DNA of 64,000 bases from Clostridiales bacterium PH28_bin88. Lineage in GTDB: Bacteria; Bacillota; PH28-bin88. Both the position numbers and the translations under genes were made by a program. The notes under the pieces were generated by a model. It did not search any database and was not told the DNA's origin. It saw nothing but the letters and a program-made list of their open reading frames with translations. Positions 1 to 64,000 of this stretch are shown piece by piece. Within the stretch, counting starts at the first letter, position 1. The number at the start of each line of letters is the position of its first letter. The stretch spans positions 62,001-126,000 of the forward strand of contig LAKY01000071.1 of the NCBI GenBank assembly GCA_000987045.1. Reading direction: 5' to 3'.

Positions 1-1
1 A

Positions 2-1267
2 AGCGAACTTACCGATACCGTGCGCCCGGAGGACGACCCCTTTGTGGAGCACTACCAGACCCCGGCCATCCTGGAGATCCTGTACCGGCTGGATCCCGCC
101 TTCCGGGCCTCCATGGAGAAATTCATTAAAGCCATCGAGGCAAACGAGGCGCTGATCGGCAGGGAAGCCATTCGCCGTTACGGGGGCTTCTACGGTCCCA
201 CCTGCGTGGTGGACTTCGCCTTTTGTCCCGGTTCCACCAGTAATGTGGTCAACACCATTCTATCCGGGCTGGACATCGACAAGCAACATAAAAAGGCCAT
301 TCTGGCTGCCAAGTCGTGGGGCATGAATACTTCTTACGGCATTGGCGCGGCCTTCGCGGCGGCCCTGGAAAACGGTAAGACGGCGGCGGAAGCGGTGCGG
401 GAAGAAATAGCCACCTTGAAAATGGTCTATGATACCCCCATCGCCGCGCAAACCAAGCTGATGAACGACCTGGGGCACAGTTCCTTTGACGTGAACAAGT
501 ACATGAACATGTACAAGGACCGCATGCAGGCCACGGTAGAGAAGGCGGTCAAGGCCGGGGTGCACTACGGGAATGTCGTGACGGTGCCCGCCTACTGTGT
601 GGGCGACGTGGCTCACCACATTTCCCAGTCCATGTTCAACATGGCTAAAGACGATGTGACCATGGCCATCATGGAAGCGACCACCGGGGTGATGGAAAAC
701 ACCCTTAAACGTGGTCTGGCAAAAGGTTACAAGAACGCGTATGAAGTGTTGAGCGTGGCTACCGGTTCCACGGCGGCGGCGGTAGCCTACATCCTGGAGA
801 AGGACGGCTTCACCGTACCCATGGTGGTGGACCTGTTGACCAAGCGTTACAGCAATTACGTCCAGCAGTATCCGAACCGCGGCGCGGCGGCGGAGCTGCA
901 CAACTGTGACTTTATGGACATGATCCACCGCGGCGCCAAGATCAACGAGATCGCGGCCATCGGCGGCGGCGGGAAGGTAAGAGGCGTGGAAGTGGACCTG
1001 AGCCCGGTGGACAACAACGAGATCATCGGCAATCCCCAGCGCTACACCTATCCCGGCTGCGCCATTACCGTGCGCTTCTCTTCCCTGATGCGGCTGGCGG
1101 ACTTCCCGTGCCTGCTGACCAGCGAACCGGTGACCGCGACCCTGATGACCAATGTCATCGCCCTTGAACCCCAGGTTCCCGGTGCGCCCGCCCGGGTGTG
1201 CAAGGACTGCGCCGTATGCACCCTGATCAAGCGGCACGGTTACTGTAACTGGAACACCGCGGTGTAG
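2..1267 (+). CDS. DUF2193-family protein, 5' end outside window
   Basis: The frame is open from base 2, so the GTG at 20 is probably internal and the N-terminus lies outside the window. About 420 residues are visible. The sequence has the look of DUF2193, a family of unknown function known mainly from methanogenic archaea (recalled similarity, not searched). There is no signal peptide or membrane segment. A Gly-rich stretch near residues 318-326 and a C-terminal cysteine group (CKDCAVC, then C eight residues later) could bind metal. The aquaporin gene follows after 85 bp on the same strand. No function can be assigned. Confidence 0.6.
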   Translation, partial: SELTDTVRPEDDPFVEHYQTPAILEILYRLDPAFRASMEKFIKAIEANEALIGREAIRRYGGFYGPTCVVDFAFCPGSTSNVVNTILSGLDIDKQHKKAILAAKSWGMNTSYGIGAAFAAALENGKTAAEAVREEIATLKMVYDTPIAAQTKLMNDLGHSSFDVNKYMNMYKDRMQATVEKAVKAGVHYGNVVTVPAYCVGDVAHHISQSMFNMAKDDVTMAIMEATTGVMENTLKRGLAKGYKNAYEVLSVATGSTAAAVAYILEKDGFTVPMVVDLLTKRYSNYVQQYPNRGAAAELHNCDFMDMIHRGAKINEIAAIGGGGKVRGVEVDLSPVDNNEIIGNPQRYTYPGCAITVRFSSLMRLADFPCLLTSEPVTATLMTNVIALEPQVPGAPARVCKDCAVCTLIKRHGYCNWNTAV

Positions 1268-1352
1268 GCCGGGAGGATTAAACCGGGGGCAAGATCCGGC
1301 CCTTCTCCGGAGGGGCCGGGTTCAATTAAAATCAAGACAGGAGGAGTCGGAC

Positions 1353-2108
1353 GTGAATCAGTCTTTAGGCAAGAAATTCCTCGCCGAATTGATCGGCACC
1401 TGGATGCTGGTCTTCATCGGGGCAGGTTCAGCGGTGGTTACTTTACTGCTGTCCCAGGGTGAAAAATTTGCCTCCAATTTTAATATCGGTATCGGCGCCC
1501 TGGGCGGACTGGGCGACTGGCTGGCCATAGGTATGGCCTTCGGAATTGCCGTAACGGCTGCTATTTATATTTTTGGTCCTATTTCCGGCTGCCACATCAA
1601 TCCGGCCGTTACCGTCGCCCTGTGGGCCACCAAACGCTTTCCCACCAGGGAACTGGTTCCTTATATTGTTGCTCAACTGGCCGGCGCTTCCCTGGGGGCA
1701 CTGACCCTGGTGGCGATCCTCGGCTCCAGGGCCGCCACCGTCGGTGGTCTGGGCGCCACCGCGCCCTTTCCCGGGGTGTCGGACGGTCAGGCGGTTATCG
1801 CCGAAGCGGCAGGGACCTTTATTTTAATGCTGACGATCATGGGTGTAGCCGTTAGCAAGAAGGCGCCACCCGGCTGGGCGGGGCTGATTATCGGCCTGAT
1901 TGTCGCCGGTGTCATTACCACCACCGCCAACTTTGCCGGCTCATCGTTGAACCCCGCCCGTACTTTCGGGCCCTATCTGATCGACTTCCTGGTCGGCGGG
2001 CCCTCGCTCTGGGCAAAGTACTGGATTTACATTATCGGGCCGATCCTGGGCAGCGTGGCTGCAGCTTTTGTTTATGATTACGTGGCTGAAGAAAAGTCAG
2101 AAAGTTAA
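1353..2108 (+). CDS. MIP-family aquaporin / glycerol facilitator
   Basis: Channel protein of the major intrinsic protein family, for passive passage of water or small neutral solutes across the cytoplasmic membrane. The 251 residues carry both half-helix signatures, HINPAVT near residue 83 and SLNPARTFGP near residue 198, and six hydrophobic segments in two homologous halves. Length is typical. The GTG start at 1353 follows the Shine-Dalgarno sequence GGAGGAG. The residue after the second NPA box is Arg, as in the family. Sequence alone does not separate aquaporin from glycerol facilitator. A hairpin terminator follows at 2272. Confidence 0.9.
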   Translation: MNQSLGKKFLAELIGTWMLVFIGAGSAVVTLLLSQGEKFASNFNIGIGALGGLGDWLAIGMAFGIAVTAAIYIFGPISGCHINPAVTVALWATKRFPTRELVPYIVAQLAGASLGALTLVAILGSRAATVGGLGATAPFPGVSDGQAVIAEAAGTFILMLTIMGVAVSKKAPPGWAGLIIGLIVAGVITTTANFAGSSLNPARTFGPYLIDFLVGGPSLWAKYWIYIIGPILGSVAAAFVYDYVAEEKSES

Positions 2109-2271
2109 TAGACTCCGGCAAACCGGTTGTCATCCGGACGAGAAAAAATTCTTTCATCAGTTTAAGACGTCTTAGGATAAGGAATCGGCGGTTCAAACTG
2201 ATAAGAAACATGTGGCGGGCGGCCCGCCGGACCAGTCCTAGTGCCGGCCTAAAAAAGCGTAAAACTTGTGC

Positions 2272-2304
2272 CAGGCGGCTTTTTCGCGAAGGGCCGCCTG
2301 TTTT
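2272..2304 (+). terminator. Rho-independent terminator after aquaporin
   Basis: An 8-bp GC stem (CAGGCGGC at 2272-2279 with GCCGCCTG at 2293-2300) is followed by TTTT. It lies in the 271-bp gap between the aquaporin and the HisA-like gene. Confidence 0.65.
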
Positions 2305-2379
2305 GCCTGACCGCCGGATAATACCGGCCGGTCCATAGCAAGGATCAAGCGGTGCGGGAAAAATTGTTCCACTGGAGAG

Positions 2380-3159
2380 GTGAAGAGCTTGCAGGTAATT
2401 CCGGTCATGGACTTGAAAAACGGGGTGGTGGTGCATGCCCGCCGCGGCGACAGGGATAACTACCGCCCGGTACGCAGCGTGCTGACGGACAGCGACAACC
2501 CGGAGGTCATCGCCCGGATTTTTGCAGAAAGGTTTGGTTGCCGCAGGATGTACGTGGCGGACCTGGACGCCATCACCGGCCGGGGCCATAACCTGGCGGT
2601 ATTGCGGCTGCTGAGCGGGTGGGGGATGGAATTGCTGGTGGACTGTGGTGTCAAGACCGCCCGGGAAGCGGAAGGCCTGTTGCGGATGGGTACGGGCAAG
2701 GTGATCATTGGTTCGGAGACGCTGGCGGCGGTGGAGGAGTTAAAGGAAGCGGCGGTGTTGGGGGGCGACAGGGTAACCTTCAGCCTGGACACCCTTCACC
2801 GCCTGGTAATCAGCCGGTGTCCGAGGCTGGCCGGCCTGCCCGTCACCGCGGCCCTGGATATGCTGATCTCGCTGGAGTTTGGTGGGGAAATAATCGTCCT
2901 GGACCTCTCGGCGGTGGGCACCTCCAGGGGGCTGGACAGGCAATGGCTGAATCAGCTGGCTCATTACTGCAACCGTTTCCAGATCATCTTCGGTGGTGGA
3001 GTGAGAAAAACGGATCTGGATGACCTGGCCTCTTACGGCTTTCACGGTGTGTTGTTAGCCACCGCCTTCCATAACGGGGAAATGGGTGTAGGGGTAACGC
3101 CTGGATGTGAGATGGCCGGAAAACTATCATGGGTTTCCACCAAGGGCATGGATAACTGA
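2380..3159 (+). CDS. HisA/HisF-related TIM-barrel protein
   Basis: The 259-residue TIM-barrel protein is related to HisA/HisF and resembles the hisAF-related subfamily found in methanogens and methylotrophs. Visible barrel motifs are VIPVMDLKNG at the N-terminus, YVADLDAI near residue 55, VIIGSETL, the Asp-containing strand FSLDTL, VLDLSAVGTSRG near residue 170, and IIFGGGVR near residue 205, which are phosphate-binding loops. The GTG start at 2380 follows GGAGAGG. It is not next to other his genes but lies 53 bp before pabA, so a role near pterin or C1-cofactor synthesis is possible. The substrate is unknown. Confidence 0.7.
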   Translation: MKSLQVIPVMDLKNGVVVHARRGDRDNYRPVRSVLTDSDNPEVIARIFAERFGCRRMYVADLDAITGRGHNLAVLRLLSGWGMELLVDCGVKTAREAEGLLRMGTGKVIIGSETLAAVEELKEAAVLGGDRVTFSLDTLHRLVISRCPRLAGLPVTAALDMLISLEFGGEIIVLDLSAVGTSRGLDRQWLNQLAHYCNRFQIIFGGGVRKTDLDDLASYGFHGVLLATAFHNGEMGVGVTPGCEMAGKLSWVSTKGMDN

Positions 3160-3212
3160 TATTGAAGCCTTCATAGACATAGATAAAAATACTGGTAAAA
3201 GGCGATGACAGC

Positions 3213-3824
3213 ATGATCCTGATGATCGATAATTACGATTCCTTCACGTATAACCTGGTCCAGTACATTGCCGAAATGAAAGAAGAGATTCAAACCTATC
3301 GTAACGATGAAATAAACATCAGAGACATTTACGATATGTCCCCCGAGATGCTGGTGATCTCCCCCGGACCCTGTAGTCCCAACGAAGCCGGGATTTCTTT
3401 GGAGGTGATCCGGGAGTTTCACGGCAAAATCCCGCTGCTGGGAGTCTGTCTCGGGCACCAGGCTATCGGGCAGGTCTTCGGCGCGGAGGTGACCCGCGCG
3501 CGAGAACCCGTGCACGGGAAGACCTCCCTGATCACCCATGACGGCCAAACCATTTACCGCGGATTGCCAAACCCGCTCACCGTCTGCAGGTACCATTCCC
3601 TCTGCTTGCATCCGGCCAGCATACCCGCCTGCCTGGAAGTGACTTCCTGGACGGCGGACGGAGAGGTGATGGGAATAAGGCACAAGCAATACCTGGTGGA
3701 GGGAGTCCAGTTTCATCCCGAAGCCATCCTCACCGAGGGCGGCAAGCAATTGCTGAGGAATTTTATCCAGATCGCCAGGGCATTCCATAACGAGCGGCGG
3801 GAGTTAAAACATGCGACAAGCTAA
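3213..3824 (+). CDS. pabA: Aminodeoxychorismate/anthranilate synthase, glutamine amidotransferase subunit
   Basis: Class I glutamine amidotransferase of 203 residues that supplies ammonia to the PabB partner for 4-amino-4-deoxychorismate, the precursor of p-aminobenzoate and folate. Seen are the N-terminal DNYDSFTYNLVQY, the nucleophile loop GVCLGHQAIGQ with catalytic Cys near residue 79, and the His/Glu pair in FHPEAILTEGG near residue 170. The 3' end overlaps pabB by 14 bp, implying translational coupling. Such subunits can also serve TrpE; the PabB-type partner favours the folate role. Confidence 0.88.
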   Translation: MILMIDNYDSFTYNLVQYIAEMKEEIQTYRNDEINIRDIYDMSPEMLVISPGPCSPNEAGISLEVIREFHGKIPLLGVCLGHQAIGQVFGAEVTRAREPVHGKTSLITHDGQTIYRGLPNPLTVCRYHSLCLHPASIPACLEVTSWTADGEVMGIRHKQYLVEGVQFHPEAILTEGGKQLLRNFIQIARAFHNERRELKHATS

Positions 3825-5238
3825 CCACGTGATCATCCAGCCTGTGGAGACTTCCCTCAGCGCCTTTGAAATCTTCCTGCTTTTCAGAGACGAGCCCCAC
3901 AGCTTTTTCCTGGACAGCGGCATGGACCATGAAAAACTGGGCCAGTACTCTTTCATCGGCAGCAGCCCGTTTTTGGTCTTTAAGAGCAGAAGGCAGGAAG
4001 TACAGGTTCTCCAGGGGGCCGAGCGGGTAGAATTACAGGGAAACCCGTTGGACCTGCTGAGAAACTATTATCAAAGGTATCAAATCGAGAACCCCACCTC
4101 CCTGCCCTTTGTTGGCGGAATAGTGGGGTATTTCGGTTATGACCTGAACCTGCAGGTTGAACGGCTCCCTTCCATTAACCCTGACGACTTGGAAGTTCCC
4201 GACTGCTTGCTGGGTTTTTACGACTCGGTCATCATTTACGACCACCGCGAAAACCGGGTGTATATCGCCGGTACGGGCTTGCCGGAAACCGACCTGGCAA
4301 AAGCGCTGCAAAAAGCACAAGAGAAAATCCATGAGCTAAAACTGCGGATCGAAAACGCCTCCTTTACAGGAGTTGAGTTGCCGGACCCGCCGCCGGGAGG
4401 GGTTCTGCTGACGTCCAATTTTACCAGGGAAGCGTACTGCAGGGCCGTCCAGCGGGCCATTGACTACATTTATGCCGGGGACATCTACCAGGTCAATCTC
4501 TCCCAGCGGTTTACCGCAGAATTTGCGGGAGACCCTGCCGGTCTTTACAGGCATTTGCGGGACATCAACCCGGCGCCCTTTGCCTCTTTCCTTAACTTCC
4601 ATGACGTGGTGGTGGTCAGCAGTTCCCCGGAGAGGTTCCTCAAGCTGACGGGCGGCATGGTGGAAACCAGGCCCATCAAGGGGACGCGCCCCCGGGGCAA
4701 GACGCCCGAAGAGGACAGGGCCCTGCGGGAGGAGCTTTGCAACAGCGTCAAGGACCGGGCCGAGCTGGTGATGATCGTGGACCTGGAAAGAAATGACCTG
4801 GGGCGCGTGTGTGAACCCGGCAGCGTGCAAGTTACCGAACTGTTCACCTTGGAGGAATATGCCACTGTCTACCACCTGGTAGCCACCATCAAAGGTAAGC
4901 TCAGAGAGGACAAAGACGTGATCGACCTGTTAAAGGCCTCTTTTCCCGGCGGCTCTATCACCGGAGCCCCAAAAATACGCTCCATGGAGATCATCGAGGA
5001 GCTGGAACCCACCAAGCGGAACATTTACACCGGTTCCATCGGCTACCTGGGGTTTGACGGGGATGCGGACCTGAACATCGTGATCCGGACAATCATCATC
5101 AAGGATAACAAGGCTTATTTCCAGGTAGGCGGTGGAATTGTGGCTGATTCCGTCCCCGAGAAAGAATACCAGGAGACCCTGGATAAAGCGAAGGCCCTGA
5201 TGCGGGCCTTGAAGGGGAGGTTCGTTCCCAGTGAGTAA
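3811..5238 (+). CDS. pabB: Aminodeoxychorismate synthase component I
   Basis: Chorismate-utilising enzyme of 475 residues that converts chorismate and ammonia to aminodeoxychorismate with PabA. The diagnostic motif is PIKGTRPRG near residue 287; PabB has this Lys where anthranilate synthase TrpE has Ala. Other family motifs are LVMIVDLERNDLGRVC near residue 320 and ASFPGGSITGAPK near residue 378. The start overlaps pabA and the 3' end overlaps the pabC remnant by 8 bp, so the three form one operon. Family membership is certain; PabB over TrpE rests on the PIKGT Lys and the pabC neighbour. Confidence 0.9.
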   Translation: MRQANHVIIQPVETSLSAFEIFLLFRDEPHSFFLDSGMDHEKLGQYSFIGSSPFLVFKSRRQEVQVLQGAERVELQGNPLDLLRNYYQRYQIENPTSLPFVGGIVGYFGYDLNLQVERLPSINPDDLEVPDCLLGFYDSVIIYDHRENRVYIAGTGLPETDLAKALQKAQEKIHELKLRIENASFTGVELPDPPPGGVLLTSNFTREAYCRAVQRAIDYIYAGDIYQVNLSQRFTAEFAGDPAGLYRHLRDINPAPFASFLNFHDVVVVSSSPERFLKLTGGMVETRPIKGTRPRGKTPEEDRALREELCNSVKDRAELVMIVDLERNDLGRVCEPGSVQVTELFTLEEYATVYHLVATIKGKLREDKDVIDLLKASFPGGSITGAPKIRSMEIIEELEPTKRNIYTGSIGYLGFDGDADLNIVIRTIIIKDNKAYFQVGGGIVADSVPEKEYQETLDKAKALMRALKGRFVPSE

Positions 5239-5770
5239 GGGTGCACCGGTCGGGAAGATAGTTAACGGAAAACTGGTCATCGGAAAGGAGTCCTGGATGT
5301 CGCCTTGGGACCAGGGCTTGCTCTACGGGTACGGGTTGTTCGAGACCATGCGGGTATACGGCGGAAGAATCTTTGCCCTGATGGCCCACCTGCAGCGCCT
5401 GTTTTTATCGTGCAGCCAACTGGGAATTATCATAGAACTGTCCCTTGATCAGCTGGCCAGCGCCGCCAAGGAATATGCGGCCGAAACAGGACTGGACAAT
5501 GGGACCCTGCGCCTTACCCTTACCAGAGGCGATCCCCACCGGGGTATTCACCCCGCCATATTCTTTGCTTGCCGTGAGTTAACATATTCTTCCCGGGACT
5601 ATGAGCAGGGTTTTTCCGCCATGCTCTCCCATATCAGAAGAAATCAAGCCTCTCACCTGGTGTACCACAAGACCCTGAACTACATGGAAAACCTGCTGGC
5701 CCTTGAGGGGGCTCGCAGGGCGGGGGTCCAGGAGGCGCTTTTTCCCAGGGGTCGGGTCGCCCGGCAATGA
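5231..5770 (+). pseudogene. pabC: Truncated aminodeoxychorismate lyase (class IV aminotransferase)
   Basis: PLP-dependent fold-type IV enzyme that would release pyruvate from aminodeoxychorismate to give p-aminobenzoate. The N-terminal part is well kept: SPWDQGLLYGYGLFETMRVYGG near residue 19 and YHKTLNYMENLLA near residue 140 with the expected PLP Lys. The frame then stops at residue 179, whereas family members run to about 270-290 residues, so the C-terminal third is missing. The reading becomes unrelated after QEAL. A deletion or rearrangement next to the parM-like locus is likely. It may be inactive, which would require another PabC in the genome. Confidence 0.75.
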
Positions 5771-5837
5771 TGAAATCATCCCGGTCTTCACGGTACGACC
5801 TGGCTAAACGCTGTAGAAAGGGCTGCAGTTTTGATAA

Positions 5838-5869
5838 ATAAAGGCGCCCAGATAATGGGGCGCCTTTAT
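5838..5869. terminator. Bidirectional terminator between pabC remnant and parM operon
   Basis: A 12-bp perfect stem, ATAAAGGCGCCC (5838-5849) with GGGCGCCTTTAT (5858-5869), has an 8-nt loop. A/T tracts on both flanks suit termination of the converging pab and parM-like transcripts. Confidence 0.75.
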
Positions 5870-5885
5870 GCGTGCCGGAAGAGGT

Positions 5886-6242
5886 TCAAAAACCACTGAG
5901 GACTTTGTCCAGCTTCTGGTCGGCATCTTCCTTGGAGATCTCCGCGGTTTCCAGGTCTCCAGCGAAAGAAAGCGATGTTCCGGTACTACTGGGTCCCACG
6001 GGTTTGGTTCCCGCGGAATTTTCCTCTTCCCTGGTTGCTGCCACAGGAGCCCATTGAGGCTCCTTGCGGAGCACTTCTACTGTGGGGATGGGGTTGGCGG
6101 CCTCCCCGTAAAGTATGTAATCCTTGAGGATTTCCTTCACTACCAGTTCCCTTAAGGAGGCGGGGAATGCGGACAGCCAATCGGTGATCGGGGCATCCCG
6201 CAGGGTCCACTCAAGCGTCAACGGCGGTGTTTCTTTGGTCAT
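5886..6242 (-). CDS. Small protein downstream of ParM-like gene (possible partner)
   Basis: Protein of 118 residues starting inside the 3' end of the parM-like gene (32-bp overlap), so the two are almost certainly co-translated. The N-terminal 60 residues look folded and helical (TLEWTLRDAPITDWLSAFP, then LRELVVKEILKDYILYG). The rest is Ser/Thr/Glu-rich and probably disordered. In plasmid ParM systems the gene after parM encodes the DNA-binding adaptor ParR; position suggests that role here, but no ribbon-helix-helix is obvious. The gene ends just before the bidirectional terminator at 5838. Confidence 0.55.
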   Translation of the reverse strand: MTKETPPLTLEWTLRDAPITDWLSAFPASLRELVVKEILKDYILYGEAANPIPTVEVLRKEPQWAPVAATREEENSAGTKPVGPSSTGTSLSFAGDLETAEISKEDADQKLDKVLSGF

Positions 6243-7278
6243 TTCTTAAGCCCCCGCTAATCTTTTTTCCCGCCTTCCAGAAACCTTTGGCGTTGGAGAA
6301 CTGGGCATCAGGGGGAAGCACCTTCTGGGGGTAGTCCAGGTAATCGTATAGGGCCAGGCCGCCCCCGCCCGCTATCACGATGTTGTCCAGGTCGGTGGTG
6401 TTGGTCCACTTGCGGGCGATTTCGTTCTTGAGCCGGTCTGTCAGTGCCCTGTAAGCCGTCTCAATCCATGGGTCGATCCGCTTGTACTCCTTGTTGATCC
6501 GCACCTGTTTTTCCTGGAAGATAATCTCCATCTCCTCCAGGGATTTCTGGATGTCATAACCGTTGTTCAGGTGTTTCTGGACTTGCTCGTAGGCCCATGA
6601 CATCCCTAATTCCAAGGGGAAGGAGGACCTGTCCACCGGCTGCATGTCGTTGACAAATACCACGTCCGTGGTTTTAAACCCGATGTCCAGGATGCCGGTG
6701 GGAGCCAGGTATTCCGTAGCCGCTATCCTGCCGCCAGCATCCAGCAGCTGGTCCAGGTAAACCCCGTAGCCCTGGGGGAAGACCTTGGCGGAAAGGATGC
6801 GGATTTCTTTAGACCGCCCCTGCAAACGGCCGCTCAGAAACCGGACGGTAAATTTATTGCCCTTCAATGCCTGCTGGAAGTCTTCTTTCAGCTGGGTACC
6901 GAAATGTGCTACCGGTAGGCCGGTAATTACATAAAAATCCTGATGGTCGTTGCGTGCCACCAGCGCCAGGGAAGTTGCCAGGCAGGCCAGCGACATGTCG
7001 TCGGCGGCCTTGTTTTTGGACCATATGTAGGTGGGTTGTTCACCTTCCCGGATAGCCAGGTCGCCGATAAAGTAGTGCCCGGTTACCCCGGTGGACTGGT
7101 TGGTGATTTCCACGTCCAGCACCATGTCCGAAGGTTTAAACGTTTCCGTTATCCTGGCCAGGTTGCGGTCGTTCCCTCTGGCCACTACCGCAGGGAATTT
7201 TTGGTAGCTATGGTCGGACCAGACCTTGGTCCACCCAAAACCCATGTCCACTCCTACCGTTTGCAGCGTATCGAGCAC
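6211..7278 (-). CDS. ParM/StbA-type actin-like ATPase
   Basis: Actin-fold filament protein of about 355 residues. Nucleotide-site motifs are visible in order: phosphate 1, VDMGFGWTKVW near the N-terminus; phosphate 2, ILDIGFKTTDVV near residue 197; and adenosine, NIVIAGGGGLALY near residue 308. I chose the GTG at 7278, behind GGAGAGGGG, over the GTG at 7299, which lies upstream of that ribosome site. Relatives polymerise to push plasmids apart with a ParR adaptor. Here the gene sits among chromosomal metabolic genes with a small overlapping downstream gene, so the cargo is unknown. An integrated-plasmid remnant is possible. Confidence 0.8.
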   Translation of the reverse strand: MLDTLQTVGVDMGFGWTKVWSDHSYQKFPAVVARGNDRNLARITETFKPSDMVLDVEITNQSTGVTGHYFIGDLAIREGEQPTYIWSKNKAADDMSLACLATSLALVARNDHQDFYVITGLPVAHFGTQLKEDFQQALKGNKFTVRFLSGRLQGRSKEIRILSAKVFPQGYGVYLDQLLDAGGRIAATEYLAPTGILDIGFKTTDVVFVNDMQPVDRSSFPLELGMSWAYEQVQKHLNNGYDIQKSLEEMEIIFQEKQVRINKEYKRIDPWIETAYRALTDRLKNEIARKWTNTTDLDNIVIAGGGGLALYDYLDYPQKVLPPDAQFSNAKGFWKAGKKISGGLRNDQRNTAVDA

Positions 7279-7396
7279 GAAGTCCCCTCTCCTCCCCACC
7301 GATTATTTGCAGGTAGCATTCCTCCAGACTATTCTACTATTTTTTACATCTTCCGGCAACACTTTCTCCTGGTGCTAAACAGGTTGAGATGGAACT

Positions 7397-7437
7397 GGTT
7401 GACAAGTGACAACCTATAGGATAATATAAGGTTGTCA
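7397..7437 (+). promoter_or_regulatory. busR promoter with GGTTGTCA half-site operator array
   Basis: A perfect inverted repeat, TGACAACCT (7407-7415) and AGGTTGTCA (7429-7437), spans a -10-like TAATAT (7422-7427). TTGACA (7399-7404) lies 17 bp upstream of that hexamer. A third half-site, GGTTGACA at 7397-7404, covers the -35. A dimeric repressor bound here would block its own promoter, so autoregulation by the GntR-type protein at 7460 is inferred. Confidence 0.7.
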
Positions 7438-7459
7438 GATAGAAGGAGGGCGTGGAGAG

Positions 7460-8104
7460 TTGTCTTACTCGCACGACGAAGAACTGGCCCGCTATGAGCA
7501 GATTGCCTTAATGATTGCCGGCGAGATAGGCAGGGGGGTTTACGCTGAAGGCCAAAGAGTATCCGGCCGGTCCATTCTGGCCGGGCAGTACGGGGTATCA
7601 CCTGAAACCGTACGAAAGGCCCTGGCGCTCCTGCAGGCGCGGCAGGTGGTGGAGGTAGTCCCGGGGAGCGGTGTGATTATCCTGTCCCGCCAGGCCGCGC
7701 GAAATTTCACCCGGGATTTTGAGGAGCATAACTCCCTGGAAACCCTGGAGCGGCGGCTGGATGCCCTGGTTAAACAGCGAAATAAGTTGAACGCGGAAAT
7801 TGACAAACTGGTACGGGAGATTGTGCATTTTAAAACCGGAATGCTGAAAAGCATGCAAAACGCTGAAGAGGTCCTGGTGGCGCCGGGTTCACCCCTTATC
7901 GGAAAGAGCGTGCAAGAAGCCCAATTGCGGACGGTTACGGGGGTTACTGTTACCGCTGTGCGGCGGCGGGGACGATGGTACGCCTCTCCCGGAACGGAGC
8001 TCCAGTTGGGGGCGGGGGACCTGCTGCTGGTGGTTGGACGCCAGGAGGCGGTGGACCGGCTGCGCCGTTTGGCCGAGGGTAAACCCGAACCCGCCAACGG
8101 CTAG
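7460..8104 (+). CDS. busR: GntR-family regulator with C-terminal RCK_C (TrkA-C) domain, BusR-type
   Basis: Transcription factor of 214 residues. An N-terminal GntR winged helix (about 10-75; YGVSPETVRKALALLQ is the recognition segment) is followed by a coiled coil (about 90-128) and a TrkA-C/RCK_C ligand domain (about 135-205). This order is that of BusR, the c-di-AMP-dependent repressor of betaine uptake in lactococci and streptococci. It sits 71 bp upstream of a betaine-type ABC transporter operon, which fits repression relieved at low c-di-AMP or osmotic stress. The start is a TTG behind GGAGGG. The ligand is inferred from the family, not seen. Confidence 0.8.
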   Translation: MSYSHDEELARYEQIALMIAGEIGRGVYAEGQRVSGRSILAGQYGVSPETVRKALALLQARQVVEVVPGSGVIILSRQAARNFTRDFEEHNSLETLERRLDALVKQRNKLNAEIDKLVREIVHFKTGMLKSMQNAEEVLVAPGSPLIGKSVQEAQLRTVTGVTVTAVRRRGRWYASPGTELQLGAGDLLLVVGRQEAVDRLRRLAEGKPEPANG

Positions 8105-8175
8105 GAATTACGGGCCGCAACCCGGGAGGATACCGAGTAGGTTCATCAAAGGGCTTTGGGAGGTGAAGGACACAC

Positions 8176-9312
8176 TTGGTTATATTTGAACACGTTTCGA
8201 AAGTATATAATGACCGCTATGAAGCGGTTAAAGATTTAAGCCTTGAAATCGCGGGCGGGGAGCTGGTTACCCTAATCGGTCCCAGCGGTTGTGGGAAGAC
8301 AACTACCCTCAAGATGGTTAACAGGATTATCGAACCTACCGGAGGCACAATCCATGTCAACGGTAAGGATATCCGCGAGATGGACCCCGTCCAGCTCAGG
8401 AGAGGGATAGGCTATGTGATCCAGCAAATCGGGCTTTTCCCCAATATGACCATAGCGCAAAACATCACGGTGGTGGGCAAGCTCTTGGGGTGGTCGAAGC
8501 AAAAGTGTCTGGAAAGAGCGGAGGAACTCCTGAGACTTGTCGATATGGACCCCGCGGTATACCTCGAAAGGTTCCCCAAAGAGCTGTCCGGCGGCCAACA
8601 GCAGAGAATCGGCGTGCTGCGAGCCCTGGCGGCGGAACCGGACATTATCCTGATGGATGAACCTTTTGGCGCCCTGGACCCGATTACCAGGGAACAACTG
8701 CAGGGCGAGTTGAAGAAATTGCAGGAAAAGCTGCACAAGACCATTATCTTTGTAACCCACGACATGGACGAGGCGCTCAAAATCGCTGATCGTATAGTGC
8801 TGATGAGGGATGGCGAGGTGGTGCAGGTTGCTCCTCCCGATGAGATGCTGCGCAACCCGGCGGATGAGTTTGTCATTGACTTCATTGGCAAGAACAGGCT
8901 TCTCCGTTCTCCCGACGAGGTTAAGGTGGAAGAAGTGATGATCAAAAATCCGGTGACCATCGAGTCTAACCGGGGGCTGGCGGAGGCCCTTGAACGGATG
9001 CGCAAGCGGCATGTGGACAGTTTGATGGTGGTAGATCAGCAGGAACGCTTGCGGGGAATTGTTACAATTAAAGATATTCAAACCGGCATTCATAAGAAAG
9101 GCAGCGTGGGTGACCTGTTGGACGGAGCGGTTGTAGGGGTACAGGTGGGCCAGACGGTCCGGGAGGCGGTCTATACCATGGCCGAACACGGGATCGGGTA
9201 CCTGCCGGTTATTGATGAGACCGGCAAGCTCTTGGGTTTGATGACGCGTTCCAGCCTGGTTGACATCTTGACTGACGTACTCTGGTACAGCAGGGATGCG
9301 GCGAAACAGTGA
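8176..9312 (+). CDS. Betaine/choline-type ABC transporter ATPase with tandem CBS domains
   Basis: ATPase subunit of the OpuA/OpuC/ProV class, 378 residues. Walker A GPSGCGKTT near residue 36, the ABC signature LSGGQQQR near residue 137, Walker B IILMDEPFGALDP near residue 157, and two CBS domains (about 255-370) that sense ionic strength or nucleotides in this class. The start is a TTG at 8176 behind GGGAGGTG. It is the first gene of a three-gene operon with permease and binding protein, downstream of the BusR-type regulator. Likely cargo is glycine betaine or another quaternary amine. Confidence 0.9.
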   Translation: MVIFEHVSKVYNDRYEAVKDLSLEIAGGELVTLIGPSGCGKTTTLKMVNRIIEPTGGTIHVNGKDIREMDPVQLRRGIGYVIQQIGLFPNMTIAQNITVVGKLLGWSKQKCLERAEELLRLVDMDPAVYLERFPKELSGGQQQRIGVLRALAAEPDIILMDEPFGALDPITREQLQGELKKLQEKLHKTIIFVTHDMDEALKIADRIVLMRDGEVVQVAPPDEMLRNPADEFVIDFIGKNRLLRSPDEVKVEEVMIKNPVTIESNRGLAEALERMRKRHVDSLMVVDQQERLRGIVTIKDIQTGIHKKGSVGDLLDGAVVGVQVGQTVREAVYTMAEHGIGYLPVIDETGKLLGLMTRSSLVDILTDVLWYSRDAAKQ

Positions 9313-9355
9313 GCATGCTGCCGCCGGGTGAGAAGAATTATAGGGGGAAAACAAA

Positions 9356-10012
9356 GTGACGCCTGTTTATATAAAGGTTATCAACTTTATCCAGAACAAC
9401 CCCCAGGAGTTTTTGGGGGCGGTCCGGGACCATCTGGTGCTGTTGGTCACTGTCCCGGTGGGGTTGGCCATCCTGGTCGCGGTACCGCTGGGGATCCTGG
9501 CCACCAGGTACCGCTGGTTGGAACGTATAGTGATGAATACGGCCAACGTCATGCAAACCATACCGAGCCTGGCCCTGCTGGCCCTATTGATAGTGCTGGG
9601 GTTTGGCATAGGGTACCCGCCTGCCATCGCTGCGCTGTTTCTCTATTCTTTACTGCCGATCCTGAGAAATACTTACACGGGTTTAAAGAATGTGGATCCC
9701 TTTATTAAAGAGGCCGCCACGGGAATGGGCATGACCAGCATGCAGCGGTTGCGCATGGTGGAACTCCCCCTTGCCTTTAGTGTGATCATGGCGGGGATTC
9801 GCACCGCCACGGTGATCTGTATAGGTACCGGTACCCTGGCCGCCCTGGCCGGGGCAGGCGGCCTCGGCATCTTTATCGTCCGTGGTTTGCAGATGCTGTG
9901 GAATCACCTGATTATTGTCGGAGCAGTACCGGCAGCAATCATGGCCTTGCTGGCTGACTTTGTCCTGGGGAAAATTGAACACCTGGTAATACCCAGGGGC
10001 CTGAGAGAGTAG
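9356..10012 (+). CDS. ABC transporter permease, OpuBB/OpuCB type
   Basis: Inner-membrane permease of 218 residues with about five to six transmembrane helices. The ATPase-coupling loop is seen as KEAATGMGMTSMQRLRMVELPLA near residues 118-140. The GTG start follows GGGGG 9-10 bp upstream. The operon order ATPase-permease-binding protein lacks the second permease found in four-gene opuC operons; a homodimeric permease is the usual solution in two-domain osmoporters. It would move a compatible solute inward, driven by the upstream ATPase. Confidence 0.88.
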   Translation: MTPVYIKVINFIQNNPQEFLGAVRDHLVLLVTVPVGLAILVAVPLGILATRYRWLERIVMNTANVMQTIPSLALLALLIVLGFGIGYPPAIAALFLYSLLPILRNTYTGLKNVDPFIKEAATGMGMTSMQRLRMVELPLAFSVIMAGIRTATVICIGTGTLAALAGAGGLGIFIVRGLQMLWNHLIIVGAVPAAIMALLADFVLGKIEHLVIPRGLRE

Positions 10013-10065
10013 CTCCGTACCGTTCAGGCCAAAAAAACTTTAAAAAAAGGAGTGGGGAGAGAAAA

Positions 10066-11019
10066 GTGAAAAGTATTAAACAAAAATACCTGCCGTTCGT
10101 GATCCTGTCATTAACTATTGCCCTGATGTTTTCCCTGGCCGGTTGTGCCGGGGGAGGGAAAGAAACCCAGCAAGGCAAGGGAACTCAGGAAAGCGCCACT
10201 TTCAAGATCGGCACCCAGGGGTATACCGAGGTTGAAATCCTTGGGGAAATGGTTAAGGCCCTGATCGAGGCGCAAACCCCCCACAAGGTGGACCATGTCA
10301 GTAATCTCGGAACCTCCATGGCGTCGCATGAAGCGACAGTCAAGGGTGACCTGCATATGAACACCAGCTTTACCGGAACTCTTTTCCTTGGGCTGCTGGA
10401 TCAGACACTTACAGACGAATGGCGCGACCCTGATAAGGTCTACCAGTATGTAAAAGACAAGATGCTGGAGAAGTATAACCTTTATTCCTTTGCTCCCTAT
10501 GGATACAATAACACCTATGCCATCGCAGTGCCGCGGAAATGGGCTGAAGAAAATAAGGTTGCCAAGATCAGTGATCTTAAACCCTTAGCGGGTAAAATGA
10601 CCCTGGCGGTGGACCATTCGTGGAAGACCTACCCGGGACAGGGGTACAAGGAATTTACCGAACTCTACGGTTTTGAATTTAAAAAGGTGCCGGAGATGGA
10701 CTTCGGGCTGATGTACAGGTCTATCGCCAAAGGCGAAGTGGATGCGATCAATGCCTACTCTACCGATGGACAACTCGTTGCTCAGGACCTGCTGGTGCTA
10801 GAAGACGACAAGGGGTTTAACCCTCCCTATAGCGGCATCCTGATTGCCAGGAATGATATGCTGGAAAAGTATCCCGAAGTTAAGCAGGTACTGGAAAAAC
10901 TTGAGGGTATGATTGATACGGAACAGATGCAGCAACTCAATAAGAGAGTGGCCGTGGATGAGGAGTTGCCGGCAGCCGTGGCGAAGAGCTTTCTGAAGGA
11001 AAAGGGCTTGATCGACTAA
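10066..11019 (+). CDS. Glycine betaine-type substrate-binding lipoprotein
   Basis: Extracytoplasmic solute receptor of the OpuAC/OpuCC class, 317 residues. A lipoprotein signal peptide (SLTIALMFSLAGC; lipid-anchored Cys near residue 26) is followed by the two-lobe binding fold, with FKIGTQGYTEVEILGEMV at its start and YSTDGQLVAQDLLVLEDDKG near residue 234. The GTG start lies after AAGGAGTGGGGAG. It closes the osmolyte transporter operon. Substrate identity (betaine, carnitine, choline, proline betaine) cannot be fixed from the sequence because the aromatic cage cannot be aligned by eye. Confidence 0.88.
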   Translation: MKSIKQKYLPFVILSLTIALMFSLAGCAGGGKETQQGKGTQESATFKIGTQGYTEVEILGEMVKALIEAQTPHKVDHVSNLGTSMASHEATVKGDLHMNTSFTGTLFLGLLDQTLTDEWRDPDKVYQYVKDKMLEKYNLYSFAPYGYNNTYAIAVPRKWAEENKVAKISDLKPLAGKMTLAVDHSWKTYPGQGYKEFTELYGFEFKKVPEMDFGLMYRSIAKGEVDAINAYSTDGQLVAQDLLVLEDDKGFNPPYSGILIARNDMLEKYPEVKQVLEKLEGMIDTEQMQQLNKRVAVDEELPAAVAKSFLKEKGLID

Positions 11020-11047
11020 GTAAATGAACAAGGGCAAGGCCATGACG

Positions 11048-11069
11048 GGAACCCCTTTCGGGGGGTTCC
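11048..11069 (+). terminator. Hairpin after the osmolyte transporter operon
   Basis: The stem GGAACCCC (11048-11055) pairs with GGGGTTCC (11062-11069). The following T-tract is weak (ACTTATTTG), so termination strength is uncertain. Confidence 0.5.
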
Positions 11070-11195
11070 ACTTATTTGCCTAAGCCACGCATAGCCTCCG
11101 CCCCTGAATTTTCGGTCCCCCGGCAGGTGATCGGCGTTGGCTATCGAAATCTATCCAGGTAATATCATCATAACGTAGCGATAGGAGTTACAGCC

Positions 11196-12599
11196 TTGAC
11201 AGAGAAAATCAACAGCTTTCTATGCCGCACCCGCAGTTACCTGATCTTAACGCTGGCGATGGTCTACCTGGCTGGAAACATTACCGGGATCCGGGGTGGA
11301 GACACGCTTGTAAATATCCTGGCCCTGCTGACCCTGGCGGCATGTCTCCCGGGTGTCAAGGGAGCTTCCCGTTACACCGCTTATGTGTTGCTGGCATTGG
11401 GCAGCGCTCTCATGATTGCGTCCGGCGCGAGGGCCGAGGTCTGGTTGGCCGGTTTTGGCAAGAACCTGGCCCTGCTGACCTTGATCATCCTGGTGCCCCT
11501 ACTGGGTTTGCCGCTGGGCTACGGGGGGTACCTGGAAGCGTTGGAGGACTACTTCCACCGCCGCCTGGGCGAGCGGAAACGGCGCTACGGGGTGGTAATG
11601 GTGGTGGCCCACTTTTTAGGCGCCATGCTCAACCTGGCAGCCATCCCCATCACTTACGAAATGCTGGCGGGTAGGAAAAAGGAGCCGCTGGAACCCCGCC
11701 TGGCCGGTGCGCTGGCCCGCGGCTACAGCGCCTCTGTAAACTGGTCGCCCAGCATGTCGCCGGTCCCCATGGCGATCCATTATTACGGTGTGCGGTTTTT
11801 TGAACTGTTCCCGGTCGGCTTTTTGATGGGGATGCTTTTCGGCCTGGTGGGCTGGCTGCTGGTGGTGATCCGTACCGGCTCCGGCGAAGCAGAGGTAGCG
11901 GCGGGAAGCGAGGTGCCGGCGGCCGGGCCGGTTACCGGTGGGAGGACATACTCCCGCAAGCTGGCGGAACTGGCTGGTTCGGGGGCTGCCGTGCTGGCGC
12001 TGGTGTTTACGGTGGAGGGAAGTACGGGGTGGGGCATCTTTACTGTGGTTCCCCTGGTCAGCCTTGTTTACCCTCTGGTGTGGTCGGCGGCACTGGGCCA
12101 AGTCAAGGCGTGGAGGCACGAACTGGTTAATGGGTATTTATCCGGCGCCTTGCCCCGGATGAAAAATGAAGTGGTGCTGTTTATCTGCGCCGGCTTTTTT
12201 GGTACCGCGGTTGGCGCTTCCGGCCTGGGGGCCCGCATCCCGGCAATGATCAACTACCTGGTAGGCTCGGACCCGGTGGGTATCAGCGTGGTGGTGGCCT
12301 TGATGATCATAGTGATGTCCTGCCTGGGGGTACACCCGGTGGTTACCGGGACGGCGATAGTGACCAGCCTCACTCCCGCTTCGGTGGGCCTTACGCCCCG
12401 GTTTATGTCGGTGTTGCTGGCGGGGAGTTGGGCCCTGGGAGTGACGGTGTCCCCCTTTTCGGGCATGAGCCTGATCATGGCCGGCCTTACCGGACGTTCC
12501 TCTCTGGAAGTGGGGCCGGGGTGGCACCTGCGGTATACACTGCTGGCGCTGGCTGTTCTCATTCTTGGTTTGAACGCGCTCAGGCTGGTGGGTTTCTAA
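11196..12599 (+). CDS. Polytopic membrane transporter-like protein, unknown substrate
   Basis: Integral membrane protein of 467 residues with roughly eleven to twelve hydrophobic helices and a charged cytoplasmic loop near residues 225-255. Conserved-looking re-entrant motifs are SVNWSPSMSPVPMA near residue 180 and GVHPVVTGTAIVTSL near residue 370, which recall the ion-transporter superfamily (DASS/ArsB/C4-dicarboxylate carriers). The TTG start at 11196 follows AGGAG. It stands alone, 176 bp after the osmolyte operon and convergent with dnaE2. I cannot name the substrate. Confidence 0.6.
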   Translation: MTEKINSFLCRTRSYLILTLAMVYLAGNITGIRGGDTLVNILALLTLAACLPGVKGASRYTAYVLLALGSALMIASGARAEVWLAGFGKNLALLTLIILVPLLGLPLGYGGYLEALEDYFHRRLGERKRRYGVVMVVAHFLGAMLNLAAIPITYEMLAGRKKEPLEPRLAGALARGYSASVNWSPSMSPVPMAIHYYGVRFFELFPVGFLMGMLFGLVGWLLVVIRTGSGEAEVAAGSEVPAAGPVTGGRTYSRKLAELAGSGAAVLALVFTVEGSTGWGIFTVVPLVSLVYPLVWSAALGQVKAWRHELVNGYLSGALPRMKNEVVLFICAGFFGTAVGASGLGARIPAMINYLVGSDPVGISVVVALMIIVMSCLGVHPVVTGTAIVTSLTPASVGLTPRFMSVLLAGSWALGVTVSPFSGMSLIMAGLTGRSSLEVGPGWHLRYTLLALAVLILGLNALRLVGF

Positions 12600-12682
12600 A
12601 CAGGAGGCAAGAATAGGGGAAGGAATTGGGGGCCAGTTCCCCGAAAAAAATCTTGCATCCCTTGCCTCCCGCTTCATGTAGA

Positions 12683-15600
12683 TCACAGTGCTTTCAGGGG
12701 CCACAGGCGGTGGGCGGTCACACTCACGGCGTTTCCCCGGCGGGATACCCGCCCTTCCACCGCCAGCGGGGGGGAGGGGACCGCGAAGATGAACCGCCCG
12801 TACCGCTGGTAGATGTGTTCGAAAACAGTGACATCCGTGAGGCCAAACTCGTCCTCCAGAGACAGGAAGACCACCGTCCGCCCGCTCTTGGTGGGAGGAC
12901 GGTGGGGGCGGATCACCAGTCCCGCCACCCGCACGGGGGCGCCGTCTTTCAGGGTGGATAATTGGCTGCTGGCCAGGAACCCTTCCCGGTTCAGCCGCTC
13001 CCGGAGGTAGCTCATATAGTGCCGGTGAACGTCCATATCCAGCAGTTCGTATTCCTGGTCCCGCTTTTCCGCCTCGGAAAAGTCGGGCATCTCCGGCGGG
13101 GGTGTTAACCCCGGGGGAAGATCCCATACGGTTTGCAGGGCCGAAACGCTTTCGGCCTTTTGCTTTTTCCCTGGCTCGTTTCCTCTGAAACTTGAGATCT
13201 GGCACCGGGCGGCTAAAACCTGGGGCAGCAGCCACAGCATCTGGCGGCGGTGAGGGTGGAGTTTGTCCAGGGCGCCGCAGCGGATGAGGTTTTCCAGTTC
13301 GTCCCTCGCCAGGGTGGTCCGGGCGCAAAGATCCGCCGGCGAGGAGAAGGGCCGCTCCTCCCGGGCGGCTAGCAGGGACCGTATGGAAGGGGTGCTCAAG
13401 CCCTTCACCTGGCGCAACGAAACCCGGATGGCCCCGCCTTCCACGGTGAAATCGGCCCTGCTTTTGTTAATGTCCGGCGGCAGGACGGCCACACCGCGCC
13501 GGCGGGCCTCCACCACCAGGGTGTTCACCGGGTAATAACCCATGGGCTGGTGGCTTAAGAGAGCGGCAAAAAACTCAGCCGGGTGGTGGCGCACCAGGTA
13601 GGCGGTCTTATAGGCGGTGGTGGCGAAGGCAGCGGCGTGGGCTTCGCAGAAACCGTAGCTGGCGTAGCCCCGGATGTATGAAAACACCGTCTCAGCCACC
13701 TGGGGGTCTACCCCGTTTTCCACCGCCTTGGCGATAAAGTGTTGCCCAATATCCGCCATCTCCCGGTGGGAGCGGGCGTGGGTCATCACCCGGCGGAGGC
13801 GGTCCGCCTCCCCGGGGGTGAAGTTGGCGATGGCGGTAGCGATCTCGATGACCTGCTCCTGAAAGAGTACCACCCCGTAGGTCTTTTCCAGGATGGGCCG
13901 CAGTTTGGGGTGCAGGTAGGTGACCGGTTCCAGGCCCTGGCGGCGGGCCACAAAGGGTTCTACCATGTTGCCCTTGATAGGGCCCGGGCGGATGAGGGCG
14001 ATGCTGTTGATGACGTCTTCCAGGCCGGTGGCCCCCAGGCGGGCCTGCAGGGCCCGTTGCGCCGGGCTTTCCAGTTGAAAGCTCCCGATGGTACGGCCAC
14101 TCCCGAGCATCTCATAAGTCCCCGGATCATCCAGGGGAATGGCCTCATAGTCAAAATCCGGCGCTTGCTCCCGGATGTGAATCACCGCGTCCTCGATGGC
14201 GGACATGGTGCGCAAGGAGAGCAGGTCCAGTTTGACCAGCCCCAGGTCCTCCACGTCGTCCTTGTCAAATTGGGTCACCACCACTCCCTTGGCGGCTTCC
14301 TGCAGGGGCGTAAGGGTGACCAGGGGTTCCCGCCCCACCACCAGCCCTCCCAGGTGGGTGCCCAGGAAACGGGGGAACCCGGCCACCGCCGCACAAGCAT
14401 CCAGGAGAAGCTGGTAGTCCCGCCCGCCAGGCAGCGGGTTGGCCCGCAATTCCGGCAATCGCTCCAGCTCTGTCCGGATGTGGTCAGCCGGGATATGAGG
14501 CAGGAGCTTGGACAGGCGGCCGGTGACATCGGGCGGCAGGTCCATGGCCTTGCCCAGGTCCCGCACCGCCCCGCGGGCGTGGAAGGTATTGTAGGTGGCA
14601 ACACTGGCCACGTAATCGGCTCCGTATTTTTGGTAGAGGTAATTCGCCACCCGGTCCCGGTGCCGGGCGTCGAAGTCGATGTCGATGTCCGGCTTCTCTG
14701 CCCGTTCCAGGCTCATGAAACGCTCAAAGAGGAGGCGCCGCCCAATGGGGTCGACCTCGGTGATGTAGAGGCAGTAGGCCACCGCGGAATCGGCGGCGGA
14801 GCCCCGCCCGGCGCAGCGGATACGCTCCTGCCGGGCGTAGTTGACCAGGTCCCACACCAGCAGGAAGTAATCGGCGTAGCCCAGGCGGTTGATGATGTTC
14901 AGTTCATGCTCCAGCCGGGCGGTGACCTCCGGGGTTAGCCGGCGGTAGCGCTCCCCGGCCCCCCGGTAGACCAGGTCCCGCAAAAAATTTTCGGTTGCGG
15001 TACCTGGGGGTAAAGGGAAGCGGGGGTGCAGCCTCCGGGAGAAGTCCAGGACCGGCCGGCACCGTTCGGCGACAGCCAGGGTGTTGGCCAGCGCCCGGGG
15101 GTGTTCCGGGAACTCGACGGCCATCTCCTCCGGTGATTTAAGGTAGTTTTCCCTGTTCAGGCGGCGTTCCGGGTGGACCTCCTTCAGCCGGGTGAGGGTG
15201 CGGACGCAGGTTAACAGGTCGTGGATGATGAAGTCGTGCCTGCGGGTATAGTGGACGTTATTGGAGGCTACCGGCTCCAGGTTCAGGTGTTCGGCCAACT
15301 CCGCCAGGCGGCGGTTCAAGGTCCGTTCTCCCGGCAGGTGGAGGTGCTGGAGTTCGAGAAAAAAACTGCCCGGGCCGAAAATGTTCATATACTTGCGCGC
15401 GGCATCCTCCGCCTCCCGGTACCGGTCCTGGAGGATCAGGGCGGGCACCTCGCCCCGGCGGCAGCCGGAGAGGGCGATCAGTCCCCGGTTACACTGGGGC
15501 AATGCCTCAAGACTTACCCGGGGCTGCCGGCGGGGGTGAGACAGGTGGGCTTGGGTCAAGACGCGGCACAGGTTGGCATAGCCACCTGCGTCCTGGGCTA

Positions 15601-15835
15601 GCAGGACCAGGTGGTGCCCGCCTTCCAGGGTTACCTCCGCCCCCTGGATGGGCTTGATCCCCACTGCCAGGGCCGCTTGATGGAACTGGACCGCCGCGCT
15701 GGCGTTGCTGTGGTCGGTTACCGCCATGGCGGGCATGCCCAGTTCCGCCGCGGCCTGTACCAGGTCTTCGATGCGGCTGGCCCCGTCCAGGAAGGAAAAG
15801 GGCGAGTGGACGTGCAGGTGGACGAAGGATGCCAA
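12683..15835 (-). CDS. dnaE2: Error-prone DNA polymerase III alpha subunit (DnaE2/ImuC)
   Basis: C-family polymerase of about 1050 residues. The PHP domain starts at once (FVHLHVHSPFSFLDGA, then AVTDHSN). The palm carries PDIDIDFDARHRD near residue 395, the thumb/fingers PGPIKGNMVEPF near residue 560, and an OB-fold lies near residues 975-1040. This compact layout is that of DnaE2, the translesion polymerase of the ImuB-DnaE2 mutasome. I take the TTG at 15835 behind GGAGGTG as start; the frame runs 70 codons further upstream but crosses the promoter and LexA box. SOS control is indicated by the box at 15885. Confidence 0.85.
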   Translation of the reverse strand: MASFVHLHVHSPFSFLDGASRIEDLVQAAAELGMPAMAVTDHSNASAAVQFHQAALAVGIKPIQGAEVTLEGGHHLVLLAQDAGGYANLCRVLTQAHLSHPRRQPRVSLEALPQCNRGLIALSGCRRGEVPALILQDRYREAEDAARKYMNIFGPGSFFLELQHLHLPGERTLNRRLAELAEHLNLEPVASNNVHYTRRHDFIIHDLLTCVRTLTRLKEVHPERRLNRENYLKSPEEMAVEFPEHPRALANTLAVAERCRPVLDFSRRLHPRFPLPPGTATENFLRDLVYRGAGERYRRLTPEVTARLEHELNIINRLGYADYFLLVWDLVNYARQERIRCAGRGSAADSAVAYCLYITEVDPIGRRLLFERFMSLERAEKPDIDIDFDARHRDRVANYLYQKYGADYVASVATYNTFHARGAVRDLGKAMDLPPDVTGRLSKLLPHIPADHIRTELERLPELRANPLPGGRDYQLLLDACAAVAGFPRFLGTHLGGLVVGREPLVTLTPLQEAAKGVVVTQFDKDDVEDLGLVKLDLLSLRTMSAIEDAVIHIREQAPDFDYEAIPLDDPGTYEMLGSGRTIGSFQLESPAQRALQARLGATGLEDVINSIALIRPGPIKGNMVEPFVARRQGLEPVTYLHPKLRPILEKTYGVVLFQEQVIEIATAIANFTPGEADRLRRVMTHARSHREMADIGQHFIAKAVENGVDPQVAETVFSYIRGYASYGFCEAHAAAFATTAYKTAYLVRHHPAEFFAALLSHQPMGYYPVNTLVVEARRRGVAVLPPDINKSRADFTVEGGAIRVSLRQVKGLSTPSIRSLLAAREERPFSSPADLCARTTLARDELENLIRCGALDKLHPHRRQMLWLLPQVLAARCQISSFRGNEPGKKQKAESVSALQTVWDLPPGLTPPPEMPDFSEAEKRDQEYELLDMDVHRHYMSYLRERLNREGFLASSQLSTLKDGAPVRVAGLVIRPHRPPTKSGRTVVFLSLEDEFGLTDVTVFEHIYQRYGRFIFAVPSPPLAVEGRVSRRGNAVSVTAHRLWPLKAL

Positions 15836-15877
15836 GCGTCGACACCTCCGGTTGATGATAAAGTTGAGTTGATTCTT

Positions 15878-15898
15878 ATTATACCGAACACATGTTCT
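15878..15898 (-). promoter_or_regulatory. LexA (SOS) box and -10 of dnaE2
   Basis: CGAACACATGTTCT at 15885-15898 matches the Gram-positive LexA box CGAACNNNNGTTCG except at the last base. On the minus strand TATAAT (15883-15878) follows directly, placing the box between the -35 and -10. dnaE2 starts 50 bp downstream. The divergent cooA-like gene begins about 105 bp away on the other side. Confidence 0.82.
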
Positions 15899-16001
15899 AA
15901 ATGCCAGGGGAGGCCAAATGTATTTTTTTCCAGTTAACATGTTAAGTTCCCTTGAATTAACGGGAGGAAATATCCTTGTGCGGGGTGAATTTAAGAGGTA
16001 G

Positions 16002-16679
16002 ATGAGGGCGGGGGTGATGGTTTTGGCCGGGGCTGTGTTAGCCAAGTTCCAGCTTTTTGACGGGTTGCCTGAGGAGGAGCTGGGCCGGTATGGCAGGTAT
16101 TTTTCCTGCCGGCGGTTCGGGCGGAGGGAACAGATGACGTTTCCCGAGGAGTCCGCGGATGCCGTGTTCTTCGTGAGCCGGGGCCGGGTAAAGGTTTCCT
16201 ATTTCTCCGAGGACGGCAAGGAGTTCACGGTGACTATCCTGGGCCCGGGGGAGATGTACAGCCGCCATTCGGAGGGGACTGTCACGGCATTGGAAGAAAC
16301 AGAGGTTTGGCTGATCAGCATGGCGGATTTTCGCCGGATACTGGCGGAGAATCCCCTGCTTCCCCTGAGGCTGATCCGGATCCTGGGGGGCATCCTGCGG
16401 GAGACAAATAACGCCATCCAGAACCTGGCCTTCCGGGAGGTGTCTTCCCGGCTGGCGCGATTTCTGATGCGGCAGGCGGCGGAACGGGGGAAGGAGGGAC
16501 CGGAAGGGCTGGTGGTACCCGTGGAATTGACCCATGAGGACATTGCCAACCTGATCGGCAGTTCCCGCCAGACGGTTACTTCCACCTTGAGGCGTTTTGA
16601 CCAGAACGGCATTATTTCCCTCAACCGGAGGCACGTAATGATCAAGGACTGGGAGCGGTTACAGGAGCTTGCTACATGA
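16002..16679 (+). CDS. cooA: CooA-like Crp/Fnr-family regulator (putative CO sensor)
   Basis: Crp/Fnr regulator of 225 residues: cyclic-nucleotide-type effector domain (about 10-125), long dimerisation helix (125-150) and winged helix with ANLIGSSRQTVTSTLRRF near residue 185. In the effector domain GEMYSRHSEG (His89 counted from 16002) aligns with the CooA segment that holds the heme-ligand His77, although the CooA Cys75 position is Ser. It lies directly upstream of cooF-cooS-FNOR and has a Crp-type site before cooF. Heme and CO sensing are inferred. The ATG at 16017 is an alternative start, 9 bp after GAGG. Confidence 0.72.
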   Translation: MRAGVMVLAGAVLAKFQLFDGLPEEELGRYGRYFSCRRFGRREQMTFPEESADAVFFVSRGRVKVSYFSEDGKEFTVTILGPGEMYSRHSEGTVTALEETEVWLISMADFRRILAENPLLPLRLIRILGGILRETNNAIQNLAFREVSSRLARFLMRQAAERGKEGPEGLVVPVELTHEDIANLIGSSRQTVTSTLRRFDQNGIISLNRRHVMIKDWERLQELAT

Positions 16680-16703
16680 CCGGGGGACAACCCCGGTCTT
16701 TTT
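16678..16703 (+). terminator. Terminator overlapping the cooA-like stop codon
   Basis: The perfect 8-bp stem GACCGGGG (16678-16685) and CCCCGGTC (16691-16698) is followed by TTTTT. It separates the regulator transcript from the coo operon. Confidence 0.85.
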
Positions 16704-16760
16704 CCTAGTTCATGGCTGAAGCCGCCGGATTAGTATGAAAAGCAAAGAATTTTATAGAAT

Positions 16761-16803
16761 TGTCATGCAACTGACTTTCAATACCGGGCATCCCGTGTAC
16801 AAT
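16761..16803 (+). promoter_or_regulatory. Putative CooA-activated promoter of the coo operon
   Basis: TGTCA-N6-TGACT at 16761-16776 resembles the CooA/Crp site TGTCA-N6-(C/T)GACA. It abuts a poor -35 (TTTCAA, 16776-16781), with TACAAT at 16798-16803. The site centre is 41-42 bp before the predicted start site, the spacing of class II Crp-type activation. The transcript would run about 140 nt before cooF. Confidence 0.6.
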
Positions 16804-16951
16804 CGACATAGCCGGTACTCTAAACAAGCGGGCCGGGGCGCCTGGCCCTCCTATCGCCAACGAGAAATTTTCACCAAATCAACGAGGCTGTGGTTGGAGG
16901 AGTTGCTCGGGAGCATACCCGCCCGCCGTGAACATGGAAAGGGGGAGGAAT

Positions 16952-17452
16952 GTGCAGCAGATTCTGATCGACATGGAAAAGTGCCTGGGCTGCCGGTCAT
17001 GTGAACTTTCCTGTGCCGTGGCCCACTCGGCCTCCAGGAACCTGTTCGGTGCGCTGGCGGAGGCGGTACCGCCCAGGGCGCGGGTAGCGGTAGAAAGGAG
17101 CAGGGAAACCAATTTCCCTATCCAGTGCCGCCACTGCAGCGATCCCCAGTGCGTGAAGGCCTGCATGACCGGAGCGCTGACCCGGGATCCGGCACGGGGA
17201 TTGGTGATGCAGGATACCCGGAAGTGTGTGGGGTGCTGGATGTGCCTGATGGTCTGTCCCTTCGGCGCCATCGTCCAGGACAACTCCCGCGGGGTGGCCT
17301 TGAAGTGCGACCGCTGCCCGGACCGGACGGAACCGGCCTGCGTGGAGGCTTGCCCCACCGGGGCCATCACCTGCCGGGAAGTGGAGGAGTACAGCAAGGA
17401 AAAACGACAGGCGTTCTTACAGAGGTTTACTTGCGAGGAGGTGCCCGCGTGA
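16952..17452 (+). CDS. cooF: CooF-like electron-transfer protein with four Fe-S cysteine motifs
   Basis: Ferredoxin-like protein of about 166 residues that takes electrons from CO dehydrogenase. Cys motifs in order are CLGCRSCELSC, CRHCSDPQCVKAC, CVGCWMCLMVC and CDRCPDRTEPACVEAC, sufficient for four clusters. The GTG at 16952 gives the family-like beginning (VQQILIDMEKCLGCRSC) but sits very close to GGGGGAGG; GTG 16928 or ATG 16934 in frame are alternatives. The stop overlaps the cooS GTG start (GTGA), so translation is coupled. Operon order cooF-cooS-FAD oxidoreductase is known from other CO-oxidising clostridia. Confidence 0.88.
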   Translation: MQQILIDMEKCLGCRSCELSCAVAHSASRNLFGALAEAVPPRARVAVERSRETNFPIQCRHCSDPQCVKACMTGALTRDPARGLVMQDTRKCVGCWMCLMVCPFGAIVQDNSRGVALKCDRCPDRTEPACVEACPTGAITCREVEEYSKEKRQAFLQRFTCEEVPA

Positions 17453-19353
17453 AAAAGTGGGAAAAGGTGACCATCGACCCGGCTGCCCGGCAGCTCTTAC
17501 CCAAGGCCCAGGCGGACGGGGTGGAAACAGTCTGGGACAGGTATGAGGCTCAGCAGCCCCAGTGTGGATTCGGACAACTGGGCTTGTGCTGCCGCAACTG
17601 CGTGCAGGGGCCCTGCCGGATTAACCCCTTCGGAGAACCCCAAAAGGGTATCTGCGGCGCCACCGCTGACGTGATCGTGGCACGTAACCTTGTAAGAAGC
17701 GTTGCCGGTGGGGCAGCTTCCCATGCCGACCACGCTTACGATGCCGTGGAGGCGCTCTACCTGGCCGCTGCCGGAGAGATACCGTATGAAATCAAGGATG
17801 AGGTTAAGCTCGCGGCTGTGGCGGGGAAGTTGGGCGTGCAAACCGAAGGCAAGGAAAAGGGTCAACTGGCCCGGGAGGTAGCGGAACTGGCCTTCGGGGA
17901 CTTTGCCAACCACACCCGTGCCCCGATGCGATGGCTTACTGCCACTGCGCCGGCGGAGCGGGTGGAGATATGGGAAAAACTCGGCATTCTTCCCCGCAAT
18001 CCCGACCGCGAGATCCGTGAGGCCATCCATCAAACCACCATGGGGATGGACGCCGACCCGGTCAACCTCTTGTTGGCGGCTGCCAAATTGGGTTTGACGG
18101 ATGGGTACGGCGGGTTGCACCTGGCTACCGACATCCAGGACATTCTGTTCGGCACGCCTATGCCGGTGGAGACCGAGGCCAACATGGGAGTACTAAAAGA
18201 AGACCATGTAAATATCGTAGTCCACGGCCATGTGCCGCTCTTGTCCGAGAAAGTGGTGGAGTGGGCCAAGAAACTGGAGGACGAGGCCCGGGCCGCTGGG
18301 GCCGCGGGTATTCAGGTTTCGGGCATCTGTTGTACCGGCAACGAGGTATTGATGCGCCACGGCGTTCCCGCCGCCGGCAACTACCTGAGCCAGGAACTGG
18401 CCATCGTTACCGGGGCGGTGGACGCCATGGTGGTGGACGTCCAGTGCATCATGCCCTCCCTGGCCAACGTGGCGGCATGCTACCACACCAAGATCGTTAC
18501 CACCATGCCTATCGTCAAGCTGCCGGGAGCGGACCACGTGCCCTTTACCCTGGCTACAGCGGATAACGATGCGGAAAAGATCGTACGCATCGCCCTGGAG
18601 GCTTACCGCCGCCGCGACCCGGCCAAGGTAGCCATTCCCCAGGTAAAGAGCAAGATGTGGGGTGGGTTCAGCGTGGAGGCGATTGTTGGCGCCCTGAAAG
18701 CCGTGAACGATGAGGACCCCTTGAAGCCGCTGGTGGACAACATTGCCAACGGCAACATCCTGGGAGCAGTGGCCACGGTGGGGTGCAACAACGTGAAGGT
18801 GGTCCAGGACCGTACCCACGTGGAACTGGTGAAGGCGCTCATCAAGGAAAACGTGCTGGTGGTGACCACGGGGTGTTCCGCCCACGCCCTGGCCAAGGCG
18901 GGCCTGATGACGCCGGAAGCCGCCATCAATTACGCCGGCCCCGGACTGCGGGCGGTACTGACCGCCGTGGGTGAGGCTGCCGGGCTGGGCGGCCCGCTGC
19001 CCCCGGTGCTGCACATGGGTAGTTGCGTGGACAACTCCCGGGTGGCGGACCTGGTGTCCGCCCTGGCCGCGTACCTGATGGTACCGGTGAAAGACCTGCC
19101 GGTGGCGGCCTCGGCTCCCGAATTGCAGCATGAAAAAGCGCTTTCGATAGGGACCTGGGCGGTGGCCCTGGGTATCTTCACCCACCTGGGGGTAGTGCCG
19201 CCGGTGCTGGGCAGCGCCCAAGTGGTGAAGCTCTTGACCGCCGACCTGGAGGGGCTGGTGGGCGGGAAGTTCTACGTGGAGACCGACCCGCATAAGGCCG
19301 CCGAGGGCATCATCACCCACCTGAAAGACCAGCGCCGCAAGCTGGGCCTGTAG
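17449..19353 (+). CDS. cooS: Anaerobic (Ni-Fe) carbon monoxide dehydrogenase catalytic subunit
   Basis: Monofunctional CODH of 634 residues, CO + H2O to CO2 + 2e- + 2H+. Cluster B/D cysteines are near the N-terminus (CGFGQLGLCCRNCVQGPC, later GICGA). The C-cluster ligands all appear in order: His in VVHGHVPLLSE, Cys in GICCTGNE, DVQCIMPS, ATVGCNN, TTGCSAHA and GSCVDNSR. Length matches the family. The GTG start at 17449 overlaps the cooF stop. There is no Acs, CooC maturation gene or energy-converting hydrogenase in the window, so the operon looks built to pass electrons to the downstream FAD/NAD oxidoreductase. Confidence 0.96.
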   Translation: MKKWEKVTIDPAARQLLPKAQADGVETVWDRYEAQQPQCGFGQLGLCCRNCVQGPCRINPFGEPQKGICGATADVIVARNLVRSVAGGAASHADHAYDAVEALYLAAAGEIPYEIKDEVKLAAVAGKLGVQTEGKEKGQLAREVAELAFGDFANHTRAPMRWLTATAPAERVEIWEKLGILPRNPDREIREAIHQTTMGMDADPVNLLLAAAKLGLTDGYGGLHLATDIQDILFGTPMPVETEANMGVLKEDHVNIVVHGHVPLLSEKVVEWAKKLEDEARAAGAAGIQVSGICCTGNEVLMRHGVPAAGNYLSQELAIVTGAVDAMVVDVQCIMPSLANVAACYHTKIVTTMPIVKLPGADHVPFTLATADNDAEKIVRIALEAYRRRDPAKVAIPQVKSKMWGGFSVEAIVGALKAVNDEDPLKPLVDNIANGNILGAVATVGCNNVKVVQDRTHVELVKALIKENVLVVTTGCSAHALAKAGLMTPEAAINYAGPGLRAVLTAVGEAAGLGGPLPPVLHMGSCVDNSRVADLVSALAAYLMVPVKDLPVAASAPELQHEKALSIGTWAVALGIFTHLGVVPPVLGSAQVVKLLTADLEGLVGGKFYVETDPHKAAEGIITHLKDQRRKLGL

Positions 19354-19364
19354 GGGGCTGAAAT

Positions 19365-20585
19365 ATGCGGCATGTAATAATCGGCAACAGTGCGGCGGGG
19401 GTATTTGCGGCGGAGGCCATCCGCCGCACCCGGCCGGATGATACCGTCATCATGCTTACCGATGAGGACGTTCCGGCCTACTCCCGCTGCCTTACCTCCT
19501 ATTTCATCGCCGGCCTGGTTTCGGAAGAGGACATGGCAATCCGGCCCCCGGATTTCTACCAGAGGCACAGCATTGACATCAATTACGGGTGCCGGGTAGA
19601 GGGGGTGGATATAAGAGCCACTATGGTCTACTGCGCCAGCGGGAGAACTATTTCCTATGACCGGCTGCTGGTGGCCTCCGGGGCTCGCCCAGTGTTCCCG
19701 GATATCCCCGGAATCAGTGCCAGGGGAGTGCACGGGCTGCGGACCTTGCGGGATGCCCGGGACATCAGCAGCCGGGCGGCGCCCGGCGCCCCGGCGGTGG
19801 TGGTGGGCGGCGGCCTGGTCAGCCTGAAAACCGCTTACGGCTTGCTGGAACGGGGATTGCAGGTGACAGTGGTGGTCAGTTCTTCCCGCGTCCTCTCCCA
19901 GGTAATGGACGGGGTGGCTGCGGGAATGCTGCAGCGGCGCCTGGAGGAACACGGCATGCGCTTTCTCCTGGGACAGGACGCAGCGGAGGTGAGCAGTTCC
20001 GCCGAAGGGGAAGTCACCGGAGTGGTGCTTACCGGCGGTACCCGGCTGCCTGCCCACCTGGTGGTAGTAGGGAAAGGGGTCACACCCAACATCGACTTCC
20101 TCCGGGGAACGCCGGTGGCAGTCAACAGGGGTGTCCTGGTCAACGAATACCTGGAGAGTAGCGTGCCCGGGGTTTACGCTGCCGGGGACGCGGCTGAGGC
20201 CCAAGACCTGCTGCGCAAGGAACCGGCAATCAACGCCGTCTGGCCCAATGCCACCGCCCAGGGCGAGTTGGCGGGCTGTAATATGGCCGGGGAGCGGCAA
20301 GCCTACCGTGGCTCCATCGCCATGAACTCGGTCAACTTCTTCGGGTTGTCCGCCATCACCGCCGGTCTGAACCGGGCCGAAGGCGACGGTTACGAAGCGC
20401 ACACCTGGCAGGATGCCGCCAGGAATGATTACCGTAAACTGGTCTTCACAGGCGACCGCCTGGTAGGCTATACCCTGGTGGGGGACACCCGCCGGGCAGG
20501 CACCCTGACCAGCCTGATCCTGGGAGAGGTGCGCCTGGGTGACCGCAAAGAGGCGCTTATTGCGGGCGACAGAATACTGATGTAA
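19365..20585 (+). CDS. FAD/NAD(P)-dependent oxidoreductase linked to CO dehydrogenase
   Basis: Pyridine-nucleotide-disulfide-reductase-like flavoprotein of 406 residues. An FAD-binding Rossmann motif at the N-terminus (VIIGNSAAGVFAAEAI), the NAD motif VVVGGGLVSLKTAYGLLE near residue 145, and the second FAD motif GVYAAGDAAEA near residue 268. No redox-active CxxxxC pair is evident, so it is NADH-ferredoxin/rubredoxin-reductase-like. It starts 11 bp after cooS and is the third gene of the operon. It likely moves electrons from CooF to NAD(P)+ or another acceptor; the acceptor is not determinable. Confidence 0.85.
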   Translation: MRHVIIGNSAAGVFAAEAIRRTRPDDTVIMLTDEDVPAYSRCLTSYFIAGLVSEEDMAIRPPDFYQRHSIDINYGCRVEGVDIRATMVYCASGRTISYDRLLVASGARPVFPDIPGISARGVHGLRTLRDARDISSRAAPGAPAVVVGGGLVSLKTAYGLLERGLQVTVVVSSSRVLSQVMDGVAAGMLQRRLEEHGMRFLLGQDAAEVSSSAEGEVTGVVLTGGTRLPAHLVVVGKGVTPNIDFLRGTPVAVNRGVLVNEYLESSVPGVYAAGDAAEAQDLLRKEPAINAVWPNATAQGELAGCNMAGERQAYRGSIAMNSVNFFGLSAITAGLNRAEGDGYEAHTWQDAARNDYRKLVFTGDRLVGYTLVGDTRRAGTLTSLILGEVRLGDRKEALIAGDRILM

Positions 20586-20589
20586 AAGA

Positions 20590-20618
20590 GGAAGGACGTT
20601 CCCACAAACGTCCTTCCT
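20590..20618 (+). terminator. Hairpin after the coo operon
   Basis: A perfect 11-bp stem, GGAAGGACGTT (20590-20600) with AACGTCCTTCC (20608-20618), has a 7-nt loop. It lies 5 bp after the oxidoreductase stop and between convergent operons. There is no strong T-run. Confidence 0.6.
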
Positions 20619-20680
20619 CCCGGTGTAAATAGAAGCTAAGAGATGCTCACCGGACGAGATAACGGACGAACGAAGATTTT

Positions 20681-21766
20681 TTACTCGTGTGTTTTTCCCG
20701 GATTGCTTGACCGGTATGGATCCACCAGCGCCAGCATCTGTTCCCGGCGGCTGGTGAACAAGGCCCTTCCCCAACGCACCGCCCGGGGATAGCGCTGCTG
20801 GAGTTCGGCGGCCAGGCGGCGGAAGGAGGTGGCGTTGCCGCTGCCCGCAGCCATGCGGTCTCCCCGGGGGGTAAACAGGGTGAGTTGCCTGGCCTGCAAA
20901 GGCGTGAGACCGGTGGCGGTTACGCCCAACTGGGTGACGGGCGCGGCGATGCCGGCCTTGTCCAGGAGGTGATTCAGGGTGTCCAGCAATACCTTTTCGT
21001 CCTGCTGGGCCTGGGGGAAGGCCTGGGCCTGGCGGGCAGGGGGGTGTTGCCCGGTGAACAGCCACAGGATCACCCGCCGGCAGGCGCAGTTACTTGACTT
21101 CAGGCGGGAACTAAGGGAGGTGGCGGCCAGGATTAAAAAGGGCCGCAGAGCCGTTTTGCCGGTTACCTCCTCGACGGGAACACTGAAGGTGAACCGGCCG
21201 GGCGGGTAGAGGGGGTATACCGGGTTGTGGTCCAGTCCCTTGCAGTAAAGGGAGATTAACGGGCCATCCGCCGGGAATTGGCGGCAGAGGTCGGATTCCG
21301 GGACACCGGCTACCAGGCCGATGGTTGTAAGCCCCAGGAGACGCAGGCGTTCGCGCAATTGTGGCTCCAGCGGCCACAGGTAATCCACCGGCAGGGGCGC
21401 CAGGCAGCGGGCTTCCTGCCCCGGGAGGACCACCAGGATATCCCCGTAACTTCTCTGGTGGATTTGCATCCCGGGTGAATCCGGGGGCAGCCGGTCGGCC
21501 GCAAAGGCCGCCGCGACGGCCCGGGCGGTCAGTTTGGAATGGGCCAGGGCGAGAGTCACCCGGGGGGCGCAGGCGGGTACCAGGCGGGAGGCCAGGTCTC
21601 CGGCAAGGCCCACGGGGGGGACGATGCCTCCTCCCAGGTCCAGAAATACCCGCCTGGCGTCCACCGGTTCAACATATGGCGAGACCCGGCCGCAATGACT
21701 CAAAAGGGCCTTGCTGTGCCCGGGTTTCTTAGCTGGTAGCGATTCCAGGAAGGCAATCCAGGACAA
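20681..21766 (-). CDS. imuB: ImuB-like Y-family polymerase homologue, N-terminally short
   Basis: Protein of about 361 residues related to the DinB/UmuC Y-family. Recognisable parts are SPYVEPVDARRVFLDLGG near residue 28, the fingers/palm segment ARAVAAAF near residue 74, and LRLLGLTTIGLVAGVPESDLCRQF near residue 140 (helix-hairpin-helix thumb). The usual N-terminal catalytic strand (DMDCFFASVE type) is absent, so it is probably non-catalytic, as ImuB proteins are. TTG at 21766 behind GGAGGGAG is taken as start because the upstream extension crosses the LexA box. It would partner dnaE2 in SOS translesion synthesis; no imuA is seen. Confidence 0.72.
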   Translation of the reverse strand: MSWIAFLESLPAKKPGHSKALLSHCGRVSPYVEPVDARRVFLDLGGGIVPPVGLAGDLASRLVPACAPRVTLALAHSKLTARAVAAAFAADRLPPDSPGMQIHQRSYGDILVVLPGQEARCLAPLPVDYLWPLEPQLRERLRLLGLTTIGLVAGVPESDLCRQFPADGPLISLYCKGLDHNPVYPLYPPGRFTFSVPVEEVTGKTALRPFLILAATSLSSRLKSSNCACRRVILWLFTGQHPPARQAQAFPQAQQDEKVLLDTLNHLLDKAGIAAPVTQLGVTATGLTPLQARQLTLFTPRGDRMAAGSGNATSFRRLAAELQQRYPRAVRWGRALFTSRREQMLALVDPYRSSNPGKTHE

Positions 21767-21780
21767 TGCACTCCCTCCCC

Positions 21781-21832
21781 CGAACAAATGTTCGCAAAAA
21801 TTATTATAGAGGCGATTGCGCACTGTTGTCAA
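21781..21832 (-). promoter_or_regulatory. LexA-controlled promoter of the imuB-like gene
   Basis: CGAACAAATGTTCG at 21781-21794 is a perfect Gram-positive LexA palindrome. On the minus strand it lies just after TTGACA (21832-21827), 18 bp, then TATAAT (21808-21803), so it covers the start-site region. The coding start is 15 bp downstream. Confidence 0.92.
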
Positions 21833-22051
21833 GTTACACGGGTTGCTGGGCCATGAGCGTGGGCCGGTAGTTTGGGTTTACCGAAGAGCACGGAGCAAGA
21901 GCTTTATTACGAAAATGAGTCTTGAAAAGCAAACCTAACGGATAAGTGGTTTAAGAAAACAAGCCATCACAATGCCCGGCGCCATCCATATCAAGATGCG
22001 CTAGAAAGAGGGATCTTCAATCTAATGCTTACGTGGCAATAGTTACCGCAT

Positions 22052-23290
22052 TCAAGTCATTGGTGAAACAGAAGCCTGGGGCGGTCTAATTACCACATAA
22101 CCAGCCGCCTCAAGCTCATGGACATAGCGGCGCTCGGTCTGCCTGTGAAATCGTTCGCGTAAATAGTCGGACCCAAGTTCCTTATAGGGTTCCAGGTCAC
22201 GCAGAATGTGGTATGCCGCTATTAAAATCTTGTGCGCCACCACCATAATGGCTTTTTTGCCACCCTTGCGGGCGCGCATCTGATAATACTTCTGCGATAG
22301 GTAGGTGTTATGGGTTCTGGTAGCGGCCCAAGCAGCCTCGCACAGGATCGACTTCAGATAGACATTGCCATCCACGGTGCGGTTTTTCTTCTGCTTTTTG
22401 TTGCTGGATTCGTTGCCGGGGCTAACGCCCGCCCATGATGATATGTGGCGTTCCGACGGAAATACCGACATGTCTGCCCCCACTTCCGCCAGGATTTCAA
22501 TGGCGACGATTCGGTCAACGCCCGGGATGGTGTCCAGAAGTTCTAACAGCCTCTCGTATGGTTTCACGAGATCCGCGATCCGTCTTTCTACTACGGCAAT
22601 CTGCTGGTCGAGTGAGTCCAGCCTTGAGAGAAAGCTCCGGAGCAGGAAACGGTGGTGCTCCCGGAGATTGCCGTTGATGGCTTCGGCCAGTACTGGAATC
22701 TTGGGTCGCAGCTTTCCTTTTACCAGACGATCAAGATCTTTTGGGGTAATGACTTCTCCATCGAGGATGGCATTGAGCAAACCTTGGCCTGTTACGCCAA
22801 ACAGGTCCGACACTACCTCCGTCAGCTTGATGTTGGCGTCCTCAAGGATCTTTTGCACCCGGCAACGCTCTGACGACACGGACTGCACCAGTTTCCGCCG
22901 GTACCGTGTCAGGTCTCTGAGATCACGGATGTCTCGCGGCGCAATGAAGCTGGGACGGATCAGGCCGTGGCGCAAAAGGTTGGCGATCCACTGAGCGTCT
23001 TCCACGTCGGTCTTGCGTCCGGGCAGGTTTTTGATTTCTCTGGCATTACCCAAGGTGATGTCCAATGTGTCCTCCAGTACGTTGTAAACGGGTTTCCAGT
23101 AGACGCCGGTGCTTTCCATGGCAACATGGGTGACCTGTTCTGCCGCCAGCCAATCACGCAACGATTTTAGATCGCTGGTCATTGTGCCGAAGCTTCGGAT
23201 GATTGGGGTCTTCCTTTTCACCATTAGACAGGCGACCACATTGTCGGAGTGTACATCCAATCCGCAACACCGTTCAATTAAAACATCCAA
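22052..23290 (-). CDS. IS110-family transposase (DEDD recombinase)
   Basis: RNA-guided recombinase of 412 residues. The N-terminal DEDD/RuvC-like domain has Asp in CCGLDVHSD, Glu in AMESTGVYWKP, and Asp-Asp in GRKTDVEDAQWI. A coiled coil spans about 150-235. The C-terminal Transposase_20 domain has IPGVDRIVAIEILAEVG near 260 and SSWAGVSPGNESS near 295, the latter with the serine region expected to be catalytic. The reading frame is intact, so the element may be active. IS110 elements lack inverted repeats, so ends are not evident; noncoding DNA flanks it at 21833-22051 and 23291-23581. Confidence 0.93.
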   Translation of the reverse strand: MDVLIERCCGLDVHSDNVVACLMVKRKTPIIRSFGTMTSDLKSLRDWLAAEQVTHVAMESTGVYWKPVYNVLEDTLDITLGNAREIKNLPGRKTDVEDAQWIANLLRHGLIRPSFIAPRDIRDLRDLTRYRRKLVQSVSSERCRVQKILEDANIKLTEVVSDLFGVTGQGLLNAILDGEVITPKDLDRLVKGKLRPKIPVLAEAINGNLREHHRFLLRSFLSRLDSLDQQIAVVERRIADLVKPYERLLELLDTIPGVDRIVAIEILAEVGADMSVFPSERHISSWAGVSPGNESSNKKQKKNRTVDGNVYLKSILCEAAWAATRTHNTYLSQKYYQMRARKGGKKAIMVVAHKILIAAYHILRDLEPYKELGSDYLRERFHRQTERRYVHELEAAGYVVIRPPQASVSPMT

Positions 23291-23581
23291 CCCCTCCAGC
23301 CCCTCTCAGATTATTAGGCCGGGGAGGGCAACGGACGGCTAAGAGAAGATGAAATTTATTACGCGTGCTTCTCCCGAAGGGAGTGCCACAGTTTAGTGTG
23401 CTCAAAGCCGTCCGTAGTCAGTTTAGTTCACGGGGTCGCTGCCACCAAAAAGTATCCCGACCTAGCGCCCCCGCCGACCCTATATTCAATATCGGAATCT
23501 TTACGCCAGTTAACAAGTGCTCTACCCCATTTTCATGGTTCTGTGTGCCGGGCGCCGGCATGGATGTTTAGTAGGTATAGT
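23291..23581 (-). ncRNA. IS110 noncoding end, candidate bridge RNA
   Basis: About 290 bp of gene-free DNA upstream of the IS110 transposase. A perfect 10-bp inverted pair (ACGGACGGCT at 23331-23340, AGCCGTCCGT at 23406-23415) encloses a hairpin CTCCC-GAA-GGGAG (23371-23383). A further hairpin, TGCCGG-GCG-CCGGCA, is at 23546-23560. In the IS110 group the bridge RNA is encoded upstream of the recombinase on the same strand and folds into stem-loops. Exact RNA ends and guide loops are not defined by eye. Confidence 0.5.
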
Positions 23582-23608
23582 AAAGCCACCTGTTAATCAG
23601 GTGGCTTT
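23582..23608 (-). terminator. Terminator of the Cys-rich protein gene
   Basis: A perfect 11-bp stem AAAGCCACCTG (23582-23592) and CAGGTGGCTTT (23598-23608), 5-nt loop, lies 8 bp after the stop of the minus-strand gene at 23616. Confidence 0.7.
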
Positions 23609-23615
23609 GGGCCGG

Positions 23616-24062
23616 TTAAGCGATGTTACGGCGTTCTTTGTAACCTTCCAGTAACCTGGCGCCTGCATCCGGATGCAGGCGGTTAACCTGCATCAGGTAC
23701 GTAAAAGCGGAGCCTTCGTAGGGCAGGTTGTCTCCCAGCAGGGCCAGTTCCAGGGCCATCCTGGTTACGTTAATGACGCACTCTTCTTCGTGGCTATCCT
23801 GGCAGTTCTGGCACTGGCAGAGGATTTCTACCAGGGCCCGGTTCAAGTCTTCGTGATAATAGACCTTGAAGTCTTGCTGGGGGATTAACTCGTTTCCCCG
23901 GGGGATGCGGAAGGTACTCCGCTGGGTGGCGTATTCAACGGCGATTTGGGCAAAGCCGATAAGGCACTTGTTTTGCGGGCAATCACCACACTCCTCCGGC
24001 GTTTTACAGCACTTATCCACAGCTTTTTTGATAGGACCAAAGTCTACGTTGGTTGCAGCCAA
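23616..24062 (-). CDS. Cysteine-rich hypothetical protein
   Basis: Soluble protein of 148 residues that I do not recognise. It has a cysteine group near residues 18-34 (CCKTPEECGDCPQNKC) and a second near 83-100 (CQCQNCQDSHEEEC), which could hold Fe-S or zinc. There is no signal peptide or membrane helix. It lies 34 bp downstream of the siroheme/Fe-S reductase-like gene on the same strand and shares its terminator, so it may work with that protein. No function is assigned. Confidence 0.6.
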   Translation of the reverse strand: MAATNVDFGPIKKAVDKCCKTPEECGDCPQNKCLIGFAQIAVEYATQRSTFRIPRGNELIPQQDFKVYYHEDLNRALVEILCQCQNCQDSHEEECVINVTRMALELALLGDNLPYEGSAFTYLMQVNRLHPDAGARLLEGYKERRNIA

Positions 24063-24096
24063 AGTTCATCCCGCCTTATGTAAAAATTGTTCCAGG

Positions 24097-24813
24097 TTAC
24101 TTGAGCCCGGCGAAACTTAGAAAATCGTTATCTTCTTCCGTGACGGTATGACCCGCCAGCACCTCGGCCGGTGGGCTGAATGGTTCCAGACCGGTACGGG
24201 CAATGGTACCGCATAACCGTTCATGGGGGTGAGCCAGCTCCCGGTAACGTTCCAGCACGTAAGAAAGGACCCGCAAAACCCCTTCGCCGCTCAGGTCGGG
24301 GAGCAGTTTTTGACCGTGTAACGGCTTCCTGCTGCCCCCGCGGCCGCCGGCAAAAACCGTAAACCGGTCCTGCCCGGTGGCGATGACCCCGAAATCGGCA
24401 CAATGGGGTTCGGTGCAACCCCGGGGGCAACCGGCCACCGAGATCTTCAGGTCCTTGGGCACCGGCTGGTCCATAAAGGTTTCCTGGAGCCGGGAACCAA
24501 GGGTAAACACGTCTCCCGCGGCCCGGAGGCAGAACCCGGCTCCCCCTGCACATGACTTGACATTCCGCACCACCTCTCCGAACACCCCTACCCGCAGGCT
24601 CAGGCGCGCCACGCCCGCCCGCAGGTCCGGCAATTTCTTTTCCGGGATTAGCATGATCATGGTCTGGCGGGTAGTGAGTTTACAACCGGTGCTGCCCAGT
24701 TCCCGGGCCAATTCGCCGAGGCCTGACAACTGGTCCGGAGTCACCACTCCGCAAGGGGCGACGATACCCACGCCCAAAACCCCGCTTTTTTGCCGGAAAA
24801 CCGCATCTCCCAT
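24097..24813 (-). CDS. Small sulfite/nitrite reductase-like siroheme-Fe-S protein
   Basis: A single-unit relative (238 residues) of sulfite/nitrite reductases and Dsr-like proteins. The ferredoxin-like half (VTPDQLSGLGELARELGSTGCKLTTRQTMIML) precedes the siroheme-[4Fe-4S] motif with SCAGGAGFC near residue 88 and CPRGCTEPHC near residue 129. Full assimilatory enzymes are duplicated and about twice as long. Such small Dsr-like proteins occur in methanogens and clostridia, mostly with unknown substrates. A Cys-rich protein follows in the same transcript. The ATG start at 24813 sits behind GGAGAGAG. Confidence 0.75.
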   Translation of the reverse strand: MGDAVFRQKSGVLGVGIVAPCGVVTPDQLSGLGELARELGSTGCKLTTRQTMIMLIPEKKLPDLRAGVARLSLRVGVFGEVVRNVKSCAGGAGFCLRAAGDVFTLGSRLQETFMDQPVPKDLKISVAGCPRGCTEPHCADFGVIATGQDRFTVFAGGRGGSRKPLHGQKLLPDLSGEGVLRVLSYVLERYRELAHPHERLCGTIARTGLEPFSPPAEVLAGHTVTEEDNDFLSFAGLK

Positions 24814-25036
24814 GCTTTCTCTCTCCTCACTGTGTACTCGCTTGGTAAGATTTGCATGTATTTTTTCGACACCCCTCGATTAAATCCTTCTCTCCCAACG
24901 AATAAAATACGAATAATTACTAATAAGCCCCCGGCTACCGGTAAGCCCTTGTTTCTTTAACATTTCAGCAGGAATGCGCCAGGGCGGGGCGAATTTAACT
25001 GGGCAGAGGGTGTTTTAATATAATGGGGGGAAAGCA

Positions 25037-25678
25037 ATGTTAGTGGAGGAAGTAATGCAGGCGAAGGTTATTGTCCTGCGTCCCGGTGACACGGTGCTGC
25101 ACGCTTTGCAGGCGGCTAAAGCGCACCGGATCCGCCACCTGCCGGTGGTTGAAGGCGAAAAACTGGTGGGCATCGTCTCGGACCGGGACCTGCGGGACGT
25201 TTCCCCATCGGTGTTGTGCCCCGAGCGACCGGAACTGCTGGAAACTACCCGGGTGGAGGACATCATGAAAACCCGGGTCATCACAGCTCACCCTCTGGAC
25301 ACCATGGACGAGGCGGCCCGGCTGATGTATGAGCATAAGATAGGCTGCTTGCCGGTGGTGCGTGGGGATGAGATGGTGGGTATTGTGACGGAAACCGACC
25401 TCCTCAGGGCGCTGGTGGAATTGATGGGTGGTGCTGAGCCGGGGTCATCTCTCAGGGTGGAGGTGCCCCATCGTCCCGGTTCGCTGGCCCAGGTGGCCGA
25501 CATTATTCAGCGTCACGGCGTCAACCTGCTAAGCGTGCTAATTACCCCGGCTAAAGACAGCAACAACCGGATCCTGATGATCAGGGTGCATACCATTGCC
25601 CCCCAGGGCCTGATCCGGGATATCAATGCCGCGGGTTACCAGGTGGTGTGGCCTCTTTCCTTGGAGGCGGGACGATGA
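25037..25678 (+). CDS. acuB: CBS-ACT domain protein, AcuB-like
   Basis: Protein of 213 residues: two CBS domains (about 5-60 and 75-130, with IRHLPVVEGEKLVGIVSDRDL and IGCLPVVRGDEMVGIVTETDL) and a C-terminal ACT domain (about 140-205, RVEVPHRPGSLAQVADII). This layout is that of AcuB, the adenylate-sensing member of the acetoin/acetate utilisation genes. The ATG follows GGGGGGAAAG. Its stop overlaps the acuC start (ATGA), so they are coupled. Acting with AcuA and AcuC on acetyl-CoA synthetase is the known context in Bacillus; no acsA is present here. Confidence 0.85.
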   Translation: MLVEEVMQAKVIVLRPGDTVLHALQAAKAHRIRHLPVVEGEKLVGIVSDRDLRDVSPSVLCPERPELLETTRVEDIMKTRVITAHPLDTMDEAARLMYEHKIGCLPVVRGDEMVGIVTETDLLRALVELMGGAEPGSSLRVEVPHRPGSLAQVADIIQRHGVNLLSVLITPAKDSNNRILMIRVHTIAPQGLIRDINAAGYQVVWPLSLEAGR

Positions 25679-26862
25679 GCGGAAAAGCGACTTGTATCTA
25701 TACGCCGGAATTTATGCATTATGGCTTTGGGGACGAACACCCGTTCAACCCGTTGCGCCTAAGGTTATGGTGGGACTTACTGCAGTCCATGGGACTGGTT
25801 GGTGATGCGGATACGGTGATACCCCGCACGGCCACCAGGGAGGAACTGGTGACGGTACATGACGGCGCGTACCTGGCGGCGGTGGAAGCCGCGGGGGAAG
25901 CGGGGCGAGCGGTGCCGGGTGTGGAGCGGTACGACCTGGGTACCGAGGATAACCCTGTTTTTCCGGGAATGCACAAGGCCTCCGCCTTGGTGGTGGGGGC
26001 CACCTTGACGGCGGTGGAAGAGGTGATGGAAGGGCGGGCCGATCATGCCCTCAACATTGCCGGAGGGTTGCATCACGCGCGCCGTGACAGGGCGTCGGGT
26101 TTTTGCATATATAACGATGCGGCTGTAGCCATTGCTTACCTGCAGCGGCGTTACGGGGCGCGGGTAGCCTATGTGGATACGGACGCCCACCACGGAGACG
26201 GGGTACAGTGGGCCTTTTACGATGATTCCGATGTGTTGACCGTCTCCTTTCACGAGACCGGGCGCTATCTTTTTCCGGGGACCGGTGGGGTGCAGGAAGT
26301 GGGTACGGGAGAAGGGTATGGCTACAGCGTCAACATACCGTTAGAGGCCTTTACCGAGGACGATTCCTGGATAGAGGCGTTAAACAAGGTGCTTCCCGCC
26401 GCGCTGCGGGCTTTTAAACCGGATATCATTATCAGCCAGCACGGCTGTGACGGCCATCGCCTGGATCCCTTGACCCACCTGGCGGCGACCACCAGGACCT
26501 ATAAATACATCCCCGAACTGATCCACCGGTTGGCCCACGAAGTATCAGGTGGGCGGTGGGTAGCGGTAGGAGGAGGAGGGTACGATATCTGGCGGGTGGT
26601 TCCCAGGGCGTGGGCTCTGCTTTGGGGTGAAATGGCGGGGCGGGTGCTGCCACGGGAAATACCGGCATCCTGGCGAGAAAGGTGGCAGGGCCTCAGCCCG
26701 GTAACTCTCCCGCGGTACTTGGAGGATGAACCCGGCGCTTTCCCACCCATGCCCAGAAGGTTGGAGATTACTGAAAAGAATACCCTGACAGTAACCCGCC
26801 TGATGCAGAACCACCTGCTGCTGAACATGGTGTTTCCTGGCCTCACCGGGAAGGTGGATTAA
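25675..26862 (+). CDS. acuC: AcuC-type protein deacetylase (histone deacetylase superfamily)
   Basis: Zn-dependent class I-type deacylase of about 395 residues. The active-site signatures are GGLHHARRDRASGFCIYND near residue 140 (catalytic His-His), YVDTDAHHGDGVQ near residue 172 (Zn ligands Asp and His), and SQHGCDGHRLDPL near residue 258 (third ligand Asp). In Bacillus AcuC removes acetyl groups placed by AcuA and so reactivates acetyl-CoA synthetase. I chose the ATG at 25675, which overlaps the acuB stop, over the upstream in-frame ATG. Length is usual for AcuC. Confidence 0.9.
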   Translation: MSGKATCIYTPEFMHYGFGDEHPFNPLRLRLWWDLLQSMGLVGDADTVIPRTATREELVTVHDGAYLAAVEAAGEAGRAVPGVERYDLGTEDNPVFPGMHKASALVVGATLTAVEEVMEGRADHALNIAGGLHHARRDRASGFCIYNDAAVAIAYLQRRYGARVAYVDTDAHHGDGVQWAFYDDSDVLTVSFHETGRYLFPGTGGVQEVGTGEGYGYSVNIPLEAFTEDDSWIEALNKVLPAALRAFKPDIIISQHGCDGHRLDPLTHLAATTRTYKYIPELIHRLAHEVSGGRWVAVGGGGYDIWRVVPRAWALLWGEMAGRVLPREIPASWRERWQGLSPVTLPRYLEDEPGAFPPMPRRLEITEKNTLTVTRLMQNHLLLNMVFPGLTGKVD

Positions 26863-26920
26863 ACCGTTAATTATTGGAAAAATCTCAAATGTTTTAAGAT
26901 TTAATTCATTTTGTGATGGA

Positions 26921-26949
26921 TTGCACATTCTTTAATCTGCATATATAAT
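26921..26949 (+). promoter_or_regulatory. Sigma-A type promoter of acuA
   Basis: TTGCAC (26921-26926), 17-bp spacer, TATAAT (26944-26949). The predicted leader of about 130 nt before acuA carries no obvious riboswitch. Confidence 0.7.
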
Positions 26950-27087
26950 AAAGTCAGGAAAGCTGGTCAGGGGCTGAAAATCGGGAGCCGTTAAGGGGCT
27001 GGCAGTAGCAGCAAGCAAGCATAAAGCAACAATCTTGCATCCTGCCTCTTGTCTCCAGCTTCTTGATTTGGGGAAAGGGTGGTTTGA

Positions 27088-27756
27088 ATGCCGCGCAATC
27101 AATTACAGGGTACCGGGGAGCAAAGACCCGGGTATTCGAGCCACCAGAAGGTGTTATCCACTCATAGAGGCCTAATCGTGGTGACCGGACCGGTTTCCCC
27201 GGAGGAAATGACCGGCATGCAAATGGAAGAGGGACTGAAAGCGTTTCGCCCACCGGCAAGACAGAAACAAGCGCTGATGGAGATTGCCGATCTACCGGAA
27301 GGCAGGGTTTACATGGCCATTTCCGGTGAGACCATTGTGGGGTACGTTACCTTCCACGCACCGGAGGAATTTGAACGGTGGGGGCAGGGTGGCCTGAAAG
27401 AAATTATTGAGCTCGGAGCTATAGAAGTCAGTCCGGCCTGGCGCCATACCGGTACCGGAGCGGCGCTGTTGGAAGTGGCCTTTGGCGACGAGTGGGTGGA
27501 AGATCACATCGTTATTGCCTGCGAATACTGTTGGCACTGGGATTTAAAGGGAACCGGCCTCTCAATCTGGGAATACCGGCGCATGATGGAGCGGCTGTTA
27601 AGCCGCGTGGGTATGGACCCACAGGGTACAGACGACCCTGAGATTTGCGAGCATCCGGCCAATATGCTGGTGGTCCGGGTGGGCTCCCGGGTGGACACGG
27701 CTGCGGTTCAGGCCTTTGACATGTTGAGATACCAGAAAAACTGGATGTATGTATAA
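27088..27756 (+). CDS. acuA: AcuA-type GNAT protein acetyltransferase
   Basis: GNAT-fold acetyltransferase of 222 residues. The acetyl-CoA segment is IELGAIEVSPAWRHTGTGAALLEVAF near residues 110-135 (R/Q-x-x-G-x-G/A type loop), preceded by YMAISGETIVGYVTFHAP. Overall length and the C-terminal EHPANMLVVRVG region fit AcuA of Bacillus, which acetylates and inactivates acetyl-CoA synthetase. It has its own promoter and follows acuB-acuC by 225 bp, in contrast to the acuA-first order of Bacillus. The cluster implies post-translational control of acetate activation. A strong terminator follows. Confidence 0.8.
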   Translation: MPRNQLQGTGEQRPGYSSHQKVLSTHRGLIVVTGPVSPEEMTGMQMEEGLKAFRPPARQKQALMEIADLPEGRVYMAISGETIVGYVTFHAPEEFERWGQGGLKEIIELGAIEVSPAWRHTGTGAALLEVAFGDEWVEDHIVIACEYCWHWDLKGTGLSIWEYRRMMERLLSRVGMDPQGTDDPEICEHPANMLVVRVGSRVDTAAVQAFDMLRYQKNWMYV

Positions 27757-27770
27757 GGATGAATGGTGAA

Positions 27771-27797
27771 GGGCTATAAAAATTATAGCCCTTTTTT
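27771..27797 (+). terminator. Rho-independent terminator of acuA
   Basis: The 9-bp stem GGGCTATAA (27771-27779) and TTATAGCCC (27783-27791) is followed by a T-tract. Confidence 0.9.
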
Positions 27798-27904
27798 TGA
27801 TTCTTGAAGCCAACAACTTGAACCGGCATATTTCCCGGCCTGGTTGGCACAATACTAGTGGGCCGGCGAACACATCGGTGACAAAGGAGGAAGCCAGATA
27901 AATA

Positions 27905-28063
27905 ATGAAAAATATCCCGGAAAACGCCAGTAAAAGCTTCAAGTGTGACCGCTGCGGTCACATGTTTCCCGTAAAGGGTCAGGAAGGGGATTGCCCGGTA
28001 TGCGGTAACCATTGCACCCCCCAGGCTTGCCGGGTAGTGGATGCGTCCGATGAGGGCTATTAG
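27905..28063 (+). CDS. Small zinc-ribbon/rubredoxin-like protein
   Basis: A 52-residue ORF with an excellent ribosome site (AAAGGAGG at 27885-27892) and ATG start. CDRCGHMFP near residue 14 and CPVCGNHC near residue 30 give two CxxC knuckles, as in zinc ribbons. There is one more Cys downstream. Function unknown. It precedes another small zinc-ribbon gene by 90 bp. Confidence 0.65.
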   Translation: MKNIPENASKSFKCDRCGHMFPVKGQEGDCPVCGNHCTPQACRVVDASDEGY

Positions 28064-28153
28064 CAGCGCTGGGACAAGCTTCAGCTCTTGAACGTTATAG
28101 GCTAGATGTAAAGTATAACGTATTGTGGTCCTTCAGGAAGCGGGGTAGAAGCT

Positions 28154-28405
28154 GTGACGATGGTTTGCCCTGCCTGTAACGGCATCATCCCTTTGTCGCA
28201 TGTATGTCCCCGGTGCGGCAGTTTAATGGAAGATACCGGGCCGATCAGCCTGTTTTACGGTCCCTACAGTCCTTATGAGGACTTGGAGACCCTGGTGGCG
28301 GGGGATGGGAGCGGAGTACACGCCTGGGACCGGTGTATTCACCTCCTGGCATGCTCCAACTGCGGAACGGACCGCCGGGTGATGGTGGATTTAGTGACGC
28401 AGTAA
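28154..28405 (+). CDS. Small zinc-ribbon protein
   Basis: An 83-residue protein with CPACNGIIPLSHVCPRCGS at residues 5-23 (zinc ribbon) and a C-terminal CSNCGTDRRVMVD near residue 67. The middle is acidic and aromatic (FYGPYSPYEDLE). There is no signal or membrane segment. Conserved small proteins of this kind are frequent in clostridia, without known function. The GTG/ATG start region has only a weak Shine-Dalgarno site, so the exact start is uncertain. Confidence 0.6.
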   Translation: MTMVCPACNGIIPLSHVCPRCGSLMEDTGPISLFYGPYSPYEDLETLVAGDGSGVHAWDRCIHLLACSNCGTDRRVMVDLVTQ

Positions 28406-28417
28406 GACCTTCTTTTT

Positions 28418-28978
28418 TTACGATTCGGTTGGATGCGGGTAAGCCAACTCGACGGGCAGTCCCTCTCTCACCCGTTGCCGGGAATCAAATTCCACCAGGT
28501 CCCGAATTAAGGGGCTAGTCAGGAGACGTTCCCATACCCGGCGGACATTTTCCGCGAATTCCGGACGTAGCGTGATGCGCCCGGTGATAATCGGACAACT
28601 GTACGGGAGACTGAGGGTTTCCCAGATCAGTACCAGGGATCCGCCCGGTGTCAAGTGCGGGGCCAGGGGGAAGGTGCGGCACTGGATCGGGCGTTTCTCC
28701 CGGGGACAATCCCGGCGGCAGCGGACAAAGTACGTAGTTCCCGACCAACTGGGAGGAAAATCATAGTCTTCCACCCGGTGTTCCTCCCAATCCAGCCAAT
28801 CCTCCTGCCTGGAAAACATAGCCTCTTCGCCCGGCAAGAGGTACATGCCCAACCCGCTGTCCTTCTGCCCACAGCAAGCCTTGTGACACAGCAAGCCGCA
28901 GTCCCCTTCCAGGGGGGTTACCCGGTCCAACAGCCGGTAGAGTTCCTCGTATACTTTTCGGCCGAGAACATCCTCCAT
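28418..28978 (-). CDS. YkgJ-like cysteine-cluster protein
   Basis: Protein of 186 residues with CGLLCHKACCG near residue 27 and a second group (RCRRDCPREKRPIQCRTFP) near residues 86-104. The pattern Cx3C...RP.CR.FPL is that of the YkgJ-type family, thought to bind Zn or Fe-S. It is convergent with the zinc-ribbon gene (12 bp between stops) and divergent from the sensor kinase. Biological role unknown. Confidence 0.65.
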   Translation of the reverse strand: MEDVLGRKVYEELYRLLDRVTPLEGDCGLLCHKACCGQKDSGLGMYLLPGEEAMFSRQEDWLDWEEHRVEDYDFPPSWSGTTYFVRCRRDCPREKRPIQCRTFPLAPHLTPGGSLVLIWETLSLPYSCPIITGRITLRPEFAENVRRVWERLLTSPLIRDLVEFDSRQRVREGLPVELAYPHPTES

Positions 28979-29259
28979 TTAAGTCACCACCGGTAACACT
29001 TTACGCGAGGCCCGATGGAATAATTCGTGCCTTGACTGTAATTATCCTTCCCACGAGATTCAGCCACCGGTATCCCTTCCCAGGAATTAACCTACCCTCC
29101 ATTTTTCCACAAAAGGGAATTTTCCATCAATGTCGAACTTGCACCAACAGAAAGTGTAATTTCTGTGGCATCAGCGCAACTTTGACCTCTGCCGTCACTA
29201 ATGCTCGGCACAAGTCAAGTTTTCTTTATCACACTATTAACGGCCAAGTGGTGAGGACT

Positions 29260-30849
29260 ATGAAGATCTTCAGCAAGCCTATAAAAATACAGAACAAGAT
29301 CACTTTACTTTCCTTTGGCTTAGTTCTATTGTCTGTTTTGATCGGAGGCGCCACACTGGTAGAAAATTTTTACCGTACCACAGAAAGGGAAATCGGTTCC
29401 AGGGCGCTGGCTATCGCCAGGACGCTGGCGCAGATGGAATCCATTCAGAACGCTGTGGGTAAACCCGGCGGGGCTGAGGTTATCCAGCCTATCGCGGAAA
29501 AGATTCGCCTGGCCACCAACGTGGAGTACATAGTGGTGTTTGATATGCAGAAAATCCGCTATTCCCATCCGGTGCAGAAGTATATCGGTCAAACCTTCGT
29601 GGGCGGGGATGAAGACCGGGCGCTGGCCAATCACGAGTACATTTCCAGGGCGGAAGGGGTGTTGGGCCCTTCGGTCAGGGCTTTCGTGCCGATCAAGACG
29701 GACGAAGGGACCAAACAGGTAGGGGTGGTGGTGGTAGGTGTGCTCACGCCCACCTTTACCCGCTTACTCCACGAGATTCGCTTCCGGCTTTATCTTTCCC
29801 TGGTGGCCGGGCTGGCGGTGGGCTTTGTGGGATCGGTGGTCCTGGCCCGGAATATCAAGCGGGCCATGTTCGATATGGAACCGGTGGAAATCGCCCGCCT
29901 GCTGGAGGAGAGGGTAGCGGTATTCCATTCCATCGGGGAAGGGATCATAGCCATTGACCACGAGAACAGGGTAACCATCATCAATGACGAAGCCAAACGG
30001 ATCATGGGGATTGAGGAAGAGGTTGTCGGAAGGCCCATCCAGGAGGTCATACCCGATTCGCATCTGCCCTATATCGTAGCCACCGGAGTATCGGAATATG
30101 ACAGGGAGCGCCTGTTAAACCGGACCACCATATTAGCCAATCGATTCCCCATCCGGGTAAAGGGGGAGATTGTGGGGGCAGTGGCCACGTTCCGGGATAA
30201 GACGGAGGTGGCCAAACTGGCCGAGGAACTGACGGGTGTAAAAAAGTTTATTGAAGCCTTGCGTGTGCAGAATCATGAACATATGAACAAGCTGCATACC
30301 ATCGCCGGGCTGATCCAGTTGAAAAAGTACCAGGAGGCGGTGGATTACATCTTTGCTGTTACGGAAGAGCAAGAGGAGTTGACCCAATTCCTGACTGAAA
30401 GGATCCGTGACTACAGGGTGGCGGGAATCCTGCTTGGCAAGTACAGCCGCGCCAAAGAACTGCACATGGAACTGGAAATTGCCAGGGAGAGCAGCCTAAG
30501 GCGCTTGCCCCGGGGGCTGGACAGCAGCGCCATGGTGATCATTATCGGAAACCTGCTCGAAAATGCCATGGAGGCGGTGCAAGGTCTTCCGCCCGGAAGG
30601 AGAAAGGTCCGGTGCTCGTTGAAAGAAAGCCCCGGCTGCTTGCATCTTTTGGTAGAGGATCAAGGGCTGGGAATCCCGGAGAGTATTCAGGAGACGGTTT
30701 TTCAGAAAGGTTTTTCGACTAAAGGTCGTACCGGTAGGGGGTTTGGGCTGGCCCTGGTGAAGGAATACGTGGAACTGGCTGGAGGTTGTATTTCCATCCG
30801 GTCGAGACAGGGAGAGGGGACCAGGGTGGAGATAGACTTGCCTGTCTGA
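29260..30849 (+). CDS. DctS/CitA-type sensor histidine kinase
   Basis: Membrane sensor kinase of about 529 residues. TM1 (about 14-36), an extracytoplasmic Cache-type domain (about 37-180) with SHPVQKYIGQTFVGGDE, TM2 (about 182-206), a PAS domain (about 222-320), a short phosphoacceptor segment with HEHMNKLHTIAGLIQL near residue 340, and an ATPase domain (N box NLLENAMEAV, G boxes DQGLGIPES and GRGFGLAL). This is the CitA/DcuS/DctS class that senses C4-dicarboxylates or citrate. I chose ATG 29260; the frame extends upstream without a sensible start. A response regulator follows after 29 bp. Confidence 0.88.
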   Translation: MKIFSKPIKIQNKITLLSFGLVLLSVLIGGATLVENFYRTTEREIGSRALAIARTLAQMESIQNAVGKPGGAEVIQPIAEKIRLATNVEYIVVFDMQKIRYSHPVQKYIGQTFVGGDEDRALANHEYISRAEGVLGPSVRAFVPIKTDEGTKQVGVVVVGVLTPTFTRLLHEIRFRLYLSLVAGLAVGFVGSVVLARNIKRAMFDMEPVEIARLLEERVAVFHSIGEGIIAIDHENRVTIINDEAKRIMGIEEEVVGRPIQEVIPDSHLPYIVATGVSEYDRERLLNRTTILANRFPIRVKGEIVGAVATFRDKTEVAKLAEELTGVKKFIEALRVQNHEHMNKLHTIAGLIQLKKYQEAVDYIFAVTEEQEELTQFLTERIRDYRVAGILLGKYSRAKELHMELEIARESSLRRLPRGLDSSAMVIIIGNLLENAMEAVQGLPPGRRKVRCSLKESPGCLHLLVEDQGLGIPESIQETVFQKGFSTKGRTGRGFGLALVKEYVELAGGCISIRSRQGEGTRVEIDLPV

Positions 30850-30878
30850 TTCGGTGTGATTAGAAAGGGGGGTGAATT

Positions 30879-31556
30879 ATGGACTTAATCCGCACGCTGG
30901 TGGTGGAGGACGACCCCATGGTGGTGGAGATCCACCGGCAATACATTGAAAATGTGGAGGGCTTTACGGTACTGGGCGCCGCGGAAACTGCCGCGGATGC
31001 CTTGCGTTTAGTACAGGAACTGCAGCCGGAACTGGTGGTGTTGGATGTTTACCTGCCCGATATGGACGGCCTGCAGACGCTGCAAGAGATCCGTCGCAGG
31101 CAGGCGCCCACGGATGTAATCCTGGTAACCGCAGCCCGCGACGCTGAGTCTATCCAGGAGGCTTTTCGTTATGGCGCGGTGGACTACATTATCAAGCCGT
31201 TTAAGTTTGAACGCATCAAAAACGCGCTGGAAAACTACCGGGCGGTCAGAGAAAAGTTAAAGGAAAAGGAGTCACTGGATCAGGAAGAGATTGACGGGCT
31301 GAACGTCACCAAACTTCGTGCCAGTGAAAGTCTGCCCAAGGGTCTGACGGAGATTACCCAGAAGCAGGTCCTGCTGTACGTCCTCAATTCACCGGAACCG
31401 GTATCCGCGGAGAAAGTAGCGGAAGGGATCGGGCTTTCCAGGGTAACCGCCCGCCGTTACCTCGACCACTTAGAGAAGTCAGGCAAGTTGCTGCTGGAGA
31501 TCCAGTACGGCTCGGTAGGAAGGCCGGTCAACAGGTACAGGGTTAAACCAGCCTAA
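30879..31556 (+). CDS. CitB/DcuR-type response regulator
   Basis: Response regulator of 225 residues: receiver domain (1-120) with phospho-acceptor Asp in LVVLDVYLPDMDG near residue 55 and Lys in DYIIKPFKFERI near residue 107, then a helix-turn-helix output domain (PVSAEKVAEGIGLSRVTARRYLDHLE near residue 175), typical of CitB/DcuR. The partner is the kinase just upstream. Likely target is the following dctP-like gene or a distant carboxylate transporter. Confidence 0.88.
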   Translation: MDLIRTLVVEDDPMVVEIHRQYIENVEGFTVLGAAETAADALRLVQELQPELVVLDVYLPDMDGLQTLQEIRRRQAPTDVILVTAARDAESIQEAFRYGAVDYIIKPFKFERIKNALENYRAVREKLKEKESLDQEEIDGLNVTKLRASESLPKGLTEITQKQVLLYVLNSPEPVSAEKVAEGIGLSRVTARRYLDHLEKSGKLLLEIQYGSVGRPVNRYRVKPA

Positions 31557-31584
31557 CATATAGAAATAGTCACAGGAAGCGCAG

Positions 31585-32649
31585 GTGGGTGGGGTGAAGC
31601 TTTGCCGGATTGTTGGCCTATGTATGTTGCTGGTTACCTTGGTAACCGGGCTCATTGGTTGTGGGGGAAGGGCCAGAGACGCGGAGCAGGTGGACAGGGA
31701 TGAACGCATTGTCATCAAGTTTTCCCACGTGGTGGCGGAAAATACCCCCAAGGGCCTGGCGGCGCAACGCTTTGCGCAACTGGTAGCCCAGCGCACCGCG
31801 GGTAGGGTAGAGGTGCAGGTTTACCCAAATTCCCGGCTGTACAAGGACGGAGAAGAAATGGATGCCCTGCTGGATGGTAGGATCCAGATGATCGCTCCCG
31901 CGACCTCTAAACTCAGCGAGTGGTTTCCCCAGTGGCAGTTATTTGATCTCCCCTTTCTTTATTCCAATGAAGAAGAAATTCACCGCTTGACCGACGGCCC
32001 GGTGGGGATGTCCTTGATGGAACTGTTGAAGAGTCGAAACATGTTGGGCCTGGCCATGTGGGACAACGGGTTCAAGGTGATGAGCGGGAATAGACCGCTG
32101 CTGGAAGTGGAAGACTTCAAGGGAATGCGTTTCAGGATCATGCCCAGTAAAGTACTGGCAGCCCAGTTTCAACGTCTTGGCGCCTGGACCCTGGCGCTTC
32201 CCTTCGACCAGGTATACGGAGCGCTGGAAACCGGGATGGTTGAGGGAACGGAGAATACGCCATCCAACATTTACAGCAAGAAATTTCATGAGAAGCAATC
32301 CCACTTGACGGTGTCCAACCATGGTTATATCGGGTATGCAGTGATCACCAACAGAGAGTTCTGGGAAGGGCTACCTCCGGATATCCGCCAGATACTGGAA
32401 GACACCATGGCCGAGGTCACCGCCTGGGAGCGGGATATTGCAGACCAGCAAAACATTGCTGACCTGGAGGCCATCAGGCAGGCGGGTACTACGGAGGTTC
32501 ACGAACTTTCTCCTGAGCAGCGGGAGGCCTGGAAAGCTGCGATGCTTCCCGTCTGGGACCAGTTTAGCGACGTCATCGGAGCCGGATTATTGGAAGCTGT
32601 GGAAAGTGTGATGAAACTGCAAGAGCCTTCGGCATACAGTAACGAATAA
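31585..32649 (+). CDS. TRAP-type substrate-binding lipoprotein (DctP family), orphan
   Basis: Solute-binding protein of 354 residues with a lipoprotein signal (LVTLVTGLIGC, Cys near residue 26) and DctP features: FSHVVAENTPKGLAAQRFA, the carboxylate-binding Arg region FKGMRFRIMPSKV near residue 175 and VEGTENTPSNIYS near residue 215. The GTG at 31594 is an alternative start. DctQ/DctM membrane subunits, nearly always adjacent, are absent: queG follows. It may serve as the periplasmic co-sensor of the adjacent DctS-like kinase. Confidence 0.85.
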   Translation: MGGVKLCRIVGLCMLLVTLVTGLIGCGGRARDAEQVDRDERIVIKFSHVVAENTPKGLAAQRFAQLVAQRTAGRVEVQVYPNSRLYKDGEEMDALLDGRIQMIAPATSKLSEWFPQWQLFDLPFLYSNEEEIHRLTDGPVGMSLMELLKSRNMLGLAMWDNGFKVMSGNRPLLEVEDFKGMRFRIMPSKVLAAQFQRLGAWTLALPFDQVYGALETGMVEGTENTPSNIYSKKFHEKQSHLTVSNHGYIGYAVITNREFWEGLPPDIRQILEDTMAEVTAWERDIADQQNIADLEAIRQAGTTEVHELSPEQREAWKAAMLPVWDQFSDVIGAGLLEAVESVMKLQEPSAYSNE

Positions 32650-32663
32650 CAAAGGGGGGAAGG

Positions 32664-33773
32664 ATGATGTCTTTAACCCTCGATTTAAGAGCCTACGCCC
32701 ATGAACTGGGCATTCCACTGGTGGGGATCACCTCTGCGGAACCCTTCCTGGACCTCCGGGAAATCTTAATCCGGCGCCGGTCGGCCGGTAAACAGTGTCC
32801 TTTCGAATACGATGATATAGAAAAAAGATGTGACCCCCGGCTGGTACTGCCGGGGGCACGGTCTATCGTGGCCGTAGGTATTCCTTACCTTTCGAAGCCG
32901 GTGCCCATCCCCGGGAACGCGCCCAGGGGGCGGATCGCCAGGGTGGCCTGGGGGCAGGATTACCACCGGGTGGTGGGGGAGGCCCTGGAGAAACTGGCGC
33001 GGTTTTTACGAAAACACTGCCCCGGGATGGAGTATCGCTCCATGGTAGACACCGGCCCTCTGGCCGACCGGGCGGTGGCCCGCCGGGCAGGGATCGGGTG
33101 GCAGGGGAAGAATTGTGCGATCATTACGAAACCGCTGGGCTCCTGGCTTTTTCTCGGAGAAATGCTGACCAGTCTACCGTTAGAACCTGACCCGCCGGTG
33201 GAAAAAGACTGCGGGGAATGTACCCGCTGCCTGAAAGCTTGTCCTACCGGGGCATTGGCAAGCCCGTACAACATCGACCCCCACCAGTGCCTATCCTACA
33301 TCACCCAGGCCAGGGGGTTCATCCCCGGGGAGTTCCGGCACTTAATGGGCAACAGGATTTACGGCTGTGACGCCTGTCAGGAGGCGTGCCCACACAACCG
33401 GGAAGCCGGTAAGGACGGTCACCCGGCCTTCCTCCCTGCGGGAGACTGTCACGTTCCCAACCTGACGGAGTTGCTGCACATGTCAAAAGACGAATTCGCC
33501 AGGCAATATGCGTCCACCTCGGCGGGGTGGTGCGGGCGCCAGGTGCTGCGGCGTAATGCCGCTGTAGCCCTGGGCAATACGGGTGACCCGGACGCAGTTC
33601 CTTCCCTGGTTGCCGCCCTGGAAGACCCTTCCCCGGTGTTGCGGGGGCACGCCGCGTGGGCATTGGGGCGGATTGGCGGGACTGTGGCCAAAACGGCTCT
33701 CCAAAGTGCCAGGGCGAAAGAAAATGACCCACTGGTTGAGGCGGAGATTCGCCATGCACTGGAAACCGTTTAG
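32664..33773 (+). CDS. queG: Epoxyqueuosine reductase
   Basis: Cobalamin- and Fe-S-dependent enzyme of 369 residues that makes queuosine from epoxyqueuosine in tRNA. Two [4Fe-4S] motifs are CGECTRCLKACPTGAL near residue 180 and CDACQEACPHN near residue 235, after the cobalamin/active-site region with VDTGPLADRAVARRAGIGWQG near residue 130. The C-terminus (about 285-365) has HEAT-like repeats (AVALGNTGDPDAVPSLVAAL, AAWALGRIGG). It starts 14 bp after the dctP-like gene, probably in the same transcript. Confidence 0.92.
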   Translation: MMSLTLDLRAYAHELGIPLVGITSAEPFLDLREILIRRRSAGKQCPFEYDDIEKRCDPRLVLPGARSIVAVGIPYLSKPVPIPGNAPRGRIARVAWGQDYHRVVGEALEKLARFLRKHCPGMEYRSMVDTGPLADRAVARRAGIGWQGKNCAIITKPLGSWLFLGEMLTSLPLEPDPPVEKDCGECTRCLKACPTGALASPYNIDPHQCLSYITQARGFIPGEFRHLMGNRIYGCDACQEACPHNREAGKDGHPAFLPAGDCHVPNLTELLHMSKDEFARQYASTSAGWCGRQVLRRNAAVALGNTGDPDAVPSLVAALEDPSPVLRGHAAWALGRIGGTVAKTALQSARAKENDPLVEAEIRHALETV

Positions 33774-33890
33774 CAGCCCATGCAGCACCATGGAACAATT
33801 TGTACTGCCGCTAGCCTGAAACTTATAAATCTGAACCAATAAAAGAATACTATTCACTAAGGATCCCTTGTGATTCGAGGTGAGTATCCC

Positions 33891-35156
33891 ATGATTTTGG
33901 GCCGCCGGGTTAAGATTTTGTTTGCCGTTTGCTTATTGTCCCCGTTGTTGGTGACTGTCGGGGGCTGTAGCAAAAAGCCGGAACAGAAGCCGGTAGAACC
34001 ACCACTGCAGATCGGGGTTAGTGTGGGCACTCTGGATGAAGACATGGCGCAGGTTGTCAGGAAAGCCTTACAGGAACGGGAGCGCCAGGAAAATGCCCGT
34101 ATTGCCTGGCAGGATGCCAAGGGGGACCCGGAACGCCAGGAAAAACAGGTTGACGAGTTGATCCGGCGTAAAGTTAAGGCGATCATCATCCAGTTGGCGG
34201 ATCCCACCATGGGTCCCGTACTGGCCCAAAAAGTGATGGAAAAAAACATCAAACTGGTGGCCGTCGGTACCCTACCGCCTGACACCCCGCTGGACGGTTA
34301 CGTGGCGCCTGACTACTTCCGGATGGGGGAACTGCAAGGACAGTTCGTGACGGACCAGTTAAAGAAAGGTGGGCCTCAGGGTGTACTCTTGTTGAAGGGC
34401 GACCCGGATGATTACATCACCCGGCAGATGACAGCCGGTTTCGCTGCAGTGGCTGGCCCGGCAGGATTGGGGGTTACCGAACGGAGTAATCCGGGTTGGG
34501 AGCCGGCGGGAGCCGGCACGGCTACCCGGGAGGCAATGCTGGGAAAATTAGGGGCGGTGGTGGCTCAAAGCGACGAACTGCTGCTGGCTGCCCTCAAGGA
34601 ATTGGAAGGGCAGGGGCAGGAGGAGCAGGTGGTTACCGTGGGGGCAGGTGGCGGGAAAGAAGCCGCCCTGGCTATGGCCCAGGGGAAGCACGACGCCGAA
34701 GCCGACGCCATGCCGGAAATGGTAGCCCGGTATGCCTACCAGGCAGCGCTGGACCTGGTGAAAACAGGAAGATGGGAATATGACACAAAAATCAACAACG
34801 GTAACTATGATATCCCCGCAAAGATAGTTCCTACCCGGTTGGTGGAGCCCGCCAACCTGTACCTGCTGGAGCAGCGTTGGGGTAAACTCTCCGGCCAGGC
34901 ACGCGGGCAGGGGGGGCAGGGTGAAACAGGAGGTGGGCAGGAGCAGGGACAACAGAGCCAGGGCCAGGGTTCCGGCCAGAGTAAAAAGGGAGGTTCTTCA
35001 GGTGGGAAGTCCGGCTCCAAGGTGAAGATCAAAACCAAGGAAGGCAAGACGGTGGAAATCCAGATCGATGGGGAAATTGAGAGCGTTCAGATCGAGAAGC
35101 CCGAAGCCCCAAAAGGTCAGGGGGGACCGGAACAGGGCCAGGGGCAGGGAACTTAA
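33891..35156 (+). CDS. Periplasmic-binding (sugar-type) lipoprotein with Gly/Gln-rich tail
   Basis: Lipoprotein of about 421 residues: signal peptide with VTVGGC (Cys near 26), a type I periplasmic-binding fold (about 40-325; IGVSVGTLDEDMAQVVRKALQER and VKAIIIQLADPTMGPVLAQKV are typical of the RbsB/XylF class), then a low-complexity Gly/Gln/Ser tail and a charged C-terminus (KVKIKTKEGKTVEIQIDGEIE). ATG 33891 behind GAGGTGA is preferred over GTG 33870. No ABC ATPase or permease is nearby, so it may be sensory or a spore/cell-wall protein. Confidence 0.7.
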   Translation: MILGRRVKILFAVCLLSPLLVTVGGCSKKPEQKPVEPPLQIGVSVGTLDEDMAQVVRKALQERERQENARIAWQDAKGDPERQEKQVDELIRRKVKAIIIQLADPTMGPVLAQKVMEKNIKLVAVGTLPPDTPLDGYVAPDYFRMGELQGQFVTDQLKKGGPQGVLLLKGDPDDYITRQMTAGFAAVAGPAGLGVTERSNPGWEPAGAGTATREAMLGKLGAVVAQSDELLLAALKELEGQGQEEQVVTVGAGGGKEAALAMAQGKHDAEADAMPEMVARYAYQAALDLVKTGRWEYDTKINNGNYDIPAKIVPTRLVEPANLYLLEQRWGKLSGQARGQGGQGETGGGQEQGQQSQGQGSGQSKKGGSSGGKSGSKVKIKTKEGKTVEIQIDGEIESVQIEKPEAPKGQGGPEQGQGQGT

Positions 35157-35169
35157 AGAAAATAATCGA

Positions 35170-35195
35170 GTAGGGGCCTGCAGGCAGGCCCCTAC
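35170..35195. terminator. Hairpin between convergent lipoprotein and pgi genes
   Basis: A perfect 11-bp stem, GTAGGGGCCTG (35170-35180) and CAGGCCCCTAC (35185-35195), with loop CAGG. It lies between convergent stops, so it could serve both strands. Confidence 0.65.
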
Positions 35196-35197
35196 TG

Positions 35198-35935
35198 TTA
35201 AGTCAAGATAACGAAAGCCTCCGGGTTGGCCGTAAAGCCTTCGTACAGTGTCTTCCCTTTGACAGCCTCGATGGGTTGGGGAAGGCTGGGCGCCCCCACC
35301 ATCTTGAGACCCACGGAGTGATGGTAGTGGTCGTTGCGCGTATACTCGCCCTTCCCGTTTTCCCCCTGAATATAGTAGTAAGCGGCCCCTCGCTTATCCC
35401 GAAACGGCTCATACAGTGACGAAAAATTTCTTTCGATGAGATTAGCCATCACCAGGTACGAATCTCCGGGGTTGATGGTGATATGCCCGTAACCGGGGGG
35501 GATGAACACCTTATCCCCCTTTTTGGCTTCCACCGCCAGAATTTCTTCCACGTCCCCGCTACGAGAGTTCTTCTGAAGGAGATAAATAGCCTCTCCATGC
35601 AAAACCTCGTAGTACTCAGGATAGGTCTCCGTGCTGTTGGGTTTTACGGGGTGAAAATGCCCCACGGTTTTCACGAATTCCCGCCCGATGGTACCGTGAA
35701 CTAATACGGTAATATCATAACGAATATCATGCTCCAAAAAGATCTCCCAGTCCTGCTTCCTATACACTCCCCGGTACATATAATAGAGCGGTGTATTCCC
35801 GTCCATGTCGGTTTCTGCCGCCAGCACGTACCGGGCGTCCTTAAGCCGTCTGATGTCCGGTTCGGGGTGAAAAATCTCGTCGGAAAAGTTTAACAGCCCG
35901 GTGGGATCCAGGTTAAAGTCCTTCCCGTAGTGCAC
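35198..35935 (-). CDS. pgiA: Cupin-type glucose-6-phosphate isomerase (archaeal type)
   Basis: Metal-dependent phosphoglucose isomerase of the cupin family, 245 residues, interconverting glucose-6-P and fructose-6-P. The cupin motif 1 is TVGHFHP...ETYPEYYEVLHGEA near residues 93-117 (two His and a Glu as metal ligands). Motif 2 is FIPPGYGHITINPGD near residue 145. The family is unrelated to the common bacterial Pgi and is known mainly from Euryarchaeota with scattered bacterial cases, suggesting transfer. The GTG start at 35935 follows AAAGGAGG. Confidence 0.85.
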   Translation of the reverse strand: MHYGKDFNLDPTGLLNFSDEIFHPEPDIRRLKDARYVLAAETDMDGNTPLYYMYRGVYRKQDWEIFLEHDIRYDITVLVHGTIGREFVKTVGHFHPVKPNSTETYPEYYEVLHGEAIYLLQKNSRSGDVEEILAVEAKKGDKVFIPPGYGHITINPGDSYLVMANLIERNFSSLYEPFRDKRGAAYYYIQGENGKGEYTRNDHYHHSVGLKMVGAPSLPQPIEAVKGKTLYEGFTANPEAFVILT

Positions 35936-35987
35936 CTTGCGAACCTCCTTTCACGGTCTTTCCCAATAATTATATTATTTGCTAAGA

Positions 35988-36031
35988 AAAAAAACAATCA
36001 ATAAGAGACCAGCTTCCGATGGGAAGCTGGT
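35988..36031 (-). terminator. Terminator of the small CCGQxM zinc-ribbon gene
   Basis: A perfect 10-bp stem, ACCAGCTTCC (36008-36017) and GGAAGCTGGT (36022-36031), is followed on the minus strand by a run of eight T about 15 nt later. Confidence 0.7.
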
Positions 36032-36045
36032 GCGCGGGGGAGAGC

Positions 36046-36204
36046 TTATACTTGGCTCATAGGCTGGCCGCAACAATTTCCGGGGCTGCTACTGCTCGTG
36101 TGGCATGTTCGACAGACATAATTACCCTGTCTGACCATAGATTGACCGCAGCAAAAATCCGGTAACTTGGCCTTCCTCCCGCACTGGGCGCACACGTATG
36201 CCAA
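36046..36204 (-). CDS. Small duplicated zinc-ribbon protein
   Basis: A 52-residue ORF with TTG start behind AGGAGGTGAG and a terminator after the stop. It consists of two copies of one unit: CAQC-(9)-CCGQSM and CRTC-(9)-CCGQPM. Four Cys pairs could bind two metals. It is too short for ordinary gene finding but has all expression signals. Function unknown. It lies between pgiA and an unknown gene on the same strand. Confidence 0.7.
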   Translation of the reverse strand: MAYVCAQCGRKAKLPDFCCGQSMVRQGNYVCRTCHTSSSSPGNCCGQPMSQV

Positions 36205-36308
36205 CTACCTCACCTCCTGGTCGTTTTTTTCCCTAGTAAAGTGAGCTAGTGTTAATTTGCCCATATTTTCCATTTTATACACATGATGCAACGATGCCGG
36301 GTCCTTGG

Positions 36309-36716
36309 CTAGCTTTTATGATGAACATGGTAGCCATACATTTCACGAATCACCCGTGTTAATACCGCCCTTTCATCAGGTTCAAACATCCGCCTGATAT
36401 TGAATTCCACTACTGTGGTAATCGACCCGTCCGGAAGCTGGTAGATTTCGGACTTGACAATTCGCCCGATCCCAATGGTTTCCTCGCTCTTGGTTACAAT
36501 AAGTACATCCATCCCTACAGGGTGAGCCAGCTTGTGACCTTCCCGGAAAAAACCCAAAATGATGTTCCCACTGGTACGTTTCCACAGGAGAAGGTTTCCT
36601 CCCTCCTCTTTCTTTTCTCCCGGATGTTCCGGGAGTTCATCCACTGGCAGGCGCAACAGCCAGGTAAATTCGAACTTGTAACCCAACTCGATCACCTCAA
36701 GGATATTTTTTGCCAA
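36309..36716 (-). CDS. Hypothetical soluble protein
   Basis: Protein of 135 residues, mixed alpha/beta, with no signal peptide, membrane helix or recognised motif. The C-terminal half (VGMDVLIVTKSEETIGIGRIVKSEIY) has beta-strand character. The start is a TTG at 36716 with GGGGAG just upstream, so the true start is uncertain. It is divergent from prkA (165 bp between). I do not recognise the family. Confidence 0.55.
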   Translation of the reverse strand: MAKNILEVIELGYKFEFTWLLRLPVDELPEHPGEKKEEGGNLLLWKRTSGNIILGFFREGHKLAHPVGMDVLIVTKSEETIGIGRIVKSEIYQLPDGSITTVVEFNIRRMFEPDERAVLTRVIREMYGYHVHHKS

Positions 36717-36881
36717 CTCCCCAGGATTATTCTCCGGACTGGTCTTTTTTCCTCCCGTGGCACTCCTCCATCCGGTCAGGTTTCTTCCATGTCTTTACCC
36801 AACCGCACTGGCATATACATATAATACAACAGGATTGCTGACTGTTTGTGGAAACTATACCAACCGAAGGGGGAGGATCCG

Positions 36882-38774
36882 ATGGAAATCTTGCGGCGGT
36901 TGGAAGAATACCGGCTCCAGGAGAAAAAACTTTCTTGGGAAGGACCGTTTGCGGAGTACCTGGATCTGGTGACCCAAAACCCCGGGATCGCCCGCCTTGC
37001 CCATGCCCGCATCTACGATATGATCGTAGCGGAAGGCGTAGAAGAGATTAACGGGATCAAGCGCTACAAGTTTTTCGCCTCGGAGATTTTCGGGATTGAC
37101 AGGACTTTGGAGCGCCTGGTTGAGGAGTACTTTCATTCCTCAGCCAAGCGGCTGGATGTCAGAAAGCGCATCCTGCTCCTGATGGGTCCGGTGAGCGGGG
37201 GTAAATCAACCATTGTGACCATGTTGAAAAGGGGGCTGGAAAGGTATACCCGTACCGACGGCGGGGCGGTTTATGCCATTAGAGACTGCCCCATGCATGA
37301 GGATCCCCTTCACTTGATACCGAAGGAACTGAGACAAGAGTTTCAAAAGGAGTACGGCGTCTACATTGAGGGGAACCTCTGCCCTTCCTGCAAACTGATG
37401 GTAGAAGAGAGGTACGGCGGGCGGGTGGAAGAGGTGCGCGTGCACCGCATCCTGTTCTCAGAAGAAAACCGTGTAGGGATCGGCACATTTAGCCCTTCCG
37501 ACCCCAAGTCCCAGGACATCGCGGACCTCACCGGTTCCATCGACTTTTCCACCATTGCCGAGTACGGGTCAGAATCCGACCCCAGGGCCTACCGCTTTGA
37601 CGGTGAACTGAACAAGGCCAACCGGGGTCTGATGGAGTTCCAGGAGATGTTAAAATGTGATGAGAAGTTCCTCTACAACCTGTTGAGCCTGTCCCAGGAA
37701 GGCAACTTCAAGGCGGGCCGGTTTGCCCTGATTTCGGCGGACGAGATGATCGTGGCCCACACCAATGAGGCTGAATACCGGGCCTTTGTCGGCAACCAGA
37801 AAAACGAGGCATTGCAGTCGCGGATTATCGTGATGCCGATCCCGTACAACCTGAGGGTCAGGGATGAGGTTAAAATCTATGAAAAGTTGATCAGACAAAG
37901 TGCCATTCAGGTTCACCTGGCTCCTTACGCGCTGTGGGCGGCAAGTATCTTTTCGGTGCTTTCACGGCTTAAGGAATCCAAGAAACAGGGGATGGACCTG
38001 GTCAAAAAGATGAAGCTGTACGACGGTGAAGACGTTGAAGGCTTCAAGCAAAAGGACGTTTCAGAGTTGATGGCGGAGGCTGAAGGGGAGGGTATGAGCG
38101 GCGTCGACCCCCGGTACGTCATCAACCGGATTTCCAGTGCTTTAATTAACCGGGATACCTCGTGCATCAATGCCCTGGACGTGTTAAGGGCCTTGAAGGA
38201 TGGGCTGGACCAGCACCCCTCCATCACCAAAGAGGAGAAAGAACGCCTGATGAACTTCCTGGCTATCGCCCGCCAGGAGTACGACGAGACGGCCAAAAAA
38301 GAGGTGCAGCGGGCTTTCGTTTACTCCTACGAGGAGTCTGCCCGCACCCTTTTCGACAACTACCTGGATAATGTGGAGGCCTATTGCAACGGCGTCAAGG
38401 TGAAAGACCCCATTACCGATGAGGAAATGGATCCCGATGAAAAGCTGATGCGGTCCATTGAGGAACAGATCGGTGTCACCGAGAATGCCAAGAAGGCCTT
38501 CCGGGAAGAGATCCTCATCCGGTTGTCCAGTTATGCCCGCCAGGGTAAGAAGTTTGACTACAACTCCCACGAGCGCCTGCGGGAGGCGATTGAGAAAAAA
38601 CTGTTTGCCGACCTGAGAGACGTCGTAAAGATCACCACCTCCGCCAAGACACCCGACCCCGAGCAATTGAAGCGGATCAACGCGGTGGTGGAGCGGCTAA
38701 TCAACGAGCACGGGTACTGCCATATCTGCGCCAATGAACTGCTCAAGTATACCGGCAGCCTCCTCAATCGTTAG
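36882..38774 (+). CDS. prkA: PrkA serine protein kinase / AAA+ protein
   Basis: Protein of 630 residues, the usual PrkA length. The AAA+ part has Walker A MGPVSGGKSTIV near residue 101, a zinc-like CPSC near residue 169, and the conserved GIGTFSPSDPKSQD near residue 203. The C-terminus resembles the PrkA kinase-like domain. In Bacillus PrkA is an early sporulation protein of the spore coat region. ATG 36882 follows GGGGGAGG. It precedes yhbH; spoVR, the usual third partner, is displaced to 51.65 kb by an inserted island. Confidence 0.93.
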   Translation: MEILRRLEEYRLQEKKLSWEGPFAEYLDLVTQNPGIARLAHARIYDMIVAEGVEEINGIKRYKFFASEIFGIDRTLERLVEEYFHSSAKRLDVRKRILLLMGPVSGGKSTIVTMLKRGLERYTRTDGGAVYAIRDCPMHEDPLHLIPKELRQEFQKEYGVYIEGNLCPSCKLMVEERYGGRVEEVRVHRILFSEENRVGIGTFSPSDPKSQDIADLTGSIDFSTIAEYGSESDPRAYRFDGELNKANRGLMEFQEMLKCDEKFLYNLLSLSQEGNFKAGRFALISADEMIVAHTNEAEYRAFVGNQKNEALQSRIIVMPIPYNLRVRDEVKIYEKLIRQSAIQVHLAPYALWAASIFSVLSRLKESKKQGMDLVKKMKLYDGEDVEGFKQKDVSELMAEAEGEGMSGVDPRYVINRISSALINRDTSCINALDVLRALKDGLDQHPSITKEEKERLMNFLAIARQEYDETAKKEVQRAFVYSYEESARTLFDNYLDNVEAYCNGVKVKDPITDEEMDPDEKLMRSIEEQIGVTENAKKAFREEILIRLSSYARQGKKFDYNSHERLREAIEKKLFADLRDVVKITTSAKTPDPEQLKRINAVVERLINEHGYCHICANELLKYTGSLLNR

Positions 38775-38941
38775 TATAATGTTATTAATGAACCTCTGGC
38801 TTTGCCCTTGTTTACCGGTATCTGGAAGCATGGTCCCGCGAGAACACGGAGTAGTCCCAAGTATCCATAGGCTGAACACAGTTGCTGGCCACTGGCCACT
38901 GACCACTAGTCACTAAATCGCCCGGGATGGAGGTATGTAGT

Positions 38942-40096
38942 ATGAGCGAGGGTAACTACGTCATTTCCCGGGAGGACTGGTCGCTTCACCGGAAAGGGTA
39001 TCTCGATCAGCAACGGCACCAGGAAAAAGTCAGAGACGCCATCAAAAGAAACCTCCCGGACATCGTCAGCGAAGAGAGCATCATCATGTCTGAGGGGAAG
39101 AAGATCATCAAGATACCCATTCGTTCCCTGGATGAATACCGCTTCCGTTACAACTTTAACAAGCAGAAACACGCCGGCCAGGGAGACGGCAAGAGCAAAC
39201 AGGGAGACGTGCTGGGATCCGACGCGGCTGCCGCCCCCGGGAAAGGCAAGGGGGCCGGCGAGGAGCCGGGGGTGGACTACTACGAGGCGGAAATTACCCT
39301 GGATGAACTGGCGGACCTGATCTTTGAGGACCTGAGCCTGCCCAACCTGCAGCAAAAAAGGAAACAGCAGGTGGAATCCACGTCGATCCGTTTCAACGAC
39401 GTGCGGAAACACGGCTTGATGGGTAACATCGATAAAAAACGGACCATCCTGGAAAACCTCAAACGGAATGCTCTCCACAGCGATCCGGGTATTCACGGTA
39501 TTAAGCCGGAAGACCTGCGTTTTAAGACCTGGGAGGAAACCGTCAAGTGGGATTCCAGCGCCGTGGTGCTGGCCATGATGGATACCTCCGGGTCCATGGG
39601 CACCTTTGAGAAGTATATCGCCCGCAGTTTTTTCTTCTGGATGGTCCGGTTCCTGCGCACCAAGTACAAGCACGTGCAGATCGTCTTCCTCGCCCACCAC
39701 ACCAAAGCAAAAGAGGTAACCGAAGAGGAATTCTTCACTAAAGGCGAAAGCGGCGGGACCAAGTGCTCGTCTGTCTACCAGCTTGCCCTGGACATTATCC
39801 AGGAGCGTTTCCCACCCCTGGACTACAACCTGTACCCCTTCCATTTTTCCGACGGGGATAACCTGCCTTCCGACAACGACCTCTGCGTGAAACTGGTGCA
39901 GAAGCTCCTGGAGATTTGCAACGTGTTCGGCTACGGAGAAATCATCAACCCCTATTACCGCAGCAGCACCCTGATGAACTCGTATAAAAAGATCAAAGAC
40001 CCCAAGTTCGTCTCGGTCACCATCAAAGACAAGTCCGAAGTCTACCCCGCCCTCAAAACCTTCTTCACCAAGCGCGACATCACCGGAGACGCTTAG
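38942..40096 (+). CDS. yhbH: YhbH/YeaH sporulation protein (VWA-like)
   Basis: Protein of 384 residues of the YeaH/YhbH (DUF444) family, associated with PrkA and SpoVR. A charged N-terminal half with a Gly/Lys-rich linker (about 80-105) is followed by a von Willebrand A-like domain with the metal-site motif [14 protein letters not shown] near residue 216 and SGGTKCSS near residue 270. ATG 38942 behind GGAGG is chosen. Its last codons and terminator are duplicated at 44.41 kb, marking the edge of the agr island. Confidence 0.93.
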
Positions 40097-40213
40097 AATT
40101 ACCACGCTGTTATGGGGAAACAAGTAAAGAAATAACTAGGTCCTGGCAAGTCACCCCGCCTTTAATGGCAGGGGTGATTTTTTTCCCAGCGATGGCAACT
40201 TTTAAAAATCATC
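40077..40213 (+). repeat. Direct repeat copy 1: yhbH 3' end plus terminator
   Basis: About 137 bp starting in the last codons of yhbH (CATCACCGGAGACG...) and running past its terminator into CAGCGATGGCAACTTTT. A copy of roughly 80 percent identity by eye lies at 44411-44548. The repeat includes coding sequence of yhbH, so the second copy derives from this locus or a close relative. Confidence 0.75.
40152..40184 (+). terminator. yhbH terminator
   Basis: CACCCCGCC (40152-40160) pairs with GGCAGGGGTG (40167-40176) with one bulged A, followed by ATTTTTTT. Confidence 0.85.
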
Positions 40214-40301
40214 ATCAAATTATCAATGGCCCTGTTTATATCTCTGGCTTTTCAAACGATTTTTTACATCAAAATCGGTAATGAAGAAAGCAAGGATTTA
40301 A
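40208..40301 (+). pseudogene. agrB remnant (internal deletion)
   Basis: Sixty bases (ATCATCATCAAATTATCAATGGCC...) align with codons about 37-57 of the intact agrB at 47177. They are joined after a deletion of about 370 bp to the last codons (AATGAAGAAAGCAAGGATTTAA) of agrB. It cannot encode a working protein. The flanks continue to match the intact copy downstream. Confidence 0.8.
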
Positions 40302-40310
40302 TCCTTGCAT

Positions 40311-40375
40311 TTTCGTTCCCCAAAATGACACTTTCGTTCCCAAACTCACATTCCTTGTCCCTGAAGTTGTAGAAT
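40311..40375 (+). promoter_or_regulatory. LytTR-type direct-repeat operator and promoter of agrD copy 1
   Basis: TTTCGTTCC occurs at 40311-40319 and 40332-40340 (21-bp period), with a degenerate third copy TCCTTGTCC at 40352-40360. TAGAAT at 40370-40375 is a good -10 without a good -35. Repeats of 9 bp with 12-bp spacers are the hallmark of LytTR regulator sites. The arrangement is the same as at 47768. Confidence 0.7.
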
Positions 40376-40405
40376 GAAGTTGAAAAATTCCAGGAGGTGA
40401 GACGG

Positions 40406-40540
40406 ATGAGCAAGATCAGAGCCGGTTTAGCGTTGCCCGCCCTTTACGCGGTGTTAGCCTTTGTGGCTACATTGAACACGGTATCGCCGAACTGCATTGG
40501 CTGGTTCTATCAACCCAGAAAACCCGAGCGCTATCAGTAG
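40406..40540 (+). CDS. agrD: AgrD-type cyclic autoinducer peptide precursor, copy 1
   Basis: A 44-residue precursor behind an ideal AGGAGGTGA. A basic-hydrophobic leader (MSKIRAGLALPALYAVLAFV) precedes the signal region NTVSPNCIGWFYQPRKPE. Clostridial AgrD peptides show SPxC-xxx-F/Y then YQPExP; a thiolactone of CIGWF is predicted. It differs from copy 2 only at residues 2 and 15 and in the tail. Its own agrB is a remnant, so processing would need the AgrB at 47177. Confidence 0.85.
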   Translation: MSKIRAGLALPALYAVLAFVATLNTVSPNCIGWFYQPRKPERYQ

Positions 40541-40581
40541 AAGTTGTCTTGAAAGGTGTTCAATATTAGGAGGTGATTCCC

Positions 40582-40602
40582 ATGTTTTTTGTATTTCTGT
40601 AG
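40582..40602 (+). CDS. Possible hexapeptide mini-ORF (MFFVFL)
   Basis: ATG followed by TTT TTT GTA TTT CTG TAG, preceded 6 bp upstream by a perfect AGGAGGTGA. The ribosome site is as strong as that of agrD. The product would be a very hydrophobic hexapeptide, recalling short pheromone or leader peptides. It lies 42 bp after agrD copy 1 and 89 bp before the M23 peptidase gene. It may be fortuitous. Confidence 0.35.
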   Translation: MFFVFL

Positions 40603-40690
40603 AAGCGTTTACACGGTTATAACCACAAAAAAACGTAGGCTAAAAATGTGGTCTTTTAAAAAATAAGGTGAATTTGAAAGGAGAATGATT

Positions 40691-41980
40691 ATGAAAAAAC
40701 TAATTCCAATTCTACTAATACTAACCACAGCACTGTTATTTACCCTAGCTGCTCCAACCCTTGGCTTAGACAACAACCCTAAATTCGAAGAGTTTTACAC
40801 GGAAGAATTCAACTCAATGACAGCCGACATGTTTGACTTCATTTTTAAGATTAAACATCCAGGCAAAGGCGCCAAAATCTTAGTTGAGTATAAAAACATG
40901 AATGAGGAAGAATTTAAAACAATCGACATCAATACTGACACACCGGGCGAAGAACTCCAACTAAGCATTCCCAAAGAAGCAACCTCTGAACCTGGCTTTG
41001 AATACCGGCTTAAGCTGGTATTGCCTAACGGCAAAGAAGTAATCAGTAAAGTCTTTAAAGTTATTACCAAAGTAGACCCCTTAAAAGAGTCTGCTGGTGG
41101 TGAGGTAGGAAACCCTTATTACTTCTACGACATCGATAGGTATAATGGTTACCTGCCCGATGATACCTATGTTTCGCCAGGAATAGCCCGGAGTCCCTTC
41201 GGCACTACTACTTCTGAAACCTTCCCGGGAGTTACCAGTAAATTCGCAGAACTCAGAACGCTAACACCTACTCCTCACAATGGCACTGACTTCGGCGTAG
41301 AAAATGGAACCCCGATCCACGCAGTAATTGCAGGTAAAGTTGCATTTGTGAACCCTACTTGGGACCCCGCTAACCCAAAGGGCGCCGGAAGATATGTAAT
41401 CCTAGGTCATGGGGTACAAGATGCATATGGATACTACCCATACTATTCCCGGTACCTGCACTTAAGCGAAGTTGCAACTGGATTGACTGTAGGAACTTCT
41501 GTATCTAAAGGCCAGCAAATAGGTAAGTCTGGTGACTCTGGCGCTGCTGGAGCATATCACCTGGACTTTGGCTTCCTGGTAAAATGGGGCGATACTGAAG
41601 ACTTATTTATGCCTCCTGAACGGTTCTTTAATACCACCAACTGGAACTCTGAAAAAGACTTGGGATTTATCCAAGTGCCCGTGTGGAACGCTTCTCAAAA
41701 CAGTATCGACGTAAACGTCTATCCCAAGGGAACCAATGATGGATCAACCGTTAATGTATCAATTATGGTTAAACCTACCACCTCATCTACATGGACTGAA
41801 CATACTATGACAGGCGTGGGCAACAACACTTACAGGTTTAACCCATCTTCCTATGCTGGACAAACTATCGACTATTACATTAAGGTTATTCGCCCTGGCT
41901 ATGATCCTACAAAATACATCACTAGGCCTTATTACAAAACTAACCAGGCACCACTCTCTTTCTACCGGCGAACCATCTAG
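40691..41980 (+). CDS. Secreted M23-family metallopeptidase-like protein, copy 1
   Basis: Exported protein of about 429 residues with a Sec signal peptide (KKLIPILLILTTALLFTLAAPTLG), an N-terminal beta domain (about 30-130), a lysostaphin/LytM-type M23 domain with HNGTDFG near residue 199 and AYHLDFGF near residue 292, and a C-terminal beta domain. M23 zinc sites need HxxxD and HxH; the second motif reads H-L-D here, so one ligand His is replaced by Asp and activity is doubtful. AT-rich codon use matches the island. The gene lies downstream of agrD copy 1. Confidence 0.8.
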   Translation: MKKLIPILLILTTALLFTLAAPTLGLDNNPKFEEFYTEEFNSMTADMFDFIFKIKHPGKGAKILVEYKNMNEEEFKTIDINTDTPGEELQLSIPKEATSEPGFEYRLKLVLPNGKEVISKVFKVITKVDPLKESAGGEVGNPYYFYDIDRYNGYLPDDTYVSPGIARSPFGTTTSETFPGVTSKFAELRTLTPTPHNGTDFGVENGTPIHAVIAGKVAFVNPTWDPANPKGAGRYVILGHGVQDAYGYYPYYSRYLHLSEVATGLTVGTSVSKGQQIGKSGDSGAAGAYHLDFGFLVKWGDTEDLFMPPERFFNTTNWNSEKDLGFIQVPVWNASQNSIDVNVYPKGTNDGSTVNVSIMVKPTTSSTWTEHTMTGVGNNTYRFNPSSYAGQTIDYYIKVIRPGYDPTKYITRPYYKTNQAPLSFYRRTI

Positions 41981-42003
41981 TATACCAATAGGGTATCGTA
42001 TAT

Positions 42004-42036
42004 AATAAAGGAGATGGGAACCCCATCTCCTTTATT
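42004..42036 (+). terminator. Terminator of M23 copy 1
   Basis: A perfect 15-bp stem, AATAAAGGAGATGGG (42004-42018) with its complement at 42022-42036, loop AAC, and A/T flanks. Confidence 0.88.
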
Positions 42037-42310
42037 TGGTGGCACCCCCGCCCTGCATGGGTAGTAACTCTTTAGGGTGAAAGTCCCGAAAAGATAGAGA
42101 TTGACAGTACCAACCGGTTATCCTAAGGCAATGGTGTCTGTGGCCCAGAATCTGAGAGGAAGGAAGCTGGCGCCAAATTCCCAACCTGAGGTACAGGAAC
42201 CGCATCTGAGGCTGTTACATCCAGGAGAAACTGCCATACAAGTTAAAGCCCAATACTGTCAAGGGATGTAGCGGTAGATCTGCTGGTAAGCTCTTACACA
42301 TCTCGGAAAT
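42037..42310 (+). mobile_element. Degenerate group II intron 5' region
   Basis: Gene-free DNA with phrases typical of group II intron domain I in clostridia: AGGGTGAAAGTCCC near 42076, GGCAATGGTGTCTGTGG near 42127, AATCTGAGAGGAAGGAAGC near 42149 and CCTGAGGTACAGGAACC near 42184. No maturase ORF follows. The assignment rests on remembered sequence style; a covariance search (Rfam group II) would decide. Confidence 0.5.
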
Positions 42311-42378
42311 TATCGATTGCCAAAAGGGAGTTTCAGGTCTCCCCGGATTTGTTCCAATTGCGGGGCGAGAATTTGTAG

Positions 42379-42528
42379 CAGGCCAATATCACCACCTATG
42401 GCCAAATGAAAACCATCTCCTTTTTGTGCCTTGACCTCATCTGGAAACCGATTAAAGCTAAGGTCCGTTTTATTCTGGTTGTCAAGGGGAAAGACCGGTT
42501 CACACGGATTTTGGGATTAACCATGTAG
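42379..42528 (+). pseudogene. Transposase fragment
   Basis: An open stretch of about 50 codons reads ...FLCLDLIWKPIKAKVRFILV then KGKDRFTRILGLTM and stops. This resembles the central part of DDE transposases that have R-FILV-(D/K)G-x-R-x-ILM-x-TDL. It has an in-frame stop just upstream and no continuation, so it is a relic. The family is uncertain. Confidence 0.5.
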
Positions 42529-42546
42529 AGGGAGGGTTATAATTAA

Positions 42547-43215
42547 TTGATATCTTATCAATATAAAATCATCTTGCTTAGTGTTGTCTTAATAATAACC
42601 ACTTTTTTTGTAGGTTGTAATAGTAATACAGTCTCAACGGAAGAATACAATGCATTATTGGAAAAAGCCAACAAATTAGAGAGCGATAAAGAGTACCTAG
42701 AAAACAAATTAAATCGCATAGAGAATTTCCTCAGGTTTCCGTATGCTATACCTATAAGGGTTAAAATATCTATTGAAAATAGCGTTAATACTTTTGAAAC
42801 TATGCGAGATGCTCCGTACCAGCTAGTGTTTAACGGTACATTAGAGGCGATAAGCAACCTATATCATCTTACCTTAAATACCCAACTTGAAGATTACAAT
42901 TTAGAACAGGATGCAGAAGTCAATTTTGCCATGAACCCTTATATCCAATTAGAATATAGAGATAATGGACTAAAAATACCCATTGGAGCTTGGGACAGAG
43001 GCTTGTACGTTAAAAAACTTATTATATGGCATGATAACAAAACTCTAAATATTACTATACAAAAGGTTGATGACAACTATTATACCTATACTTTTCAAGA
43101 CACCACATTTTTTACGAAGGCAGATTTGCACAACACAATTATACGCTATGTTACTACGCAGGGACGGTTGGGGGTTCCTTCATATGATGGAGCAGAAAAG
43201 ATTGAAATGTATTAG
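42547..43215 (+). CDS. Hypothetical lipoprotein
   Basis: Protein of 222 residues with a lipoprotein signal (LSVVLIITTFFVGC, Cys near 24), a predicted coiled coil (about 32-60; YNALLEKANKLESDKEYLENKLNRIE) and a C-terminal beta-rich region with no known motif. The TTG start follows GAGGGAGG. Very AT-rich relative to the rest of the window. It belongs to the island and has no recognised homologue. Confidence 0.65.
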   Translation: MISYQYKIILLSVVLIITTFFVGCNSNTVSTEEYNALLEKANKLESDKEYLENKLNRIENFLRFPYAIPIRVKISIENSVNTFETMRDAPYQLVFNGTLEAISNLYHLTLNTQLEDYNLEQDAEVNFAMNPYIQLEYRDNGLKIPIGAWDRGLYVKKLIIWHDNKTLNITIQKVDDNYYTYTFQDTTFFTKADLHNTIIRYVTTQGRLGVPSYDGAEKIEMY

Positions 43216-43263
43216 TTGATGCTTAGAGCAAATTCTGGATACTTTCATCTTCGGAAGCGAAGC

Positions 43264-43335
43264 GACGGCAGACTGTGTGAAAACCATCCAACAATAGGGT
43301 AAACCTTTTGGGGTCTTTTCACACGGTCTGCCGTC
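43264..43335 (+). repeat. Long inverted repeat
   Basis: GACGGCAGACTGTGTGAAAA (43264-43283) pairs with the complementary 43316-43335 over 20 bp with one T-G pair and a 32-nt loop. It may be a terminator of the lipoprotein gene or the fused ends of a small mobile element. Confidence 0.65.
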
Positions 43336-43397
43336 CCCTTGTCTCTTCCCTTGTCTTCTGGCCCCTTGTCTTTCGATCTTATAAAGGGGTGTATTTC

Positions 43398-44027
43398 ATG
43401 AAAAAAATGTTTCTTAAAATGGTTTTGACAGTTGTTCTCGGTTTATTTGTTGCCGGTTTTGTGACCGCCGCCACCGGAGGTATGGGATGGATGTTGCCTA
43501 CAGGTACTCCGCCTCATGACACAGAAGAGAATATTGGGCTATCAGAGGTTGAGTTGGCTGCTCTGGCGGCGGGGGAGGGGATGGAGGAGAAGCCCCCTTT
43601 GACAGAACAACAGAAAGCAATTATTAGCCAAGAAATCCAAGCCCATAACAAAATTGTAGAGGAAGGAGTGTTTTATAAGGAGAAAGACGAATCAGGAAGA
43701 GAGTATTGGCCCGGAAGCGCATACGGGGGACTTGAGTCGGTATTAGCGTCTACTATCCACAAGTGGGTCGCAGTCAGATTTACAGGAGATGATTCTGTCC
43801 GTGTGTTTTTGATGCCACCAAGTGATGATATTGATATCAAGGAGTTACGCAAAGATTTGATTAAGGCAGCTAAGATAGCTTTTCAACGCGTACCGGAACT
43901 TGAACGGATAGAATTTGACCTTTCTGATATAAAAGAAGAACAGAAAAAGGTGTTCTATTTGCATGCCTTTTGCCTCAGACATACATGGGGAGACAGACAT
44001 GGGGACGGTTCGAAAGCGCCGGGATAA
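43398..44027 (+). CDS. Exported hypothetical protein, 3' end probably altered
   Basis: Protein of about 209 residues with a Sec signal (MFLKMVLTVVLGLFVAGFVTA) and no recognised domain. The middle has an acidic-hydrophobic part (LSEVELAALAAGEGMEEKPPLTEQQK), then WPGSAYGGLESVLASTIHKWV. The last residues (GDRHGDGSKAPG) are read from the GC-rich segment starting near 43985, so the original C-terminus may have been replaced when that segment arrived. ATG 43398 is chosen for its signal peptide and the AAAGGGG upstream. Confidence 0.55.
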   Translation: MKKMFLKMVLTVVLGLFVAGFVTAATGGMGWMLPTGTPPHDTEENIGLSEVELAALAAGEGMEEKPPLTEQQKAIISQEIQAHNKIVEEGVFYKEKDESGREYWPGSAYGGLESVLASTIHKWVAVRFTGDDSVRVFLMPPSDDIDIKELRKDLIKAAKIAFQRVPELERIEFDLSDIKEEQKKVFYLHAFCLRHTWGDRHGDGSKAPG

Positions 44028-44410
44028 ACCGGCAATAGAGTAAGGGATGAAAGAGCCCCACGTGAAAGGAGTAGCTGCACCATCACGGCCCCGAGTCATG
44101 CGCGGGCAGCCGCGAGGCGGCACATGAAGCGTTGACAGGGGAAAACGCGGGCCAGCCATTGAGCTCCGAAATCACCCTTTCCGGGGGCCGACCACGTGAA
44201 CCGATTGGGAAGGCAACACGGTATAACGGCGATACTGCAGCGAGCCTATACCGGCCCCGCGGAGTCAAAGACCCTGAGCATGCGTGGACACTCTGTGTTC
44301 GGGAACCGGGAGAACTCAGCGGCATCCGTCGGCTGATATGTTGGCGGTTCGGTCAGGGAAGTCCCGTGGCCGCAATCCTGACATGCATGTTGCCGAGAAG
44401 TCAGATCGGG
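43990..44410 (+). mobile_element. GC-rich noncoding segment, probable group II intron remnant
   Basis: About 420 bp markedly richer in G+C than its flanks, without a convincing gene. Phrases such as CATTGAGCTCCGAAATCACC, GGGAAGGCAACACGG, CCCCGCGGAGTCAAAGACC and GGGAACCGGGAGAACTC recall the 5' ribozyme domains of another group II intron class. No intron-encoded protein or 3' domain V is present. The call rests on memory of family sequence. Confidence 0.45.
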
Positions 44411-44548
44411 GCATCACCGGAGACGATTTAGAATTAACCCCCCTTTTATGGGGAAACAAGTTAAGAAAGAACTAAGATCCGGCAAGTTACCCCCGCCGTT
44501 AATGGCAGGGGTGATTTTTTTTGCCAGCGATGGGAACTTTTTAGGGTT
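44411..44548 (+). repeat. Direct repeat copy 2: yhbH 3' end plus terminator
   Basis: CATCACCGGAGACG followed by TTTAGAATTA, ATGGGGAAACAAGT, the hairpin TACCCCCGCC...GGCAGGGGTGA with T-tract (44489-44521), and CCAGCGATGGGAACTTTT, collinear with 40077-40213. The upstream part of yhbH is absent. Confidence 0.75.
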
Positions 44549-44582
44549 ATTATCTGTCATATATGCAAAGGGGGTATGTAGT

Positions 44583-44900
44583 ATGGCGGGTAAGGAGAAA
44601 AGGAGACTCAGGTTCAAAAAAGAAAAGGAGTTCAGAAGGTTGATCAAGCAAGCTTGCCACGAATACATTATGGAATGCTGTCATGCTGGTAAAAAGGGAA
44701 GAAGAAATATCATCCGGGCTACCAGGTCAAGTAATCGACATATCCGAGATAAGAAGAAAAAGAATTTTCCCTGTTTAAGGAACACTTGGGATGAATGCAT
44801 CGTCATATATGGTAGAGAAGCCATAGAGATAACCCGGTACATGCAAAAGAGCGAGGATGTGCCAGAATTCAACAAATTTTTCATCACCGGTTGTGTATAA
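44583..44900 (+). CDS. Small basic hypothetical protein
   Basis: Protein of 105 residues, strongly basic (RRLRFKKEKEFRRLIKQ; GKKGRRNIIRATRSSNRH), with scattered Cys (CHEYIMECCHAG). There is no membrane segment. ATG 44583 follows AAAGGGGG; the longer frame from 44448 merely reads through the duplicated terminator. It lies between the repeat and the riboswitch, so it may be the first gene of the intact island copy. A nucleic-acid-binding role is only a guess. Confidence 0.5.
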   Translation: MAGKEKRRLRFKKEKEFRRLIKQACHEYIMECCHAGKKGRRNIIRATRSSNRHIRDKKKKNFPCLRNTWDECIVIYGREAIEITRYMQKSEDVPEFNKFFITGCV

Positions 44901-44924
44901 TGAAGGCGAAAACCAAATTATAAC

Positions 44925-45033
44925 ATGTTTGAAAAAGGTAAACCTAGCGAAAGCTGGGGGCACAAAGCCACGGGTCTAAGGTAGTTTACTACTATGATCG
45001 CCGGGTTGCCGCAACATCAAGTACTGAACCCGG
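44925..45033 (+). ncRNA. Cyclic di-GMP-I (GEMM) riboswitch
   Basis: The GEMM core is clear: GGTAAACC, a P2 hairpin capped by GCGAAAGC, GGGGGCACAAAGCCACGGG, the tetraloop-receptor halves TCTAAG and TATGA in P3, and the 3' strand GCCGGGTTGCC. ATGTT (44925-44929) and AACAT (45013-45017) close P1. A rival pairing CCGGGTT (45001-45007) with AACCCGG (45027-45033) would disrupt the aptamer and is a likely expression platform. It precedes the LytTR regulator by about 90 nt. Confidence 0.88.
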
Positions 45034-45120
45034 TCCAATCGGCTTGTGCAGATAGGAACGGCTTCTTTGTGTCCAACGCTCTCCGGCCAACTTCCAAGAT
45101 GACAAAGTGGGGAGGTGGAT

Positions 45121-45849
45121 ATGATGGCATTAAAGGTAGCGGTAACAGAAGACGACTCTCTTTTCCGAAAGGAGTTGGTTGAACAGATTTCTTCGGTCCC
45201 GGGATTGGAAGTGCACTATTCAACCGACAGCGGCGAGGACTTGCTGAGAGTATTGGACAAGATAAGCCCGGAAATAGTCGTTCTTGACATATCCCTGCCG
45301 GGAATATCCGGTATAGACGTCGCCAAAACCGTCCGCCAAAAACTGCCTCACACTGAAATAATCTTTGTGACGGCGCATGAAGATTACATTAAGGAAGCGG
45401 TAAAGCTTTATGCAACGGACTATATTTCAAAACCCCTGGATACCGCCAGACTTAAGCAGACGTTGAACAGGATCAAGCAAAACCTTTCTTCACCAGAAAA
45501 ACTGCTTGAGTTAAAGACAGGGAAAGGAATCCAGGTCACCAGACCACAGGATATTTGCGTAGTGGAGGCGATTAAAAAGAAGACGATCATACACACGGCA
45601 ACGAAAACATTTACTTCTGACCATTCAATTATGGAGATTGAAGCACAGTTGGATCAGGGCATGTTTTATCGAACCAGCAGGTCGTACCTGGTAAACCTGT
45701 CAAAAATAAAAGCTATTAAACCCGTATCCAGGACTTCTTTCGAAATCCTGTTTGTAGATAAGGACTGCAAGGCGTATCTATCGAAATCCGTGTACACCGG
45801 CTTCAGGAGTAAACTTAAGAAACTCTCCGCGGGAGGGGGACAGCCATGA
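45121..45849 (+). CDS. LytTR-family response regulator (AgrA-like)
   Basis: Regulator of about 242 residues: receiver (about 4-120; VAVTEDDSLFRKEL, phospho-Asp in EIVVLDISLPGISG near 55, Lys in DYISKPLDTARLK near 105) and a LytTR DNA-binding domain (about 135-235; FYRTSRSYLVNLSKIKAI). ATG 45121 or 45124 follows GGGGAGGTG. It overlaps the next gene by 4 bp. In agr systems AgrA activates agrBD; here the direct repeats before both agrD genes are the likely targets. Its mRNA leader carries the c-di-GMP riboswitch. Confidence 0.9.
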   Translation: MMALKVAVTEDDSLFRKELVEQISSVPGLEVHYSTDSGEDLLRVLDKISPEIVVLDISLPGISGIDVAKTVRQKLPHTEIIFVTAHEDYIKEAVKLYATDYISKPLDTARLKQTLNRIKQNLSSPEKLLELKTGKGIQVTRPQDICVVEAIKKKTIIHTATKTFTSDHSIMEIEAQLDQGMFYRTSRSYLVNLSKIKAIKPVSRTSFEILFVDKDCKAYLSKSVYTGFRSKLKKLSAGGGQP

Positions 45850-46313
45850 CTATTACGGAAACCCTTCTGTTTTCCGTTCCCGAAGCGATAGTCATCACCT
45901 GGCTCGCTTTTTCTTTGTCAACCGCCAAAAGTAGGGGTGGAATATTCAAAATAGGCGTCATCCTGGGGGTAGCATCGCATTTTTTCAGGCTGTATACCGG
46001 CAGTTACATAGTAAACGTGATTCTCTACACCGTTCTATTATGGCTCCTCTTTTCATTGTACCACCGGGGACACGTGCTGGAAAACCTGGTAGCCGTTGTG
46101 ATGGCTGTCTCCATCTATTTAACGATTGAGTTTATAAACATTACAGTCCTACAAACATTTTTCCATGTAAACTTGACCGTTTTATCCGAGAATCTACTGC
46201 TGCGTTTGCGGAGTTTTTTTCCTCAAGTGTTAGTGACAGCCTTGCTGTCCTTGATATTAACTCACTTCGACCTTGGCTTGTTCCAGAAAACAAGAGAGGT
46301 AACAGAGGAATGA
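45846..46313 (+). CDS. Five-TM membrane protein, probable sensor part of split AgrC
   Basis: Hydrophobic protein of 155 residues with about five membrane helices and no soluble domain. It overlaps the response regulator before it and the kinase after it by 4 bp each (ATGA), so all three are coupled. AgrC kinases normally carry six or so N-terminal helices fused to the kinase; here the kinase has only two helices, so this protein may supply the missing peptide-sensing part. That is inference; I see no motif. Confidence 0.65.
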   Translation: MTITETLLFSVPEAIVITWLAFSLSTAKSRGGIFKIGVILGVASHFFRLYTGSYIVNVILYTVLLWLLFSLYHRGHVLENLVAVVMAVSIYLTIEFINITVLQTFFHVNLTVLSENLLLRLRSFFPQVLVTALLSLILTHFDLGLFQKTREVTEE

Positions 46314-47173
46314 GAAGAGACCCTTATAAAGCGGCCATAGTCCTTTTTGTAGCACAACTAATCTTACTGGCGATCCTGATTAATAACAGTTTAATGAAAA
46401 AATACAACTTCTACCAACCTGCTAATGGAGAGCGTTATGAGTTGTTGCTGGGAATATTGCTCTTTGCCCTAAATATAGCCGCCATTTTCACTATCAGATA
46501 TCTTGATATCAGCGGGCAGGAAGGACAACAGCACCGGTTGATGGCTTTAAAGTTTAAGCACTTAGCCGAGCAAAACCGCATCTACCGCCAACATCAACAT
46601 GACTTTAAAAACCACTTGAATATAATGGTTTCTCTCTTTCGGCAAAAAGAACTGGGAAAACTTGAAGAATACCTGTTCTCATATATAGCGGAAATCAACG
46701 ATACTTCGTTCAAGGTGGCAACCGGGATAGCGGAAATCGACATATTGATCAGTGTAAAAATAGATCAAGCAAAGAGCAAAAGTATTCCAGTTGATTTCCG
46801 ATGCAGAACATCACTTAAAAGTGGCAAGGGTAATGTTCTACTCCTTGTGTCGATCTTGAGCAACGTATTGGATAATGCCATTGAAGCATGCGAAAGATTA
46901 ACAAACGATTTAAGCCCCCAAATTTGCATCCACATTGACGAGGATGCGCTGGATTATCTTTTTAAGGTGACCAACACTCTTGGACCAGATATGATCGCTT
47001 CGCCGCAAATACTCTTTCAAGAAGGGTTCACGACAAAAGAAGGTGAGGGTAGAGGGGAAGGCCTGGCCATAGTAAAACGTCTGGTCACTAAACTGGGCGG
47101 AGAGGTTAGGATAGACGCCAAAGACAGTTTTGTCGTAAGTATTGAGATACCAAAACATCAACTGGGGGCGTAA
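46310..47173 (+). CDS. AgrC-like GHKL sensor histidine kinase with short membrane part
   Basis: Kinase of 287 residues: two helices (about 8-25 and 45-63), a phosphoacceptor motif HQHDFKNHLNIMVSLFRQKE near residue 96 (His-Asp-Phe-Lys-Asn-His, typical of AgrC/peptide quorum kinases), and a GHKL ATPase domain with SNVLDNAIEACERL near residue 185 and GEGLAIVKRLVTKLGG near residue 247. It lacks the polytopic sensor usually fused to such kinases, which the preceding gene may provide. agrB follows immediately. Confidence 0.88.
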   Translation: MRRDPYKAAIVLFVAQLILLAILINNSLMKKYNFYQPANGERYELLLGILLFALNIAAIFTIRYLDISGQEGQQHRLMALKFKHLAEQNRIYRQHQHDFKNHLNIMVSLFRQKELGKLEEYLFSYIAEINDTSFKVATGIAEIDILISVKIDQAKSKSIPVDFRCRTSLKSGKGNVLLLVSILSNVLDNAIEACERLTNDLSPQICIHIDEDALDYLFKVTNTLGPDMIASPQILFQEGFTTKEGEGRGEGLAIVKRLVTKLGGEVRIDAKDSFVVSIEIPKHQLGA

Positions 47174-47176
47174 TGG

Positions 47177-47758
47177 TTGTTCAATTTGGAAAAGACTTCG
47201 GGAAAAATAGTTCACGTCTTGTTTCGCAACACAACGCTCAGCCCGGAGGAAAAGGCCAAGGCAGAATACGGATTAAGCGTCCTATTAGGTATCATCATCG
47301 AATTATCAATGGCCACTTTGATTTCACTGGCTATTGACACGGTTTTTTATATAATACTCATCATGCTTTCGGCATTATCACTGAGGACTTTGACCGGCGG
47401 AGCCCACTGCTCCAGTTACGATAGATGCCTGGTTTTTACTCTCGGCTACTTCTTGCCCCCGTCGGTGTTAGCTAAAACTCTTCATATCCACTTCGAGTCG
47501 GAATTGCTCTTTTTGTTAAGTGTAGCGCTCATGGCAACAACGCTCCCGATAATCCTGCAAAGTAAGCCGTACTCTCGATCCATTTTATTCCCTTTAGCAT
47601 TGACAGCGGGAGCGTCATTGTTGGTTAATCAAAGCACCATGGCGGCGGTCTGGCTTTCTGTCGCTTTGGGTCTGGCACTTCAGGCTTTCGTTTTAACCAA
47701 AGTGGGTAAACAATTTGTACAAATCGCAGATACAGTAATGAAGAAAGCAAGGATTTAA
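47177..47758 (+). CDS. agrB: AgrB-type accessory gene regulator (autoinducer-processing protease)
   Basis: Integral membrane cysteine peptidase of 193 residues that cleaves AgrD and forms the cyclic peptide. The catalytic pair is seen in LRTLTGGAHCSSYDRC: His near residue 75 and Cys seven positions on, the spacing of AgrB His77/Cys84. About five hydrophobic helices follow. The TTG start lies 3 bp after the kinase stop. A scar of a second agrB occurs at 40208. agrD follows after 104 bp with its own promoter. Confidence 0.92.
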   Translation: MFNLEKTSGKIVHVLFRNTTLSPEEKAKAEYGLSVLLGIIIELSMATLISLAIDTVFYIILIMLSALSLRTLTGGAHCSSYDRCLVFTLGYFLPPSVLAKTLHIHFESELLFLLSVALMATTLPIILQSKPYSRSILFPLALTAGASLLVNQSTMAAVWLSVALGLALQAFVLTKVGKQFVQIADTVMKKARI

Positions 47759-47767
47759 TCCTTGCAT

Positions 47768-47832
47768 TTTCGTTCCCCAAAATGACACTTTCGTTCCCAA
47801 AATCACACTTCTTGTCCCTGAAGTTGTAGAAT
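47768..47832 (+). promoter_or_regulatory. LytTR-type direct-repeat operator and promoter of agrD copy 2
   Basis: TTTCGTTCC at 47768-47776 and 47789-47797 (21-bp period) with a degenerate third copy TTCTTGTCC at 47809-47817, then TAGAAT at 47827-47832 as -10. There is no good -35, so activation by the bound regulator is expected. It is nearly identical to 40311-40375. Confidence 0.72.
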
Positions 47833-47862
47833 GAAGTTGAAAAATTCCAGGAGGTGAGACGG

Positions 47863-47994
47863 ATGAACAAGATCAGAGCCGGTTTAGCGTTGCCCGCCCT
47901 TTACGTAGTGTTAGCCTTTGTGGCTACATTGAACACGGTGTCGCCGAACTGCATTGGATGGTTCTATGAACCGAAAAAAACCGAACGCAAATAG
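47863..47994 (+). CDS. agrD: AgrD-type cyclic autoinducer peptide precursor, copy 2
   Basis: A 43-residue precursor with the same AGGAGGTGA ribosome site and leader as copy 1 (MNKIRAGLALPALYVVLAFV). The core is NTVSPNCIGWFYEPKKTE. The predicted ring CIGWF is identical to copy 1, while the tail changes from YQPRKPERYQ to YEPKKTERK. Hence both genes should yield the same signal if only the ring is kept, or two signals if tail residues are retained. It sits next to the intact agrB. Confidence 0.88.
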   Translation: MNKIRAGLALPALYVVLAFVATLNTVSPNCIGWFYEPKKTERK

Positions 47995-48267
47995 TGCAAG
48001 CGTCTATCCCGGAAGAACCATTGCTGTAAGTGGGCAGCTTTGGAAAAGACAAGAAGAAAAAACCGTGGTAGATGAAGGAGAAATCATGTACCGCAAAAAA
48101 GTATTCAGAGAAGCAGTATGAACGAGAGACTGATAACTGTTTGGTGACGTAGATAATTTCCCGGATAGTTTTAATATGATCCCGTTTCCAATGTAATAAT
48201 GCAATAAGGAAAAAAGCAACATAGAATAATAATTTATAGGGGTAATTTGGAAGAAAGGGGTACATTA

Positions 48268-49449
48268 ATGCGAAAATATCTTTTTACCGGAACAGTTTTA
48301 CTTATTACTGTTTTGGCCTTCAGCTTGGGCCGAGTTGGCGCCAAAAACATCTTTACAAAAGTACTCGATTCTTCGTTCAGAGGAATGCAAGGAGGCGTCA
48401 TGATAAAGGAAAGTGGAGGAGTCGGAGAAAGAGTAATTAACGGGGCCTATATTCTTGTGGAGGGCAAGCTAAAAGAAACGCCAACAGATACTGTTTCTAT
48501 AACAATTAATAAAGGAGAAGATAACGAATACAGCTTTGATCTAGTCAAAGTTGTCAGAAACGGGAAAGTTGTTTCTGTTAGACCTGGAAAAGAAGGGGGC
48601 CCTCTTCACTTTAAAGCAGGCATTAATAAGGTAATTTTCACTGATCAGTATCACAAAAGTTTATGGGTAGCCGACATTGCAGATCTTGAACCCAGAAACA
48701 TTCAACCCGAACTAGTAGGTGACATATCTCAGAAAAATCTATTTGCTAAGAAAGAGGATTTAGCTAGACAAGGAAAAGATACAGACGAGTACATTCTGTA
48801 CTGGGTAAGTGCCCCCATACTTTCGCCTGATGAAAACAAAATAGTTTTTGCCTCCAACCGGCTTGGATATCCTTCAAACTTTGATTTTTCTTTATGGTTG
48901 ACGGACTTACAGGGCAATACGCAGTTGCTGGTGGACGAAACAGACAAAGGATCTGTAATACCAGTGGCCTGGGCAAATAGCGATAAAGTTGTCTACCAAG
49001 GACCATCCGGTGAGTTAAAATATGTCAACGTGCATACAGGCGAAACGAAAATAGTGGTTGATGAGAGGGTGGCGATTAGTAGTTCTTCTCCAGATGGCAA
49101 ATATATAATCTATAATCCTGTCAGGGGGGGGATCATCCAACCCGAACTCCATGTACTAGATACTGAAAAAGACAATTCTTACTTAGTGACTCTTCCAGAA
49201 GGATACAAGACTAACGGATTCTACGGCTGGGGTACTGATAATGAGAGTGTTGCGTTTTACGTTCAGGATTTTAACGGGAATATAAAGCTGATGATTATGC
49301 ATTGTTCTTCAGTGGAGGTAATCTCTCTGGACGCTCCAGAAAACACCAGTTTTGATGAGGATGTTATTCCTTTCTGGTCCGATGGGAGAGTCCTTTTTTC
49401 CGCAGGAGGAAAGTTGTATTCCTATGGTGAGGTGAACAAGTATGAATAA
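48268..49449 (+). CDS. Exported TolB-like beta-propeller protein
   Basis: Protein of about 393 residues with an N-terminal signal or anchor (RKYLFTGTVLLITVLAFSLG), a beta domain (about 30-120) and propeller blades such as APILSPDENKIVFASNRLGYPS near residue 190 and ISSSSPDGKYIIYNPVRGG near residue 270. ATG 48268 follows AGAAAGGGG and is preferred to TTG 48247. It overlaps the M23 peptidase gene by 8 bp, so the two are coupled and may act together at the cell surface. It follows agrD copy 2 by 273 bp. Confidence 0.75.
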   Translation: MRKYLFTGTVLLITVLAFSLGRVGAKNIFTKVLDSSFRGMQGGVMIKESGGVGERVINGAYILVEGKLKETPTDTVSITINKGEDNEYSFDLVKVVRNGKVVSVRPGKEGGPLHFKAGINKVIFTDQYHKSLWVADIADLEPRNIQPELVGDISQKNLFAKKEDLARQGKDTDEYILYWVSAPILSPDENKIVFASNRLGYPSNFDFSLWLTDLQGNTQLLVDETDKGSVIPVAWANSDKVVYQGPSGELKYVNVHTGETKIVVDERVAISSSSPDGKYIIYNPVRGGIIQPELHVLDTEKDNSYLVTLPEGYKTNGFYGWGTDNESVAFYVQDFNGNIKLMIMHCSSVEVISLDAPENTSFDEDVIPFWSDGRVLFSAGGKLYSYGEVNKYE

Positions 49450-50413
49450 GAGAATTTTAAGCCTGTTTATTATAACATTGTTGCTTTCTTTTATACCGGG
49501 ATTAGCCTATGGATATACGCCGTATTACGACGAAAAATTTTACTATACAGGCCCATATTATGGTTCGCCATATTTCGCTACCCTATATTCGCCTTTTCGT
49601 GATGCCTCGTCTGGAGACGATGTCTATCCTGGGGTGACCAGTAAGTATAATAACCCGCGTCACACTACTTCACCTCATTCGGGTGTAGACTTTACAGCCG
49701 CCGTAAATACTAATGTTTATCCGTTGAGTAGTGGCAAAGTTGAGTATGTTTACACTGAAATTCATGATGATTTCGGCAAGTTTGTGATCATAAGGCTCGA
49801 CGTTAATCGTGATGGTGTCAATGACAATGTGTACGCACGATATGCCCATCTAGACTCAATAAACGTTAGCGTGGGGCAAAATGTTACCAGGAGCACGTTA
49901 ATAGGAAAATCTGGCAAAACGGGAACAAATGCAGCACACTTGCATGTTGACATGAAGGATAATAACAGTTCTCCCACAGGGGTTACCCACAGCTTGCCCT
50001 GGCACCTCTATTACAACAACAGAACCGATTGGAATTATGGGAAAGACTTGGATTGGCTCTGCCAACATTCTATAACTAATAGACGAACTTTTGCAGTTTA
50101 CTGTTACGGCAAAACAGATGGATCGCAAAAAATTGTTCCATCTGAGGTTAAAATCTGGATAAGGCGGGCTTACACATCAGATGCTTGGACCGGCTATGTA
50201 ATGAGCCATGCCGGCTCGGATCAATACACAGTAACAGTACCTTCAGCAGATTTTCCTGATGGTACCACCGTTGAATACTTTTTCAGTGGCAAACGGGGAG
50301 ATGTATCAGAGAGTACCAATTGTCCCTTTGGTTTGTACCCTGCAAAGTTTAAAGCACCTGCTATACCCCCCGACTCTACAAAATCATTTGCACGATACTC
50401 TCATATTTTATAA
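49442..50413 (+). CDS. Secreted M23-family metallopeptidase, copy 2
   Basis: Exported peptidoglycan endopeptidase-like protein of 323 residues: signal peptide (ILSLFIITLLLSFIPGLAYG), M23 domain with the complete zinc site (HSGVDF near residue 78 and AAHLHVD near residue 164), and a C-terminal beta domain. It shares with copy 1 the pre-catalytic block PGVTSK(Y/F) and the overall plan, but keeps the HxH that copy 1 lacks. It is translationally coupled to the propeller gene. It is likely under agr control, by position. Confidence 0.87.
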   Translation: MNKRILSLFIITLLLSFIPGLAYGYTPYYDEKFYYTGPYYGSPYFATLYSPFRDASSGDDVYPGVTSKYNNPRHTTSPHSGVDFTAAVNTNVYPLSSGKVEYVYTEIHDDFGKFVIIRLDVNRDGVNDNVYARYAHLDSINVSVGQNVTRSTLIGKSGKTGTNAAHLHVDMKDNNSSPTGVTHSLPWHLYYNNRTDWNYGKDLDWLCQHSITNRRTFAVYCYGKTDGSQKIVPSEVKIWIRRAYTSDAWTGYVMSHAGSDQYTVTVPSADFPDGTTVEYFFSGKRGDVSESTNCPFGLYPAKFKAPAIPPDSTKSFARYSHIL

Positions 50414-50900
50414 GTTAATTTACTCAACTTTCACATACAAGAAATTGCCATAAAGGCCTTGAAATACTAGCTTTTAAAAAATAAAGGTAGCTAACAAACC
50501 AATAATGTCGCCGCTTACCTTCTATGATGGCAAGGGGGCGGTTTTTTCTTGCCCTCGTGGTGGATTGGTAACACACTGATTACTGGATCTATAATCCAGT
50601 ACATCTAATAATCACTAACAAAGGGCGAAAAAGGGCAGAGAGAACCCTGTTCCCTTGGCAGAGTAGGTTTCGTCTGGCCGCATCTAAACCCCGAAATTCC
50701 CTAACTGGAATCAAGGGAAGCAAAGGGATAGTGCTTTTGCTTCTCTTGCACCTTGCATGGTCCCTTTAATTCCACCGCCGAAATACAAGTTTTGTTCTTT
50801 GCCATTGAGGGATTGAGGGGAGTGGTGTTACAAAACGTTGATGAAAGGGAATACTGTATGTATACTTATTTGTAGATAATATTGTAGAGGAGGGTATCGC
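50414..50900 (+). other. Gene-free stretch between M23 copy 2 and mazEF
   Basis: No gene is supported in these 487 bp. It holds small inverted repeats (GGCAAG...CTTGCC around 50530-50552 with a T-run inside; TACTGGAT and ATCCAGTA at 50581-50601) and a partly palindromic AT-rich tract (ATACTGTATGTATACT near 50850) that could be the mazEF promoter/operator. Confidence 0.5.
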
Positions 50901-51149
50901 ATGTCGAGCACAACAGTTAGAATAAGCGATTCTACTTTGAAAGTCCTGCGAGAGCTTTCTAATAATATCGGGGAACCTATGCAAGCGATTTTGGACAAAG
51001 CGATTGAAGATTTCCGAAGGAAGCTGTTTCTTGAGGAAGCTAATAAGGCCTATTTGCGCTTAAGAAACGACACGGAAAAGTGGAACGAAGAATTGAAAGA
51101 GCGTCAGGAGTGGGATACTGCTTTGTTGGACGGACTGGAGGAAGACTAA
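50901..51149 (+). CDS. Antitoxin of MazEF-type module (ribbon-helix-helix-like)
   Basis: An 82-residue protein: an N-terminal MSSTTVRISDSTLKVLRELS resembles ribbon-helix-helix DNA-binding antitoxins, followed by a charged helical C-terminus that would neutralise the toxin. The stop codon is directly followed by the toxin ATG (no gap). AGGAGGGT precedes the ATG. Antitoxins of this kind also repress their own promoter. Confidence 0.82.
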   Translation: MSSTTVRISDSTLKVLRELSNNIGEPMQAILDKAIEDFRRKLFLEEANKAYLRLRNDTEKWNEELKERQEWDTALLDGLEED

Positions 51150-51488
51150 ATGGGTCCATCCAGGGGCGAGGTATGGTATGTTGATTTTGACCCGGTAAAA
51201 GGTCACGAACAATCGGGGTTAAGGCCTGCGTTGGTTGTCTCCGTAGACCCTTTTAACCATGGCCCAGCGGGCCTTGTTGTTGTGCTGCCAATTACTACTA
51301 GATATAAGGGGATCCCTTTCCACGTCAGTGTTAATCCCCCGGAAGGCGGCTTAACACGCCAAAGTTTTATTAAATGCGAGGATATCCGTTCCCTTTCTGA
51401 GGACAGAGTAACCACAAAGTTGGGTTCAGTGTTACCAAGTACGTTTGCACAGGTTGAAGATAGACTAAAAATATTATTGGGTTTATGA
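51150..51488 (+). CDS. MazF/PemK-family endoribonuclease toxin
   Basis: A 112-residue PemK-like protein: RGEVWYVDFDPVKGHEQSGLRPALVVS at the N-terminus, VVVLPITTRYKGIPFHV near residue 45 and the catalytic region SFIKCEDIRSLSEDRV near residue 75, typical of MazF mRNA interferases. It is adjacent to its antitoxin and lies at the right edge of the island, just before spoVR. Confidence 0.92.
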   Translation: MGPSRGEVWYVDFDPVKGHEQSGLRPALVVSVDPFNHGPAGLVVVLPITTRYKGIPFHVSVNPPEGGLTRQSFIKCEDIRSLSEDRVTTKLGSVLPSTFAQVEDRLKILLGL

Positions 51489-51524
51489 CCAATGGAAGTC
51501 AAGCTGTATACTACATGGGACATC

Positions 51525-51560
51525 TCCCTCCGTGCATAACCTGTAACGGGGGGATTTTTT
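51525..51560 (+). terminator. mazEF terminator
   Basis: TCCCTCCGT (51525-51533) pairs with ACGGGGGGA (51546-51554), one T-G pair, followed by six T. Confidence 0.8.
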
Positions 51561-51649
51561 GATCTGTCCAGGGGGCGAGAACGGGGGCGGATAGATACGT
51601 AACCGGCGAGGACGTTGTGCGACTTATTATGATCAAGGGGTGAGGGTAT

Positions 51650-53074
51650 ATGGATAGTGAATTAAAAGTGTTGGAAAAAGCTGTTGAGGACATTGCGGGC
51701 ATTGCCCGCGGGCTGGGGTTGGATTTTTATGATATGCGCTTTGAGTTGTGCCCGGCGGACATCCTCTACACATTTGGCGCTTACGGGATGCCCACCCGGT
51801 TCTCCCACTGGAGTTTCGGTAAAGCCTTTTACCGGATGAAGACCCAATATGATTACAACCTGAGCCGGATCTACGAACTGGTAATCAACTCGGACCCCTG
51901 CTACGCCTTCCTTCTGGAAGGGAACTCCCTGGTCCAACATAAACTGGTGATTGCCCACGTGTTTGCCCATAGTGACTTCTTTAAGCATAACGCCAGGTTC
52001 GCCCGTACCAACCGGCAGATGGTAGAGGCCATGTCTGTCAATGCCCAGCGGATCCGGCAGTACGAATTCAAGTACGGCCGGAAGGACGTGGAGATTTTCC
52101 TGGACGCTGTACTTTCCATCCAGGAACACATCGATCCCTACACCAGGATAACAAGGGAGACTAAAAAAGAGAAGCCCGGTATTGAACAGTTCCCGGAAAC
52201 ACCCTATGATGACCTTTGGAAGCTGGGTAAACCGGCAGCCAAACCACCCGTCCAGACCCAGGTCAAAAAAACACCCCCGGAACCGGAGAAAGACCTGTTA
52301 AGATTTATCATGGAACACAGCCGGGAACTGGAAGACTGGCAGCGGGACATCATGTCGATGATGCGGGAAGAGATGGTGTATTTCTGGCCCCAAATGGAAA
52401 CCAAGATCATGAATGAGGGTTGGGCCGCGTTGTGGCACGCCAGGATCATCCGGGAGTTGGACCTGCCCGAAGCGGAAGCGCTGGAATTCGCCAAGATGCA
52501 TGCCTCGGTGCTGCAGGGTTCCCGTACCCACATTAATCCCTATTTGCTGGGTATGAAGATTTTTGAGGACATTGAAAAGCGTTGGGAAAACCCCACCACG
52601 GAGGAACAGGAACGCTACCGCAGGCCGGGCGGAGAGGGGAAGAACAAAATCTTCGAGGTAAGGGAGACGGAAAACGATGTCTCCTTCCTGCGCAACTACC
52701 TGACCAGGGAGATGGTGGAAGAACTGGACCTTTACCTGTACCACAAGGTGGGTCATGACTGGGTGATTGCCGACAAGAACTGGGAGCGGGTACGGGACAT
52801 CCTGGTAACCTCCCGGACCAACTGCGGATTTCCTGTAATCATGGTGGAAGACGGTGACTACCAGCACCACGGTGAACTGTACTTGCGGCATTGTTACGAG
52901 GATGTGGAGCTGGACATTCCCTACCTGGAAAAAACCCTCCCGTACCTGTTCCTGCTGTGGGGCAGGCCGGTCCACCTGGAAACGGTGCTGGAAGGTAAAG
53001 GGGTAGTGTTTTCCTATGACGGTAAACGCAATTCCCGGCGGCCGCTAACAAGAGTTGAAGGGGAGCGGAGTTAA
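51650..53074 (+). CDS. spoVR: SpoVR family protein
   Basis: Protein of 474 residues matching SpoVR, involved in spore cortex formation in Bacillus. Typical segments are [34 protein letters not shown] near residue 26, [10 protein letters not shown] near residue 105 and [10 protein letters not shown] near residue 252. ATG 51650 follows AAGGGGTGAGG. Normally the third member of prkA-yhbH-spoVR, here it is 11.5 kb from yhbH and preceded by its own gap after the mazEF terminator. Confidence 0.95.
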
Positions 53075-53169
53075 AAACTTTTCTTTTCTTCAATGAGTGA
53101 GGGCAGGACAAATTAGCTTACTGTAGAATAACTATACCTTACAATCATTTGCTTGAGGAGGTTGGGCCG

Positions 53170-54468
53170 GTGTACTGGAACCAACGATATGAGTGTATGC
53201 CCCGCGAGGCTTTAACCCAACTGCAGTTGGAACGCCTGCAGGCAACGGTGGAGAGGGCGTTCCACAACGTTCCTCACTACCGCCGCGCCATGCAGGAGAA
53301 GGGCGTGGAGCCGGGTGATATCAAGTCCCTCGGTGACCTGAAGAAACTCCCCTTTACTTCAAAGAACGACTTGCGCGACAATTATCCCTACGGCATGTTT
53401 GCTGTGCCGTTGACCGAAATAGTACGGATTCATTCCTCTTCCGGGACCACCGGCAAACCTACGGTCGTAGGATACACCCGTAACGATATCAATACCTGGT
53501 CGGAATTAATGGCCCGCTCCCTGGTCTGCGGCGGCGCTAACAGGCAAGACGTGATTCATAATGCCTACGGGTACGGGCTGTTCACCGGCGGCCTGGGTGT
53601 GCACTACGGGGCTGAACGGATTGGTGCTTCGGTGATCCCCATTTCGGGGGGTAATACCAAGCGGCAGATTATGATTATGAAGGACTACGGCAGTACGGTG
53701 CTGACCTGTACCCCTTCCTACGCCCTGTTCATTGCGGAAGTGATGGAAGAGATGGGCCTGGCCCCTTCGGACTTTAAGCTGAAGTGCGGCATTTTCGGGG
53801 CGGAACCCTGGACGGAAAACATGCGGCGGGAGATCGAGAAGAAGTTGGGCATCAGTGCGGTGGATATTTACGGCTTGAGTGAAATTATCGGGCCGGGGGT
53901 CTCCATCGAGTGCCAGCATAAGGCCGGGCTGCATGTCTGGGAGGACCATTTCATCCCCGAGATCATCGACCCGGTCACCGGCGAGACCCTGCCGTATGGC
54001 ACTACCGGTGAGCTGGTATTCACGTCTCTGACCAAGGAAGCCCTGCCCATGATCCGCTATCGTACCAGGGATATTTCACGGCTGACGATGGAGCCGTGCG
54101 CTTGCGGCCGCACCCATGTACGGATGGACCGGATAACCGGGCGTACCGATGACATGCTGATCATCCGGGGGGTCAATGTCTTCCCCTCCCAGATCGAGAG
54201 TGTACTGCTGGAAATTGGCGAAACGGAGCCTCACTATCTCCTGATCGTAGAGCGTGAAGGCACCCTGGATACCCTGACGGTATGGGTGGAAGTATCTGAT
54301 GAGCTTTTCTCCGACGAGATCCGTCGCCTGGAACAACTGGAAGCCAAGATACGAAAAGAGATGGAGAGCACCCTGGGTATTTCTGTCAAGGTTAAGCTGG
54401 TGGAGCCAAAAACCATTGAGCGCAGTGAAGGCAAGGCGAAACGGGTAATCGACAAGCGGCCCAAGTGA
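53170..54468 (+). CDS. paaK: Phenylacetate-CoA ligase
   Basis: Adenylate-forming enzyme of about 432 residues that activates phenylacetate (or another arylacetate) to its CoA ester. Motifs are the ATP/AMP loop [16 protein letters not shown] near residue 88, [13 protein letters not shown] near residue 233, and the hinge [24 protein letters not shown] near residue 320. The GTG at 53170 is chosen because GAGGAGGT lies 7 bp upstream; the longer frame reads through that site. An ACT-domain gene follows, a pairing common in anaerobes with indolepyruvate oxidoreductase. Confidence 0.92.
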
Positions 54469-54548
54469 CCGTAATCAAGTAACCGCTATTGGGAAAAAGA
54501 CAGGCTTCCCGCCGTTCATCCGTTGAAGAAATTAAAGGGGGCAGAATA

Positions 54549-54980
54549 ATGAAGGTGAAACAGATATCCGTGTTTCTGGAGAATAAGCACGGGCGACTGG
54601 CAGCCGTGACCAAGCTTTTGGCCAACCATCAAATTAACATCCGGGCACTCTCCATCGCCGATACCTCCGACTTCGGCATCCTGCGGCTCATTGTCAACCA
54701 ACCGGAAGACGCGTACCGTATCCTCAAGGACAACGCGTTTACCGTAAGTATGACGGATGTCATCGGAGTGGAAATGCCCGATCACCCGGGAGGATTGGCC
54801 GCGGTGCTTGAGGTTTTGGAGGGTGCGGCTGTCAACATTGAGTACCTTTATGCCTTTATCGGAAAGGGGCTTACCGGCGCCCTGGTGATCTTCAGAGTGG
54901 AGCAGATCGACGAGTCGATAAAAGTGTTGCAGGAGCACGGGGTGAATGTGCTGACGGGCGAAAAGCTTTATACTCTATAG
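54549..54980 (+). CDS. Tandem ACT-domain protein
   Basis: Protein of 143 residues made of two ACT domains (about 1-68 with ISVFLENKHGRLAAVTKLL, and 70-143 with VEMPDHPGGLAAVLEVLEG). Such proteins bind amino acids and often lie next to paaK, suggesting sensing of an aromatic or branched amino acid whose degradation yields the PaaK substrate. ATG 54549 follows AAGGGGG. It lies 17 bp before hisC. Confidence 0.85.
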   Translation: MKVKQISVFLENKHGRLAAVTKLLANHQINIRALSIADTSDFGILRLIVNQPEDAYRILKDNAFTVSMTDVIGVEMPDHPGGLAAVLEVLEGAAVNIEYLYAFIGKGLTGALVIFRVEQIDESIKVLQEHGVNVLTGEKLYTL

Positions 54981-54997
54981 CGAGGAGTGACGAGACT

Positions 54998-56107
54998 ATG
55001 CCGGAGGTACCAAGTGTGGAGGGCAGGCAGGCTCTCGCAGGTATTAAACCTTATGTTCCCGGCAAACCCATCGAGGAGGTTGAACGGGAACTGGGGATTT
55101 CCAACGTGATCAAACTGGCTTCCAACGAGAACCCTCTGGGTCCCTCTCCTGACGCCGTGGTAGCCATCAGGGAGATCGGGGAAAAGGTATACCTGTACCC
55201 TGACGGTGCGTGCCACTACCTGCGCCAGGCGGTGGCAGACCACCTGAGGCTAACGCCGGCTCATTTGATAATTGGCAACGGTTCTGACGAGATTCTCAAA
55301 CTTATTGCTGAAGCATACCTGGAACCTGATGACGAAATCATTATGGCGGATCCGTCATTCTCAGAATACGAGTTTGTTGCCCGGGTGATGGGGGCCGGGG
55401 TGGTGAAGGTACCTACCAGAGACTTTCGCCATGACCTGGAAGCTATGGCGGGCAAGATCACGGAACGAACCAAGCTAATTTTTGTCTGCAACCCCAACAA
55501 CCCAACTGGTACCATCGTTTCCCGGCTGGAGGTGGAAGCGTTTCTTTCCCAGGTGCCACCCGGGGTAATGGTGATCCTTGACGAGGCTTACCACGAGTAC
55601 GTGAGTGATGCCGGTTACCCGGCCAGCCTGGAGTATGTCAAGAATGGCCGGTCCAACGTGATCATCCTTCGCACTTTTTCCAAGATCTACGGGTTGGCAG
55701 GCCTGCGGGTGGGTTACGGGGTAGCGGTACCGGAGGTGATCGCCTGGATCAACCGGGCCCGCGAACCTTTTAACGTCAACATAGTCGCCCAGGCGGCGGC
55801 GCTGGCGGCTCTCAAGGACCAGTTGCACGTGGACCACAGCAGGCGGGTTAACGAAGAGGGGAAGTCCTACCTCTACGGTAGATTTGATGAAATGGGACTC
55901 TCCTATGTTCCAACCGAAGCGAACTTTATCCTGGTGAATGTCCGGGCGGATTCCCGGCAGGTATTTCGAGAGATGTTACAGGAAGGTGTGATCATCAGGA
56001 CGGGAGATATCTTTGGCCTGGACCAGTGGATCCGGGTGACGATAGGTACCCGGCGGCAAAACCAGCGTTTCGCCGATACTCTTGACCGGGTGCTGAGCAA
56101 ACTCTAA
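54998..56107 (+). CDS. hisC: Histidinol-phosphate/aromatic aminotransferase
   Basis: PLP-dependent class I/II aminotransferase of 369 residues. Seen are KLASNENPLGPSP near residue 40, FVCNPNNPTGTIV near residue 165, ILDEAYHEYV near residue 193, and the PLP lysine in RTFSKIYGLAGLRVGYG near residue 228. HisC length and motifs fit. It is outside a his operon and next to paaK/ACT genes, so it may act on aromatic amino acids as well. A strong terminator follows. Confidence 0.88.
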   Translation: MPEVPSVEGRQALAGIKPYVPGKPIEEVERELGISNVIKLASNENPLGPSPDAVVAIREIGEKVYLYPDGACHYLRQAVADHLRLTPAHLIIGNGSDEILKLIAEAYLEPDDEIIMADPSFSEYEFVARVMGAGVVKVPTRDFRHDLEAMAGKITERTKLIFVCNPNNPTGTIVSRLEVEAFLSQVPPGVMVILDEAYHEYVSDAGYPASLEYVKNGRSNVIILRTFSKIYGLAGLRVGYGVAVPEVIAWINRAREPFNVNIVAQAAALAALKDQLHVDHSRRVNEEGKSYLYGRFDEMGLSYVPTEANFILVNVRADSRQVFREMLQEGVIIRTGDIFGLDQWIRVTIGTRRQNQRFADTLDRVLSKL

Positions 56108-56124
56108 GGATGCTGGAAAAGACG

Positions 56125-56162
56125 AAAAACGTCCCTCGGCTCTGCCGGAGGGACGTTTTTTC
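56125..56162. terminator. Bidirectional terminator between hisC and the LytTR regulator
   Basis: CGTCCCTCGGC (56130-56140) pairs with GCCGGAGGGACG (about 56144-56155) with one bulge, flanked by AAAAA and TTTTTT, so it suits both convergent transcripts. Confidence 0.88.
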
Positions 56163-56173
56163 ATGGACTGATT

Positions 56174-56956
56174 TTATATTCCTAAGATCTTGCGGATAGT
56201 CTTGGCCTGGGAGCGACTGACAGGCACCTCGCTCTTCTCAGTGTCATCAACAATCAGGATCAGGGTACCGTTATATAAAGGGATCACTTCTTTTGTCTTT
56301 TTAATATTGACCAGGTAGGAGCGGTGGCAGCGGAAAAACAACTGGGGGTTCAGGCGTTTTTCTAATTCCTTCAGGGTAAACCTGGTCAGGTATTTGTCCT
56401 TGGTTGTCTTAATGTAGGTGTAGTCGTTGCTGGCATACAGGTAGACAATATTCTTCTCGTCTACCAGGATAGTCTTTCCTTTGTGTTCTACCGGAATTAG
56501 TCCCAGGGGCCGCCGTTTTTCTTCGAGGGTATCCTTTTCCTCCTCTTTAGGCCGTGGCGTGGGGACCCCAGGAGTGGGAGGGGTTTCCAGTTGACACAAG
56601 TGCAAGATCTTTGCCATAGTCCGGTCCAGGCGCCTGGGGTCCAACGGTTTTAACAGGTAGTCCACCGCATCCACGCCAAAGGCTTCCAGGGCGTACTCTT
56701 CATGAGCCGTGACAAAGATGATAAAGGGGTTCCTGCCTTGTTCTTTCAGGGCTTTACTAAGCTCCAGCCCGCTGCCACCCGGCATATCGATGTCCAAAAA
56801 AAGGATAGAGTAGTCTACAGCGTTAATTAACTGTAACGCCTCACGGGTGTTGGTGGCCTCACCCACCACCTGGACGTAGTCATACCTTTCCAACAAGTAA
56901 CGAAGTTCTTTGCGGGCAGGGTACTCATCATCCACAATCAATGTCTTTAGTTGCAC
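56174..56956 (-). CDS. LytTR-family response regulator (LytR/AlgR type)
   Basis: Regulator of 260 residues: receiver (1-118; LIVDDEYPARKEL, Asp in ILFLDIDMPGGSG near 56, Lys in DYLLKPLDPRRL near 105), a Pro/Glu-rich linker (about 125-150), and a LytTR domain (about 155-258; YLYASNDYTYIKT, FFRCHRSYLVNIKKTKEV). No kinase gene is adjacent. It is a second LytTR protein besides the agr-island one and could in principle read similar direct repeats. Confidence 0.9.
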   Translation of the reverse strand: MQLKTLIVDDEYPARKELRYLLERYDYVQVVGEATNTREALQLINAVDYSILFLDIDMPGGSGLELSKALKEQGRNPFIIFVTAHEEYALEAFGVDAVDYLLKPLDPRRLDRTMAKILHLCQLETPPTPGVPTPRPKEEEKDTLEEKRRPLGLIPVEHKGKTILVDEKNIVYLYASNDYTYIKTTKDKYLTRFTLKELEKRLNPQLFFRCHRSYLVNIKKTKEVIPLYNGTLILIVDDTEKSEVPVSRSQAKTIRKILGI

Positions 56957-57287
56957 GCGATTCTCCCCTTACCACCAGGAGTTTGTTTCAATAATTTTGA
57001 CAATTATCCCCGGAATCCTTTTTCTTGTCGCAAAAAAAATTCGGTTGGCGGTAAAAAAAATACTATTAAACGGCTGATTTTTACCGTTGGGCGAAATCAT
57101 AGTGCGAATCGGGGGCTTATCATTTATAATATATCATTTATAATATTAATTCCAGAAAAGATTTTGTCAAGTTCGCTGGACACTTAGGGTTACAATAAAA
57201 GTGTACCTGCCATGAAAAATCTAGTTATAATTTCCTCCTTTACCTTATAAGATTTATTAGTCAAAAAACGGTAAAGGAGGAGGATTT
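56957..57287 (+). other. AT-rich intergenic region upstream of gerM-like gene
   Basis: No gene is supported. It contains a perfect 14-bp tandem repeat ATCATTTATAATAT at 57119-57132 and 57133-57146 and TATAAT at 57227-57232, about 60 bp before the gerM-like ATG. It serves as divergent promoter region for the LytTR gene and gerM. Confidence 0.45.
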
Positions 57288-57911
57288 ATGCGCTCCCGCA
57301 AAAACAGGACGGGTCGACTGGCCCTGGCCTTGGTTCTGGTCGGGTTGCTCTTGTTCACTAGCGGTTGTGGTGCGGCCAAGGCGTTAAGCCAATTAAAGGA
57401 TCGTTTTGCCGGTACCGAGCCGCCGGTACCGGATGCCCCCAAGACAGGTGACCTGGCCCAGGCACCGGAACAAGGAATCGAACCAGGTCAGACAATTAAG
57501 GTGATGCTGTACTTTGCGGATCCAAGGGGAGAAACCCTGGTGGCGGAGGAACGGATTATCCCGAAGGTGGTAGGCATCGGGAGGGAAACCATTGAGGAGC
57601 TGATTAATGGCCCTAACCCTCTGTCGGGTCTTCAACCCACAATTCCTGAGGGGACGTTTCTAAATGACATCAACATCCGCCCCGATGGGCTGGCTATTGT
57701 GGACTTTAGCAGGGAACTGGTGACCAACCTGGTCGGAGGAAGTGCAGCAGAGGAACTGGCCGTCTATTCGATTGTGAACACCCTGACCCAGTTCCCCTCC
57801 GTACAGAAAGTTCAACTTCGTATTGATGGCCAGAACGTTAAAACCATCGGGAGTTTAGACGTTTCTGCAGCCATGACCCGTGACGAAAGCATTATCTCTA
57901 GTTTCAAGTAA
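57288..57911 (+). CDS. GerMN-domain lipoprotein
   Basis: Exported lipoprotein of 207 residues: signal with LLLFTSGC (Cys near 27), a spacer rich in Pro/Gly (about 40-65), and a single GerMN/sporulation domain (about 70-195; IKVMLYFADPRGETLVAEER, IEELINGP, LPT-like LQPTIPEGTFLNDINI, VDFSREL). GerM proteins act in spore germination and cortex biology; single-domain relatives are common in clostridia. The ATG sits behind AAAGGAGGAGG. Confidence 0.85.
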   Translation: MRSRKNRTGRLALALVLVGLLLFTSGCGAAKALSQLKDRFAGTEPPVPDAPKTGDLAQAPEQGIEPGQTIKVMLYFADPRGETLVAEERIIPKVVGIGRETIEELINGPNPLSGLQPTIPEGTFLNDINIRPDGLAIVDFSRELVTNLVGGSAAEELAVYSIVNTLTQFPSVQKVQLRIDGQNVKTIGSLDVSAAMTRDESIISSFK

Positions 57912-57926
57912 TGGTGCGAGGAGAAC

Positions 57927-57950
57927 AGCCGGCTGAAGGCCGGCCTTTTT
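57927..57950 (+). terminator. Terminator of gerM-like gene
   Basis: GCCGGC (57928-57933) and GCCGGC (57939-57944), loop TGAAG, followed by CCTTTTT. Confidence 0.82.
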
Positions 57951-58074
57951 GTGCGAAAGCCCGCAATTGTCGGACGCAGGGGGGGTGATTCCTGTTGATT
58001 CCCATTGTTAACTTTGTTACAATTGTTCCTGGGTTAACAGAGAAACTGGTAGAGATAATTGGGGGGGAGTAATT

Positions 58075-58596
58075 TTGACGGCACTGATCGCAGGCTACCT
58101 GCTGATTTTTTTTGCCCGGGTAGTCGATGTGAGTCTTCAGACTATGCGGGTGCTGTTGTTGGTTAGGGGAAAACGGCCGCTCGCGGCAGCTATTGGCTTT
58201 TTCGAGGTAGCCATCTATGTACTGGCCCTAAAATATGTGGTGGACCGGTTAAACGATCCCTTAAGCCTGGTGATTTATGCCATGGGGTTTTCCGCCGGGA
58301 ACCTGGTTGGCGGGATGATAGAGGAAAAGGTTGCCCTTGGTCACTTGACAGTACAGGTGATTTCTATGTGCCGGCCGCTGGAATTGGCGGAATTCCTTCG
58401 CCAGGAAGGCTATGGGGTAACGGTGCTTAAGGGTGAGGGCAGGGAAGGAACCCATTTTTTGCTTAATATCATCCTGTCTCGCAAGGACTTGCCAAAGGTG
58501 ATGGATATAGTCAACCGGTGGGACTGCCAGGCCTTTGTTACTGTGCTTGACGCCCGTGCCACCAAGGGTGGGATTTTTACCAGGAAAGGCAAGTAG
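58075..58596 (+). CDS. UPF0316 (DUF2179) membrane protein
   Basis: Protein of 173 residues: three N-terminal hydrophobic helices (about 5-85, with RVVDVSLQTMRVLLLVRGKR between helices one and two) and a C-terminal DUF2179-type soluble domain (about 95-165; GYGVTVLKGEGREGTHFLLNIILSRKDL). This is the UPF0316 family layout of Firmicutes; function unknown, possibly ligand-sensing. The TTG start follows GGGGGGAG. Confidence 0.85.
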   Translation: MTALIAGYLLIFFARVVDVSLQTMRVLLLVRGKRPLAAAIGFFEVAIYVLALKYVVDRLNDPLSLVIYAMGFSAGNLVGGMIEEKVALGHLTVQVISMCRPLELAEFLRQEGYGVTVLKGEGREGTHFLLNIILSRKDLPKVMDIVNRWDCQAFVTVLDARATKGGIFTRKGK

Positions 58597-58842
58597 GGGT
58601 TTGGAACGGAAGGAGCAAGGGTGAACTACCCCTCCCTTTCGGAAGGAGCTTCTCGCTTCATCAGCAACCTGCGGTGCTTCAGACGAGTCTGAATTCGGGT
58701 GGTCCCCACCCTACTGCGTCTGTCTGACATTCCCATACGGCTTTACGGAATACAGGGCTGCCAGACACTGTGCGTATTCCGACCCCTTGCCTGCAGGTGG
58801 ACGCTTTACTACATTGTATCACAAAAGGAGTTGCACGAACAG
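58597..58842 (+). other. Structured intergenic region before murI, possible IS200/IS605-type relic
   Basis: This 246-bp gap has several hairpins: CTCCCTTTCGGAAGGAG near 58632, CAGAC-GA-GTCTG (58680-58691), GGGTGG-TCC-CCACCC (58697-58711), and CGGAATAC (58746-58753) with GTATTCCG (58774-58781). Phrases like GGAGCTTCTCGCTTCATC recall ends of TnpB-type elements. No transposase is present. Confidence 0.4.
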
Positions 58843-59670
58843 ATGTTTGATCAAATAATCGAATGTGCGCCCCTGGGTGTATTCGATTCCGGAGTGGGTG
58901 GCTTAACGGTCGCCGGGGAGATTTTCAGGCAACTTCCTGCCGAAGAAATTGTGTATCTTGGCGATACCGCCCATGTTCCGTATGGTCCCAGAGCGGTAGA
59001 GGAACTGATTGGTTTTGCCGACGAAATTGTGGATTTCCTCATCTCTCAGGGAGCCAAGGCCATAGTGGATGCCTGTAACACCACATCCTCGGTAGCCCTG
59101 GAGTTTTTACTGTCGAAATACGATATACCAATCATCGGGGTAGTTGAACCTGGAGTAAAAGCTGCTCTCCGGCACACTGTCTCAGGAAGAGTGGGTGTGA
59201 TTGCCACGGAGGCTACCATCATGAGTGCAGCCCACCGGCGGAAGGTCCAGCAGCTGGAACCGGCAGTACAGGTATACGGCCAGGCATGTCCCCTATTTGT
59301 ACCACTGGTGGAATCGGGAGAGACTAATTCCGGAAAAGTCAGGCAGGTAGCCAGGGAATACCTGGCTCCGTTGATGGATCAGGGTATCGATACCCTGATC
59401 CTTGGGTGTACCCATTACCCGTTTTTGGTTCCTGTCCTGAAAGAGGTGTTAGGACCCGACGTTAATCTGGTAGACCCCGCCTGGGAAACAGTGAGGCAAC
59501 TGGGACGGTTGCTTGAAGAAAAAGGGCTAACTGGTAGAGATAAAGGAACAGTCTCTCCACAACACCGTTTCTACGTCACCGGTGCGGTGGAGCCATTCCG
59601 GGAAGTGGGGCAGCGACTTTTGGGTACCGGTTACCTGCTGGAGCGGGTAATGCAGGTGACCCTCGGATAG
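58843..59670 (+). CDS. murI: Glutamate racemase
   Basis: Cofactor-independent racemase of 275 residues that makes D-glutamate for peptidoglycan. The two catalytic cysteines lie in VDACNTTSSVAL near residue 75 and LILGCTHYPFLVPVL near residue 188; the N-terminal GVFDSGVGGLT and YLGDTAHVPYG are family marks. ATG 58843 is chosen; the frame extends upstream into structured noncoding DNA. It is followed after 14 bp by the glutamate-mutase-like gene. Confidence 0.95.
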   Translation: MFDQIIECAPLGVFDSGVGGLTVAGEIFRQLPAEEIVYLGDTAHVPYGPRAVEELIGFADEIVDFLISQGAKAIVDACNTTSSVALEFLLSKYDIPIIGVVEPGVKAALRHTVSGRVGVIATEATIMSAAHRRKVQQLEPAVQVYGQACPLFVPLVESGETNSGKVRQVAREYLAPLMDQGIDTLILGCTHYPFLVPVLKEVLGPDVNLVDPAWETVRQLGRLLEEKGLTGRDKGTVSPQHRFYVTGAVEPFREVGQRLLGTGYLLERVMQVTLG

Positions 59671-59684
59671 GGTAGGGGGTAAGT

Positions 59685-61136
59685 ATGCAGGTTAAGAACC
59701 AAAAATGGCCGGAAGAGTGCTTCTGGCGCGAAAGGACCGGGGTTTTGGAACAGTGGCCGACCGGGTCTCACGTGGATCTACAGGATGCCTGGGAATTTCA
59801 AGGGCGTCAACCCCGGCAGCGTAACCTGGCGGTTAAAATGGCGGAAGCCCGGCACCAGGGCGTGACCCTGGTCCAACCGCGCGGGGGGCTGGCACTGGTG
59901 GACAAGCATCTCGCTCTCCTGCGCTACCTGCAGGATCAAGGTGGGGCTGATATACTGCCGGCTACCATCGACAGCTATACCCGGCAGGGGCGTTACAAGG
60001 AGATGGAGGAGGGTTTAGCCCGGGAATTTCCTGGTGACCAAGGGATGGCTCACGGTTTTCCGGCGGTAAATCACGGGGTGGAAGGGTGCCGGCGGGTGAC
60101 CGAAGCGGTACGGGTGCCGGTGCAAATACGCCATGGTGCTCCGGATGCCCGCTTGCTGGCGGAGGTGTCGCTCGCGGGAGGTTTTACTGGAATCGAGGGC
60201 GGGGGAATTTCCGCTAATATTCCTTACTTGAAGAATATGCCCCTGGAACAGACCATTTTGGCCTGGCAGTACGTGGACCGTCTCATCGGTTTTTACGAGG
60301 AACAAGGTGTCCCCATTAACCGAGAACCCTTCGGGGCCCTTACCGGAGCGCTGGTACCTCCGTGTATATCCCATAGCATCGGGATTATCGAGGCTTTGTT
60401 GGCAGCCGAGCAGGGGGTAAAAAGCATTACTTTGGGATACGGCCAGGGTGGCAACCTGGTGCAGGACGTGGCAGCGATACATAGTTTAAAAACTTTGGCA
60501 GAAGAATACCTACACCGGTTCGGATATCGAGAGGTAGTGGTGACCACTGTTTTCCACCAGTGGATGGGAGGATTTCCCCAGGATGCAAGCCGGGCGTACG
60601 GGGTAATAGCCTGGGGGGCTGCCGCGGCCGGCCTGGCAGGGGCCCACAAGGTAGTGACGAAGTCTCCCCATGAAGCCCTGGGCTGGCCTGGCATGGAATC
60701 TGTTGCTTCCGGGTTAAACGCCACTCGACAGGTGTTAAGCATGGTGCGTGATCAGGGGATGCCGGATGGGCAAACCCTGCAACAGGAAATTGAAATGATC
60801 ACGGCCGAAACCAGGTCGATCCTGGAACGGGTGCTGGAACTGGGAGAGGGTGATGCAGCCGTGGGGGCGGTACGCGGTTTCCAGGAAGGGGCGCTGGATG
60901 TACCCTTTGCTCCCAGCCGTCTTAACCCTGGCAAGGTGCTCCCGGTACGGGACAACCGGGGAGCGATCCGTCTTTTGGATACCGGCAACCTCCCGCTGGG
61001 AGCGGATGCAAAAGAGTATAACCGTGAGCGGGTAGCCGAGCGCGGCCGGGTGGAAAAGAGGGAGCCTTCTTTCCAGATGGTGATCGATGATATTTACGCT
61101 ATCGGCAAGGGGATGCTGTTGGGCAGGCCCAAGTAA
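59685..61136 (+). CDS. Methylaspartate (glutamate) mutase epsilon-subunit-like protein
   Basis: Protein of 483 residues like GlmE/MutE, the large TIM-barrel subunit of B12-dependent glutamate mutase. Seen are LVQPRGGLALVDKHLALLRYL near residue 60, DILPATIDSYTRQGRY near residue 88, VQIRHGAPDARLLAEV near residue 146, and EPFGALTGALVPPCISHS near residue 210. The B12-binding sigma subunit (DxHxxG) and MutL are not nearby. Placed after murI, it may act on a glutamate-like substrate with a distant partner. The start GTA-ATG region has a weak ribosome site. Confidence 0.85.
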   Translation: MQVKNQKWPEECFWRERTGVLEQWPTGSHVDLQDAWEFQGRQPRQRNLAVKMAEARHQGVTLVQPRGGLALVDKHLALLRYLQDQGGADILPATIDSYTRQGRYKEMEEGLAREFPGDQGMAHGFPAVNHGVEGCRRVTEAVRVPVQIRHGAPDARLLAEVSLAGGFTGIEGGGISANIPYLKNMPLEQTILAWQYVDRLIGFYEEQGVPINREPFGALTGALVPPCISHSIGIIEALLAAEQGVKSITLGYGQGGNLVQDVAAIHSLKTLAEEYLHRFGYREVVVTTVFHQWMGGFPQDASRAYGVIAWGAAAAGLAGAHKVVTKSPHEALGWPGMESVASGLNATRQVLSMVRDQGMPDGQTLQQEIEMITAETRSILERVLELGEGDAAVGAVRGFQEGALDVPFAPSRLNPGKVLPVRDNRGAIRLLDTGNLPLGADAKEYNRERVAERGRVEKREPSFQMVIDDIYAIGKGMLLGRPK

Positions 61137-61313
61137 ACACCTGCGTCAATTACGCCGGGAAGCGGCTTCCGCTTTCAGCGGAACGGTTGAACTGGCGGTG
61201 GAGAATTTGATATACCGGGTTTAAAAATTTTGCTTCCCTTTCACCAGGGAAGAATATTATTATGTTATACTATTTGGAGAGATCGGAAGCCACTTGATAG
61301 GAGAGGGAAGCCC

Positions 61314-62264
61314 TTGACGGTCGGTGTGATGCACGAGTACCTCATGCATGCGGTTTACTTTGCCCCGCGGGGTAAGAAAAGATTAATGCTTCTAGGTGTT
61401 AACGTGTCTCAGCGTTACTTGAGTCCTGAGGACCGGCTGGTAGGTCTTATCGGGGATGCTGGGGCGGGCAAGTCTCTCCTGATCCGGGGGATGTTTCCCG
61501 GCCTGGAACTGACCAACGACGACGACGGTATCAATATCCGGCCGTTGCCACTGCTGGCGGACGCAGAGAGCGGGCACTTCCGGGCTCATACTTACCATGT
61601 GGATGTCCGGTTTGAAACAGCCTTTGCCCAGGTAGGAGTGTTGGCGGAAGCAGTGAAGAAGGCGCTCTTACACGGGCGGCGGGTGGTGGTGGAGCACTTC
61701 GAACTGCTCCATCCCTGCCTGCAGGTGAAGCCGGATGTGCTCATCGGAGTGGGTGAAGAGGTTATCGTAACCCGTCCCGGGGTCTTTGGACCTGACCCGC
61801 AGGAGATTGCGGAAATTGTGTTTCACTCGATTGCCTACCGGAAAATGGCTCACAGTGCTGAGGACCTTACCGGCCTGGTGTTGGAATCCTTGGGTTTTAT
61901 CAAGCCGGAGGTCCACAGTGATATCAAACACGGTTTTGTCCTGGAATTTCAGAAAAAACCCGCCTTCGACCTGGAGGAGGTCGAGCGCCGGGTCCAGGCG
62001 TACATCGCCCGGGACGAAGAGATTTGCTATTACGATGACGAACACATCAAAATAGGGGAGCGCATTGTCAGGTGTACCGGCCCCCGTATCCATGTGCGCA
62101 AGACGGGGGAGATCACCGGATTCCATTTGTTAAAAGAATTCCGGTGGGATCCTATTCAGAAGCTTTATACTATGGCGGGGCTGGTGGGTAATCACCATAC
62201 TCAAAGGCCGGGGCAATCGCCTTACGTAATTAACGGCCTGTATTTCCGGGAAGAATCTTATTAG
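61314..62264 (+). CDS. P-loop protein, possibly related to 'alanyl-tRNA synthetase second additional domain' proteins
   Basis: Protein of 316 residues with a P-loop near residue 50 ([22 protein letters not shown]) followed by an acidic [10 protein letters not shown]. The middle includes [15 protein letters not shown]; the C-terminal part (about 185-290) has [17 protein letters not shown] and beta-strand-rich stretches recalling synthetase-like editing domains. I have seen such clostridial proteins described by this domain name, but the function is unknown. TTG 61314 behind GGAGAGGG is chosen over the longer frame. It lies between the mutase-like gene and rph. Confidence 0.6.
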
Positions 62265-62286
62265 CTCTTTTGAGAGGATGGGGAAA

Positions 62287-63033
62287 ATGTTGCGAGTTGA
62301 CGGGCGTAGGACTACCGAACTGAGACCGGTGCGGATCACCCGCCACTACATTAAACACGCGGAAGGCTCGGTACTCGTTGAGGTGGGGGATACCAGGGTG
62401 ATCTGTACCGCTTCAATCGAGGATAAGGTTCCCCCTTTTTTAAAAGGTGCAGGCAAGGGTTGGATTACTGCCGAATATTCCATGATTCCTCGTGCTACCC
62501 AGGTACGTACCGTTCGGGAAGCGTCTAAGGGTAAAATCGGTGGTAGGACCCATGAGATTCAACGGCTGATTGGTCGAGCCCTGCGGGCGGTAGTAGACCT
62601 GGAGGCCCTTGGCGAGAGAACTGTCTGGATTGACTGCGATGTAATCCAGGCTGACGGCGGTACCCGTACGGCCTCGATTACCGGTAGTTTCATCGCCTTG
62701 GTGGACGCTCTGAACCAACTGGTGTCCAGGGCAGTACTGCCGCGCTTCCCGCTTTTGGATTTCCTGGCGGCTGTGAGCGTTGGTAAAGTGGAGGACCAGG
62801 TCATAGTTGACCTTTGTTATGAAGAAGATGCCGCCGCCCAGGTGGATATGAACGTTGTGATGACCGGTCAGGGAAAACTGGTCGAGGTCCAGGGTACCGC
62901 GGAAGAATTTCCTTTCTCCAGAGAAGAATTAAACACGATGCTGGATCTGGCCCAGGAAGCAATCCAACAATTGATCGGGATGCAAAGGAATTCCCTGGGG
63001 GAAATGGCGGAAATGGTGGGTAAGAAAGGATGA
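62287..63033 (+). CDS. rph: Ribonuclease PH
   Basis: Phosphorolytic 3'-5' exoribonuclease of about 248 residues that trims tRNA precursors. Motifs: [17 protein letters not shown] at the N-terminus, [30 protein letters not shown] near residue 38, and [19 protein letters not shown] near residue 115 with phosphate-binding residues. ATG 62287, 9 bp after GAGAGG, is preferred to ATG 62278. It overlaps rdgB by 4 bp (ATGA). Confidence 0.95.
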
Positions 63034-63638
63034 AGCATTCTATTGTCCTGGCAACGAGAAATACCGGCAAGCTGAAGGAGTTAAAAGACCTGTTGGCGGA
63101 ATTTCCGGTTGAAGTACTTTCCTTGGCGGATTTCTCCGGCTCTCCGGAAATCGAAGAGGACGGGGCCACTTTTGCTGAGAACGCTTTGATTAAAGCGCGG
63201 GCAGTTGCCGAGCATACCGGCTTGGTGACGGTAGCCGATGATTCCGGGCTGGAGGTGGATGCCCTGAGCGGTGCTCCGGGGGTACTGTCTGCTCGCTTCG
63301 CCGGTGAACCAAAAGACGACCGCAGGAATAACGATAAATTACTAGCGCTTTTGGAGGGGGTCGACGCGGAGAACCGCGGCGCTCGCTTTCGTTGTGTTAT
63401 TGCCATTGTAACTCCCGGCGGTAAGGAATACCTTTCTGAGGGTAGATGCGAGGGGCGCATTGGTTTTGTGCCCAGAGGGATACACGGCTTCGGGTATGAC
63501 CCCCTGTTTTACCTCCCGGAGCATGGGCAGACCATGGCGGAAATTGCTCCTGCACTAAAAAACCGCATCAGTCACCGGGCCAGGGCTTTTCAGGAGGCAG
63601 TAAGTGTACTGGAGTCAATTTTGTTTCAAGGAGAATAA
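63030..63638 (+). CDS. rdgB: XTP/dITP diphosphatase (RdgB/HAM1)
   Basis: House-cleaning nucleotidase of 202 residues that hydrolyses non-canonical purine triphosphates. Family motifs are [17 protein letters not shown] at the N-terminus, [37 protein letters not shown] near residue 47, and [19 protein letters not shown] near residue 152. Coupled to rph by an ATGA overlap; rph-rdgB-yfcE is a frequent operon order in clostridia. Confidence 0.95.
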
Positions 63639-63640
63639 CT

Positions 63641-64000
63641 GTGCGTCTTATTGTAATCAGCGATACCCACCGTGATCTCAGTTCTGCTCGACGGGCTTTC
63701 CGGCAAGCGGGTTCCATCGACCTCTTGATACATGCCGGCGATCATTATGCCGATGCGGTCCAACTGGGCCAAGAGACGGGTCTACCTGTCAAAGGGGTCA
63801 CCGGCAACTGCGATTGGTGCCTGGGGGGACCCGGGGAGGAGGTCATGGAGATTGAAGGAGTGCGGGTATTCCTTACTCACGGACACCGGTACGGGGTTAA
63901 AGGGGGCACGGATCTTTTGCTGCGCCGGGTGCAAGAACTGGATATCGCCCTGGTGATTTACGGGCACACGCATGTACCCGAAAACACGGTCTCTAACGGG
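63641..64000 (+). CDS. YfcE/MJ0936-type metallophosphoesterase, 3' end outside window
   Basis: The GTG at 63641 lies behind AAGGAG, and the frame stays open for 120 codons to the window edge. Metallophosphoesterase ligands are visible: RLIVISDTHRD at the N-terminus, LIHAGDHYADA near residue 34, VTGNCDW near residue 57, TH-GH in VFLTHGHRYG near residue 83 and IYGHTHVP near residue 107. Typical members have about 155-180 residues, so 40-60 are missing. Third gene of the rph-rdgB operon. Confidence 0.9.
   Translation, partial: MRLIVISDTHRDLSSARRAFRQAGSIDLLIHAGDHYADAVQLGQETGLPVKGVTGNCDWCLGGPGEEVMEIEGVRVFLTHGHRYGVKGGTDLLLRRVQELDIALVIYGHTHVPENTVSNG

Follow-up and report, generated by a model that had tools for sequence, protein, structure and literature searches.

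A c-di-GMP-I riboswitch in the leader of an agr quorum sensing operon and its recurrence in other families of the phylum

The agr quorum sensing operon in the window, by which we mean the whole stretch of 64,000 nucleotides from Clostridiales bacterium PH28_bin88 that was analysed here, is headed by an intact c-di-GMP-I riboswitch aptamer, and the same linkage recurs in other families of the phylum. We put the probability that c-di-GMP controls this operon through the leader riboswitch at about 0.8. Computed here are the aptamer, the operon, their recurrence, the covariation of the aptamer helices, the terminators of the relatives and the direct repeats. c-di-GMP and agr peptide sensing are two of the main Gram-positive routes to the decision between settling and dispersal, and the known links between them involve a number of proteins. 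With a riboswitch in the agr leader the link would be direct, from one small molecule to one operon. Given the recurrence, the common “settle or swim” signal probably sets the point at which these bacteria take a count of their neighbours. The elements of the operon, all on the forward strand, are as follows.

44927-45013, forward: c-di-GMP-I (GEMM-I) riboswitch aptamer (Rfam RF01051; covariation with agr-linked relatives)
45121-45849 (ATG at 45121 or 45124), forward: agrA-type LytTR response regulator (Pfam Response_reg PF00072 and LytTR PF04397)
45846-46313, forward: membrane protein, taken to be the receptor half of a split AgrC (hhalign 96% to the protein of relatives)
46310-47173, forward: GHKL histidine kinase, kinase half of AgrC (Pfam HATPase_c_5; weak similarity to the Staphylococcus AgrC model)
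47177-47758, forward: agrB, peptide-processing protease (Pfam AgrB PF04647, 67 bits)
47765-47826, forward: 21-bp direct repeats before agrD, candidate LytTR binding sites
47863-47994, forward: agrD, cyclic-peptide precursor with core NCIGWFYEP (TIGR04223, 20.5 bits against a cut-off of 19)
48247-49449, forward: exported beta-propeller-like protein (PD40/TolB matches)
49442-50413, forward: exported M23 peptidase (Pfam Peptidase_M23, 66.8 bits)

When the whole window was scanned with cmscan, RF01051 matched the forward strand at 44927-45013 with 87.6 bits against a gathering cut-off of 35 bits (model positions 1-87 of 87, E 5.7e-16), full length and with no pair flagged as non-standard. A GAAA tetraloop caps P2, and a receptor-like CUAAG...UAUG is present, which bears out the original prediction of a GEMM aptamer with a GNRA tetraloop and its receptor at this position. 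That the aptamer precedes an AgrA-like gene was also correct, as were the coordinates given; the aptamer ends 107-110 nt before the gene, which starts at either ATG behind GGGGAGG (45109-45115), with a GTG at 45115 that overlaps this Shine-Dalgarno sequence. Among the 17 c-di-GMP-I aptamers in the source genome (5.0 Mb in 99 contigs) the window copy ranks second by score. It shares with the known RF01051 riboswitches (Vibrio Vc2, C. difficile Cd1/Cdi-1-3) its full length, all helices, tetraloop, receptor and location in a 5' leader, but differs from them in that the genes downstream are an agr operon and in that its leader lacks a terminator, while the agr-linked relatives do have terminators and resemble known c-di-GMP-I OFF switches. 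The aptamer is an ordinary member of its class, and what is new is the target genes and the recurrence.

The operon runs from the riboswitch through the LytTR regulator, the two AgrC halves and AgrB, and AgrD comes next, preceded by direct repeats of its own. No curated family matched the 155-aa membrane protein encoded between the regulator and kinase genes; since it matches the protein of relatives, and since at locus L091 the kinase carries this domain at its own N-terminus (99.4%, hhalign), we take it for the receptor half of an AgrC that would be encoded by two genes, the other being the GHKL kinase. Alignment with relatives showed that the GGxHC motif of AgrB (here GGAHC) and the downstream Cys are conserved, and the secreted cyclic peptide derived from AgrD is the predicted activator of the kinase. 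AgrB, AgrD, a GHKL kinase and a LytTR regulator share one locus here as in the agr systems of S. aureus (agrBDCA) and C. difficile (agrACDB); unlike these, the window has separate receptor and kinase genes, repeats belonging to agrD and a riboswitch leading the operon. In riboswitch-linked relatives (AgrD precursors at L090:818-946, L115:8204-8338, L119:8256-8390 and L140:8340-8474, compared with 47863-47994 in the window) a Ser takes the place of the window's Cys in the predicted ring (for example ASLVTWYQPE versus NCIGWFYEP), which suggests lactone instead of thiolactone peptides.

LytTR regulators bind direct repeats of the kind found before agrD, and this repeat pair occurs only twice in the entire source genome, each time preceding an agrD. 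The second copy belongs to what remains of a duplicated agr locus, a relic found by self-comparison of the window.

40078-41980, forward: duplicated-agr-locus relic
40308-40344, forward: repeats of the relic
40406-40540, forward: second agrD
40685-41980, forward: M23 peptidase, related to that of the operon

Pieces of the relic match 44412-44541 (87%), 47291-47349 (83%) and 47735-47988 (95%), and it lacks a riboswitch, agrA, the kinase and most of agrB. Between the relic and the agr operon, just upstream of the latter, lie two matches to group II intron structures (42146-42298, RF02001, 54.3 bits; 44050-44274, RF02005, 158.5 bits).

AgrB was searched for with two queries in 399 genomes of the phylum, and 114 loci around the matches were scanned with a covariance model built from the aptamers of the source genome, part of them also with Rfam. 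Besides the window, a canonical aptamer was found in the agr operon at eight loci among about 115 agrB loci scanned, in the leader at seven of the eight, where fewer than 0.1 further loci would be expected by chance. As rough figures, the genomes being related, P is ~6e-15 for eight leader cases and ~8e-9 for five. The carriers belong to the window's own family (f1) and to families f12, f47, f54 and f75, and they span three orders, with f47 and f75 in one order and f12 and f54 in another. It is because of this independent recurrence in other families that the adjacency can be taken as an evolved linkage and not as an isolated case, and the predicted placement of the aptamer in an agr operon leader holds. 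Since families with different platforms share it, the arrangement also lends itself to comparing how gating of quorum sensing by a second messenger arose. The further loci are arranged as follows, L115 and L116 being near-identical contigs of one genome.

L091 (order nearest to that of the window): aptamer, LytTR regulator, receptor kinase, M23 pieces, 364-aa lipoprotein-like protein, AgrB
L115, L116, L118 and L119: aptamer, receptor, kinase, AgrB, AgrD, regulator
L105: aptamer, receptor, kinase, AgrB, regulator
L166: RF03167 variant, receptor, kinase, AgrB, regulator, M23
L090: agrB and agrD, then aptamer, then a recombinase-bearing insertion

Across the seven distinct agr-linked aptamers the helices show strong covariation, as the known structure demands, with 91.6% of cells paired and 25 two-sided changes, a level reached by none of 500 shuffles. 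A close AgrA homologue, and with it a close relative of the window operon, is absent from the window's family and class, which comprise only three genomes, and a profile search of genome contigs with the AgrA-type alignment returned generic response regulators only. At L118:899-982 (minus strand; genome G086) a second riboswitch copy with identical aptamer sequence, followed by the identical terminator, lies downstream of the same agr operon and has no clear target gene.

Half-aptamers were seen ahead of agr operons in family f14 (L140:5490-5559, L147:16718-16787 and, on the minus strand, L144 7133-7199 and 13917-13988). They keep the P1/P2 half including the GAAA hairpin, after which repeats with a 21-nt period replace P3. 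The matches are weak (23-32 bits), stayed below threshold in Rfam and were not counted as riboswitches. Judged from their sequence they are either vestigial riboswitches or a variant, and as remnants they would show that riboswitch control can be lost.

In all distinct agr-linked relatives a terminator-like hairpin follows immediately 3' of the aptamer. At L090, L091, L115, L118 and L119 part of this terminator could instead form pairs with the P1 3' strand (CUGCCGC, CUGCCG or CCAGGU); L105 is less clear. In most relatives the putative antiterminator would use the P1 3' strand of the aptamer, which is the usual layout for ligand-favoured termination and predicts repression by c-di-GMP. This layout fits the class I c-di-GMP riboswitches of C. 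difficile, which act mostly as OFF switches (PMC6200980), and we regard an OFF sign in the relatives as fairly probable. At three loci (L119:6145-6186, L115:6086-6148 and L166:6336-6395) 21-bp LytTR-type direct repeats lie past the riboswitch terminator and ahead of the first agr gene. These suggest a second, autoregulated promoter, through which some of the expression at these loci could escape the riboswitch.

The leader in the window is different in that neither a terminator nor a consensus promoter was found when they were sought there. Three pairings were considered.

45000-45034, forward: competing helix of 8 bp between the aptamer P1 3' strand (45000-45007) and 45027-45034, dG -12.8
44959-45073, forward: alternative helix of 9 bp between the aptamer core (44959-44967) and 45065-45073, from constrained folding
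45067-45124, forward: predicted hairpin pairing the Shine-Dalgarno sequence and the agrA start, from folding

A helix between 45001-45007 and 45027-45033 that competes with the aptamer had been predicted; it exists, is one pair longer (GCCGGGUU at 45000-45007 pairing with AACCCGGU at 45027-45034, -12.8 kcal/mol) and uses the P1 3' strand, but 26 of 200 shuffled leaders match or beat it, and by itself it is not significant and only suggestive. The alternative helix involves the 5' arm of the predicted start-site hairpin (45065-45073) and is a weak candidate for a switch element in the folding models; shuffled leaders often give helices as long. The start-site hairpin does not exceed shuffles in stability (z -0.25), and folding leaves the Shine-Dalgarno sequence largely paired across all modelled states of the window leader, the aptamer state included. 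The modelled fold of the window therefore leaves the sign of control undecided, and the missing terminator and promoter together with the hairpin and shuffle values count against control in the window itself.

The mechanism that we infer, from ligand binding, platform and direction to regulator targets and outputs, would run as follows. The intracellular level of c-di-GMP would set, via the leader riboswitch, the amounts of regulator, receptor-kinase and AgrB, and these amounts would decide whether peptide autoinduction is open to the cell. Once phosphorylated, the LytTR regulator would act on the direct repeats before agrD and before its second copy, which would close the loop and switch on the exported M23 peptidases. 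As the likeliest direction, high c-di-GMP, typical of the sessile state, would keep agr down, through transcription termination in the relatives and more probably through translation initiation in the window species, where pairing of 44959-44967 with the 5' arm of the hairpin as an alternative fold would give translational OFF control. For the window species we give the OFF sign odds a little better than even.

One could argue that the riboswitch merely happens to lie next to agr and serves another transcript, given that the genome holds 17 such aptamers and that at L090 the aptamer follows agrD. In the window, though, it is on the same strand as the regulator gene, about 110 nt from it and with no intervening gene, and the seven other leader cases stand against an expectation below 0.1; chance adjacency is scarcely credible and was rejected on these counts. 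The expected ligand, judged from sequence, is c-di-GMP. According to the alignments the G at the position that presumably selects c-di-GMP over cGAMP is kept in 17 of 17 aptamers of the source genome and is invariant among the agr-linked ones. The genome has 11 GGDEF matches above the curated cut-off, and its other 16 c-di-GMP-I aptamers lie ahead of flagellar rod, FapA, secretion protein F, chemotaxis-receptor, sigma-factor and HD-GYP genes, so that the agr operon joins what appears to be an ordinary c-di-GMP regulon. Another cyclic dinucleotide such as 3',3'-cGAMP would have precedent in the GEMM-Ib riboswitches of Geobacter, which bind cGAMP (PMC6456294), and the variant RF03167 is present at L166, but with the discriminating G kept in both sets of aptamers and with a genome rich in ordinary GGDEF and HD-GYP domains we judge it very unlikely.

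Control by c-di-GMP could also have the opposite sign. The c-di-GMP-I aptamer class comprises both ON and OFF versions, and in an ON switch the ligand would free the agrA start, so that high c-di-GMP would promote quorum sensing. The terminator seen in the relatives is missing from the window, whose modelled folds are compatible with either sign, and both forms of the switch are known (a title cited in PMC11218506). Yet the distinct relatives all place their terminator as OFF switches do, the class I riboswitches of C. difficile are mostly OFF (PMC6200980) and the modelled aptamer state in the window keeps the Shine-Dalgarno sequence paired, which makes an ON switch rather unlikely. The same lack of a convincing platform, together with the half-aptamer remnants before f14 agr operons and the duplication and deletion in the neighbourhood, would also suit an intact aptamer that no longer controls agr in the window species and is decaying in a duplicated, partly deleted region. 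An aptamer of 87.6 bits with no broken pair, second best of 17, and a recurrence far in excess of chance argue against such decay, which we consider improbable.

According to the original prediction such a combination is not known to have been described, and a literature text search, with most subscription papers beyond its reach, likewise turned up neither a riboswitch described in an agr leader nor an agrBD-GGDEF operon. In C. difficile, AgrA changes the transcripts of EAL/GGDEF genes and that of the flagellar leader in which Cd1 lies (PMC3754575); agr and c-di-GMP influence each other there, as they would here, but no agr-leader riboswitch is reported for that network. The Listeria SAM riboswitch SreA has been proposed to influence agr expression in trans, agr not being located downstream of a SAM riboswitch (PMC7221448), whereas the riboswitch in the window heads the operon itself.

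A reverse link, from peptide to second messenger, is suggested by agrBD operons that contain a GGDEF/HD-GYP enzyme. The source genome carries such a locus (L089, contig C42, 5464-8504) with the order receptor, AgrB, a 44-aa AgrD-like peptide and a membrane protein with GGDEF and HD-GYP domains, an apparent operon that we regard as a candidate peptide-to-c-di-GMP signalling module. If the enzyme senses the peptide, peptide and c-di-GMP signalling would be wired both ways. A two-way circuit in the phylum, in which the cyclic peptide of the GGDEF/HD-GYP agr locus would set c-di-GMP and c-di-GMP would gate a second, classical agr via the riboswitch, is a tentative proposal to which we give somewhat less than even odds. 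Neighbourhoods of AgrB and GGDEF/HD-GYP like that of L089 were found at about 17 other loci, including L122, L131, L132, L139, L141, L146, L148 and L152 as well as L155, L156, L168, L169, L170, L176, L177 and L183. The same receptor-like membrane protein is usually also present, and each of the 16 loci that were inspected has an AgrD-like ORF separating AgrB from the enzyme. Of the seven genomes in which a riboswitch-linked agr operon was found, five (the window genome and four of six others) also carry an AgrB-GGDEF/HD-GYP locus, a co-occurrence with a hypergeometric probability of 0.007, although four of the five share an order.
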